Assembly: GCA_035533095.1 (NCBI GenBank)
Contig: DATLUM010000014.1
Coordinates: 1-42,810 of the forward strand
Source: Acidimicrobiales bacterium
GTDB lineage: Bacteria > Actinomycetota > Acidimicrobiia > Acidimicrobiales > Palsa-688
Length of the DNA stretch: 42,810 bases
Direction: 5' to 3'
Shown: positions 1-42,810 of the stretch, in pieces
Layout of the letters: every line of letters starts with the position of its first letter
How positions within the stretch are numbered: the stretch's first letter is position 1
The notes under the pieces: model-generated
The model's database searches: none
What the model was told of the DNA's origin: nothing
What the model saw: only the letters and a program-made list of their open reading frames with translations
Made by a program: the position numbers and the translations under genes

Positions 1-726
1 AGCTGGATCACGGTGCAGCCCAACACCGTCGTCATCCCGCCGCATGGTCAGGTGACGGCCACTGTCACCATCGCCGTCCCAGCGAACGCCTCCTCCGGTG
101 AGAGGTACGGCGTCGTCTGGGCTCAGCCACCCGCCAGCACAGGCAGCGGCGGGATATCGGTGGTCAACCGCGTCGGCATCCGCGTCTACCTCTCCGTTGG
201 GAGCGGGCCCGCGCCACCCATCGACTTCACCATCAACTCCCTGACTGCGGCCCGGAATGCCTCAGGGATCCCGTACGTGACCGCGTCGGTCCACAACACG
301 GGTGGCCGCGCGCTTGACCTCACCGGCTCGCTCGTCTTGAACAACGGCCCGGGAGGCACGCGAGCGGGACCGTTCCCCGCGAAGCTGGGGACGACGCTCG
401 GCATCGGCCAGACCGAGCCGGTGACGGTCCTCCTCGATCGCAACATTCCGAGCGGCCCGTGGGCCGCGGTGATAACTCTCACTTCGGACCAGGTCACCCG
501 CCAGGCAACCGCCACGATCTCCTTTCCGACCGCTGCCGGGGAGACCTCCGCGGCGGTGACGGCCGTCGCCGTCCATCGTCGGAGTGGCAGCTTCCTGCTC
601 GTAACGGTGATCGCCGTGATCGTTCTGGTCGCGGTGGCGCTGCTGTTGTTCCTCCTGTGGCGCCGGCGCAGGGAGGACGAGGACGACGAGGCGGGCGAGA
701 AGCTCGTCGGGGCCGGTCACGCGTAG
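1..726 (+). CDS. C-terminal part of a secreted, membrane-anchored beta-sandwich protein (cut by window edge)
   Basis: The frame is open from base 1 (reading SWITVQPN...), so the N-terminus lies outside the window. About 240 residues are visible. The first ~180 are rich in V, T, G and P with alternating hydrophobic residues, as in Ig-like beta-sandwich domains, and include the pattern VVIPPHGQVTATVTIAVP. This resembles the DUF916/WxL-interacting type of surface proteins. A single strong transmembrane segment (about 600-660) is followed by a basic stop-transfer stretch RRRR and an acidic tail. The expected topology is an extracellular domain, one membrane anchor and a short cytoplasmic tail. 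The family match is by eye; substrate or partner unknown. It converges on the ABC-F gene. Confidence 0.6.
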   Translation, partial: SWITVQPNTVVIPPHGQVTATVTIAVPANASSGERYGVVWAQPPASTGSGGISVVNRVGIRVYLSVGSGPAPPIDFTINSLTAARNASGIPYVTASVHNTGGRALDLTGSLVLNNGPGGTRAGPFPAKLGTTLGIGQTEPVTVLLDRNIPSGPWAAVITLTSDQVTRQATATISFPTAAGETSAAVTAVAVHRRSGSFLLVTVIAVIVLVAVALLLFLLWRRRREDEDDEAGEKLVGAGHA

Positions 727-779
727 GCGGGTCGTCTTTCCCCCTGGATGACCCCGAGCGCGCCAGGGAGCGGGTTCGC

Positions 780-2420
780 TCAGGCGCTCTGCCTCTCGTC
801 CGCGGTGATCATCCCGTCGTGGACCTCGACGAGCCGGTCGAAGTCGACCGTTTCGAGCAACCAGCGGTCGTGGGTGACCAGCAGGAGCGTCCCGGTGTAG
901 GAGTCGAGAGCTTCCTCGATCTGCTCGATCGCCGGCAGGTCCAGGTGGTTGGTCGGCTCGTCGAGCACCAGGCAGTTGGTGCCCAGCACCATCAGCTCTG
1001 CGAGCTTTGCCCGGGTGCGCTCACCCGGGGAGAGACCCCCGACCGGCCGGCCAACGTGTCCCGCGCCCAGACCGAACTTGGCGAGCGTCGACCGCGCCTC
1101 TTCAACATCTACCCGCGTGGCAGCCACGAACGCGTCCACGAGGCCCAACGACGGATCGGCACGCCGCCGGCGCTGATCCAGCTCACCGAAGCGAACCGAC
1201 GGCCCAACCCAACGATCGCCCGCCGCCAGCGGTACCTGCCCGAGTATCGCCGCCAGAAGGGTGGACTTGCCGCCGCCGTTCGGCCCGGTGATGACCAGCC
1301 GCTCGGCCCATCCAATCTCGAGGTCGACCGGGCCGAGCTGCCAGTCCCCGCGCCGTACGACCGCGCCAGAGAGGGTGGCTACGCGGTCGCCGCTCCGCTG
1401 TGAGTGGGATAGGTCGAGCTGGAGCTGCCAGCCCTCCCACGGTTTCTCCAGCTCGCCCAGTCGCTCGAGCGCGCGTTCGGAGATTCGCACCTTGGACGCC
1501 TGCTTCTCGGTGCGGTTGACGAAGAACCCGCGCTGCGCCTTGTCGCGGTCCTTCGGTTTCTTGGCGGCGCGGCGCACACCTTCCTCCGACCACGACCGCT
1601 GGGCCCTGACCCGAGCCCGGAGGCGGTCGCGTTCCGCCTTCCACTCGCCGTAAGCGGCGGTGGCCTGGGAGTGGGCGAGGGCCCGTCGTTCGACGAACTC
1701 GCTCCACCCGCCGGCGTACTCGCTGGCGCGGTGTGTGTGCTCCTCCAACTCCATTACCCGCGTCGCCACCCGATCCAGGAAGGCCCGGTCGTGCGACACC
1801 GCGACCACCGCCCCATCGAAGCGATCGACCGCACCTTCGAGGAGAGCGAGGCCGGCGAAGTCGAGGTCGTTGGTCGGCTCGTCCAAAAGCAGGACGTCCG
1901 CTCTGGTGAGCAGCACGGCCGCCAGCCGGGCCCGGGCCGCCTGGCCACCAGAGAGCTCGGCGACCGGGACGTCCGCCTTGTCCGGGGGCAAGCCGACGTC
2001 TTTGGCCACCTCGGCCGCCCGAACCGCGAAACCGTCCCCACCTACCGACAGAAAGACCTCGAGAGCCGCGGTGTAGTCGTCGATCATCGCCGGGTCCGCG
2101 GCAAGCAGTTCCGTCAACCGGTCGAGCTCGGCCTCGGCATCGGCCACACCGGTGCGGCGCGCAAGGTAGTCCATGAGCTTCTCGTCCGGTAGCGCGTCGG
2201 TCTCCTGGGGAAGGAGCGCGATCCGAAGCGACGCCGGCGCTCTTTCTACTCTGCCCTCGTCGGGGACCTGCATGCCGGCGAGCACGCGGAGAAGGGTGCT
2301 CTTGCCGATGCCGTTTGGCCCGACGATCCCCAGGCGCGACCCTCTGTCGACCGACAACGTCACGGAGTCGAGGACGGTCCGGTTCGCCCGGGTCACGGTC
2401 ACCTGTCGAGCTGACAGCAC
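780..2420 (-). CDS. ABC-F family ATPase (duplicated ATP-binding cassette, no membrane domain)
   Basis: 546 residues with two ATP-binding cassettes and no transmembrane segments, the layout of ABC-F translation factors and ribosome-protection proteins. Cassette 1 has Walker A GPNGIGKST (residues 34-42), signature LSGGQ (156-160) and Walker B LLLDEPTNDLD. Cassette 2 has GPNGGGKST (379-387), LSPGE and LVLDEPTNHLD. A charged linker (about 245-325, with AKKPKDRDKAQRG) lies where ABC-F proteins insert their P-site tRNA interaction motif. ABC-F proteins act on the ribosome in the cytoplasm, either as housekeeping factors or by displacing macrolide/lincosamide-type antibiotics. The sequence alone does not say which. 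No antibiotic gene is adjacent. Confidence 0.88.
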   Translation of the reverse strand: MLSARQVTVTRANRTVLDSVTLSVDRGSRLGIVGPNGIGKSTLLRVLAGMQVPDEGRVERAPASLRIALLPQETDALPDEKLMDYLARRTGVADAEAELDRLTELLAADPAMIDDYTAALEVFLSVGGDGFAVRAAEVAKDVGLPPDKADVPVAELSGGQAARARLAAVLLTRADVLLLDEPTNDLDFAGLALLEGAVDRFDGAVVAVSHDRAFLDRVATRVMELEEHTHRASEYAGGWSEFVERRALAHSQATAAYGEWKAERDRLRARVRAQRSWSEEGVRRAAKKPKDRDKAQRGFFVNRTEKQASKVRISERALERLGELEKPWEGWQLQLDLSHSQRSGDRVATLSGAVVRRGDWQLGPVDLEIGWAERLVITGPNGGGKSTLLAAILGQVPLAAGDRWVGPSVRFGELDQRRRRADPSLGLVDAFVAATRVDVEEARSTLAKFGLGAGHVGRPVGGLSPGERTRAKLAELMVLGTNCLVLDEPTNHLDLPAIEQIEEALDSYTGTLLLVTHDRWLLETVDFDRLVEVHDGMITADERQSA

Positions 2421-2550
2421 AGCTTGGCAAGGCTAGGGGTTCGCCAGACGTGTCCCGAGCCGGTGCCGAAGTGGTCGGGCTGCTGGCCTGGCTGCTGGTC
2501 TGTCCGTTTCAGGCAGGTTCGACCCGTAGGGGGTCAATTCCTGCGCATCG

Positions 2551-2637
2551 ACGGAGTTTGGCTTCGCCGCCGCCGTCCCGCGTTCGATACGCGACCTCGG
2601 TTGTCCGGTTGGGCTGGACGACTTCGGCACCGGGTAG
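2551..2637 (+). pseudogene. Remnant of an EAL phosphodiesterase domain
   Basis: This lies in a 340-base stretch with no intact gene between the ABC-F gene and the GGDEF/EAL gene. One frame reads TEFGFAAAVPRSIRDLG followed by CPVGLDDFGTG and a TAG stop (2635-2637). LDDFGTG is the metal-binding signature of EAL domains, and the preceding residues fit the usual helix (…IRxLGxxxALDDFGTG). The stop falls right after the motif and no start is visible, so this is a scrap. It is not a recent copy of the EAL domain downstream, since residues and codons outside the motif differ (that copy reads LRQLGVGLALDDFGTG). The rest of the stretch shows nothing recognisable. Confidence 0.55.
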
Positions 2638-2760
2638 TCCGTGACTGCAAGGGTTCCTTTTCGGCCAGCCCGTCCAGGTCTGATCCCTGAGAACGACCTC
2701 TGGGGTCGAGCGCTTGCACCCCGGCTCAACTCGCCTGGGCAATGTGCCGACAATTGGTGC

Positions 2761-5703
2761 ATGGGGGCAACAGGCGATCCAGATGAGGAGCGCGACTCTT
2801 CGAACCTGACGGTCGCCTTGATCACCGGGTACGTACGGGACCGTGGCGGTGACGCCGCGGTCGAGCGGATGCTCGCCATTGCCGGCGAGACCCGCCCGAT
2901 GGCGGAGCTCCTCGACGAGGGCCGCTGGAGCTCCTATGGCCAGAAGATCCGTCTGTTCGAGGCGGCGATCGCCGTCCTCGGCGACCCGGAGACACCCCGG
3001 CTGATCGGCGCGGCGGTCCTCGAGCGGCAGACCGGTACGGCCATCCGTCTCATGCTCCGGGCGTTGGGCTCGCCGGCGTCGGTGTGCCGGAGCGTGGCCA
3101 AGGCGTCAGCCAAGTTCTCCACCAACTACACGTGCCAGGCACTGTCGGTCGGCCGCGAGGGCGCGGTGATATCCAACCGCCTGCACGATGGGTACGAGCC
3201 GAACATCGTCGACTGCAAGTACACCATCGGCCTTCTCTCGCAGATCCCGGCCTTGTTCGGGCTCGGTCCCGCCCTGGTCGTACACGAGGAATGCCAGGTA
3301 CGAGGTGCCCCGGCTTGCATCTACAGGCTCAAGTGGCGCGCTCGATTCCGCCTGCCCTGGGCTCGGCGCCGGGCCAAGCTCGCCTATCTGGAGGAGGAGC
3401 TGCGCCTGCTGAGCGGGCGTCACGAGGAGCTGCAGTCGACGATCGTAGATCTGGTGTCGCCTGCCGATGTCGACACCGTTCTTCGCCGCATCACCCGGCG
3501 CGCCGCCGACGCGGTGCGAGCCCAGCGCTTTCTCCTCGCCCTCAGTGACGACGCTGAGGGTGTCTCTGTCCACCACGAGGGGATGTCGACCGAAGACGCT
3601 CTTCGGTTGGCCTCCGAGGTGCTGGTCGACACGCCCGACGACTGCGGCGGCTCGAGGCTGATCGTCGATGTGGCGTCGTCCCGACACTTCTACGGGCGGT
3701 TGGTCGCGGTCTACGACTTGGAGCACACCTTCTTTCCCGAGGAGCGGCGGCTCTTCGCCTCGTACGCCCGCCAGGCCGCGGTGGCCCTTGACGCGGCCAC
3801 GGCGCTGGAGGAGGCCCGCCGCCGGGGTGAGACTGCGAGCAAGCTGCTCGAGCTGTCTGGCCAGCTGGCCCAGGCGACCTCGACCGACGAGGTCGCCCAA
3901 CGACTCGCCGACGCGGTGCCAACGGTCATCGGCGCCCACCGGGCCACCGTCCTCCTATGGGATGCCGAGAACGAGGTGCTTCGCGTCCGTGCCCGCGCCT
4001 CACTCGACGATCTCAACCCTCCCGTTCTGCCAAAGGACACCATCTCGGCGACCGACACACCGGTGCTGGGCGAGATGTTCCGGACCCGACAGCCCCAGCA
4101 CATCCATCGCAACACCACCGACCCGTACCTGCAGCAGCGCATGGCGGCAATCGACCTCGAGGAGATCCTCGCCGTTCCCATCCAGAGCGGGAGTGAGATG
4201 TTGGGCGCCATCGCGGCCATGCGGGGTGCCGACTCGCCACCGTTGGTCGACGAGCAGGCCCTGGCCGACCGTCTGACAGGCCTGGCCGACCAAGCCGCGC
4301 TTGCTTTCGAGAAAGTTCGGCTGCTCGAGCAGGAGCGCGAGGCGGTGCGCCGGCTTCAGCGCGACGAGCAACGCATCAAGCAGCTCGCCTATCACGACGC
4401 CCTCACCGAACTACCCAACGGACGGCACTTCTCTGAAGCGCTCGAGACCTGCCTGGCCCAGGCAGAGACTGAGGGACGCCAGCTGGCGCTGCTCTTCTGC
4501 GACCTCGACCGCTTCAAGAACGTCAACGACAGCATGGGCCACGACAAAGGCGACGAGCTTCTGAAGGTGGCGGCGGCACGGCTGCGGGCGTGCATCCGCG
4601 ACACCGACACCCTGGCGCGCCTCGGAGGTGACGAGTTCACCTTGCTTCTCAACGGCGTCACCGGGCCGGAGGATGCCGCGGCCATTGCGGAGCGCGTTGT
4701 TAGGGCGTTCCGGGATCCGATCAATCTTGACGGGCAGGAGCTGTTCCTGTCGGCCAGTGTCGGCGTGGCGCTCTATCCCGACGACGGACAGGATGCTCGG
4801 ACGCTGTTGAAGAACGCAGACACCGCCATGTACGGGGCCAAGCTGGCAGGGCGGAACAACCAGCTCCGCTACGCCCCGGCCATGAACGCCCGGGCTCGGC
4901 AGCTTCTCGAGCTCGAGGCCGACCTTCACGAGGCGGTGCGGAGCGGCCAGCTCGTTGTCCACTACCAGCCGCAGGTGGCCGCGGCCACCGGCGAGGTCGT
5001 GGCCGTGGAGGCCCTTGTGCGCTGGAATCATCCGCGGCGGGGGCTGGTTGCGCCAGGTGAGTTCATTGCCTTAGCGGAGGAGCGGGGCTTGATCGGAGCC
5101 GTGGACGCCTGCGTGCTCTTCGAGGCGGCTGCGCAGTGCAAGCGCTGGACGGACGCCGGGCTCCCACCCGTTCGGGTCGGGGTCAACCTTTCGGCACACC
5201 AGTTCCGGGGCACCGATCTGGTTGACCTGGTGACCAGGGTGCTGCACGATACTGGGGTGCGTCCCGAGCTGGTCGAGCTGGAACTCACCGAGACCGCAGC
5301 CATGCAGGAGCCGGACCGCGTCGCAGACCTCCTGGCCCAGCTGCGCCAACTCGGCGTGGGTCTGGCCTTGGACGACTTTGGCACCGGGTACTCGAGTTGG
5401 ACGCACCTGAAGCACTTCCCGGTGGGCCAGCTCAAGATCGACCGGTCGTTCGTCTCGGGGTTGCCGGAGGACCGCTACGACGTGGCAATCGCCTCCGCCA
5501 CGATCGAGATGGCGCACCTTATGGGGTTGGGCGTGACGGCCGAGGGTGTGGAGACCAGCGCCCAGGCTGAGTTCCTGATCGCTCACGGCTGCGATCTCCT
5601 GCAGGGGTTCCTCTACAGCGAGCCCAGATCGAGCGATGAGATCACCGAGCTTCTGCGGGAAAAGACGGTCGTTGGCGCGCGCAACGCCGCGCTGTCTTCT
5701 TAG
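2761..5703 (+). CDS. V4R-like / GAF / GGDEF / EAL cyclic-di-GMP signalling protein
   Basis: About 980 residues from the ATG at 2761; a longer GTG start at 2641 is possible but adds a proline-rich tail unlike a domain. Order: an N-terminal sensor of ~190 residues ending in VVHEECQVRGAPACIYRL, matching the Cys-containing end of V4R/4VR small-ligand domains; a short coiled coil; two GAF-like domains; then GGDEF (residues 622-626, exact) and EAL (750-752, exact). The RDTD at 613-616 is the inhibitory I-site in its usual place. EAL catalytic signatures (EALVRW, ELTE, LDDFGTG, KIDRSF, EGVE) are present. Both diguanylate cyclase and phosphodiesterase activity are therefore possible. No transmembrane segment is seen, so it should be cytoplasmic and sense soluble ligands. 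Confidence 0.9.
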   Translation: MGATGDPDEERDSSNLTVALITGYVRDRGGDAAVERMLAIAGETRPMAELLDEGRWSSYGQKIRLFEAAIAVLGDPETPRLIGAAVLERQTGTAIRLMLRALGSPASVCRSVAKASAKFSTNYTCQALSVGREGAVISNRLHDGYEPNIVDCKYTIGLLSQIPALFGLGPALVVHEECQVRGAPACIYRLKWRARFRLPWARRRAKLAYLEEELRLLSGRHEELQSTIVDLVSPADVDTVLRRITRRAADAVRAQRFLLALSDDAEGVSVHHEGMSTEDALRLASEVLVDTPDDCGGSRLIVDVASSRHFYGRLVAVYDLEHTFFPEERRLFASYARQAAVALDAATALEEARRRGETASKLLELSGQLAQATSTDEVAQRLADAVPTVIGAHRATVLLWDAENEVLRVRARASLDDLNPPVLPKDTISATDTPVLGEMFRTRQPQHIHRNTTDPYLQQRMAAIDLEEILAVPIQSGSEMLGAIAAMRGADSPPLVDEQALADRLTGLADQAALAFEKVRLLEQEREAVRRLQRDEQRIKQLAYHDALTELPNGRHFSEALETCLAQAETEGRQLALLFCDLDRFKNVNDSMGHDKGDELLKVAAARLRACIRDTDTLARLGGDEFTLLLNGVTGPEDAAAIAERVVRAFRDPINLDGQELFLSASVGVALYPDDGQDARTLLKNADTAMYGAKLAGRNNQLRYAPAMNARARQLLELEADLHEAVRSGQLVVHYQPQVAAATGEVVAVEALVRWNHPRRGLVAPGEFIALAEERGLIGAVDACVLFEAAAQCKRWTDAGLPPVRVGVNLSAHQFRGTDLVDLVTRVLHDTGVRPELVELELTETAAMQEPDRVADLLAQLRQLGVGLALDDFGTGYSSWTHLKHFPVGQLKIDRSFVSGLPEDRYDVAIASATIEMAHLMGLGVTAEGVETSAQAEFLIAHGCDLLQGFLYSEPRSSDEITELLREKTVVGARNAALSS

Positions 5704-5704
5704 A

Positions 5705-6550
5705 TCAAGCTTCGGCTCTGACGAGGAAGATCGACCGGCTGAAAGCGACCTCACCATCTTGCAGGCGGGATCTCATCGCCTCGTCGATCGCTGCACGGAC
5801 CTGCTCGACCGTCTCGCTGCCGGCACCGTCGAGCATCCTCTGAACCGCGCCGACCCGCAACGCCGAGTCGCTCCACGGCGGGATTCGATCTTCGGGCACG
5901 CTCATCTGGTCGGAGTGGTCGCTGATGTCGATGTCGTGGAAGCCGGCCGACTCGAGGATCTTTCGTGTGCGATCCGCGTCGGATAGCGAGAACGGCCCGG
6001 GAGCGTCTGGCCCGGGCATTTCGGGCATGGTCCCGAGCACCGAGACTGCGGCCATGGCGGGCACGAGCATCCACTCGTTGGACGTCACTGCCTGCCAGCA
6101 CGCGAAGGACATCACGGCTCCGGGCTTCAGCGCATCGTGGACGTTGGTGAACGCGGCAACCGGATCGGCGTAGAACATCACCCCGAAGCGGGAGAACGCG
6201 CCGTCGAATCGGGCTCGCCCGACGTCGCTGCTCTGGACGTCGCCATGCCGGAACTCGACGTTGTCGACACCCGCATCGCCGGAGTGCTCGCGGGCCCGCT
6301 CGAGGAAGGCGGCGGTGATGTCGACGCCGACGGCACGCCCGCCGGGGGCCACCCGGCGCGCCAGCTCGACCGTGGTCTGGCCCGTCCCGCAACCGAGGTC
6401 GATAAGGAGCTGACCCGGCCGCGGGTCGAGGCGATCCATGGCCATGCGTCCGGCCGGCCCGATCACCTGCTCGTGGTGGGACTCGAGCGACATCCACGAC
6501 GAGGCACGGGAGGCCCAGTACTCGGCCTGTTCGGTGTTGGCGAATGACAT
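5705..6550 (-). CDS. Class I SAM-dependent methyltransferase
   Basis: 280 residues from the ATG at 6550 (MSFANTEQAEYW); upstream in-frame codons look non-coding. The SAM-binding motif I LLIDLGCGTGQTT is followed by the acidic motif II residue in GVDITAAFLERAR and by FRHGDVQS and FDGAFSRFGVMFYADP, which match motifs III-IV of Methyltransf_11/25 proteins. The tail carries a second region common in ubiquinone/sterol-type small-molecule methyltransferases. The substrate cannot be read from sequence. It is convergent with the GGDEF/EAL gene (1 base apart) and divergent from the split-barrel gene, sharing a short promoter region. Confidence 0.85.
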   Translation of the reverse strand: MSFANTEQAEYWASRASSWMSLESHHEQVIGPAGRMAMDRLDPRPGQLLIDLGCGTGQTTVELARRVAPGGRAVGVDITAAFLERAREHSGDAGVDNVEFRHGDVQSSDVGRARFDGAFSRFGVMFYADPVAAFTNVHDALKPGAVMSFACWQAVTSNEWMLVPAMAAVSVLGTMPEMPGPDAPGPFSLSDADRTRKILESAGFHDIDISDHSDQMSVPEDRIPPWSDSALRVGAVQRMLDGAGSETVEQVRAAIDEAMRSRLQDGEVAFSRSIFLVRAEA

Positions 6551-6595
6551 GGACCGGACGTTATCTGCAGGAGCTATCTTTCGCCGAGAGAGTTG

Positions 6596-6605
6596 GAACC
6601 GGTTC
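6596..6605. promoter_or_regulatory. Perfect 10-bp palindrome in the methyltransferase/split-barrel intergenic region
   Basis: GAACCGGTTC lies in the 73-base gap between two divergent genes. It is a plausible dimer-binding site, but its length is close to what chance gives in high-GC DNA. Confidence 0.2.
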
Positions 6606-6623
6606 ACAGCGGGAGGGGGCCCA

Positions 6624-7619
6624 TTGACACCACTACGCAAGCTTCCCGAACCGGTCCAACGGGTCGTCACGACAAGCCTCTTCGCCGAATTTGCCACTCT
6701 GACCTGTTCCGGCGTCCCGATCGACACGCCCATCTACTGCTTTCCCAGCGATGATCTCGCAACCATCGATCTGGCCACCGGGCTTGCCTATCCCGCCAAG
6801 GCCGAAAGGGCACGACGCGATCCGCGTGTCGGTCTTCTCATGGAGGGACCTGACGGCGGCCCAGTCGTGGCCATCGCCGGCCGTGCAGCGGTGCGAGACG
6901 CGGATCTTCAATCGAACGCCGTCCGCTATCTGGCCGAGACCGGCTTAATGCCTCCCAACGGCGACCCGTGGGACGTGGCCCGACACGCTGTCTGGTACTG
7001 GACCCGCATCATCGTGAGCGTCACGCCGGCGAAGATCCTCTGGTGGGACAGCGTGTCCGAGATGGATGGTCCACCCCAACGGTGGGAAGCCGGTCCGGAT
7101 GCTGTCTACCCGGACTCCGATCCGGCGCCCTCCGGGCGTGTGAGCTCCCCGGCCAGCTGGCCGCTTCATCCGTGGAGAGAGCTCGCCTCCGCCGCGATGG
7201 TGCGCCGTGATCCCGCCCACGTGACGCTTTGCGACGGAGACGGGTATCCGATGCCCTTCCGGGCCTCGACGGTCGAGATGCGCGACGACGGCTTCGAGCT
7301 GACCTTCCCATCCGGGTTGCCGTGGGCGGGCGGGGGAAAGAGCTCGTTGACCTTCCGGGGTTTGGAGACCTTCCTCGGCCGGGCCAGCATCGACGGGAAG
7401 AACGTGCACTTCGCCGTGGAACGCGCCCTACCCCAACACCCCATGATGGTCGACCCGCGCGAGATCACGGGTCCCGGCCCTGCGACCAAGGATCAGCTCA
7501 TGCGGCGCCTCCGGGAGGAGACAGCGCGCCGCAATCAGGTGATCCCGACGATCCCCGAGGAGCAGCCCGCTCTCACTTCACTGGCCAAGCTGCGCGCCGC
7601 TCAGCTCGCCGGCGGTTGA
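6624..7619 (+). CDS. Pyridoxamine-5'-phosphate-oxidase-like split-barrel flavin/F420 protein
   Basis: 331 residues from a TTG at 6624, chosen because a strong ribosome-binding site (GGGAGGGGG, 6611-6619) sits just upstream; longer in-frame starts overlap the divergent methyltransferase. The N-terminal half (PVQRVVTTSLFAEFATLTCSG, then LATGLAYPAKAERARRDPRVGLL) is the typical split beta-barrel of PNPOx-like proteins that bind FMN, F420 or heme. The second half (from about residue 190) repeats the barrel idea (VTLCDGDGYPMPFRASTVEM…), so it may be a two-barrel protein. The actual cofactor and substrate are unknown. It is convergent with the next gene. Confidence 0.7.
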   Translation: MTPLRKLPEPVQRVVTTSLFAEFATLTCSGVPIDTPIYCFPSDDLATIDLATGLAYPAKAERARRDPRVGLLMEGPDGGPVVAIAGRAAVRDADLQSNAVRYLAETGLMPPNGDPWDVARHAVWYWTRIIVSVTPAKILWWDSVSEMDGPPQRWEAGPDAVYPDSDPAPSGRVSSPASWPLHPWRELASAAMVRRDPAHVTLCDGDGYPMPFRASTVEMRDDGFELTFPSGLPWAGGGKSSLTFRGLETFLGRASIDGKNVHFAVERALPQHPMMVDPREITGPGPATKDQLMRRLREETARRNQVIPTIPEEQPALTSLAKLRAAQLAGG

Positions 7620-7625
7620 AGCGGC

Positions 7626-8030
7626 TCAGGCTGCCAGTTCGACGGCGGCGGGCACCTCTACCGGCAGCTGCTCGTAGAGACGGCCGATCGCCGCTGCGAG
7701 GACGGAAGGAGCCGACTCGAAGAACCGGTTGGACCGCATCGAGTCGAGTGGACCGAGGTTGGTTATCGGGTGAATGGCGACTTCGCTCCGGCCTGCAGAC
7801 CAGGGAGAAACGACCAGCTCGACCTTCACCGAGGGCAGTAGGGGAGAGGCCGTCCGGAGGGTCCCGCCGAAGCGGACCGCCCCGGCAAGACCGGTGCCGA
7901 CGCGGTCGTGGACCCTGAGCCGGGCACGGCCGCCGGTCATCTCCATGCCGGGCAGCTTGTCAGCCGCCTGGGCGAGGTCGGCGAAACCGACGGGTACGAC
8001 CTGCGAAACCACTGCCGAGTAGATCTTCAT
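7626..8030 (-). CDS. Uncharacterised ~134-residue protein, possibly SRPBCC-like
   Basis: Starts at the ATG at 8030 (MKIYSAVVSQVVPVGFADLA). Alternating beta-strand-like segments (ARLRVHDRVGTGLAGAVRFGG, VKVELVVSPWSAGRSEVAIHPITNLG) and a C-terminal helix fit a small ligand-binding alpha/beta fold such as SRPBCC/polyketide-cyclase, but no signature proves it. It is divergent from the TetR gene across 109 bases, so it is a natural candidate target of that regulator. Confidence 0.5.
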   Translation of the reverse strand: MKIYSAVVSQVVPVGFADLAQAADKLPGMEMTGGRARLRVHDRVGTGLAGAVRFGGTLRTASPLLPSVKVELVVSPWSAGRSEVAIHPITNLGPLDSMRSNRFFESAPSVLAAAIGRLYEQLPVEVPAAVELAA

Positions 8031-8093
8031 TTCAGCGTCTCCAGTTAGTGTCACTGAGTGCCATATTAGCAGCTAGTATCTGAAATGCAATCT

Positions 8094-8115
8094 GTGCCGA
8101 TGTGACATTCGGTAC
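8094..8115. promoter_or_regulatory. Imperfect inverted repeat upstream of tetR-like gene
   Basis: GTGCCGA (8094-8100), 8-base spacer, TCGGTAC (8109-8115); six of seven arm positions pair. It lies in the divergent, relatively AT-rich region between the 134-residue protein and the TetR gene, where an autoregulatory operator is expected. Confidence 0.3.
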
Positions 8116-8139
8116 ACGAGATCTGAGTAGGATTGGACC

Positions 8140-8796
8140 ATGGGGGATCTCTCGAGCGCGGCACTGCCGAGCCCGACAACTGCGAGCCCGACACTGCGGG
8201 AGCGCAACAAGGCCCGAGCACGAGCCGAGATCGCCGACGCTGCCCTGCGGCTCTTCCTGGACCGCGGGTTCGAGGGCGTCACCGTCGAGGAGATAGTGAG
8301 TGCCGCGGGGGTGTCCCGGCGCACCTTCTTCCGGTACTTCGAGACCAAGGAGGACGCCCTCCTCGCCGATTACCCCGAACTCAGCGCCCGGCTCACCGAG
8401 GCGCTCGAGTTCAGCGACCAGGACGACGCCGTGGCCGGGATCAGGGCCGGTCTGCACCGGATGGCGGACTGGTACATCGAGCGGTCCGAGGCCGTGCTCG
8501 CCCGTTCGAAGGTGATCCGAGAGACGTCGATGAACGTCGCGGCGCGCAACCTGGAGTTCCTCACCCAATGGGAGCGTGGCGTCGCCCATGCGGTCGCCAA
8601 TCAACTCGGGATGGATGCGGGCGAACTCACTCCCCGGACCGCGGCGGCGGTCATCGTCGGCGCGTTCAGGGCGGCCCTCACCCAATGGGTTCGTTCATCC
8701 TGCCGGGATGACCTCCACACCTTGACCGATCAGGCGCTGGACCTCATCGACCAAGGGCTGCAGCCGGTCCTGTCGCGCTCCGGCAAGCGTCACTAA
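8140..8796 (+). CDS. TetR/AcrR family transcriptional regulator
   Basis: 218 residues. The N-terminal helix-turn-helix is clear: ARAEIADAALRLFLDRGFEG, then VTVEEIVSAAGVSRRTFFRYF and ETKEDALL (about residues 28-78), the classic TetR DNA-binding block. The C-terminal ~130 residues are helical and variable as in ligand-binding TetR domains (MftR-like C-terminal style). It should act as a cytoplasmic dimeric repressor. The divergent 7626-8030 gene and itself are the likely targets. The inducer cannot be told. Confidence 0.9.
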   Translation: MGDLSSAALPSPTTASPTLRERNKARARAEIADAALRLFLDRGFEGVTVEEIVSAAGVSRRTFFRYFETKEDALLADYPELSARLTEALEFSDQDDAVAGIRAGLHRMADWYIERSEAVLARSKVIRETSMNVAARNLEFLTQWERGVAHAVANQLGMDAGELTPRTAAAVIVGAFRAALTQWVRSSCRDDLHTLTDQALDLIDQGLQPVLSRSGKRH

Positions 8797-8872
8797 GCAC
8801 GGCCACGACGAAGCGAGCGCCGCACACGATCTGGGCGGCCGTCAAGCTTCGTCCTTGGGAGGACGGCGGCGC

Positions 8873-9406
8873 CTAGATTCCTGCCGCTTGGCGCATCGCC
8901 TCGCCCCGGGCGAGCAGATCCTCGAGCGGCTGCTCCAGACCGGGGAACCCCGGCCCGGCCTGAGCCAGCTGGATCAGCACTCCTCCGGTCTGCCGGGGAT
9001 GGAGGAAGGACTCTTTCCAGTTGGGCTGGTCCAGCATCGTCGCGAACGGTGTGAAACCAGCAGCCGTCACCACCTCCAGAGCCGCCGCCAGATCGGGCAC
9101 CTTGAACGTCAGGTGATGAAGACCCCCCCGCGGTGAGCGTTCCAGGAAAGCCCCGACCGATGACGAGTCACGTTGAACCGGTTCGAGCAGCTCGATCCGC
9201 CCACCATGCGGATACTCCAGCTGTACGGCCAGGTGCCCGGCCCACGGGTTGATACCTCCAGCAACGACGGTCCCTCCGAGCAGGTCCCGGTACAGCGGCA
9301 GGGCCGGTCGGATCGACGGGACGGCGTGGGCAGCGTGGTCGAACACGGCGCCGACCGACTGCAAGATGATCGAGTCGTCGGTAGCGCTGTCCTGATGGGT
9401 GCTCAC
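8873..9406 (-). CDS. VOC superfamily (glyoxalase/methylmalonyl-CoA-epimerase-like) protein
   Basis: About 178 residues if the GTG at 9406 is used; an ATG at 9475 is possible but would leave only 28 bases to the divergent cupin start. Core: VGAVFDHAAHAVPSIRPALP, then LYRDLLGG, then WAGHLAVQLEYPHGGRIELLEP and GGLHHLTFKVPDLAAALE. These are the paired beta-alpha-beta-beta-beta modules and His/Glu metal ligands (FDHAAHAV, IELLEP, LHHLTFKV) of epimerase-type VOC proteins. The substrate is unknown. Confidence 0.75.
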   Translation of the reverse strand: MSTHQDSATDDSIILQSVGAVFDHAAHAVPSIRPALPLYRDLLGGTVVAGGINPWAGHLAVQLEYPHGGRIELLEPVQRDSSSVGAFLERSPRGGLHHLTFKVPDLAAALEVVTAAGFTPFATMLDQPNWKESFLHPRQTGGVLIQLAQAGPGFPGLEQPLEDLLARGEAMRQAAGI

Positions 9407-9503
9407 GAGTCGAAGAGGCTTCCAGGCACGAGCCGTGGCACGCAAAGCGGGTGCCTCGCGAACCTCTGCAAGCATGGGTTCGGAAAACGACCGGGAGGAC
9501 AGA

Positions 9504-9887
9504 ATGGAGATCAAGCCCAAGGCTGCCACCGTCAAGGGTCCGGCCGACTGGTTCACCGGCGACGTCTACCTCGACTCGCTCGTCCAAGCACAGGAGCCGT
9601 CGCGAGCCAACGTTGCCGCCGTGCACTTCACACCGGGCGCCCGGACCGCGTGGCACAGCCACGACGGCGGGCAGACCCTCTATGTCACCGAAGGCGAGGG
9701 CCGGGCGCAGTCACGAGGAGAACCCATAGTGGCAATCCGGCCAGGAGACGTCGTCCACACCCCGTCAGGTGAATGGCACTGGCACGGAGCGGCACCTGAC
9801 CGTTTCATGACCCACCTGTCGATTACCGAGGGGCCGGCCACATGGGGCGACCACGTGAGCGACGCGGCGTATCGGGGAACCACCTAG
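9504..9887 (+). CDS. Small cupin-domain protein
   Basis: 127 residues from the ATG at 9504 with GGGAGG 5 bases upstream. Cupin motif 1 is seen as FTPGARTAWHSHDGGQTLYVTEGEG (metal ligands H, H, Q/E region) and motif 2 as IRPGDVVHTPSGEWHWHGAAP. The length and layout match the single-domain cupins related to carboxymuconolactone decarboxylase tails and (R)-mandelonitrile-lyase-type proteins. The metal should be bound by the HxH and downstream His. The reaction is unknown. It is divergent from the VOC gene. Confidence 0.85.
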   Translation: MEIKPKAATVKGPADWFTGDVYLDSLVQAQEPSRANVAAVHFTPGARTAWHSHDGGQTLYVTEGEGRAQSRGEPIVAIRPGDVVHTPSGEWHWHGAAPDRFMTHLSITEGPATWGDHVSDAAYRGTT

Positions 9888-9984
9888 GGATCGTGTTCGT
9901 CTGCCTTGACTTCCCGTGATCGCGGGTATCGCCGTCAGCAACGAGACCAGCGACAGCAGCGAGACACGCGTCACCACCTGCGCG

Positions 9985-10755
9985 TCACGGCCAGTCGAGC
10001 TCGCCGGGCGGGTCGGATGCGGTGAAGGCGTCCGGGCGGCAGGGTTGGTTGAGAAGCGTGTCGCACGCGGGGCGGCCGGCGGGGGGCCCGGCGGCGTAAA
10101 CGGTTCCGACCACGATCTCCGAGGGGTGCTGCGCGTCGTGCAGGATGCTGTTGACGCCCGCGTCGGCGAGCGGTTCGAAGTTCCAACCGCCTGTCTGGCT
10201 GGGGGTGTCGATGATCAGCCGGATACGTGATCCGGCGCGGAACACGTAGTCGAAGGGGAACACTGCGAAGCGCATGAACGTCGGCTGCCCCGGCACGAGA
10301 GGCTGGACGTCGGACTGGAGGTCGGTCTGCACCGGCATCGTCGGTGTGCTCGCTCGAACGTCGAGCTTTCGCTGGGAGGCGCGCAGCCATCCGCGGGCGA
10401 CGTAGACCTCCTGGCCGTCGGGGCGGACCTCGGTGATCGTGGCCTGCAGGTTGGTGTCGGTGGTTGTGGATCCGAGCCACAGGTCGACGCTGGCGGGGCC
10501 GAGCAGCTCGACGTCACGGGCGAGCTTGGGTGTCGTGTAGACGAGCGCCCCGTCGGGAGTCCCGGGCAGCTTCCACAACTCGTTGTGCTGGCCCGCGACG
10601 ACGCCGTCCTCGGTGCCCGTCGACACGGTCGGGAAGGCGTAGCTGTCGGACGGTTCGGAGCCCTGCGGTGCGGCAGCTGTCAAAGCTTCGCCACTTCCGA
10701 GGTAGAGCTGATCGGTCTCGGTGGCCGGTGGCCACTTCGAGCTGGTGGTGACCCA
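9985..10755 (-). pseudogene. Orphan C-terminal domain of a CocE/NonD (X-Pro dipeptidyl-peptidase S15) hydrolase
   Basis: The frame from about 10755 reads WVTTSSKWPPATETDQLYLG and continues as a galactose-binding-like PepX_C domain (ARDVELLGPASVDLWLGSTT, VARGWLRASQRKLD, FPFDYVFRAGSRIRLIIDTP). In the family this domain follows an alpha/beta hydrolase domain with the catalytic Ser. Here nothing hydrolase-like precedes it: the frame runs into a non-matching stretch, a stop at 10846-10848 and then a tandem repeat and the FTR1 gene. A TTG at 10683 could start a 232-residue product, but it would lack the active site. Most likely the broken 3' part of a gene. Confidence 0.75.
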
Positions 10756-10835
10756 TGCCGAACGAGAGTCAGGACGAATCGGACATAGCGTCTTATTCGT
10801 CCCGGGTTGCCGGAAGACTGTCCAGACGCCGTTCG

Positions 10836-10909
10836 GCGGGCGTGGTCAGGCGGCGGGCGTGGTCAGGCGGCGGGTGTGGTCAGGCGGCGGGTGTGGTCAG
10901 GCGGCGGGC
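10836..10909. repeat. Four tandem 17-bp units (plus a partial fifth)
   Basis: Units start at 10836, 10853, 10870 and 10887, each GCGGGYGTGGTCAGGCG; a partial copy begins at 10904. Units 1-2 have C and units 3-4 have T at the Y position. The array covers the last codons and stop of the FTR1 gene and ends next to the broken hydrolase, marking the junction. Because 17 is not a multiple of 3, the frame rotates in each unit. Confidence 0.9.
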
Positions 10910-11761
10910 AGCCCGTCTGGACTGCACGGCAGGCTGGTGCCCGTTCTCGCCAACTGGCCGGCGGGACCTCCAGGCGACGAAGGCCCCGATCGCCGCTGCC
11001 AGGTAGGTGACGTACACGACGGCCTGGCCGATGGTGGGGCGGTCTGCGTAGCCGAAGAAGCTGTGGAAGATGTCGCCCAGAGCGCTGCTCTCGCTGAGGA
11101 CATGGCTGGTGTTCCACATCGGGTGGGTCAAGATCGGGAGCCAGCCCAACTGCTGCAGGTTCTCGACCGCATCGACCAGGATGCCCGCGGCGAACACCAT
11201 CAGCAGAGCGCCGACCACCGTGAAGAACGCCGCCACGTTGATCTTCTTGCCCAGCCGGTAGATGGCGAACGCGACGGCCAGCGACACGACCAGACCGCCG
11301 GCACCGCCCGCAAGAGCGCCGTGGGTACCGGTGGCGAACACGATCGCCAGCGTGAACACCATGGTTTCCAGGCCTTCGCGTCCCACGGCCTGGAAGGCCA
11401 GGACGCGCAGCCCCCAGCGGGCGCGACCGTCGAGGGCGGCACGGGTGCGCTCTTTGAGCTCAGTGGAGAGGCGGGGAGCGTGGTTGCGCATCCAGAAAGT
11501 CATGTACGTCAACACCGCGGCGGCGACGAGGTAGGTGACGGTCTCGAAGATGGTTTGGGTTCGCGACCCCGCGTAGGCCTTGATCGTCAGGTAGGCGGCG
11601 ACCCCGCCCACTGAGACCAGGACCAGGGCGGCGGCGACCCCGGCGAACACGTCGCGGAAGTGGCCGCGCTGGCCGAGGCGGTCCAGGGAGGCCAGAAGGA
11701 TGGCCACGACCATGGAGGCCTCGATCCCCTCTCGGAGGAAGATCACGAACGTCGCTGCCAT
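10880..11761 (-). CDS. FTR1/EfeU family iron permease
   Basis: 293 residues, starting MAATFVIFLREGIEASMVV. The two REXXE motifs that bind iron in the transport path are present: REGIE near residue 10 and REGLE in AFQAVGREGLETMVFTLAI. Seven or so hydrophobic segments fit the FTR1 membrane topology. The protein moves Fe3+ (after ferroxidation) or Fe2+ across the cytoplasmic membrane. No EfeO or EfeB partner is adjacent. The last residues (RRLTTPAA) are encoded by the 17-bp repeat, so the C-terminal tail may be a late addition. Its promoter carries iron-box-like sites (see 11766-11804). Confidence 0.9.
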   Translation of the reverse strand: MAATFVIFLREGIEASMVVAILLASLDRLGQRGHFRDVFAGVAAALVLVSVGGVAAYLTIKAYAGSRTQTIFETVTYLVAAAVLTYMTFWMRNHAPRLSTELKERTRAALDGRARWGLRVLAFQAVGREGLETMVFTLAIVFATGTHGALAGGAGGLVVSLAVAFAIYRLGKKINVAAFFTVVGALLMVFAAGILVDAVENLQQLGWLPILTHPMWNTSHVLSESSALGDIFHSFFGYADRPTIGQAVVYVTYLAAAIGAFVAWRSRRPVGENGHQPAVQSRRAARRLTTPAA

Positions 11762-11765
11762 CAGT

Positions 11766-11804
11766 TATTAGGTATACCTAAGAAATAAGGTTTAGTCAAC
11801 CTCT
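11766..11804 (-). promoter_or_regulatory. Promoter of the FTR1 gene overlapped by two IdeR/DtxR-like boxes
   Basis: On the minus strand TTGACT (11799-11794), a 17-base spacer and TATACC (11776-11771) form a near-consensus sigma70-type promoter. Box 2 (11786-11804, TAAGGTTTAGTCAACCTCT) has half-sites AGGTT and AACCT with a 5-base spacer, the IdeR/DtxR geometry, and covers the -35. Box 1 (11768-11781, TTAGGTATACCTAA) is a perfect 14-bp palindrome over the -10, but its half-sites are closer together. The predicted start of transcription is only a few bases before the ATG at 11761, so the mRNA would be almost leaderless. Repression when iron is plentiful is expected. Confidence 0.7.
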
Positions 11805-11841
11805 ACAGGAATATGAGGATCGCCTCAGGGCTCATCCTGCC

Positions 11842-13422
11842 TCAGCCGATCTGGCGGCTGACGCCCTCCCAGTACGGCGCACGTAGCTCGCGCTTGAGGA
11901 GCTTGCCGGACGGATTGCGCGGGAGGGCCGTGGCGTAATCGATCGACTTCGGGCACTTGTACCCGGCCAGGTACTCGTGGGCGAAAGAGATGAGGTCCTC
12001 CGCGCTTGGCGGGTTTGCAGGCTTGGTGGGTACGACCGCGGCCTTGACCGCCTCACCCCATTTGGTGTCCGGCACTCCGAAGATGGCCACGTCCGCGACG
12101 CCCGGGTGGCGCATCAGTACGTTCTCTACCTCTGCCGGGTAGACGTTCTCCCCGCCGGTGACGATCATGTCCTTCACGCGGTCGTGGAGGTAGACGAAGC
12201 CGTCCTCGTCCAGGTAGCCGGCGTCGCCGGTCCGCAACCATCCCTCTTCGTCGAGCACGGCCCGCGTGGCGTCGGGGTTGTTCCAGTAGCCCGCCATGTT
12301 CTGCCCGCTGCGAGTCCACAGCTCGCCCACTTGCCCGGCCGGCAGGTCGTGACCCTGGTTGTCAACGACGCGCATCTCGACCCAGGGGTAGGGCCGGCCG
12401 CACGACCTCAGCAGGCCGGGTCGGCCCACGGGCTCATGATCCTGTGGCTCGAGCTGGGTGATGGCTCCCGTGGTCTCGGTTAGGCCGTACACCTGCACGA
12501 AGTCGCAGCCCATCACCTCGAGCGCCTTCTCCAGCACCGGCGCCGAAATCGGGGAGGCGCCGTAGACGAGCTTGCGGAGCGAGCTGAAGTCCGCCTCCTC
12601 CACTCCGGGGGTCAGCAGCAGGAACTGGATCACCGACGGCACCATGAAGGCGTGGGTGATGTGCTCCTTGGAGATGACGTGGAGAATCTCTGCCGGCTCC
12701 ACGTCCTTCAGGACCACCGTGCGGCACCCGAAGTAGAGGCCGGCGGTCGACCACCCCAGCCCGGCGATGTGGAACATCGGCATCAGGGCGAGGTTGACGG
12801 AGCGCCCGGGTTCGAACTCCCACGCCTCGTTGATGCGGGACCACGCCGTCATCAGGTTGGAGGTGGTGAGCATCACCCCTTTCGGCAAGCCGGTCGTGCC
12901 TGACGTGTAGAGCTGGAACGCCACGTCCTCCGGCGCCGCAACAGCGCCGGGATCCGATGGTTCGCAACTCGCCAGCCAGGTTTCGTAGCCTTCCCAGCGC
13001 GCGTGCTCGCCGATGGCGACGATGTCGGCCTTCTCGCCAATCTCCGATTCGATCGACTCCACGGCGGCGAAGAAGTCGCTACCAACGATCACCAGCTCGG
13101 TCTGAGCGTCGTCGAGTATCTGCAGAATCTCTGGCGGCGCGAGGCGCCAGTTGACGTTGACGACGACGGCATTCACCAGGGCGGCCCCGAACACCACCTC
13201 CAGGTTCTCGATGGAGTTGCGGTCGATCACCGCGACACGATCGTGGGCCCTCACGCCTTTGCTGGCGAGGGCGCCGGCGACCGCCTTGGCCCGTTCGTAG
13301 AACTCGGCGAAGGTCAAGGACTTCCCGGCGCACTGCACAGCCGTCTGTTCCGCGAGCTCTGCGCCGTGAACTCTCAGGATGTCCGCCAGGCACCGGATCT
13401 CTCGGGTGCTCACGTCAGTCAT
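11842..13422 (-). CDS. Acyl-CoA synthetase (AMP-forming, FadD-like)
   Basis: 526 residues from the ATG at 13422 (MTDVSTREIRCLADILRVHG). ANL-superfamily motifs are all there: P-loop LYTSGTTGLPKGVM, YGLTETTG, GWLRTGDAGYLDEDGFVYL, the hinge region HDRVKDMIVTGGENVYPAEVE and the C-terminal catalytic lysine in LPRNPSGKLLKRELR. The enzyme activates a carboxylic acid to acyl-AMP and then the CoA thioester in the cytoplasm. Acidimicrobial and mycobacterial genomes have many such paralogues, and the chain length cannot be predicted. Its end lies 80 bases before the FTR1 start, but FTR1 has its own promoter. Confidence 0.9.
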   Translation of the reverse strand: MTDVSTREIRCLADILRVHGAELAEQTAVQCAGKSLTFAEFYERAKAVAGALASKGVRAHDRVAVIDRNSIENLEVVFGAALVNAVVVNVNWRLAPPEILQILDDAQTELVIVGSDFFAAVESIESEIGEKADIVAIGEHARWEGYETWLASCEPSDPGAVAAPEDVAFQLYTSGTTGLPKGVMLTTSNLMTAWSRINEAWEFEPGRSVNLALMPMFHIAGLGWSTAGLYFGCRTVVLKDVEPAEILHVISKEHITHAFMVPSVIQFLLLTPGVEEADFSSLRKLVYGASPISAPVLEKALEVMGCDFVQVYGLTETTGAITQLEPQDHEPVGRPGLLRSCGRPYPWVEMRVVDNQGHDLPAGQVGELWTRSGQNMAGYWNNPDATRAVLDEEGWLRTGDAGYLDEDGFVYLHDRVKDMIVTGGENVYPAEVENVLMRHPGVADVAIFGVPDTKWGEAVKAAVVPTKPANPPSAEDLISFAHEYLAGYKCPKSIDYATALPRNPSGKLLKRELRAPYWEGVSRQIG

Positions 13423-13568
13423 GGCGTGGAGCGTACGGCACCGCGTCGACCATGGGACCTCAAGGTGATGCCGGCAATCTCGACCCTGCTGGCTTCGGGC
13501 AGGCCTTGTGTACGGGAGTCTCGATTCGTTTGGGACGGATGCCATGTGCCCGGCGCGAGGATGGCCGC

Positions 13569-13940
13569 ATGCTCGATCACATCGAAATCCAGTGCCACGA
13601 CCTTCGCGCCAGCGCTGCGTTCTATGACGCGGTACTGGCTCCGCTTGGCGGTGAACGTGTCATGGTCTTCGACGAAGCCATTGGCTACGGGCTTCCTCCC
13701 CGGCCGGAGTTCTGGATCGGTCGCCAGCAGACAGGGAAAGGTTTCCGCGAGTCGCACATCGCCTTCACCGCTCCAGGTCGCGCCAAGGTCATGGCCTTCT
13801 TCGAAGCGGCTGTTGGCCTGGGAGCAGAAGTTCTGCATGAACCGAAGCTCTGGCCCGAGTACCACCCCAACTACTTCGGGGCGTTCGTGCGGGACCCTGA
13901 CGGCAACAACGTCGAGGCTGTGTGCCACAACCCCGAGTGA
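13569..13940 (+). CDS. VOC superfamily (glyoxalase/bleomycin-resistance-like) protein
   Basis: 123 residues from the ATG at 13569. MLDHIEIQCHDLRASAAFY, then DAVLAPLGG, then FRESHIAFTAPGRAKVMAFFEAA and a C-terminal FGAFVRDPDGNNVEAVCH fit a single-chain VOC protein with metal ligands at His (DHIEI), His (SHIAF) and Glu (NNVEAV). This subfamily is often annotated as glyoxalase/dioxygenase of unknown substrate. It stands alone, divergent from the acyl-CoA synthetase. Confidence 0.85.
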   Translation: MLDHIEIQCHDLRASAAFYDAVLAPLGGERVMVFDEAIGYGLPPRPEFWIGRQQTGKGFRESHIAFTAPGRAKVMAFFEAAVGLGAEVLHEPKLWPEYHPNYFGAFVRDPDGNNVEAVCHNPE

Positions 13941-14006
13941 CGGAAAGCCCGGTGGTGGTGACTGCGCTGTATCGAGCGGAGGTCGGGCGGTAGCCCCCAA
14001 GCATGG

Positions 14007-14792
14007 TCAGCGTGGACCTTGGCCGTCGTCGACCCGGATGACGGCGCCGGTCACGAACTCGGACTCGCGGGCCACGAGGTACAGAAGAGTGCTGTCGAGC
14101 TGGGCCGGGTCGCCCATCCGCCGGCGCGGCCCGACCACGTCCGGCGAGAAACCGAGGCGAGCCATCATGCCGTCCATCATCTCCGAGGAAAAAGACCCAG
14201 GAGCGATGCAGTTGACGTTGATCCAGTACTTGGCCCACTCCGCAGAGAGCACCTCGGTCATCCTGATGACACCGGCTTTGGTAACCGAATAGAGCGCCGC
14301 CGCGCCACCGTCGTAGCTCAAGGCCCCGACGGAGGAAATGTTCACGATCCGTCCGGGTTCCTGGGCCTTCATGAGACGGCGGGCCACCTCGCAGGAGAGC
14401 AGCCATGGCCCGCGCAGGTTGGTGTCGATCACCCGGTCGACCAGCTCGAGCGGCATGCGGGTGGCGTATTGGGCGTCGGGTATCCCGGCGTTGTTGACGA
14501 GGATGTCGACCAGGCCCAGTTCGTCCTCGGCCCGCTGGACCGCCGCTGTGATGGAGGCGGCGTCGGTGACGTCCAGTTCGACTGCCACCGCCCTGCCTCC
14601 TCGTTGCTCGATCTCCGTGACGAGCTCCTCGAGCCTGGCGGTTCTCCGGGCGCAAGCAGCCACCGACGCTCCGGCGGCGGCGAGGGTCAGAGCGAAACGA
14701 CGGCCCAGACCGGAGCTTGCCCCGGTCACGAGTGCCACTTGACCCGTCAAGGCGTGACCTGCGTACGGGATGGGGAAGGTGTGATCAGCCAT
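14007..14792 (-). CDS. Short-chain dehydrogenase/reductase (SDR)
   Basis: 261 residues. NAD(P)-binding TGASSGLG, the NNAG motif (DILVNNAG), catalytic Ser in IVNISSVG and YSVTK active-site Tyr/Lys are intact. The R in ACARRTARL after beta-2 hints at NADP(H) preference. The final strand FVTGAVIRVDDGQGPR matches classical SDRs. The substrate is unknown. A clear inverted repeat (14799-14819) lies 7 bases before the start codon, so this gene is probably under a dedicated repressor. Confidence 0.9.
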   Translation of the reverse strand: MADHTFPIPYAGHALTGQVALVTGASSGLGRRFALTLAAAGASVAACARRTARLEELVTEIEQRGGRAVAVELDVTDAASITAAVQRAEDELGLVDILVNNAGIPDAQYATRMPLELVDRVIDTNLRGPWLLSCEVARRLMKAQEPGRIVNISSVGALSYDGGAAALYSVTKAGVIRMTEVLSAEWAKYWINVNCIAPGSFSSEMMDGMMARLGFSPDVVGPRRRMGDPAQLDSTLLYLVARESEFVTGAVIRVDDGQGPR

Positions 14793-14798
14793 GACCTC

Positions 14799-14819
14799 GA
14801 CAACCCTAGGTAGGTTGTC
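14799..14819. promoter_or_regulatory. 7-bp-arm inverted repeat upstream of the SDR gene
   Basis: GACAACC (14799-14805), CTAGGTA spacer, GGTTGTC (14813-14819): perfect arms with a 7-base centre, itself nearly palindromic. Size and symmetry suit a TetR-family operator. It sits immediately upstream of the SDR start at 14792. No regulator gene is adjacent, so the repressor would act in trans. Confidence 0.5.
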
Positions 14820-14912
14820 TCATCGATGTATTCCGGGTCGTCATAACGTCTGATCTAGCGGAACAGGATGCCCGGCGGCAACGTCAGCAGAGCAGACGGG
14901 AAGGGAGCAACG

Positions 14913-15062
14913 ATGAGCCGGGTAGCCATCTATCTGAACTTCATGGGGACCACCGAGGAAGCTTTCGGTTTCGCCCATGCGGAGCTGCCGATCCTGGCAG
15001 GACACGTGCTGATGGGCTCAGACATGGTCGAGTCCATGGGTCACCAGCTCACGGTCGGCTAG
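14913..15062 (+). pseudogene. Broken PhnB-like VOC gene (internal deletion and early stop)
   Basis: The frame reads MSRVAIYLNFMGTTEEAFGF and jumps directly to AHAELPILAGHVLMGSDMVE and SMGHQLTVG, then TAG. In PhnB-like (3-demethylubiquinone-9 3-methyltransferase-type VOC) proteins, which are about 140 residues, the start and the HxELPILxGHVLMGxDM block are separated by some 40 residues and at least 40 more follow. Here the middle is missing in frame and the end is lost, leaving about 50 residues. It is therefore a remnant and not a functional enzyme. Confidence 0.7.
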
Positions 15063-15177
15063 GCGCCGGCGGTGGCCCGAACATCGAGGAAGGACTTCGA
15101 CCTCACGTCGGAGCGGTCTGGGTGACCTGCGCCCGCCGAGCGACCTGGAACTGGTCTCGGGTGAGACCATATGGAAC

Positions 15178-16194
15178 GTGACGTTCTCCCAGCTCAAGAG
15201 GCGGATGTGGATAGCCCTCCTGGCCTTGGCGCTGGTACTGGGAGGAGGGACGTTCGGTTACTGGGTGGTCGGCCTGAGTCCTCTCGATGCCCTCTACCAG
15301 ACCGTGACGACCGTGAGCACGGTCGGATTCCGCGAGCTTTTTCCTCGGACAGCTGGTCCAGAGGTGTTCACCATCATCTTGATCCTGATGGGGGTGGGGA
15401 CCGTCCTCTACGCGTTCGGGGTGCTCCTCGAGGCTGTGATCGAAGGCGACGTGTTCGACATCTGGGGGAGGCACAAGATGGAGAAGAGAATCAGCCAACT
15501 CACCAACCACGTCATTGTCTGCGGATTCGGCAGGGTCGGTCGCTCCGTTGCCCGCCACCTCGCCGCCAGCGACGAGGACTTCGTCGTGATCGACCAGGAC
15601 TCGCAGCGCCTCGATGGCACGGAGTACCTGACGATCGCCGGCGATGCCACAGACGACGAGGTTCTTCGGCAAGCGGGCATGGAGCGTGCCCGTGCTCTCG
15701 TGGCGGCCACCAGCACCGATACAACCAATGTGTACGTGGCATTGAGCGGACGGGCGTTGCGGCCCGACTTGTTCATCGTCGCCCGGGCCCGCGATGCCGA
15801 ATCCGAACCCAAGCTGCTCCGGGCTGGCGCCAACCGGGTGATCAACCCGCAGGCGATCGGTGGCAATCGGGTCGCGGCCATGCTGACGCAGCCGCACGTG
15901 TCGGAGTTCCTCGACGTGGTCACCCACGGAGATGAGATCGAGTTCCGCCTGGTCGAGGTGGCCGTCGGTCAAGGTTCCTCGCTGGCAGGCCGCTCGCTTC
16001 GCGATGCGAAGCTGCGGGAGAACACAGGAGCGCTGGTCCTGGCCATACGAGGTGCGGACGGTCAGTTCCAGACCAATCCCGGTCCTGACACGCTGATATC
16101 GGATGGTGATGTGCTGATCGCCATCGGAACACAGGCCCAGCTCGAGTCGCTCGTCGCCTTGTCGCAGCAAGTCAACCCTCTGGCCGAGACCTGA
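15178..16194 (+). CDS. Two-TM potassium channel with C-terminal RCK/TrkA domains
   Basis: 338 residues from GTG 15178. First membrane helix about residues 11-31, pore loop with TVTTVSTVGFRE, second helix about 62-85, then an RCK_N Rossmann domain (HVIVCGFGRVGRSVARHL, followed by VVIDQD) and an RCK_C domain (EVAVGQGSSLAGRSLRD … DVLIAIGTQAQLESL). This is the MthK-like layout: a tetrameric K+ channel gated by ligand binding to cytoplasmic RCK rings. The filter reads TVGFRE where the canonical one is TVGYGD. It stands alone on the + strand. Confidence 0.88.
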   Translation: MTFSQLKRRMWIALLALALVLGGGTFGYWVVGLSPLDALYQTVTTVSTVGFRELFPRTAGPEVFTIILILMGVGTVLYAFGVLLEAVIEGDVFDIWGRHKMEKRISQLTNHVIVCGFGRVGRSVARHLAASDEDFVVIDQDSQRLDGTEYLTIAGDATDDEVLRQAGMERARALVAATSTDTTNVYVALSGRALRPDLFIVARARDAESEPKLLRAGANRVINPQAIGGNRVAAMLTQPHVSEFLDVVTHGDEIEFRLVEVAVGQGSSLAGRSLRDAKLRENTGALVLAIRGADGQFQTNPGPDTLISDGDVLIAIGTQAQLESLVALSQQVNPLAET

Positions 16195-16230
16195 GCCGTG
16201 TCAACACCGGGCCAATCGAGATCCTCTTTG

Positions 16231-17034
16231 TCAGGGCGAGACGATGAGCGCGAGCTGGCGGGAGTGGGCGACGAGCGTCCCGTCCGGCGTCCAAAGCTCG
16301 CCGTCCTCTTCAAGGAATCCTTCGGTTGCGACGGTCGTACGGAACCGCACGGCGACCCAATCGTCGGGCTGGAGGCTTTGCAGTGCACGGATGGATCGCA
16401 GGTGCACCGTGAGGTCGACGGTCGGGACGCCCATCCTTTCGTCCAGCCGGGCGAAGACCGCCGGATGCCAAGCGTCGGCAAGGGCGACGATCAGCGCCGG
16501 GTCGTACGGCCTCGGCTCTCTCAGCCGGATCCACCCTCCTGTCTCGGCCCGGCTGCCGGGGCCTTCCCACGGGGCCCCCGTGACGACCCTGTAGTGGTAG
16601 CGGTCGCGCATCGGAATGCCCACGTGCAGGTCCGCCGGCGTTCCCACTGCATCCGGGCGCGGATAGTTCGGGAAGGTGCGGTCAGCGAAGCTGGGAGTGT
16701 CCGTATTGAGGAGCGCGAACGCCGCATGGGCGGTGGCGAGGAGTCGCTCACCCTGGTGTAACCGGGCTGTAACGAAGTGGACCGTTCGGCCTGCTCGCTC
16801 GGTACGAACCGAGATCTCCGCGGGGCCTTCGCGGCCCGGAGCGAGGTAGTGAACGGTCAAGGAGCGAGGGTGCCGATCGGGATCGGCATCATGGGCTGCC
16901 AATGCTTGCATGAGGATTGCGGCGATGTAGCCACCGTTCGGTCCTCGTTCGATCCACCATCCGGGATCGATTCGGGCGGTGAAGTCACCTTCGCATTGGC
17001 GAACCACGGCCGTATCAAGATCGAATCGTGTCAT
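16231..17034 (-). CDS. Acyl-CoA thioesterase family protein (double hotdog, TesB/4HBT_3-like)
   Basis: 267 residues from the ATG at 17034 (MTRFDLDTAVVRQ); earlier codons overlap the LLM gene. GWWIERGPNGGYIAAILMQA is the N-terminal hotdog signature of thioesterase-like (acyl-CoA thioesterase II-type) proteins, and a second hotdog lies in the C-terminal half (TVDLTVHLRSIRAL … WVAVRFRTTVATEGFLEEDGE). It would hydrolyse acyl-CoA to free acid and CoA. The start lies 14 bases after the LLM gene stop, so the two form one transcript. Confidence 0.82.
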   Translation of the reverse strand: MTRFDLDTAVVRQCEGDFTARIDPGWWIERGPNGGYIAAILMQALAAHDADPDRHPRSLTVHYLAPGREGPAEISVRTERAGRTVHFVTARLHQGERLLATAHAAFALLNTDTPSFADRTFPNYPRPDAVGTPADLHVGIPMRDRYHYRVVTGAPWEGPGSRAETGGWIRLREPRPYDPALIVALADAWHPAVFARLDERMGVPTVDLTVHLRSIRALQSLQPDDWVAVRFRTTVATEGFLEEDGELWTPDGTLVAHSRQLALIVSP

Positions 17035-17048
17035 CAACTTCGGCAGCG

Positions 17049-17873
17049 CTAGTCGATGACCAGTTGAGACAGCTGTTCCATGGAGCGCAGCCATCTGTCG
17101 AGGTCCGAACGCCACGGGGCGCACACGACATGCTGCACGCCGGCAGCCGCGAAACCTGCTCTTTCCTCCAGGATCTGGTCGGGGTCCATGCCCTGGGGGT
17201 CCCATCCGGTGCGCAGCCCGATGGTGTAGCTGTCGGGGTCCGGATGGTCGGCGCGCAGCCGCCGGATGGGCTCAACGATCGTGTCCGGCTTGAGGCCGAT
17301 CAACTGAAAGCCGCTGCCGAAGCGACGTGCCCGCTCGAAGGCGGCGGGGCTCGATCCGCCTATCCAGATCTCGATCGCGTGGGCGGGCTTGGGTTGGACC
17401 TTGATGTCGCTGAAGTCGTAGAAGGTGCCGTGGTAGCTCGCCGGGTCGGTCCTCCAGCACAGTGAGAGGATCTCCAGGATCTCATCGGTGCGCTTGCCTC
17501 TGGTGTGGAAGTTCTGTCCGAGAGCCTCGAACTCGGCTTTGCTCCAACCGACTCCCACGGCGAGCTTCAACCGGCCATCGCTCAGCGCGTCGAGTGACGA
17601 GGTGGCGTTGGCCAGCCACAGCGGGTGGTACTGGGGCAGCACCAGGACACTCGTTGCCACACCGATGCTTGTTGTCGCCGCGGCCGCCCAGGTGAGGGTG
17701 AGCAGCGGATCGAACAGGTACGGCGAGGGGTAGTCCTGGCCAGCGGGGTGCACGGTGTGGTCGCTGACCCACACATCGGCAAATCCGAGCTCCTCGGCCG
17801 CCACGGCCGCATCGCGGATGGCGGCGGCACCCGCGGCACGCCCGTACTGGGGGAGGTGTATGCCAATCTTCAC
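17049..17873 (-). CDS. LLM-class (F420- or FMN-dependent) oxidoreductase
   Basis: 274 residues from GTG 17873. MKIGIHLPQYGRAAG, EELGFADVWVSDHTVHP, IGVATSVLVLPQYHPLWLA and LDALSDGRLKLAVGVGWSKAEFEALG are diagnostic for the luciferase-like TIM-barrel family, in the TIGR03619-like F420-dependent branch common in actinobacteria. It probably transfers hydride between F420H2 and a small substrate. It is first gene of a two-gene unit with the thioesterase. Cofactor choice is inferred from the family. Confidence 0.88.
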   Translation of the reverse strand: MKIGIHLPQYGRAAGAAAIRDAAVAAEELGFADVWVSDHTVHPAGQDYPSPYLFDPLLTLTWAAAATTSIGVATSVLVLPQYHPLWLANATSSLDALSDGRLKLAVGVGWSKAEFEALGQNFHTRGKRTDEILEILSLCWRTDPASYHGTFYDFSDIKVQPKPAHAIEIWIGGSSPAAFERARRFGSGFQLIGLKPDTIVEPIRRLRADHPDPDSYTIGLRTGWDPQGMDPDQILEERAGFAAAGVQHVVCAPWRSDLDRWLRSMEQLSQLVID

Positions 17874-18012
17874 CTACTCAACATAGATGTAGTCGTTGTT
17901 AGGACACCGTGCGACGCTGAGAACGCGATATATACGGGCATAGGGCCGAAAGACTCCAGGTGGGACGCGGACCTCTCGGTATGGTGGGTGCTGCAGGAGA
18001 GGAGGGGCGGCT

Positions 18013-18249
18013 ATGCGCCATTCCGAGTTGACCGAACCACAGCGAGCTCGCTTGATGGAGGTGCTGTCCGGCCTCAGTCCGGGGCACTTGTTCAGCGCAA
18101 CTGAAGCCTTGACCGCGGCGCTGTCAGCGGGCATCGAGAATCATCTCGCGGACATCGACTCGGCGCTGTCGGACCTCGAGGACGATGGCCTGATCCAAGA
18201 GGTACAGAAGAACCCGCCCCGATGGCGGGTCGTCGAACCGGTCGCCTGA
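18013..18249 (+). CDS. Small (78-residue) protein, possibly winged-helix-like
   Basis: MRHSELTEPQRARLMEVLSG followed by HLFSATEALTAALSAGIENH, IDSALSDLEDDGLIQEV and WRVVEP. The pattern helix - helix - DLEDDGLI - strand resembles the HTH plus wing of small DNA-binding proteins (ArsR/MarR-like cores), but no family is recognised. A good ribosome-binding site (GGAGAGGAGG) sits upstream. It may be an intact small gene; a coding-like scrap follows directly. Confidence 0.45.
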   Translation: MRHSELTEPQRARLMEVLSGLSPGHLFSATEALTAALSAGIENHLADIDSALSDLEDDGLIQEVQKNPPRWRVVEPVA

Positions 18250-18431
18250 CCCTTGCCGGTTACGGCGTCGAGATCGTCGACGTTTACCACGTCGAGCGGG
18301 ACTTCCGGGAGGCCCGGCTCCAGCGGATCGCCCTGGTCAGTCAGGAGATGACCCTCGATTACGTCGCGCAGTAGGTGCTCAAGCTCCCGCGCAGCTACTG
18401 AGACGACGAGCAGCGCCGGCCGGAGCGGTCA
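18243..18431 (+). pseudogene. Degenerate coding fragment with two in-frame stops
   Basis: One frame reads RLTLAGYGVEIVDVYHVERD then FREARLQRIALVSQEMTLDY, VAQ, TAG, VLKLPRSY, TGA, DDEQRRPERSG. The composition is protein-like on both sides of the stops (TAG near 18372 and TGA near 18399), as expected for a decayed gene end. The family is not recognised. The TGA is not a selenocysteine candidate: a TAG precedes it and no hairpin or known motif is seen. Confidence 0.35.
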
Positions 18432-19124
18432 GGCCACGTTTCCGGCAGCAGCTTCCTGGCTGATCCGTTCGCTAGTGGCGAGGGATTCGGCGTGCTCTTT
18501 GATGCCGTACATCATCTTGCGGGTCATGACGAAGCTCACGAATCCCATCGGGGACATGAGCCACTGGCTGAGCCGCCGGCCGAAGGCGACTCGCTCGCGC
18601 ACCACCAGCCGCGTCTTGCCGTCGGGCGCCGGGCGTACCGCGAACGTCCAGAGGAACTCCCACCGCAACCCCTCCGTGCGCCGGACGGGCCGGTCGCGTA
18701 GAAGGTCGGCCACCGCTAGCGCCAGGACTTCCCCCGGCTGCAGCTCGACCACATACCACCCGCCGGTACGGGCTCGGTTGGCGTAGACCACGTCGCCGAC
18801 CGCCAAGTCCTGCCATTCGGGCCGGATCTCCCTGGCGCTGTGGATCTCCAGCCCGAAACGGTTCTCCAACCAGTCGTAGCTGTAGAAGCCACCGCGGTCG
18901 GCACCCATCTGGACGATCCACGGCCAAACCTGTTGCGGCGAGGCGTCGATCGTGATGGCCCGTGTGACCTGGTGGGCCGGTTCGGCCAGCAGGTGATCTC
19001 CCTCCAGTATCTCGACCGTCTCGGACTCGGTGGCCCCCCAGTGCTCGTGCCAGGGTCGGACGGCTGCCTCGTACAGCACCACCGCCACGGGAAGTGCGGT
19101 ACGGATCCTGCAGCGGGCTCTCAT
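18429..19124 (-). CDS. SRPBCC family protein
   Basis: 231 residues from the ATG at 19124, preceded by AGGAGGTG. After a short N-terminal stretch, TRAITIDASPQQVWPWIVQMGADRGGFYSYDWLENRFG is a strong match to a large actinobacterial SRPBCC group (START/Bet v1 fold; hydrophobic ligand pocket). The rest (GDVVYANRARTGGWYVVELQPGEVLAL; WEFLWTFAVRPAPDGKTRLVVRERV) completes the beta-sheet. The N-terminal ~20 residues are hydrophobic but weak as a signal. Function unknown; ligand binding or membrane-lipid handling is possible. Confidence 0.82.
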   Translation of the reverse strand: MRARCRIRTALPVAVVLYEAAVRPWHEHWGATESETVEILEGDHLLAEPAHQVTRAITIDASPQQVWPWIVQMGADRGGFYSYDWLENRFGLEIHSAREIRPEWQDLAVGDVVYANRARTGGWYVVELQPGEVLALAVADLLRDRPVRRTEGLRWEFLWTFAVRPAPDGKTRLVVRERVAFGRRLSQWLMSPMGFVSFVMTRKMMYGIKEHAESLATSERISQEAAAGNVA

Positions 19125-19333
19125 GGTGGCACCTCCTGGTGCGTTCAGTGTCCTGCTGAGTTCCAGTCTCCCTGGCCTGGCGGCCTGCGGCTAGGGCCGG
19201 AGGGCCTCTTCGACGCGGCGCGCCTCCGCCCGGGTCCTCCGCCTCTAGCCGGCTCGCCAGACTGGCGCCGAGCTGGCGCGTGAGGCTTCGTGCACAGCTG
19301 CGATCCGCCGTGCCTTCCGCGCACACCGGCCAG

Positions 19334-19483
19334 CTCCTGGTCAGCGCCGACAGCGTGGCTGCCGTCGTCTCGGCGTTCCGGGCGCTCCGCCAGGCGAGGT
19401 TCCCCCTCCGCCAGATGCGATTGGTCGACTACTGCGGCGGTGACGACGAGACGTCGATGGCAGCCGACAACACCTCGGCCTTC
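19334..19483 (+). pseudogene. Remnant of an M15-family (D-Ala-D-Ala carboxypeptidase-like) peptidase
   Basis: This lies in the 444-base stretch between the SRPBCC and DinB genes. One frame reads LLVSADSVAAVVSAFRALRQ, ARFPLRQMRLVDYCGGDDET and SMAADNTSAF. In M15C-type peptidases the sequence RFPIRxMxxVDxYGGxDDxSMAADNTSAFNCR leads into the zinc site. Here the match ends at SAF and the zinc-binding part is absent, so only about 50 residues of a broken gene remain. The rest of the stretch shows nothing else I can identify. Confidence 0.6.
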
Positions 19484-19568
19484 GAGCGGATCCCCTCCAG
19501 CGCCTCGAGCACCGGCCGAGGGTCGAGCCCCTTGAGCTACCCCGGACGATGCTGTAAGACCCTCTCCC

Positions 19569-20084
19569 ATGACCACAACTCACGGCAGCCAGGAGCGAGT
19601 TGACATCGCCGGCCAGCTCGCGAAGCAGCGCGGCTTTCTCCGCTACACCGTTCAGGGCCTCACCGACGAGCAGGCATCATCCCGCCCGACGCCGAGCGAG
19701 CTATGCCTCGCCGGGATCATCAAGCACGTGGCGCGGGTCGAGAAGCGTTGGACCGGCTTCATAGTCAACGGCTCCGCGGGGATGAACGTCATGAGCCCCG
19801 AGTCGATGCAGGAGCACGCCGCCAGCTTCCAGGTCCAGCCCGGCGAGACGCTCGCGGGCTTGCTCGACGCGTACGACGAAGTGGCCAGGGAGACGGACAA
19901 GCTTGTCTACGAGCTGGAGTCGCTCGACGTTTCGCAATCGTTGCCCGATGCGCCGTGGTTCGAGCCCGGTTCCAGATGGACGGCTCGGCAGGTGTTCCTC
20001 CACATCATCGGTGAGACGGCCCAGCACTCAGGTCACGCCGACATCATCCGCGAGGCGATAGACGGCGCGAAGACCATGGGTTGA
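19569..20084 (+). CDS. DinB/DUF664 family protein
   Basis: 171 residues. The four-helix DinB fold is indicated by QRGFLRYTVQGLTDEQASSR, LAGIIKHVARVEKRW and VFLHIIGETAQHSGHADIIRE, which supply the three metal-binding His (one in KHVARVE, two in HxxxTAQHxGH-like order). Actinobacterial members are often mycothiol-dependent S-transferases or stress proteins. The substrate here is unknown. It is convergent with the SCO6745-type gene. Confidence 0.9.
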   Translation: MTTTHGSQERVDIAGQLAKQRGFLRYTVQGLTDEQASSRPTPSELCLAGIIKHVARVEKRWTGFIVNGSAGMNVMSPESMQEHAASFQVQPGETLAGLLDAYDEVARETDKLVYELESLDVSQSLPDAPWFEPGSRWTARQVFLHIIGETAQHSGHADIIREAIDGAKTMG

Positions 20085-20100
20085 CGCAGGCGGAACCCAG

Positions 20101-20991
20101 CTAGCTCCGCCGGGACAGTTGCGCCAGCTCGTGCGGCCCGCTCGCCGGGTAACCGTCGGCGGCCTGGATCGCCTTGGACCAGCCGCCGACGATCGACACC
20201 AGCTCGTCGACATCGGCTACGAGGTTGTCGACTATCCGCCGGCACGCCCTGTCGGTAGCCGCCTCGACGGCCTCGCGTTCTGAGCGCCCTTCGGGCGTCA
20301 GGGCTGCGTCTTTTACCAGACCCCGGGATACCAGCCGCTCCTCGGCGACGTCGAGCTGCTCGCTGGTCCACGCCCGTGTCCTTATATACGTGCGTAGCGG
20401 GAGGCCCCAGTACAGCTCGGTGATCAGGCCGATCTCGGTGGCGTCGAAGCCGGCTGACGTCCAAGCGGCGATGTGCGAGTCGCCTCGGTACTCGCGCAGC
20501 CGGTCAGCCAGCCGCCAGGCGAGGCCGAGCGGATCGTCCGGAACGCCTAGAGCCAGCAGGCCTGCGTATAGCGGGCGGCCCTCGGGACGCAACCCGCCGA
20601 CCGCGCGTTGCAGCAGCTCGACCGCCCGCCTGAGGCCTTCCGGTTCGTCGCCGAGAATCCGCCGTAGCTGCGCGAGCGCTCCCTCGGTCCGGGCGGCTTC
20701 GATGGTAGTCGCGTCGGTGAGGGTCCAACCGTGGCGCACCGCCGGCACGACCACATCGGGATTGAACACCCCGAACGCGGCTGCGACCACCTCCCCCGGC
20801 ACCTGGCCGAGGATGGAACCGCGGCTGCAGAAGTAGGCGGGGCCGTCCGGGAGGCTGACCTCGCCGGCCTTGCCCGGGCTGGGGCCGAAGCCCAGTGCCT
20901 CGTACGAGGCATGGCACTCGGGCGAGAAGTACACCTGCGCCGAGAACGGCTCGATCGCCGTCGCCAGCGCCCGTGCGGGGTTGGTGGTCAT
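20101..20991 (-). CDS. SCO6745/SalK-type family protein
   Basis: 296 residues from the ATG at 20991 (MTTNPARALATAIEPFSAQVYFSPE). The N-terminus and AYEALGFGPSPGKAGEVSLPDGPAYFCSRG-like region are typical of a conserved actinobacterial family represented by SCO6745 and SalK, and the C-terminal part (SEQLDVAEERLVSRGLV … LTPEGRSEREAVEAATDR) looks like a winged helix. It is soluble, and its function is not established. It is divergent from the MFS gene at 21048 with a 56-base gap. Confidence 0.75.
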   Translation of the reverse strand: MTTNPARALATAIEPFSAQVYFSPECHASYEALGFGPSPGKAGEVSLPDGPAYFCSRGSILGQVPGEVVAAAFGVFNPDVVVPAVRHGWTLTDATTIEAARTEGALAQLRRILGDEPEGLRRAVELLQRAVGGLRPEGRPLYAGLLALGVPDDPLGLAWRLADRLREYRGDSHIAAWTSAGFDATEIGLITELYWGLPLRTYIRTRAWTSEQLDVAEERLVSRGLVKDAALTPEGRSEREAVEAATDRACRRIVDNLVADVDELVSIVGGWSKAIQAADGYPASGPHELAQLSRRS

Positions 20992-21047
20992 GCCCCGGGA
21001 GACTATCCACAGACGGGAATAGTCCGCTGTAGCGAGCAGTTGCGCGT

Positions 21048-22322
21048 ATGGCTGCGATGACCTCGACGACCACCGCTCCCGCGCGCCCCGTACCACACGC
21101 AACACGCCGCTTCCGTCTGACTCCGAGGCTGGCTTTCTGGTTCTCAGCCGCCGTGATCGGCGTAGTGTTCGCCGGCTCCGCAGTGGTGTCGCCGCTGTAC
21201 CGCGTCTACCAGGAACGGTGGCACTTCTCGCCGATAAGCCTCACCGCAGTGTTCGCCGTGTACGCGATTGCGGTGCTCGCCGTGCTGCTGATCGCCGGGT
21301 CACTGTCGGACCACGTCGGACGCCGGCCGATGATGGCCCTTGCCCTCGCCAGCGAGGTCGTATCCGCGTGGCTCTTCCTGTCTGCGCAGGGCGTGGGCGC
21401 GCTCTACGCGGGGCGCATCCTGCAGGGTGTCGCAACAGGTGCGGCGGCGAGCGCGGCGGGCGCCGCGCTACTCGACCTGCAGCCGGCGCACAAACCCACC
21501 GCCGCGAGCACGGTCAACGCGATCGCGTCATCAGTGTCTCTCGCTGCCGGCGCTCTGGGCGCGGGACTTCTCGTGCAGTACGCGCCGGCGCCTACTCGCC
21601 TCGTCTTCTGGCTGCTCCTCGCCGCGTCGCTCGCCGGCCTCGCGGTCGTCGCGTTCATGGACGAGCCGGGCGCTAAACGTCCGATCGGTCTCGGCGTTCT
21701 GCGCCCCCGCGCCGGGATCCCGCCCGCGGCGCGGGGCGCCTTTCTCGCCGCCCTGCCTGCACTCATCGCAACCTGGGCCCTTGGTGGCCTCTATTTCTCC
21801 CTCGCACCCTCGCTCACCGAACAACTGGCCCGCTCCAACGACGCCGTCTGGGGAGGCCTCGTCATCTTCCTCCTCTGCGCCCCCTCCGCGCTCGCGAGCT
21901 TCCTGATTCGCGAGCTGCACCCGAGCCGGGCCATGGTCGCCGGCAGCGCGGTGCTCGCCGTCGGTTCGGCGGCCACCGTCGCCGCCGTGCTCGAGCGGAG
22001 CAACTCGGGGCTGCTCGCGTCCACAGCCGTCGCCGGCGTCGGCTTCGGGATGGCCTTCCTCGGCGCGTTCCGCCACCTGGTGTCGCTGGCGACCGACGAC
22101 CAGAGGGGCGCGCTCGTGGCGACGATCTACATCGTGTCGTACCTGGCCTTCAGCCTCCCGGTGATCGCCGCCGGCGTGGCCACCGACCACTTCGGGTTGC
22201 GGAGCACGGCTGTGGTGTACGGGGCCGTCGTTGCGGCGTTCGCGACGCTGGCCGCCGCCGCGGAGCGGATCCAGATGCAGGTATCGCGCCGGTCAAGCGA
22301 ATCGTGGATCAGCGACCGCTAG
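21048..22322 (+). CDS. MFS transporter (12-TM type)
   Basis: 424 residues with about 12 hydrophobic segments. The MFS motif between helices 2 and 3 is GSLSDHVGRRP, and RILQGVATGAAASAAGAALLD is the conserved helix-4 region. It would move a small molecule across the cytoplasmic membrane by proton coupling; substrate unknown. Its end overlaps the next gene by 19 bases, so it appears to lead the formate dehydrogenase transcript. A link to formate or to molybdenum/selenium supply is speculation. Confidence 0.88.
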   Translation: MAAMTSTTTAPARPVPHATRRFRLTPRLAFWFSAAVIGVVFAGSAVVSPLYRVYQERWHFSPISLTAVFAVYAIAVLAVLLIAGSLSDHVGRRPMMALALASEVVSAWLFLSAQGVGALYAGRILQGVATGAAASAAGAALLDLQPAHKPTAASTVNAIASSVSLAAGALGAGLLVQYAPAPTRLVFWLLLAASLAGLAVVAFMDEPGAKRPIGLGVLRPRAGIPPAARGAFLAALPALIATWALGGLYFSLAPSLTEQLARSNDAVWGGLVIFLLCAPSALASFLIRELHPSRAMVAGSAVLAVGSAATVAAVLERSNSGLLASTAVAGVGFGMAFLGAFRHLVSLATDDQRGALVATIYIVSYLAFSLPVIAAGVATDHFGLRSTAVVYGAVVAAFATLAAAAERIQMQVSRRSSESWISDR

Positions 22323-22834
22323 TCCTGGTCGGGCTCATGGGGGTGGGAAAGACCACTGTTGGACGGCTGGTCGCCGAGCGTGCGGGCCGGCCTTTCGTGG
22401 ACACGGACGAGGCGATCTGCGCGCGCACGGGCAGGACAGTGAGGGAACTCTGGGAGGCAGGGGGCGAGGCGGCGTACCGCAAGCTCGAGTCGCAGGTGGT
22501 GCTCGACAGCCTGGGCGGCGGCGATCACCGGATTGTGGTCGGCGCCGCCGCCGGCGTGATCCTCGACCCGGCCGTGCGGGACGCGCTCGGCAAGCCGGAC
22601 GTGTTGGTTGTCTGGCTGCACGCGGATCCTGCAGTGCTCGCGGGCAGGGTCCACCCGGGTGATCACCGCCCACTCTTGAAAGACCGCCCTCGCGACGTCC
22701 TGGCGGAGATGGACGCCGAGCGTGCCTCGCTATACAGAAGCGTCGCTGACGCCGTGGTGGAGACCGGCGGCCGGGACCCCGCTGCGATCGCGAGTCAGGT
22801 CATCCAGCTGATAGGTGAGCGAGATTCTGGGTAG
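22304..22834 (+). CDS. Shikimate-kinase-like P-loop kinase with altered glycine motif
   Basis: 176 residues from GTG 22304. Walker A GLMGVGKTT, FVDTDEAICARTGRTVRELW (Asp residues that bind Mg and shikimate), EAAYRKLE, the lid Arg in HRPLL and ERASLYRSVAD all match AroK. The usual GGG shikimate-binding loop instead reads GAAAGVILD, so two of the three glycines are alanine. It lies between the MFS and hemerythrin-like genes and 12 bases before the latter, far from any aromatic pathway gene. It may phosphorylate something else or be a degenerate paralogue. Confidence 0.75.
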   Translation: MDQRPLVLVGLMGVGKTTVGRLVAERAGRPFVDTDEAICARTGRTVRELWEAGGEAAYRKLESQVVLDSLGGGDHRIVVGAAAGVILDPAVRDALGKPDVLVVWLHADPAVLAGRVHPGDHRPLLKDRPRDVLAEMDAERASLYRSVADAVVETGGRDPAAIASQVIQLIGERDSG

Positions 22835-22846
22835 CTAACCGGCGGG

Positions 22847-23692
22847 ATGCCAACCAGGACCGAGGTGCTCCAGTCGATCGGTGACGACTGCGACTACGAA
22901 TCAGCGGCGTCCCGCCTCCACATTCCCGCCGGCCAGGCCTACCTCAAAGCGACCGGCCTCATAGCGACCGGCCTCCCAGCGGACGGCGGCGACACCTTCC
23001 CCCCCGACGAGCATCTGCAGCGCCCCGGCGCTCTCAAGGGCAGCACCCAGCACCTCGTCCACAAGCGGCCGGAGGCGGCCGACCCCACGCGGAAACCGGA
23101 GGTGCATGACTGGATCCGTCGGCGGGTGGCCGCCGACCCCCAGATAACCGAAGCGGCCCGCACCAGGGACGCCGAGCCCGGCGAACCCGTGGATCCCCAG
23201 GACACGGATGTCCGCTTCGTCCTCACCCGCCAGCACGACAAGGTCACCGCGCTGATGGAGCAACTCAAGGCCATACCCGGCGCGAGCAAGGGCGGCGACG
23301 AGCTCGTCGAGCACGCGATGGAGCAGGAGCAGGAAGGGAAGGAGAGCCTGGTCGCACTCGGGCGGGCCGACTCTTCCGGCGAGCAGTTCGACAAGCTGGC
23401 CGAGGAGCTCGAGACGCGGCTGCGAAAGCATGTTGCGTTCGAAGACAGAGTGCTGCTGTCTTTGCCCGAGGTCATGTCCGACGACGACCGGCGGGAGCTC
23501 GGCAACAAGATCCTGCGAGCCGAGAAGCACGCCCCAACCCGGCCGCACCCGCACGCGCCGAAGAAGCCCGGTGGGGCTGTCAAGGCGGCAGCGGCTTCGG
23601 TCGTACCGCGCGATCGCGCGCGTGGCGCATTCGGCAGTCGGCCCGCAGAGCGGGTAGGGCGCGCAAGTAGCGAAACCGAGGAGGACAAGTGA
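22847..23692 (+). CDS. Hemerythrin (HHE)-like protein of the formate dehydrogenase operon
   Basis: 281 residues. The N-terminal ~100 residues (LHIPAGQAYLKATGL … DTFPPDEHLQRPGALKGSTQHLV) belong to a family found next to formate dehydrogenases in actinobacteria, by my recollection. The middle is HHE-like: TRQHDKVTALMEQLKAIPG (His130) and RKHVAFEDRVLLSL (His195, Glu199). The helix that normally supplies HxxxEE between IPGxSKG and GDEL appears to be missing, so the di-iron site may be incomplete. The C-terminus is low-complexity and basic. The stop overlaps the fdhA start (GTGA). A role in oxygen or iron protection of the enzyme is inferred. Confidence 0.75.
   Translation: MPTRTEVLQSIGDDCDYESAASRLHIPAGQAYLKATGLIATGLPADGGDTFPPDEHLQRPGALKGSTQHLVHKRPEAADPTRKPEVHDWIRRRVAADPQITEAARTRDAEPGEPVDPQDTDVRFVLTRQHDKVTALMEQLKAIPGASKGGDELVEHAMEQEQEGKESLVALGRADSSGEQFDKLAEELETRLRKHVAFEDRVLLSLPEVMSDDDRRELGNKILRAEKHAPTRPHPHAPKKPGGAVKAAAASVVPRDRARGAFGSRPAERVGRASSETEEDK
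22948..22977. repeat. 15-bp tandem duplication inside the hemerythrin-like gene
   Basis: AGCGACCGGCCTCAT (22948-22962) is followed by AGCGACCGGCCTCCC (22963-22977), a near-perfect in-frame tandem duplication. It adds five residues, giving ATGLIATGLPADG where one ATGLPADG would be expected. Confidence 0.75.
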
Positions 23693-26600
23693 AGTTCAAC
23701 AACTGGCCCGTGCTCCGCCAGGCACTCGGCGGCGACCGGCTCGGCCGCGGTCACGCCGTCAAGTCGTCGACCTCCTTGCACCTCAGCCCCCGCATCGCCG
23801 AGGCCGACAAGATCGCCAAGTCCGTCTGCCCCTACTGTGCAGTCGGCTGCGGGCAGAACGTGTTCGTCAAGGACAACAAGGTGGTGCAGATCGAGGGCGA
23901 CCCCGACTCGCCGGTGAGCCGCGGCCGGCTCTGCCCGAAGGGCTCGGCCAGCCTCCAGCTGACCACCGGGTCCTCGCGCCGCTTCGAGGTACTCCACCGC
24001 CGGCCCGGTGCGCACGACTGGGAAGTCCTCGACCTCGACAAGGCGATGGACATGGTCGCCGATCGGGTGATCGAGACCCGCAAGCGCACCTGGCAGTGGC
24101 GCGACGAGGAGGGCCGCGACGTGCGCCGGACGCTGGGCATCGCCAGCCTCGGCGGCGCCACCCTCGACAACGAAGAGAACTACCTGATGAAGAAGCTCTA
24201 CACAGCGTTAGGCGTCATACAGGTAGAGAACCAAGCCAGAGTTTGACACTCCTCCACCGTCCCCAGTTTGGGGACATCGTTTGGTAGGGGAGGAGCCACA
24301 ACCTTCCAGCAGGACCTCCAGAACGCCGACTGGATCGTCATCGAGGGGTCCAACATGGCCGAGTGCCACCCGGTCGGCTTCCAGTGGGTGATGGAGGCAA
24401 AGGCGCGCGGAGCGAAGGTCATTCACGTCGACCCGCGTTTCACGCGTACCAGCGCCGTCGTTGACCTCCACGTGCCGCTGCGCGCAGGGACCGACATCGC
24501 TTTCCTCGGCGGGATCATCAACTACGTACTGCAACACGACAAGTACTTCCGCGACTACGTGGTCGCGTACACCAACGCGCCGACGATCATCAACGAGGAC
24601 TTCCGCGACACAGAGGACCTGGATGGCATCTTCTCGGGTCTCAACGAGGAAGAGCGAAGCTACGACTTCCACACCTGGATGTACGAGGGCACCGAGGTGC
24701 AGGCGGCCTCGGGTCAGCGCGAGCAGGAGTACCAGGACCGAGCTGAGGGCGGCGGCCAGGACGGCGGCCAAGGCCAGGACGGCGGCGGCAAATCCCGTCA
24801 GGCCACCTCTTACCAGGCCGGCAGGGGCGAGTCGCACGGCTCGGGCGGTGTGCGCGTCGCCGAGGGGGGAGAGCGCGACGAGACATTGCAGCATCCCCGC
24901 TGCGTGTTCCAGATCCTGAAGCGCCACTACTCGCGCTACACGCCGGAGATGGTGGAGCAGATCTGCGGCGTGCCGCAGGCCACCTTCCTCGAGGTGTGCC
25001 GCACACTGGCCGACGACGCCGGCCCCGACCGCACGGGGGCGTTCTGCTACGCCGTCGGCTGGACCCAGCACACCGTCGGCGTCCAGTACATCCGCACGGC
25101 GGCGATCCTCCAGTTGCTGCTCGGCAACATCGGGCGTCCCGGCGGGGGGATCATGGCGCTGCGCGGCCACGCCAGCATCCAGGGGTCGACCGACATCCCG
25201 ACGCTGTACAACCTGCTGCCGGGTTACATCCCGATGCCACACGCCCACCACGACGAGGACCTCGAGACATTCCTGGAGGGTGCGTCGACGGACAAGGGCT
25301 ACTGGGGCGACATGAAGTCGTACATGGTCAGCCTGCTCAAGGCGTACTGGGGCAGCGCGGCCACACCCGGCAACGATTTCTGTTTCGCATACCTTCCCCG
25401 TCTCACCGGCAGCCACAGCACGTACGAGACGGTCATGGCCCAGATCGACGGGACGTGCAAGGGCTACTTCATCTGGGGTGAGAACCCGGCCGTCGGGTCC
25501 GCCAACGCGAAGATGCAGCGGCTCGGCATGGCCAACCTCGACTGGCTGGTCGTGCGCGACTTCTCCCTGATCGAGTCGGCGACGTGGTGGAAGGACGGAC
25601 CCGAGATCGAGTCCGGCGAACTGAAGACCGAGGAGATCATGACCGAGGTCTTCTTCTTCCCGGCCGCGGCTCACACCGAGAAGAACGGCAGCTTCACCAA
25701 CACTCAGCGGATGCTGCAGTGGCACCACGCGGCCATCGAGCCGTACGGCTCGGCGCGCAGCGACCTGTGGTTCGCGTACCACCTCGGGCGGATCATCCGT
25801 GAGAAGATCGCTGCGAGCGGTGAGGATGCGGACGACCTGAACCGTCCCATACTCGACCTCACCTGGGACTACCCGATCGAAGGGTCCATCGCCGAGCCGT
25901 CCGCCGAGGCGGTGCTTGCCGAGATCAACGGCTGGGACGCCGACGGCCAGCCCCTCGCCTCCTACGAGCATCTCAACGAGGATGGCTCCACCGCCTGCGG
26001 TTGCTGGATCTACTGCGGCGTCTACGCCGACGGGATCAACCAGGCCGCGCGGCGCAAGCCCGGCAAGGAGCAGAACTGGATCGCCAACGAGTGGGGTTGG
26101 GCGTGGCCCGCCAACCGCCGCATCCTCTACAACCGTGCCTCGGCCGACCCCGACGGCAAGCCGTGGAGCGAACGCAAGGCCCTGGTGTGGTGGGACGAGG
26201 AGAAGGCCCAGTGGTCCGGCCACGACATCCCCGACTTCTCGAAGTCGAAGTCGCCGTGGCACCGCCCACCGCCCGACGCGCGCGCAGCGGAAGCCCTGTC
26301 CGGTACCGATGCGTTCGTGATGCAGGCAGACGGCAAAGCGTGGTTGTACGTCCCGGCCGGCCTGACCGACGGTCCGTTGCCGACCCACTACGAGCCGCAG
26401 GACTCGCCGGTGCCGAACCTGCTGTACTCGCAGCAGCGCAACCCGGTGCGCCAGGTCTTCAACCACAAGCACAACCGTTACCACCCGAACCCTTCGGCGC
26501 CGGGGTGGCAGTTGTTCCCTTACGCGATCACCACGTACCGCCTGACCGAGCACCACACCGCCGGCGGGATGAGCCGTTGGGTGCCGTACCTGTCGGAGCT

Positions 26601-27003
26601 CCAGCCCGAGATGTTCTGTGAGGTCTCACCCGCGCTGGCGGCCGAGCGCGGCCTGGAGCACAACGGGTGGGCGACCATCGTCACAGCCCGCAACGTGATC
26701 GAGGCCCGGGTGATGGTCACCGATCGGATCCCGCCGCTGCGGGTCAACGGGAAGGTCATCCACCAGATCGGCCTGCCGTACCACTGGGGGCCCAACGGCT
26801 ACTCCACCGGCGACGCCGCCAACGAGCTGGCCTCCATCTCGCTCGACCCCAACGTGCACATCCAGGAGGTGAAGGCGTTCAGCGGGGACATCCGCCCCGG
26901 TCGCCGGCCGCGCGGTCCCGGCCGGGTAGCGCTCGTGGACGAGTACATCCGCAGGGCCGGTATCGACGAGAACACAGGGACGGAGGTCACTGGTGGCCAT
27001 TGA
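23689..27003 (+). CDS. fdhA: Selenocysteine formate dehydrogenase, catalytic alpha subunit
   Basis: 1104 residues with TGA (24244-24246) read as Sec186. Upstream the frame ends GVIQVENQARV and downstream it continues HSSTVPSLGTSFGRGGATTF, exactly the ARV-(U/C)-H-SST active site of formate dehydrogenases. N-terminal 4Fe-4S ligands are C47, C50, C54 and C82 with the electron-relay Lys84 in LCPKG. The long middle and C-terminal parts match Mo/W-bis-MGD oxidoreductases (IVIEGSNMAECHPVGF; GYFIWGENPAVG; NGKVIHQIGLPYHWGPNGYS). A Gly/Gln-rich insert lies near residues 340-400. No twin-arginine signal is seen. It oxidises formate to CO2, passing electrons to the FdhB Fe-S chain. GTG start with GAGGAGG 4 bases upstream; it overlaps HHE by 4 and fdhB by 11 bases. 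Confidence 0.95.
24249..24295 (+). promoter_or_regulatory. Bacterial SECIS element in fdhA
   Basis: The upper hairpin starts 12 bases after the Sec TGA: GTCCCC (24259-24264), loop AGTTT (24265-24269), GGGGAC (24270-24275), 17 nt overall as in the minimal E. coli element, with a G in the first two loop positions. An outer stem CTCCTCC (24249-24255) pairs with GGAGGAG (24289-24295), and ACC with GGT lies between. Distance and shape fit SelB recognition. The E. coli bulged U is not present here. Confidence 0.85.
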
Positions 27004-27853
27004 CATCGGGCTTCTCGAGAGGGGCGACCCGGCTCAGTGCAGCGGCTACGCGGACGCGCCGCCGCGCATGGGCTTCTTCACCGACACCTCGGTGTGCATC
27101 GGGTGCAAGGCGTGCGAGGTCGCGTGCAAGGAGTGGAACCACGTCCCCGAGGACGGCCTCAACTTTACGGGCATGTCATATGACAACAGCGAGGGTCTCG
27201 GTGCCGACACCTGGCGGCACGTGGCGTTCATAGAGCAGAGGCTGCTCGCCGGTGACGGGCCGGGCGCCGGTGGTGCGGACGGTGCCGGGGTGCGGTGGCT
27301 CATGTCCTCCGATGTGTGCAAGCACTGCACCCACGCAGCCTGCCTCGACGTGTGCCCGACGGGCTCGTTGTTCCGGACCGAGTTCGGGACCGTCGTGGTG
27401 CAGGAAGACATCTGCAACGGCTGCGGCTACTGCATCCCGGCGTGCCCCTACGGCGTGATCGACCAGCGCCACGGCGACGGGCGGGCATGGAAATGCACGC
27501 TCTGCTACGACCGTCTCAGCGTGGGCGCCGAACCCGCGTGCGCCAAGGCCTGCCCGACCGACTCGATCCAGTTCGGCCCTCTCGACGAGTTGCGCGAGCG
27601 TGCGCAGCAGCGGGTGACCCAGCTGCACAACGCCGGCGTGACCGATGCCCGGCTCTACGGCGAGGACCCCGACGACGGGGTCGGCGGCGACGGTGCCTTC
27701 TTCTTGTTGCTGGACGATCCCGAGGTGTACGGGCTGCCACCCGACCCGGTCGTCACCACACGCGACCTGCCGGCGATGTACAGGCGGGTGGCTGTCGCCG
27801 CCGGCGCCTTGGTCTCCGCGGTAGCCCTGGCGTTCGCAGGAGCCAGGCGATGA
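26993..27853 (+). CDS. fdhB: Formate dehydrogenase iron-sulfur beta subunit
   Basis: 286 residues from GTG 26993. Four cysteine groups, CIGCKACEVACKEWN, CKHCTHAACLDVCPTG, CNGCGYCIPACPYG and CTLCYDRL…CAKACPTD, give four 4Fe-4S clusters, as in FdnH/DmsB-type electron-transfer subunits. A single C-terminal hydrophobic helix (VAVAAGALVSAVALAFAG) anchors it to the membrane. It would carry electrons from FdhA to the membrane subunit. The start overlaps the end of fdhA, and the stop overlaps the next ATG (ATGA), so translation is coupled. Confidence 0.93.
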   Translation: MAIDIGLLERGDPAQCSGYADAPPRMGFFTDTSVCIGCKACEVACKEWNHVPEDGLNFTGMSYDNSEGLGADTWRHVAFIEQRLLAGDGPGAGGADGAGVRWLMSSDVCKHCTHAACLDVCPTGSLFRTEFGTVVVQEDICNGCGYCIPACPYGVIDQRHGDGRAWKCTLCYDRLSVGAEPACAKACPTDSIQFGPLDELRERAQQRVTQLHNAGVTDARLYGEDPDDGVGGDGAFFLLLDDPEVYGLPPDPVVTTRDLPAMYRRVAVAAGALVSAVALAFAGARR

Positions 27854-28896
27854 GCGGGGCCGTCACCAAGGAGGGGATGCAGGACGTCCGCCCGGGCCGC
27901 GAAGCGGTCAGCGAGGTCCAGGGATCCGGGGGGAAGAGGCCGCGGTCGCGCGGTCTTGGCCGCGGCGACGGCGAGCAGCCGGTTGTCGGGGACGCGACGT
28001 TCCGCTCGTATTACGGCAAGCCGATCATCAACAAGCCGGTGTGGGAAGCGCCGGACATCGCCGGCTATCTCTTCCTCGGCGGCCTCGCGGGCGCCAGTTC
28101 GGTGATGGCGGCGGGCGCGGCGGCGACGGGCCGGCCGGCGCTCGCCCGGGGGTTGAAGGTGACGAGCACCGCCGCGGTCGCGCTCTCCGGCGTCGCCCTG
28201 GTGCACGACCTGGGGCGCCCGGCCCGGTTCTTCAACATGCTGCGGGTGTTCAAACCGACGTCGCCGATGAGCGTCGGGTCGTGGTTGCTGGCGGGTTACG
28301 CGCCGTTCTCCGCGGGCGCCAGCTTCAGCGCGGTGACCGGTCTCCTGCCGGCGATCGGGGCGGTTGGCACCGCCGGCGCAGCGCTCATCGGCCCGGTCGT
28401 CGCGACCTACACCGCAGCGCTCGTCTCCGACACCGCCGTGCCGGCATGGCACGACGGGCATCGCGAGATGCCCTTCGTGTTCGCCGCCTCCGCGCTGAGC
28501 GCGGCGGCGGGCATGGGGATGCTGGCGGCGCCGATGCCCGAAGCCGGGCCGGCCCGGATGCTCGGAGTCGTCGCCGGCGCGGCGGAACTCGGTCTGCTCG
28601 ACGTGATGAAGCGCAGCATGGGCTTGGCCAAGGAAGCGTTCACGGCGAGCGAGAAGGCGCACCGCTACGAGCGGGCGGCGCAGATCGCCACTGGCATCGG
28701 GATCGCCGCCGGCGCCGTGTTGGGCAAGCGCAGCCGGATCGCCTCGGCTGTCGCCGGCGCCGGCCTGCTCGTCGGGTCCGCGCTGAGCCGCTTCGCCATC
28801 TTCGAGGCCGGTCTCGAGTCGGCCGAGGACCCCCGCTACACCGTCGTCCCGCAGCGCCGGCGGCTCGAGTCTCGTGTGTCTTCTGAGATCTCGTGA
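27850..28896 (+). CDS. NrfD/PsrC-like membrane subunit of the formate dehydrogenase
   Basis: 348 residues from the ATG at 27850. After a ~55-residue soluble, basic N-terminus comes SYYGKPIINKPVWEAPDIAG, then YLFLGGLAGASSVMAAG, typical of the NrfD family that binds menaquinone. About eight hydrophobic helices follow (LKVTSTAAVALSGVALVHDL … PVVATYTAALVSDTAVPAWH). It anchors FdhAB and probably passes electrons to quinone. There is no FdnI-type di-heme cytochrome gene, so this is the NrfD-type form of the complex. It is the last gene of the fdh transcript, followed by a strong palindrome. Confidence 0.88.
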   Translation: MSGAVTKEGMQDVRPGREAVSEVQGSGGKRPRSRGLGRGDGEQPVVGDATFRSYYGKPIINKPVWEAPDIAGYLFLGGLAGASSVMAAGAAATGRPALARGLKVTSTAAVALSGVALVHDLGRPARFFNMLRVFKPTSPMSVGSWLLAGYAPFSAGASFSAVTGLLPAIGAVGTAGAALIGPVVATYTAALVSDTAVPAWHDGHREMPFVFAASALSAAAGMGMLAAPMPEAGPARMLGVVAGAAELGLLDVMKRSMGLAKEAFTASEKAHRYERAAQIATGIGIAAGAVLGKRSRIASAVAGAGLLVGSALSRFAIFEAGLESAEDPRYTVVPQRRRLESRVSSEIS

Positions 28897-28973
28897 GTCT
28901 CGAGTCTGGCGGCCCGGCGATCGCCGCGGTGGACAGGGCGCGAGACCTGATTACCGGCCGCGGCCGCCAGGGA

Positions 28974-29016
28974 CTGGGTAGCCTAAGTATCCCCTCAGAC
29001 CACTTAGGCTACCCAG
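28974..29016. terminator. 15-bp perfect stem-loop after the fdh genes
   Basis: CTGGGTAGCCTAAGT (28974-28988), 13-base loop, ACTTAGGCTACCCAG (29002-29016). It lies 77 bases after the last fdh stop and 200 bases before selC. It is likely a terminator or RNA-stabilising hairpin separating fdhABC from selC-selABD. The T-run after it is weak (GGGGTTT), as is common in actinobacteria. An operator role is possible. Confidence 0.65.
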
Positions 29017-29032
29017 TAGGGGTTTGGGGCCC

Positions 29033-29168
29033 GTCGCCGGCCTGCCGCCGGCGGGAAAACGGGGCCCCTGCCGTCGCGGTCGTGGGTCGGCGAGCGCGCC
29101 GTCGCCGGCGCCGGCGCTCGTCGCCGGCGCCCGGGTCACAGCGCTCGGCGCATGGTCGCCGGCCTGCC
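29033..29168. repeat. GC-rich repeats in the fdh-selC gap
   Basis: GTCGCCGGCCTGCC occurs at 29033-29046 and 29155-29168. Between them GTCGCCGGCGCC occurs at 29101-29112 and 29120-29131. The region (28897-29216) holds no convincing gene; short frames through it are arginine/glycine-rich shadows. Confidence 0.6.
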
Positions 29169-29173
29169 TCATT

Positions 29174-29204
29174 TTGATTCCGCGTAGAAAAGGGCAAGTA
29201 TTCA
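29174..29204 (+). promoter_or_regulatory. selC: Possible selC promoter
   Basis: TTGATT (29174-29179), a 19-base spacer and TATTCA (29199-29204) stand in the only AT-rich patch of this gap, just before the tRNA 5' end. The spacer is long. A small hairpin CCCCG/CGGGG (29205-29218) overlaps the first tRNA bases. Confidence 0.3.
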
Positions 29205-29216
29205 CCCCGTGTACGG

Positions 29217-29312
29217 GGAGGTGTTCGAGCGCCTGGTGGGCTCCGCCGCCTTCAAAGCGGTTGGCTGTGGAGAACCCACAGCGGCGGGTTCGATTCCCGT
29301 CCACCTCCGCCA
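29217..29312 (+). tRNA. selC: tRNA-Sec (anticodon TCA)
   Basis: 96 nt including encoded CCA (29310-29312). Acceptor GGAGGTG pairs with CACCTCC, discriminator G73. Anticodon loop CTTCAAA holds TCA at 29252-29254 within a 5-bp stem. The long variable arm GCTGTGG/CCACAGC closes an AGAAC-type loop, and the T arm is CGGG TTCGATT CCCG. The extra-long acceptor/T domain and long variable arm distinguish it from Ser/Leu tRNAs and match E. coli tRNA-Sec in size. It decodes the fdhA UGA with SelB. It ends 6 bases before selA. Confidence 0.95.
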
Positions 29313-29318
29313 CTCCCC

Positions 29319-30599
29319 ATGAACCGGCCTCCGTCGGTCGACCGGCTCGCCCGCCATCTCGCCGAATCAGGCTTCGGTGACCTGCCCGATCCGCTGCTGG
29401 TCGCGGCCGCCCGCGACGCCGTCGCTCTCTCTCCGGACGACCCCTGGGAAGAGGCAGCCGCCATTGCCCGATCCTCGAGGCAGCGGCTCCTCCAGCCCGT
29501 CATCAACGCCACCGGCGTCATCGTCCATACCAACCTCGGCCGCGCGCCGCTCTCCGTCGGCCACGACGTCCACTACGCCAACCTCGAGCTCGACCTGGGC
29601 ACGGGACGCCGCGGCGACCGCTCGTCGCATGCTTCGTCGCTGCTCGCCAGGCTTTCGGGCGCCGAGGCCGCGACCGTGGTCAACAACGGCGCCGCCGCCC
29701 TCCTCCTCGCCCTCGCCACCGTTCCCCCCGGGCACGAGGTAATAGTCAGCCGGGGCGAGCTGATAGAGATCGGCGGCGGGTTCCGCATCCCCGAAGTCCT
29801 CGCGACGTCCGGCGCACGCCTCAGGGAGGTCGGCACCACCAACCGCACGAGACTCAACGACTACCGCGAGGCGATCGGGTCCGACACCGCGGCCATCCTC
29901 AAGGTTCACACCTCCAACTACCGCATAGTCGGCTTCACCGAGTCCGCCGGCCTCCCCGGGCTCGCCGGCCTCGCGCACGAGCACGGCCTACCTCTCATCT
30001 TCGACGCCGGCTCCGGCCTCATCGACGAGGGCTGCCAGTGGCTGCCCGCCGGCCCGCCGCCGTGGCTCCGGGGCGAACCCGCTGTCCGCCAGTCGATCGC
30101 CGCCGGCGCGGATCTGGTCACCTTCAGCGGGGACAAGCTGTTCGGCGGTCCGCAGGCGGGGATCATCGCCGGCAAGGCGCCGCTCGTACAAGCGTGCAAG
30201 ACGCACCCTCTCGCACGTGCCCTGCGGCCGGGCCATCTGGTTCTTCGGTCGCTACAGGACGTCGCGCTCAGCTACCTCCGGCGCGACGCCGGCGCAACGC
30301 TTCCGCTGTGGCGCATGGCGACGGCCCCCGTCGAGGATCTCCGCCGGCGGGCCGAAGCGTTATCTCACGGCGAGGTCGTCGACTGCGCGTCGGTTATGGG
30401 CGGCGGCACACTCCCCGGCCGCACCATCCCCTCCGCCGGCATTGCCGTCGACGGCGACATCACCGGACGCCTCCGTTTGACGGACCCACCGGTGATCGCC
30501 AGGGTCGAAGCGGGCCGCACCTTCTGTGACCTTCGCACCGTGCTGCCGGAACAAGATCCGGCCCTCGCCAAGGCACTTGCCAAGGCGGTTGCCGGATGA
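29319..30599 (+). CDS. selA: L-seryl-tRNA(Sec) selenium transferase
   Basis: 426 residues from the ATG at 29319. PVINATGVIVHTNLGRAPLS, GDRSSHASSLLARLSGAEAA, VNNGAAALLLAL and the PLP lysine in FSGDKLFGGPQAG (Lys273) identify SelA. It converts Ser-tRNA-Sec to Sec-tRNA-Sec using selenophosphate from SelD. It is slightly shorter than E. coli SelA (463), with no visible gap in core motifs. The start lies only 6 bases after the tRNA CCA, with no Shine-Dalgarno. The stop overlaps selB (ATGA). Confidence 0.95.
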   Translation: MNRPPSVDRLARHLAESGFGDLPDPLLVAAARDAVALSPDDPWEEAAAIARSSRQRLLQPVINATGVIVHTNLGRAPLSVGHDVHYANLELDLGTGRRGDRSSHASSLLARLSGAEAATVVNNGAAALLLALATVPPGHEVIVSRGELIEIGGGFRIPEVLATSGARLREVGTTNRTRLNDYREAIGSDTAAILKVHTSNYRIVGFTESAGLPGLAGLAHEHGLPLIFDAGSGLIDEGCQWLPAGPPPWLRGEPAVRQSIAAGADLVTFSGDKLFGGPQAGIIAGKAPLVQACKTHPLARALRPGHLVLRSLQDVALSYLRRDAGATLPLWRMATAPVEDLRRRAEALSHGEVVDCASVMGGGTLPGRTIPSAGIAVDGDITGRLRLTDPPVIARVEAGRTFCDLRTVLPEQDPALAKALAKAVAG

Positions 30600-32332
30600 C
30601 GGTCATCGCGACCGCCGGTCATGTCGACCATGGCAAGTCGACTCTCGTACGCGCGCTCACCGGCACCGACCCCGATCGCTGGGCCGAGGAGAAACGGCGC
30701 GGCCTCACCATCGACCTCGGCTTCGCCAACACCACCCTGCCGTCGGGGGAGCAGATCAGCTTCGTCGACGTTCCTGGCCACGGCCGCTTCGTAGCCAACA
30801 TGCTGTCCGGTGTCGGCTCGGTCGACGCGTGCATGTTCGTCGTCGACGCCAACGAGGGATGGCGCGCCCAGTCGGAAGAGCACCTGCGGATACTGGAACT
30901 GCTCGGGATGCGCGCCGGGGTGATAGCGATGACCAAGGTCGCATCCCTCGACGAGGACCTGACCACGCTCGCCGCTGAGGAGATCACCGAGCACGTGCAA
31001 GGCACGTTCCTGCAGGACGCGCCCGTCGTCGCTGTCGACGCGCCCGCGGGCCGCGGGATTGACGACCTCCGCCAGGCACTCGACCGCCTCGTCTCGTCGC
31101 TTCCGCCGGCGGTCGACGGATCGAGGCCACGTCTGTGGGTCGATCGTTCGTTCTCGATCCGCGGCGCAGGGACGGTGGTGACCGGCACGCTGCTGGGAGG
31201 CTCGCTGTCCGCCGGTGACGAACTCGTGATCGAGCCGGGTGCGCGCAGGGTTCGCGCGAGAGGGCTGCAGAGTCACAACCAACCCTGCGATCACGCAGGT
31301 CCGGGCCGGCGTGTCGCGGTCAACCTCACCGGCGTGGAGGCCAAGGAGATCCGTCGAGGGCAAGCTCTCGTGCGCCCGGACCAGTGGCACGTCACCGCGG
31401 CCGTCGACGTCTCGCTCAGCGTTCTCGACGCGTCGCCGCAGCCGGTCACCAACCGCGGCGCGTTCGCTGTCCACCTCGGCACCGCGGCGTTGCCGGTTCG
31501 CCTGAGGCTGATCGGCTCGCGTGACCAGATCGCTCCAGGGGAAGACGCACCCGCGAGGATGTGGCTCCTGGCAGGTCACCGGGTCACCGCTGTCCCCGGC
31601 GACCGCTTCGTCTTGCGCGAGCTCGGCCGCGGCCAAACGATCGGCGGCGGCGTGGTACTCGACGTCGACCCCGTTCTTCCGGCGTCGAAGGCGGATCCCT
31701 CCCTTTCGGTGGAGCGCGTCGTGGAGGAGCGTGGGTGGGTGCGTGCTGATCACCTGGAGCGCCTGACCGGCCGCCCCGCCACACCAACCGTCGGGGCCTG
31801 GGTCGTGGCGCCGGCGGCCGAGGCCAGGGCGGCTGCACGTATCAGCGAGCTTTGCGAACACGCCGGCGCCGGCGGGGTCGACCTGGCACAACTCGGGGAG
31901 ACCGAGCTGGCACTGCTGCACAGCGGCATCGACGGCGTCACGGTTTCGGGGCCCAAGGCATACCTCGATTCGCTGGTGCCTCGTGGAATCAGCGAGCGCG
32001 CGTCAGCGGTCCTCAATCTCTTGGAGAAAGACAGCATGTCTCCGCCGGACCTCCCCGTCGAGGACAGGCGCTCCCTGCGCGAGCTAGAGGCGACCGGGCT
32101 GGCGACTCAAGCGGGTGAGATCTGGTTCGCGTCCTCCGCAGTGGAGGCCGCTGTCGACCTGCTGCGCGCGCTGCTGCGTGCGAAGCCCGACGGCTTTACG
32201 GTCTCGGACGCCCGCCAGGTGCTCGGTACGTCGCGCAAGTACGCGCTGCCGTTGCTCGCGCACCTGGATGCCAACGGCATCACGCGTCGTAAGGGGGACA
32301 CCCGTGTCGCGGGACCGAGGATGGGTCTGTGA
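30596..32332 (+). CDS. selB: Selenocysteine-specific elongation factor SelB
   Basis: 578 residues. GTP-binding motifs AGHVDHGKST, RGLTIDLGFA and DVPGHGRF sit in the first 80 residues, followed by EF-Tu-like domains II-III (RSFSIRGAGTVVTGTLLGG). The C-terminal winged helices end with SRKYALPLLAHLDANGITRR, the conserved SECIS-binding repeat. It brings Sec-tRNA to UGA codons next to SECIS hairpins. The length is close to E. coli SelB (614). It overlaps selA by 4 and selD by 4 bases, so it is translationally coupled. Confidence 0.95.
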   Translation: MTVIATAGHVDHGKSTLVRALTGTDPDRWAEEKRRGLTIDLGFANTTLPSGEQISFVDVPGHGRFVANMLSGVGSVDACMFVVDANEGWRAQSEEHLRILELLGMRAGVIAMTKVASLDEDLTTLAAEEITEHVQGTFLQDAPVVAVDAPAGRGIDDLRQALDRLVSSLPPAVDGSRPRLWVDRSFSIRGAGTVVTGTLLGGSLSAGDELVIEPGARRVRARGLQSHNQPCDHAGPGRRVAVNLTGVEAKEIRRGQALVRPDQWHVTAAVDVSLSVLDASPQPVTNRGAFAVHLGTAALPVRLRLIGSRDQIAPGEDAPARMWLLAGHRVTAVPGDRFVLRELGRGQTIGGGVVLDVDPVLPASKADPSLSVERVVEERGWVRADHLERLTGRPATPTVGAWVVAPAAEARAAARISELCEHAGAGGVDLAQLGETELALLHSGIDGVTVSGPKAYLDSLVPRGISERASAVLNLLEKDSMSPPDLPVEDRRSLRELEATGLATQAGEIWFASSAVEAAVDLLRALLRAKPDGFTVSDARQVLGTSRKYALPLLAHLDANGITRRKGDTRVAGPRMGL

Positions 32333-33348
32333 CATCGAGCACGGTGAAGCTCACCGAGTGGACCAAGTGCGGCGGGTGCGCGGCCAAGTGGGGCGGCGCG
32401 CCTCTATCGGATCTGCTGCGGGGGCTCGACCCCGTCGCGGGCGAGGACCTTCTCGTCGGGCTGGCGCCTTTCGACGACGCGGCTGTCTACCGCCTCTCGC
32501 CTGATCTCGCGCTCGTGTCTACGACTGACTTCTTCCCGCCGCTCGTCGACGACCCATCCGACTTCGGAGCCATCGCGGCCGCCAACGCGTGCAGCGACAT
32601 CTTCGCAATGGGAGGCCGCGTCGTGCTGGCCCTCAACGTCGCGGCGTTCCCCGAGGGCTTCCCCGATGAGGCGATAGCGGCGATCCTCGAGGCGGCCGCG
32701 GCGAAGGTGGCCGAAGCGGGCGGCACCGTCGCCGGCGGCCACACCATCAGCGCCGCCGAGCCGATCTTCGGTCTCGCGGTGCAGGGTCTTGTTGATCCGT
32801 CGCGTGTGTGGACCAAGTCCGGTGTCGAGCCGGGTGATCGTCTCGTGCTGTCGAAACCTGTCGGATCGGGGATCGTCCTCGCCGGTGGCAGCCCCGATGA
32901 CAGGTCGGCCGCGATCGAGACGATGTGCACTCTCAACTCGGCAGCTGCGGACACACTCCATGAGGTCGGCGAGGTGCACGCGGTCACCGACGTGACCGGG
33001 TTCGGCCTCGCCGGCCACTCCTGGGAGATGGCCGAGCGCAGCGGGATGATTATCCGGCTGCATTCCACCAGCATGCCGCTCTACCCCGGCGCCATCGAGG
33101 CTGCTCGGCGCGGCACCCGCACGGGAGGTGATGCCCGAAATCGCACCTACCTGGCGGGCCACTTCACGAGCAGCGCCGCACCCGAACTCGAGGCGCTCGC
33201 GATCGACCCGCAGACTTCGGGCGGGCTGCTCGCTGCCGTGCCCGAGCCTGTGGCCGCGCGGCTGGTCGCGGCGGGATGGTGGGAGGTCGGCGACGCTGTG
33301 CCCGGCGATGCGGCCGGTCTTCGTGGTCCGGGGGTCGAGCTGCGCTAG
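32329..33348 (+). CDS. selD: Selenide, water dikinase (selenophosphate synthetase)
   Basis: 339 residues from GTG 32329. The N-terminal catalytic motif TKCGGCAAKWG has Cys14/Cys17 and Lys20, a Cys-type SelD with no in-frame TGA. The rest is typical: STTDFFPPLVDDPSDFGAIAAANACSDIFAMGG (ATP/Mg-binding), AGGHTISAAEPIFGLAVQG, and DVTGFGLAGHSWEMA. It makes monoselenophosphate from selenide and ATP for SelA. It completes the selC-selA-selB-selD set. A weak hairpin follows at 33412-33436. Confidence 0.95.
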   Translation: MTSSTVKLTEWTKCGGCAAKWGGAPLSDLLRGLDPVAGEDLLVGLAPFDDAAVYRLSPDLALVSTTDFFPPLVDDPSDFGAIAAANACSDIFAMGGRVVLALNVAAFPEGFPDEAIAAILEAAAAKVAEAGGTVAGGHTISAAEPIFGLAVQGLVDPSRVWTKSGVEPGDRLVLSKPVGSGIVLAGGSPDDRSAAIETMCTLNSAAADTLHEVGEVHAVTDVTGFGLAGHSWEMAERSGMIIRLHSTSMPLYPGAIEAARRGTRTGGDARNRTYLAGHFTSSAAPELEALAIDPQTSGGLLAAVPEPVAARLVAAGWWEVGDAVPGDAAGLRGPGVELR

Positions 33349-33411
33349 CCCAGCGGTGAGGCGGGTAATTGGGGGGCGTGAAGGATCGCACCGCAGCAGA
33401 GAGCGACAAGG

Positions 33412-33436
33412 GCCGCTACAGCTGGCCTACAGCGGC
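33412..33436. terminator. Weak hairpin between convergent selD and the MFS gene
   Basis: GCCGCT (33412-33417), 13-base loop, AGCGGC (33431-33436), in the 125-base gap where two convergent genes end. A bidirectional terminator is plausible; no T-run. Confidence 0.35.
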
Positions 33437-33473
33437 AGGAGCAGTGCGCCGCCCCTGCCTGTGGTGTGTTCGT

Positions 33474-34898
33474 TCACGAGTCCGTCTCAGCGGGTGAGCG
33501 GAGAAGGCCGGATAACGTCCCCGCGAGCAACGCCATCACCGCCGAGAACGTCCACAGGTGGCGAAAGTGGTGGAGCTCCCCCACCGGGGTAGCGGCGGAA
33601 CCCAGGACGGCGACCAGGATCGCCACTCCGAGCGCCCCGCCTACCTGGCGCGACGTCTGGTTCACCGCGCTTCCGACGGCGAAGCGGGTGGCGTGCAGGC
33701 TGGCTACTGCCGCGGCTCCGAGAACAGGGAAGGTGAGCCCGATGCCGAGCCCGGTCACGAGCGTCGCCGGCAGCCAGCGGGCCAAGTAGGACGGGTGAAC
33801 CCCGACCTGCGTCGCGTACCAGGCAAGACCGGCCGCGAACACCGCGAAGCCCGGTATCAGTACCCGCCGGAACCCGTACCTGGTAGCGAGCTTGCCGGCG
33901 GGTCCCGACACCGCGGCCACCACCAGGGGGCCGGGGGTGACCGCCAGACCGGCGCGCAGGATCGAGTAGTGCCACACGCCGGTGAGAAACAGGATGTTCC
34001 CGAGCAGCATGGCGAAGAACCCCATGGCGTAGACCGCCGTGGCGGCGTTGGCGACGCTGAACGACCGGTGCCGGAACAACTCCAGGTCGAGCACCGGCTC
34101 GGGATGCCTGGCGCACCGGGCCAGGAAGAGGCCGCCGATGGCGACCCCCCCGATGCCGGCGCCCAGAACCCGTGGGTCGGCCCAGCCCCAGCCAGATCCC
34201 TCGGATATGGCGAACACGATCCCCGCGAGCGAAGCAGTGACCATCACCACGCCGGGGTAGTCGGGGGAGGGCCGGTGGTCGGCGGCGTGGTCGTCGGGCA
34301 GCACGCGCCGGCCGAGTGCCGAGGCGATCACCCCGACGGGGATGTTCACGAAGAACGCCCAGCGCCATCCGCCGGCGCTAATCAGGGCCGCCCCGAGCGA
34401 GGGACCTGTCGCGACCGCCAGAGCCCCAACACCGGCCCACAGGGCCACCGCCTGGGATCGGGCCTCGGCGCTGAAGACCTCGAGCAGCAACCCCAGTGAA
34501 GCCGGCAGCAACAGGGCGGCGCCGACACCCTGGCCGATGCGGCCTGCGATGAGAAGCGGCAACGACGGTGCGAGGCCACACAGGGCGGAGCCGACCGTGA
34601 ACACCCCGAGGCCGATGAAGAAGACGCGCCGGCGCCCCAGGCGGTCGGCGGTGCGGCCGGCGGTGACGAGCAGCGCCGCGTAGACGATGGCGTAGGCGGT
34701 GATCACCCACGCCAGGTCGGCGCGCGAGGCGCTCGGGAAGCTGCGGGCGAGAGCGGGGAAGGCGACGTTGACGATGGACAGGTCCAGTGAGGCCATGAAC
34801 GCCCCCAGGGCCGTCACCGCGAACACGAGATTGCGGCGGGTGGGCGCCACCTCCACACGGGGGAGGGCCAAAGTAAGTCCTGTCACGCGATCCACCAT
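33474..34898 (-). CDS. DHA2-type (14-TM) MFS efflux transporter
   Basis: 474 residues from the ATG at 34898 (MVDRVTGLTLALP). ALGAFMASLDLSIVNVAFPAL is the helix-1 motif D1 of DHA2 drug pumps, GRTADRLGRRRVFFIGLGVF is motif A, and GRIGQGVGAALLLPASLGLL and GPSLGAALISAGGWRWAFFVN-like motif C follow. About 14 hydrophobic segments. It should export drugs or toxic small molecules by proton antiport. The divergent HxlR regulator 42 bases away is the likely controller. Confidence 0.88.
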   Translation of the reverse strand: MVDRVTGLTLALPRVEVAPTRRNLVFAVTALGAFMASLDLSIVNVAFPALARSFPSASRADLAWVITAYAIVYAALLVTAGRTADRLGRRRVFFIGLGVFTVGSALCGLAPSLPLLIAGRIGQGVGAALLLPASLGLLLEVFSAEARSQAVALWAGVGALAVATGPSLGAALISAGGWRWAFFVNIPVGVIASALGRRVLPDDHAADHRPSPDYPGVVMVTASLAGIVFAISEGSGWGWADPRVLGAGIGGVAIGGLFLARCARHPEPVLDLELFRHRSFSVANAATAVYAMGFFAMLLGNILFLTGVWHYSILRAGLAVTPGPLVVAAVSGPAGKLATRYGFRRVLIPGFAVFAAGLAWYATQVGVHPSYLARWLPATLVTGLGIGLTFPVLGAAAVASLHATRFAVGSAVNQTSRQVGGALGVAILVAVLGSAATPVGELHHFRHLWTFSAVMALLAGTLSGLLRSPAETDS

Positions 34899-34905
34899 AG
34901 GACCG

Positions 34906-34921
34906 TGCGTTCTATCACGCA
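34906..34921. promoter_or_regulatory. Small inverted repeat between the efflux pump and HxlR genes
   Basis: TGCGT (34906-34910), 6-base spacer, ACGCA (34917-34921), inside the 42-base divergent gap. HxlR-type proteins bind short inverted repeats as dimers, so this may be the shared operator. The arms are short. Confidence 0.35.
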
Positions 34922-34940
34922 ACTGAGTATCCTGAGCCCT

Positions 34941-35414
34941 ATGGAACGGAAGAGCTTCGCCGGCATGCACTGCTCTGTCGCCCAGTGCCTGGAGGTCGTC
35001 GGGGAGTGGTGGTCGATGCTGATCGTGCGCGACGCGTTCCTAGGTGTGACTCGCTTCGACGCCTTCCAGGAGCGGCTCGGGATCTCGCGCAACGTGCTCA
35101 ACCAGCGGCTGACCCGCCTGGTCGAGGAAGGGATCCTCGACAAGGTCGCCTACAGCCGGCGCCCGCCTCGCTACGACTACAAGTTGACGACCAAGGGCCG
35201 TGACCTATGGCCGGTTCTGACGGCCATGCGCCAGTGGGGGGACAAGCACGCCGCCCCGGACGGTCCTCCGGTGCGGGTCGTCCACAAGGGGTGCGGCAAG
35301 GTCTCCCAGGCGGTGATGACCTGCTCGTCGTGCGGGGAGCGCATGTCTGCCCGCGACGTGCGGGTCGTGCGCGGCCCGGGAGACCTCGACTACCTGGCCA
35401 GCGCGAGCTCGTAG
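34941..35414 (+). CDS. HxlR-family regulator with C-terminal zinc-ribbon-like cysteines
   Basis: 157 residues from the ATG at 34941. CSVAQCLEVVGEWWSMLIVR, then RFDAFQERLGISRNVLNQRL, TRLVEEGILDKVAYSRRPPR and YDYKLTTKGRDLWPVL is the full HxlR winged helix. A tail with KGCGKVSQAVMTCSSCGERM (four Cys) looks like a small metal-binding ribbon, an addition seen in some actinobacterial HxlR proteins. The conserved N-terminal Cys (MHCSVAQ) could sense electrophiles. It is divergent from the DHA2 pump, its likely target. Confidence 0.88.
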   Translation: MERKSFAGMHCSVAQCLEVVGEWWSMLIVRDAFLGVTRFDAFQERLGISRNVLNQRLTRLVEEGILDKVAYSRRPPRYDYKLTTKGRDLWPVLTAMRQWGDKHAAPDGPPVRVVHKGCGKVSQAVMTCSSCGERMSARDVRVVRGPGDLDYLASASS

Positions 35415-35485
35415 GTGCAGCTGGCCGCCTGGGTCAACCTTCCCGACGGCGACGCGCTACTGGAACTGAAAGGCGTGGAGGCGGC

Positions 35486-36040
35486 CTAACCTCTTTGGCG
35501 CCGCCCCACCTCCGCGGGTTGGAGCTCCAGCCGCATCTTCACCTCGTCCTTGCACGGATCAGAAGGAAGCGGCTGGAAGTCGCCCGTCTCCGCGAAGCCC
35601 ATCGCACGGTACAGGTTCTCCGCCGGAGCGTTGGCTCGTGTCACCCACAGATCGACTCTCGCCGCGCCCCCTTCTCTGGCCCAATCGATCACAGCGTTCA
35701 CCATCTGGCGGCCGACGCCCTTCCGGCGCACAGCCGGGTCCGTCCACATCGAGACCAGCTCGACGGTCTGCGTGTCGGGCTCGGGTCTGTAGCCGCCGGC
35801 GAGTCCCACGACGGAGTCGCCGTCGAGGGCAAAGAACATGGCGCGTTCGGTTCCAGCCGAACTGCGCCGGGCGCGCTCTTCCCATTCGAGGTCCGTGAGC
35901 AGCGACTCATTGGCGTGGGTGGAACCGAACGCGGCGGGGGAGTCGGCAAGCGCGGACAAACGGACCTTTCTGTACGTCTCGGCTTCAACTGGGAGTATCC
36001 GGCGGACGGTCGATGCCACGGCACCATCGTTCCCGAACAC
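35486..36040 (-). CDS. GNAT-family N-acetyltransferase
   Basis: 184 residues from GTG 36040; a second GTG at 36019 would remove seven residues and is equally possible. The acetyl-CoA loop is seen in VELVSMWTDPAVRRKGVGRQMVNAVIDWA (R/Q-x-x-G-x-G/A pattern RRKGVG), followed by ARVDLWVTRANAPAENLYRAMGF, the beta-5/alpha-4 block of GNAT proteins. N-acetylates a small molecule or protein N-terminus in the cytoplasm; substrate unknown. It is divergent from the ferredoxin-P450 operon. Confidence 0.88.
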   Translation of the reverse strand: MFGNDGAVASTVRRILPVEAETYRKVRLSALADSPAAFGSTHANESLLTDLEWEERARRSSAGTERAMFFALDGDSVVGLAGGYRPEPDTQTVELVSMWTDPAVRRKGVGRQMVNAVIDWAREGGAARVDLWVTRANAPAENLYRAMGFAETGDFQPLPSDPCKDEVKMRLELQPAEVGRRQRG

Positions 36041-36127
36041 ATTCCGCGCGTAAAGAGAATTGCATCGCCCCCTCAGTAAGCTAGTGACGTAAACACAGAT
36101 TCGGCGCAGCCAGGGGGAGCAAACGAA

Positions 36128-36349
36128 GTGACTGCAGAACCCAAGTACAGGGTGTCAGTGGACCCCGAGAAGTGCCAGGGCCACAACCGGTGCTACAGCC
36201 TGGCACCCGAGTTGTTCGACGTGGACGACCTCGGTATGGCATCGGCTCGAGGCGACGGAGTCGTCCCACCCGAGCTGCTGGACAAAGCGCACAAGGCGGT
36301 GGCCAACTGCCCCGAATACGCCGTGAACCTGGAGGAGGTGCAGCCGTGA
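36128..36349 (+). CDS. P450-type [3Fe-4S]-like ferredoxin
   Basis: 73 residues from GTG 36128. VSVDPEKCQGHNRCYSLAPELFDVDDLG, then AVANCPEYAVNLEE: cluster ligands CxxHxxC…CP, with His in place of the second Cys. This CxxHxxC form is typical of the small ferredoxins encoded next to actinobacterial P450s. It donates electrons to the P450 encoded immediately downstream. The stop overlaps the P450 start (GTGA). Confidence 0.93.
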   Translation: MTAEPKYRVSVDPEKCQGHNRCYSLAPELFDVDDLGMASARGDGVVPPELLDKAHKAVANCPEYAVNLEEVQP

Positions 36350-37560
36350 CCAGCCGCCACGCGCCCGTGACCGATTGGACCCGGGACTTCGACCACACCG
36401 ACTCCACCTGGGTCGCCGACCCGTACCCCATATGGCAGGAGCTCCGAGGTAGCTGCCCGGTCGCGCACAGCGACCGCTACGGCGGGGTGTGGCTTCCGAC
36501 CACCCACGAGTACGTCTCCGAGGTCGCCTACGACACCGAGCACTTCACCTCGCGCTCAGTGGTGGTCAGCGAGATCCGTCCCGGTCCCGAGGACCTTCCC
36601 GCCCCGATCGGGATCGCCCCGCCGATCACGTCGGACCCGCCATTTCACAGCATCGCCCGGCGCATGCTTCTTCCGGCGTTCGGGCCCAAGCCGGTAGCAG
36701 CGCTGGAACCGTTCACCCGCGACCTCTGCCGGGACCTCCTCGACAGGACCGCCGGCTTGAAGGAGTTCGACGCCGCGCTCGAGTACACCCGCCACATCCC
36801 CGTCCGCGTCATCGTCGGCATGCTGGGTTTCCCCCAGGAGGACGCCGACATCTTCCGCAAGTTCATACAGCAGGTCCTCGAGGACGTCGACCAGTCGCCT
36901 GAGGATCGCCAGACCACCCTCGAGCGGGGTGAGATCGACGCGTACATGGACGCACAGATCGACGATCACCTGGCGCACCCGCGCGACGACCTCACGTCTT
37001 TCCTGCTGCAAGCTGAGATCGACGGCAACAAGCTGGCGCGCGAGCACGTGCGCGGCACGATGGTTCTCCTCATGGTCGCGGGCATCGACACGACGTGGTC
37101 CGCGATCGGCGCCTCGCTGTGGCATCTCGCCCAGAACCCCCCGGACCGCAAGCGGCTGGTGTCGGAGCCGGACCTGATGGGCACCGCTATAGAGGAGTTC
37201 CTGCGCGTCTACGCGCCGGTCACGATGGCAAGACTGGTTGCGCAGGATTGCGACTTCCACGGGCAGCAGTTGAAAGAGGGAGACTGGTTGTTGCTCCCGT
37301 TCCCTTCAGCCAACAGAGACCCCGCCGCCTTCGAGGATCCCGACGTCGTCCGTCTCGATCGTGAACACAACCGTCACGCCGCGTTCGGATTGGGGATCCA
37401 CCGCTGCCTGGGCTCGAACCTCGCGCGCATGGAACTGCGCGTAGCGCTCGAGGAATGGTTGGCGCGCTATCCCGACTTCGAGCTGTCGGATCCCGCCGGC
37501 GTGAAGTGGTCGGCCGGGCAGGTGCGCGGACCCCGCGCTCTACCCCTCAGAATCCTGTAG
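36346..37560 (+). CDS. Cytochrome P450
   Basis: 404 residues from GTG 36346. I-helix AGIDTTW (residues 245-250 plus W), K-helix ExxR in EEFLR (Glu284/Arg287) and heme loop FGLGIHRCLGSNLARMELR with Cys354 are intact. It is soluble, with no N-terminal anchor, a bacterial class I P450 needing the ferredoxin and a ferredoxin reductase. It inserts oxygen into a hydrophobic substrate, and the neighbours suggest a catabolic path that ends in an acyl-CoA. The family (CYP number) is not assigned. Confidence 0.93.
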   Translation: MTSRHAPVTDWTRDFDHTDSTWVADPYPIWQELRGSCPVAHSDRYGGVWLPTTHEYVSEVAYDTEHFTSRSVVVSEIRPGPEDLPAPIGIAPPITSDPPFHSIARRMLLPAFGPKPVAALEPFTRDLCRDLLDRTAGLKEFDAALEYTRHIPVRVIVGMLGFPQEDADIFRKFIQQVLEDVDQSPEDRQTTLERGEIDAYMDAQIDDHLAHPRDDLTSFLLQAEIDGNKLAREHVRGTMVLLMVAGIDTTWSAIGASLWHLAQNPPDRKRLVSEPDLMGTAIEEFLRVYAPVTMARLVAQDCDFHGQQLKEGDWLLLPFPSANRDPAAFEDPDVVRLDREHNRHAAFGLGIHRCLGSNLARMELRVALEEWLARYPDFELSDPAGVKWSAGQVRGPRALPLRIL

Positions 37561-37563
37561 CAG

Positions 37564-38394
37564 GTGGGCCTGCAAACCGTCATAGACGGCTTGGCCTTTG
37601 CCGAGGGTCTCCGCTGGCGGGACGGTCAGCTCTGGTTCTCCGACATGCACGCCGGCGAGGTTCACGCCTGGTCACCGGCCGGAGGCGGGAATGACCGTGT
37701 CGTCGCCCGCGTCGAGGGGTCGCCGTCGGGGCTCGGTTGGACACCGGACGGGGATCTCCTCGTCGTCTCTATGAATGATCGCCGCCTCCTCCGCATCGAT
37801 CCCTCCGGCAACGCCAGTGCGCTCGCGGATCTCTCCGCCTACACGCCCTATCCGATCAACGACATGACCGTCGACGGTCACGGCCGCGCCTACATCGGCT
37901 GCTTCGGGTTCGACCTTCATGGGCGCGGGGAGCTGCAGCCGAGCATTGTGATCTCCGTCGAACCAGACGGCAGCCACCGGATCGCCGCCGCCGACCTTCT
38001 TTTCCCCAACGGCATGGTCATCAGCGGCGACACGCTTGTCGTAGCCGAATCGTTCGGCGGGCGCCTGAGCGCGTTCACCCTCCGCGAGGACGGATCGCTC
38101 TCGGAACGGCGGGTGTGGGCAGCCCTGCCGGAGGGCGTGTCTCCGGATGGCATCTGCCTCGAGCCCGACGGCGCCGTGTGGGTCGCCTCGCCCACGACTC
38201 GTGAGTGCCTCCGGGTGCTCGAAGGCGGCGAGGTCACCGACCGGGTCGCGACGGGTGACCGTATGTCGATCGCCTGTGCCCTCGGCGGCAACGACGGCCG
38301 CGACCTGTTCATCGCGACCAGCTCCCACCTCTCACCATCGAGCGCTGCTCAGCACCGCGAAGGGCGCATCGAGGTCACCCGGTTGGCTTCCTGA
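37564..38394 (+). CDS. SMP-30/gluconolactonase-like beta-propeller hydrolase
   Basis: 276 residues from GTG 37564, 3 bases after the P450 stop. FAEGLRWRDGQLWFSDMHAG and PINDMTVDGHGRAYIG, FPNGMVISGDTLVVAES and SPDGICLEPDGAVWVAS are the repeating blades of SMP-30/LRE proteins, with Glu (AEGLRW), Asn (PIND), Asn (FPNG) and Asp (SPDG) as the metal ligands. It probably opens a lactone or ester made in the pathway. Confidence 0.87.
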   Translation: MGLQTVIDGLAFAEGLRWRDGQLWFSDMHAGEVHAWSPAGGGNDRVVARVEGSPSGLGWTPDGDLLVVSMNDRRLLRIDPSGNASALADLSAYTPYPINDMTVDGHGRAYIGCFGFDLHGRGELQPSIVISVEPDGSHRIAAADLLFPNGMVISGDTLVVAESFGGRLSAFTLREDGSLSERRVWAALPEGVSPDGICLEPDGAVWVASPTTRECLRVLEGGEVTDRVATGDRMSIACALGGNDGRDLFIATSSHLSPSSAAQHREGRIEVTRLAS

Positions 38395-38467
38395 CGAAGC
38401 GTCTCGTCCGGGCAGGCTCTCGGGCAAGTGTGGGATCTACATCCAGCAACTCTCCTAGGCTCGGTCC

Positions 38468-39262
38468 GTGCTATCAGCGGGTTTCGACTTCGACGGCCAA
38501 CGGGTCCTGATCACGGGCGCCTCCTCGGGTATCGGGGCGGCGCTGGCAGAGGAGCTCGCCCGGCGGGGCGCGGTCGTCGGCCTGTGCGCCCGCAGGGAGG
38601 ACCGGCTCAAAACGACCCTCGAGCGCTGTCTGGCGCACTCACCGCACTCCCGCATGTGGGTGTGCGATCTCGCTGACCCTGCGGCCGTCGAAAATCTCGT
38701 GGGTACCGTCGCCGGTGACCTCGGCGGGGTCGACATCCTCGTCAACAACGCAGGCATCCCCAAGCGCCGGCATGTCACCAGGCTCGATCCGGCGACGGTC
38801 GAGCAGGTGATGAACATCAACTACTTCTCACCCGTCCGGCTCACTCTCGGCCTGCTGCCATCGATGATCGAACAGAAGCACGGTCTCGTCGTCAACGTGT
38901 CGTCGGTTGCCGCCACCCTCAGTTCCCCGGGCGAAACCGCGTACGACGCGTCGAAGGCGGCGCTGTCGGTGTTCTCCGAGGCGATGGCGATCGACCTGTG
39001 GGACACGGGCGTGAAAGTTCTCATCGTCTACCCCGGCGTGGTCGACACCGAGTTGTTCAGCCTGCCCGACAACGACCCCCTCATTCCCGGTATCGACCCG
39101 ATCCCCGTCTCCGAGGCGGTGGCAGCGATCGTCGGGGCTATCGAACGCGATGAGCGCCAGGTGTACACGCCGGAGTACTTCTCCGACATCGTCGCCACCA
39201 AGAACAGCGATCTCGCCGGGTTCATAGCCGGTGCCGCGGAGTACGTCCGCCAATCCCGGTGA
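38468..39262 (+). CDS. Short-chain dehydrogenase/reductase (SDR)
   Basis: 264 residues from GTG 38468. TGASSGIG, DILVNNAG, catalytic Ser in NVSSVAATLSSPG and YDASK are intact; VVGLCARREDRL suggests NADP(H). The C-terminal part (PGVVDTELF) fits SDR-family alcohol dehydrogenases acting on hydrophobic substrates. It likely oxidises the alcohol made by the P450. The end overlaps the acyl-CoA synthetase start by 4 bases. Confidence 0.9.
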   Translation: MLSAGFDFDGQRVLITGASSGIGAALAEELARRGAVVGLCARREDRLKTTLERCLAHSPHSRMWVCDLADPAAVENLVGTVAGDLGGVDILVNNAGIPKRRHVTRLDPATVEQVMNINYFSPVRLTLGLLPSMIEQKHGLVVNVSSVAATLSSPGETAYDASKAALSVFSEAMAIDLWDTGVKVLIVYPGVVDTELFSLPDNDPLIPGIDPIPVSEAVAAIVGAIERDERQVYTPEYFSDIVATKNSDLAGFIAGAAEYVRQSR

Positions 39263-41361
39263 GCTCCCCGCAAGATCTCAGCGCTCTGTTCAACCCGAGA
39301 TCCGTCGCCCTTGTCGGCGCAACCGACAACTCGCAGTGGTCGGTGTACACCCACGCCAACCTGCGTCGTTATTCGCCGGGTGTGACGGTCTTTGTGGTGC
39401 ATCCCCGCCACAAGACCGTCCACGGGCAGCCGGCGTGCAAGTCGCTCTCGGCCATCGGGGAACGGGTCGACCTCGCCTACGTGATGGTGCCGACCTCGTC
39501 CGTCATGGATGTGGTGGAGGAGGCCGCCGACGCCGGGACGACCAACCTGGTCATCCTGACCGCCGGCTTCGCGGAAGCCGGACCCGAGGGTGCAGCGCTC
39601 ACCCAGCAGCTGGAGCAACTCGCTCGTGATCGCGGGTTGACTGTGCTCGGGCCCAACGGCAACGGGTTCATCAACGTGGCCGGCGGTGTGGCTCCTTACG
39701 GCCTTCCGATCGCACCTCCGCTCACCAAGGGACCGGTCGGGATCGTCCTGCAGTCGGGTGGCCTCGCAGCGGCGGTGCTCGGCGGGGCACAGGCCCGGGG
39801 GGTAGGCCTGAGCCTCATGGTCTCCACCGGCAACGAAGCGCTCGTGTCGGCCACCGACATCATGGGCTACCTCGTCGACGACGGGAGCACGAGGGTGATC
39901 GCAGCCTTTCTCGAGTCGGTAAGGCACCCCGACGAGTTCCGTCACGTCGCGGACCGCGCGTTGGAGGCGGGAAAGCCGATCGTGGCCTTGAAGGTCGGTC
40001 GTTCGGAGCAGGGAGCGCGCACGGCCCTCGCGCACACCGGGGCGCTCGCCGGCGACGATCGGATCATCGATGCTGCGTTTCGCCAACTGGGCGTGATCCG
40101 GGTGGACTCGCTCGAGGAGATGCTCGCCACCGCGGGCTATCTCGGTTACCACCCAGACCTGAAAGGCCGCCGGATCGCGGCGGTCACACCGTCGGGCGGC
40201 GCGTGCGACCTGCTTGCCGACCGCGCCGCGAGCGAAGAGCTCGAGCTGCCGGAATTCCCGCCGCCGACCCTGGAGGCGCTCACGGAGTTCCTTCCTCCGT
40301 TCTCCAATCCACGCAACCCTCTGGACGTGACGGGATACGTCGTGGTGGACCCCAGGTTGTCGCTCGAAGCACTGCGTATCGTCGCCCGCGAGGTCGAGGG
40401 CAACTACGACATGATCCTCTACTCCACGAGCTTCCCGAGGGTGGCACCCAAGGACCTGAAGCCGATCGAGGACAGGCTGGACGCCCTCGAGCAGGCCCGC
40501 AAGCAGATACCCGTGCCGGTGCTCCTTCAGACGTCGGTCGTCTCTGACCTCCCCGCGTATGCGCAGGACATGTTCGCCAAGCGCGGCATGTACCTCCTCA
40601 ACGGCATCGAGCTCGGGACCAGGGCGATCGGCCATGGAGCGCGCTGGCAGGAGCGGCGCGCCCGCCGGGCCGGGCCCGGCGCCGGCCCGCGCCCCACGGC
40701 GCGCCGGGTCGCGCCTCCCGCAGGTGCCTCCGGGGTGTGGCCCGAGCACCGAGTCCGCGCCCTGCTTGAGGCCAACGACATTCCCGTGGCGCCGGCCCGC
40801 CTCGTCACCTCTCCCGACGAAGCGGCCGAGATCGCGAGCTCGTACGGCCAGCCCGTCGCGATGAAGATCGCCTCCGGCCGGGTGACCCACAAATCCGACG
40901 TGGGCGGCGTCCGGCTCGGCGTCGACCCGGCCGATGCGGCAGCCACCTACCTCGAGCTCGCAGCGGCGGTCGACGATCTGGAAGGGGTGCTCGTCGGACC
41001 GATGAGAAATGGTGGGGTCGAGCTGCTCGTCGGCGTGGTGACGGACCCCGGATGGGGCAAGTTGGTGTCGGTAGGGCTAGGAGGCATATGGGTCGAGGTC
41101 CTCGGCGATGTGACGATGCGGCTGCTCCCGGTCGGCGAGGCCGACGTCGCCGAGATGCTCGACGAGCTCAAGGGCAGCCGCCTCCTTCACGGCGCCAGGG
41201 GCACGAAACCGGCCGACATCCCCAGACTCTCCTCTGTCATCGCCGAGGTCGCGCGCGTCGCCGAAGGGCTCGGGCCGTCGTTGGACACCCTGGAGATCAA
41301 TCCGCTACGCGTCGACGGCGACGAGATCGAAGTCCTCGACGCCCTGGCTATCTGGACCTGA
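39259..41361 (+). CDS. Fused ADP-forming acyl-CoA synthetase (ACD / succinyl-CoA-synthetase-like)
   Basis: 700 residues from GTG 39259. It starts with a CoA-binding domain (LFNPRSVALVGATDNSQWSV), followed by ligase domains (VGIVLQSGGLAAAVLGGAQA) and the phosphorylated His in ALAHTGALAGDD. After a basic linker near residues 470-495 comes the ATP-grasp domain (LLEANDIPVAPARLVTSPDEA, VAMKIASGRVTHKSDVGGVRLG, ending LEINPLRVDGDEIEVLDAL). This is the fused alpha-beta order of bacterial acid-CoA ligases (ADP-forming). It would turn the acid from the pathway into a CoA thioester. Confidence 0.9.
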   Translation: MSSPQDLSALFNPRSVALVGATDNSQWSVYTHANLRRYSPGVTVFVVHPRHKTVHGQPACKSLSAIGERVDLAYVMVPTSSVMDVVEEAADAGTTNLVILTAGFAEAGPEGAALTQQLEQLARDRGLTVLGPNGNGFINVAGGVAPYGLPIAPPLTKGPVGIVLQSGGLAAAVLGGAQARGVGLSLMVSTGNEALVSATDIMGYLVDDGSTRVIAAFLESVRHPDEFRHVADRALEAGKPIVALKVGRSEQGARTALAHTGALAGDDRIIDAAFRQLGVIRVDSLEEMLATAGYLGYHPDLKGRRIAAVTPSGGACDLLADRAASEELELPEFPPPTLEALTEFLPPFSNPRNPLDVTGYVVVDPRLSLEALRIVAREVEGNYDMILYSTSFPRVAPKDLKPIEDRLDALEQARKQIPVPVLLQTSVVSDLPAYAQDMFAKRGMYLLNGIELGTRAIGHGARWQERRARRAGPGAGPRPTARRVAPPAGASGVWPEHRVRALLEANDIPVAPARLVTSPDEAAEIASSYGQPVAMKIASGRVTHKSDVGGVRLGVDPADAAATYLELAAAVDDLEGVLVGPMRNGGVELLVGVVTDPGWGKLVSVGLGGIWVEVLGDVTMRLLPVGEADVAEMLDELKGSRLLHGARGTKPADIPRLSSVIAEVARVAEGLGPSLDTLEINPLRVDGDEIEVLDALAIWT

Positions 41362-41376
41362 AAAGGAGGACCCGTC

Positions 41377-42162
41377 ATGAACGCATTGGATGGCAAGGTC
41401 GCGCTCATCACCGGGGCGAGCCGCGGCATCGGGGTCGCCATCGCGGAGCGTTTCGCCGCGGAAGGCGCTTCGGTCGCCGTGACGGCTCGGACCGTCGAGC
41501 CGGGGGGCAATCCGATGGAGGGCAGCCTCCAGGAGACCGTCGAGAAGATCGCTTCCGCCGGCGGCAGAGTCACGGCCATCGCCGCCGACCTCGCTCGCCC
41601 CGAAGAACGCGAACGCCTGATCCTGGAGACACAGGCGGCGCTCGGCCGCATCGACATTCTTGTCAACAACGCGGCCGTCACCTGGTTCATGCCCGTCGCG
41701 GAATTCACACCGAAGCGCCGGCAGCTCATGCTCGAGGTTCAGGTGTGCGCTCCAATGGATCTCGCCCAGCTGGTGCTCCCAGGCATGACGGCGGCGGGCG
41801 AGGGCTGGATCCTCAACATCTCCTCAGGTGCATCGCGCCACCCGTCGATTCCGCCACCGGAGGGTTGGCGCGCCGGAGGCGCCGTCTACGGCATGTGCAA
41901 GGCGGCGCTCGAGCGTTTGACGACCGGGCTCGCCGCTGAGGCTTACGAAGCCAACATCGCGGTGAACTCGCTTTCGCCGAGCAGGGTGGTCCCCACTCCC
42001 GGGACCGTCTTTCACCACCTCGTGAGGCCGGACGACCCGACCCAGATCGTCGAGCAACCGGAGGTCATGGCCGAGGCGGCGCTCGCTCTGTGCAGCCGCC
42101 AGCCGCGCACCCTCACGGGCCGGGTCGCCTACAGCCAGGATCTGCTCGCGGAGCTGGGGTAA
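41377..42162 (+). CDS. Short-chain dehydrogenase/reductase (SDR)
   Basis: 261 residues from the ATG at 41377, with an excellent ribosome-binding site (AAAAGGAGGA). TGASRGIG, DILVNNAA, catalytic Ser in LNISSGASRHPS and YGMCK are present. The insert near PPPEGWRAGGAVYGMCKAAL is seen in SDRs on large hydrophobic substrates. It is the last gene of the ferredoxin-P450 operon, 15 bases after the acyl-CoA synthetase. It may act on the hydroxyacyl-CoA or an earlier alcohol. Confidence 0.9.
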   Translation: MNALDGKVALITGASRGIGVAIAERFAAEGASVAVTARTVEPGGNPMEGSLQETVEKIASAGGRVTAIAADLARPEERERLILETQAALGRIDILVNNAAVTWFMPVAEFTPKRRQLMLEVQVCAPMDLAQLVLPGMTAAGEGWILNISSGASRHPSIPPPEGWRAGGAVYGMCKAALERLTTGLAAEAYEANIAVNSLSPSRVVPTPGTVFHHLVRPDDPTQIVEQPEVMAEAALALCSRQPRTLTGRVAYSQDLLAELG

Positions 42163-42173
42163 GTCCGTGAGCT

Positions 42174-42810
42174 CTAAGTAGTCTCGGCCGCAATCAGCGA
42201 GCTGAGCTCGACATCGGAGTCTGCGAGGCGGGCGGTGTCCACGGGCGCTCGCGACGCGACAAGCCTGCCAATTTGGTCCGAGACGTCCCAGACGTTGACG
42301 TTCATGCCCGCGACGACGCGACCGTCGCTGACCCAGAAGGCGATGAACTCGCGGGTTCCGGGATCGCCTCGGAAGACGACATCATCCCACTCGGTCGCGT
42401 AACCCGTGTACTCCATTCCGACGTCGTACTGGTCGGAGAAGAAGTAGGGGATCTTCTCGTAGGAAACGGTCTTGCCGAGCATGTTGCGGGCTACGGCAGG
42501 CCCCTGGTTGAGGGCGGACGACCAGTGCTCCAGACGGATGCGCCGATCGAAGACGGGGTGCCACACGTTGGCGACGTCCCCGGCGGCGAACACCCCCTCA
42601 GCGCTCGTATGCAGGCTTGGATCCGTGACGATGCCGTTGTCGACATCGAGCCCGGCGGCCACGGCGAGTTCGACCCTCGGGGTGACTCCGACGCCCACGA
42701 CAACGAGGTCTGCAGCAATTGCCCCGCTGTCGGCGAGGCGTACTTCCTCGACACGCGCGCTGCCCGCGAGCGATTCGATCTTCGCCCCGAGGTGCAACTC
42801 GACTCCGTGA
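42174..42810 (-). CDS. Ferredoxin-reductase-type FAD/NAD(P) flavoprotein (5' end off window)
   Basis: About 210 C-terminal residues; the frame is open to the last base (HGVELHLGAKIESLAG). ADLVVVGVGVTPRVELAVAAG and LHTSAEGVFAAGDVA are the second Rossmann region and FAD-binding end of Pyr_redox_2 proteins. The C-terminal IPYFFSDQYDVGMEYTGYAT, then FWVSDGRVVAGMNVNVWDVS is the reductase C-domain of ferredoxin reductases for oxygenases. It would move electrons from NAD(P)H to the ferredoxin at 36128. It is convergent with the P450 operon, so any functional link is inferred. Confidence 0.88.
   Translation of the reverse strand, partial: HGVELHLGAKIESLAGSARVEEVRLADSGAIAADLVVVGVGVTPRVELAVAAGLDVDNGIVTDPSLHTSAEGVFAAGDVANVWHPVFDRRIRLEHWSSALNQGPAVARNMLGKTVSYEKIPYFFSDQYDVGMEYTGYATEWDDVVFRGDPGTREFIAFWVSDGRVVAGMNVNVWDVSDQIGRLVASRAPVDTARLADSDVELSSLIAAETT

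Follow-up and report, generated by a model that had tools for sequence, protein, structure and literature searches.

The window analysed here, a 42,810-nt stretch of a contig from Acidimicrobiales bacterium, very probably encodes (at a probability of about 0.97, as judged from sequence) a selenocysteine (Sec)-containing, membrane-anchored formate dehydrogenase of the FDH-N type, with SECIS-directed Sec at codon 186 of fdhA. The codon, the homology of the protein, the conservation and covariation of the hairpin, and the machinery genes support this reading directly. The features concerned are collected in Table 1.

Table 1. Features of the fdhA-sel region of the window
Feature	Position	Strand	Evidence
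GGAGG, likely ribosome-binding site, 4 nt 5' of the fdhA GTG start	23680..23684	+	direct sequence reading
fdhA, FDH-N-type formate dehydrogenase catalytic subunit	23689..27003	+	1104 codons plus stop, predicted Sec at codon 186
In-frame TGA, predicted selenocysteine codon 186 of fdhA	24244..24246	+	frame reading, structure alignment, relatives
Predicted SECIS apical hairpin, 6-bp stem, loop AGUUU with G23-U24	24259..24275	+	fold, conservation, covariation
fdhB, 4Fe-4S ferredoxin-type subunit	26993..27853	+	Pfam PF13247; TIGR01582 185 bits, under cut-off 334.7
NrfD-type membrane subunit	27850..28896	+	Pfam PF03916 on longer ORF 27295-28896
selC, tRNA-Sec, anticodon TCA	29217..29312	+	ARAGORN; Rfam RF01852 66.7 bits, gathering score 47
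selA, L-seryl-tRNA(Sec) selenium transferase	29319..30599	+	PF03841; TIGR00474 425 bits, cut-off 268
selB, Sec-specific elongation factor, C-terminal winged helix	30596..32332	+	PF09107; TIGR00475 297 bits, cut-off 242
selD, selenophosphate synthetase	32329..33348	+	PF00586/PF02769; TIGR00476 328 bits, cut-off 125

The fdhA reading frame and its in-frame TGA

The sole internal stop of the fdhA frame is a TGA between NQARV and HSSTV, after which the frame remains open for 918 codons. This reading confirms the single break described by the first-pass annotation, which had also foreseen that an automated caller would split the gene with a false start at 24268; the mechanical list of open reading frames does exactly so, cutting fdhA into 23689-24246 (185 aa) and 24268-27003 (911 aa, TTG start). 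With C written for Sec, the whole protein scored 1986.3 bits against the NCBIfam model NF041513 formate_DH_Act (cut-off 1400) and 959.3 bits against TIGR01553 (formate dehydrogenase-N alpha; cut-off 814.2). FdhA could be aligned with the structures 1kqf and 1h0h in two stretches, from residue 25 or 41 to 336 and from 395 to approximately 1067. The X in the sequences of FDH-N (PDB 1kqf) and of 1h0h, which we take to be Sec, falls on codon 186, where TGA is followed by CAC (His), in agreement with the earlier placement of the TGA at the catalytic position of formate dehydrogenases.

The end of the gene at the TGA in the mechanical list is what would be expected if the codon were a true stop or a pseudogene lesion and fdhA were broken. 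This explanation is extremely improbable given that TGA recurs at this codon in 62 further rows of the family, with TAG in another 2 (a few of these being one genome met in two collections), that the remaining 918-codon frame is open, that third codon positions within the hairpin are under constraint, and that a full sel set adjoins fdhA. The recurrence of the codon across the family likewise shows that it did not arise as an isolated sequencing error.

A SECIS-like hairpin downstream of the TGA

A 17-nt hairpin had been described as starting 12 bases past the TGA, and it was found there as GUCCCC-AGUUU-GGGGAC. Numbering from the U of UGA as position 1, the stem is formed by positions 16-21 with 27-32 and the loop by 22-26. 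A 60-nt stretch with the hairpin folds with a minimum free energy (MFE) of -25.6 (z -2.49), and 3 of 200 shuffled sequences fold as well. Considering TGA triplets of any frame within the window, the exact six-pair geometry with loop G23-U24 at the same offset occurs after a single one of the 437 on the + strand and after none of the 496 on the - strand. A looser SECIS-like hairpin, defined by our own reading of the bSECIS limits with a stem of at least 5 bp, follows 50 of 437 (+) and 41 of 494 (-), and therefore the presence of a hairpin alone would prove little.

The bSECIS model, as set out in the accessible text of PMC13188914, comprises a loop of 3-9 nt, a stem of 4-16 bp, a G at one of the first two loop bases with G or U usually after it, 16-37 nt between UGA and the apical loop, and an MFE of -7.5 or lower. 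The hairpin lies within each of these limits, with a 5-nt loop and 6-bp stem (3 nt and 7 bp if A22 and U26 pair), loop bases A-G-U-U-U, 18 nt from UGA to the 5-nt loop (19 nt if A22 and U26 pair), and an MFE of -10.7. The hairpin is classified as a SECIS element. A covariance model trained on 53 FdhA SECIS and run on the genome detected the fdhA site with an E-value of 3.9e-13. The search for further selenoproteins in the genome yielded two chance-level places with this model (E 5.8 and 8.3), while a fixed-base pattern search returned 8 places versus 9 for its control; the model leans toward formate dehydrogenases and the pattern toward the fdhA loop, such that SECIS elements of a different shape may have escaped both searches. 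Of the 8 pattern places, the complete six-pair stem forms at the fdhA site alone, against 1-4 pairs at the other 7.

Conservation and covariation among FdhA relatives

Relatives were drawn from 30 loci of 61 genomes (the window's own included) and from named bacterial genomes (the best 80 of 438). The codon at the Sec site was read in 108 of the 111 sequences (the window and 110 loci), with no site obtained for L034, L037, and L098. A copy of the window (L009) and a locus with a broken reading frame (L031) were left out of the counts, and five distant molybdoenzyme rows (3 TGA, 2 TGC) were kept apart from those of the FdhA family. The resulting 101 family rows carry TGA (63), TAG (2), TGC (33), or TGT (3) at the Sec site; several represent one genome twice (e.g. 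L010 and L041), and distinct sequences were counted as well. One locus titled Acidobacteriota (L066) has an FdhA row identical to that of L013, a locus whose genome belongs to the same family as the window, and is likely a mislabelled or mis-binned record.

The six-pair stem with G23-U24 was present in all 65 TGA/TAG rows. Of the 36 Cys rows, none forms the full stem, and G-U occupies positions 23-24 in 4. Among distinct sequences, the strict hairpin was found in 53 of 53 Sec and 0 of 35 Cys sequences. On the FdhA tree the difference between Sec and Cys corresponds to a single change (quick method; support 93), so the contrast between hairpin and codon amounts to one evolutionary event and the small Fisher p-values are not the main argument. 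More weight rests on the conservation and compensatory changes seen among the Sec genes themselves. All six stem pairs remain intact in every cell (100%) of the 53 distinct Sec sequences. Both partners change in pairs 18-30 and 21-27, a number of such pairs reached by 7 of 500 shuffles, and one partner varies in pair 17-31; pairs 16-32, 19-29, and 20-28 are invariant and hence uninformative on covariation. The covariation score of the stem was reached by none of 500 shuffles and was lost when the partners were slid by 1-3 columns. The covarying hairpin that the first-pass annotation looked for in relatives is thus present, with compensatory changes in two of the six stem pairs.

Constraint is also visible at the codon level. 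On the tree, U24, which is a third codon position, stayed unchanged among the Sec rows, whereas 11 changes are placed among the Cys rows. Every one of the 65 Sec rows has either GGT (36) or AGT (29) as codon 7; downstream in the same genes, GGT accounts for 446 of 5222 Gly codons and AGT for 78 of 2854 Ser codons. Codon 6 encodes Pro in all 65 Sec rows (CCC in 64, CCG in 1), whereas the 36 Cys rows have Val, Ala, or Thr there, suggesting that the SECIS RNA dictates the residue.

These patterns bear on the possibility that simple read-through or suppression inserts Trp, Arg, or Cys at the UGA, with the hairpin reflecting coding-sequence conservation only. The region does encode a conserved peptide, and loose hairpins abound in this GC-rich window (the 50 of 437 TGA sites given above), but such an account is very improbable in view of a third-position base, U24, that is fixed on Sec rows only and in codons rare in these genes, a codon 6 that differs between Sec and Cys rows, and stem pairs that covary. 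A further difference was observed at Ser codon 188 (24250-24252), for which 59 of the 65 Sec rows use TCC or TCG and the remaining 6 use AGC, whereas 34 of the 35 distinct Cys sequences have a codon starting with AG; this may reflect ancestry or an extra RNA constraint.

Selenocysteine machinery and neighbouring genes

The Sec-decoding genes selA, selB, selC, and selD all lie inside the window (29217-33348), ending at most approximately 6.4 kb from the fdhA stop. Of 9 tRNA-Sec matches in the genome (3.44 Mb, 96.8% complete), this one alone exceeds the Rfam cut-off. According to the ORF coordinates, selA/selB and selB/selD overlap by four bases each, suggesting co-transcription of the three genes. 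The C-terminus of SelB matches 1wsu and 2ply, Sec-specific elongation factors that are presumably the Moorella SelB-SECIS structures. Between fdhB and selC, the NrfD-type subunit had a weak TIGR03148 match alone among NCBIfam models (19.6 bits), and we infer that its gene starts at the ATG at 27850. Elsewhere in the window, positions 2641-5703 (+) encode a 1020-aa GAF-GGDEF-EAL protein, likely a cyclic-di-GMP enzyme.

By analogy with the known mechanism of Sec decoding, Sec would be synthesised by the products of selD, selA, and selC, a short way downstream of fdhA, and SelB carrying Sec-tRNA(Sec) would bind the apical hairpin 12 nt past the UGA, with its C-terminal winged helix contacting loop bases G23-U24. 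Sec would then be delivered at codon 186 in place of termination, where it would ligate the Mo or W of the cofactor and take part in formate oxidation by the active enzyme.

The distribution of tRNA-Sec was counted by hand across 66 genome entries, part of those behind the loci. Among Sec-coding genomes 43 of 45, and among Cys-coding ones 5 of 21, had a match of at least 60 bits, a threshold set after viewing the score list; two genomes appear twice, and the distinct counts are 42 of 44 and 5 of 20. At the Rfam cut-off of 47 bits the Sec count stays at 43 of 45 and the Cys count rises to 7 of 21, through two matches of 47.5 and 48.8 bits. The Sec-coding genomes G031 (L031, with the broken fdhA) and G075 (L060), both draft assemblies, had no tRNA-Sec over the Rfam cut-off. 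Five genomes with a Cys-coding fdhA (G079, G086, G087, G088, and G091; loci L067, L077, L078, L079, and L085) have a strong tRNA-Sec (76.9-78.4 bits), which may point to a further selenoprotein or to a second fdhA that codes for Sec. Within the loci, many of which are short, none of the 38 TGC/TGT rows (distant rows included) has selA, selB, selD, or tRNA-Sec alongside, while tRNA-Sec adjoins 22 of 68 TGA rows and 0 of 2 TAG rows, a count in which the window lies outside the database and is scored as a miss.

Form of the element and the question of a variant

The predicted 60-nt fold includes a 7-bp outer stem (24249-24255 with 24289-24295) plus two further pairs, in keeping with the enclosing stem described by the first-pass annotation. 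As a conserved feature the outer stem was rejected, since 74.4% of cells pair among the 53 distinct sequences and 90 of 500 shuffles pair as much. Covariation of the outer stem was likewise rejected, with 198 of 500 shuffles reaching its score.

The absence of a bulged U and the 5-base loop, both pointed out previously, hold in all 65 Sec rows. A bulged U in the upper stem is listed as conserved in bacterial SECIS in the available part of PMC8704476; here U17 can pair with A31. The bSECIS model, in the accessible text of PMC13188914, lists no bulge. Among seven non-actinobacterial Sec genes and one further actinobacterial one, chosen by hand rather than by survey, the U17 bulge is absent from those of Arthrobacter, Thermomicrobium roseum (Thermomicrobiota), and Indioceanicola profundi (Alphaproteobacteria) and present in four alphaproteobacterial formate dehydrogenases and E. 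coli fdhF. Cys-coding Chelatococcus and E. coli plasmid genes fetched alongside had no such hairpin.

It had been proposed that the element may define an actinobacterial SECIS variant, marked in part by its AGUUU loop. The loop is as described, but it is a minority form among Sec rows (AGT at codon 7 in 29 of 65, against GGT in 36). A distinct actinobacterial class, bulge-free, with an outer stem, and recognised differently by SelB, would account for the missing U17 bulge in 65 of 65 main-family Sec rows and in the 3 of 3 TGA rows of distant FDH-like relatives. It is nevertheless unlikely, because Thermomicrobium roseum and Indioceanicola profundi share the same geometry, the outer stem lacks conservation, the SelB winged helix matches 1wsu and 2ply, and the element fits the bSECIS model as published in the accessible text of PMC13188914; the actinobacterial variant is not upheld as worded. 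A broader idea, somewhat less doubtful but still improbable, is that bulge-free hairpins, with U17 paired and loop G23-U24 free, form a functional subclass in which SelB would open the U17-A31 pair or skip the bulged-U contact. If true, this subclass would span two kinds of actinobacterial formate dehydrogenases and reach Thermomicrobiota and some Alphaproteobacteria.

Comparison with known systems

Returning to a SECIS-directed Sec at codon 186, this reading has clear precedents. In the consulted portion of PMC4498112, FDH-O of Streptomyces incarnatus NRRL8089 is described with an in-frame UGA directly followed by a SECIS and with selA-D clustered nearby. The window, from a different species, resembles that actinobacterial locus in its UGA and SECIS and in selA/B/C/D near the alpha-subunit gene, a likeness of description rather than of hairpin sequence. 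An internal UGA in fdnG of Corynebacterium aurimucosum, clustered with sel genes, is recorded in the part of PMC2830990 that concerns it, and Sec-to-Cys changes in FdhA are covered in that of PMC1794560.

E. coli fdhF (L138) likewise has UGA followed by CAC, with G16, U17, G23, and U24 at identical distances from the UGA; in fdhF U17 is unpaired and the loop has 6 nt, whereas in the window U17 can pair with A31 and the loop has 5 nt. UAG-Sec formate dehydrogenases of Geodermatophilaceae are reported in the accessible text of PMC5330540, citing Mukai 2016. Consistent with this, Blastococcus (L056) and Geodermatophilus (L059) have TAG at the fdhA Sec codon and the same hairpin geometry as the window, which in contrast combines UGA with a tRNA-Sec of anticodon TCA.

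A limited literature search, beyond which relevant papers may exist, returned no paper joining Acidimicrobi*, selenocysteine, and formate dehydrogenase. Given the precedents, as far as the consulted parts of PMC4498112, PMC2830990, and PMC1794560 describe them, the locus is an ordinary and already known kind of selenoprotein locus. NCBIfam already has a model for the protein family (NF041513), and the arrangement is real but well known. Ordinary in other respects, the locus offers a guard against annotating a single selenoprotein gene as two fragments, and the set of Sec and Cys orthologues shows neatly, as a natural example, how a SECIS hairpin constrains codons and, it seems, one residue of the protein encoded across it.
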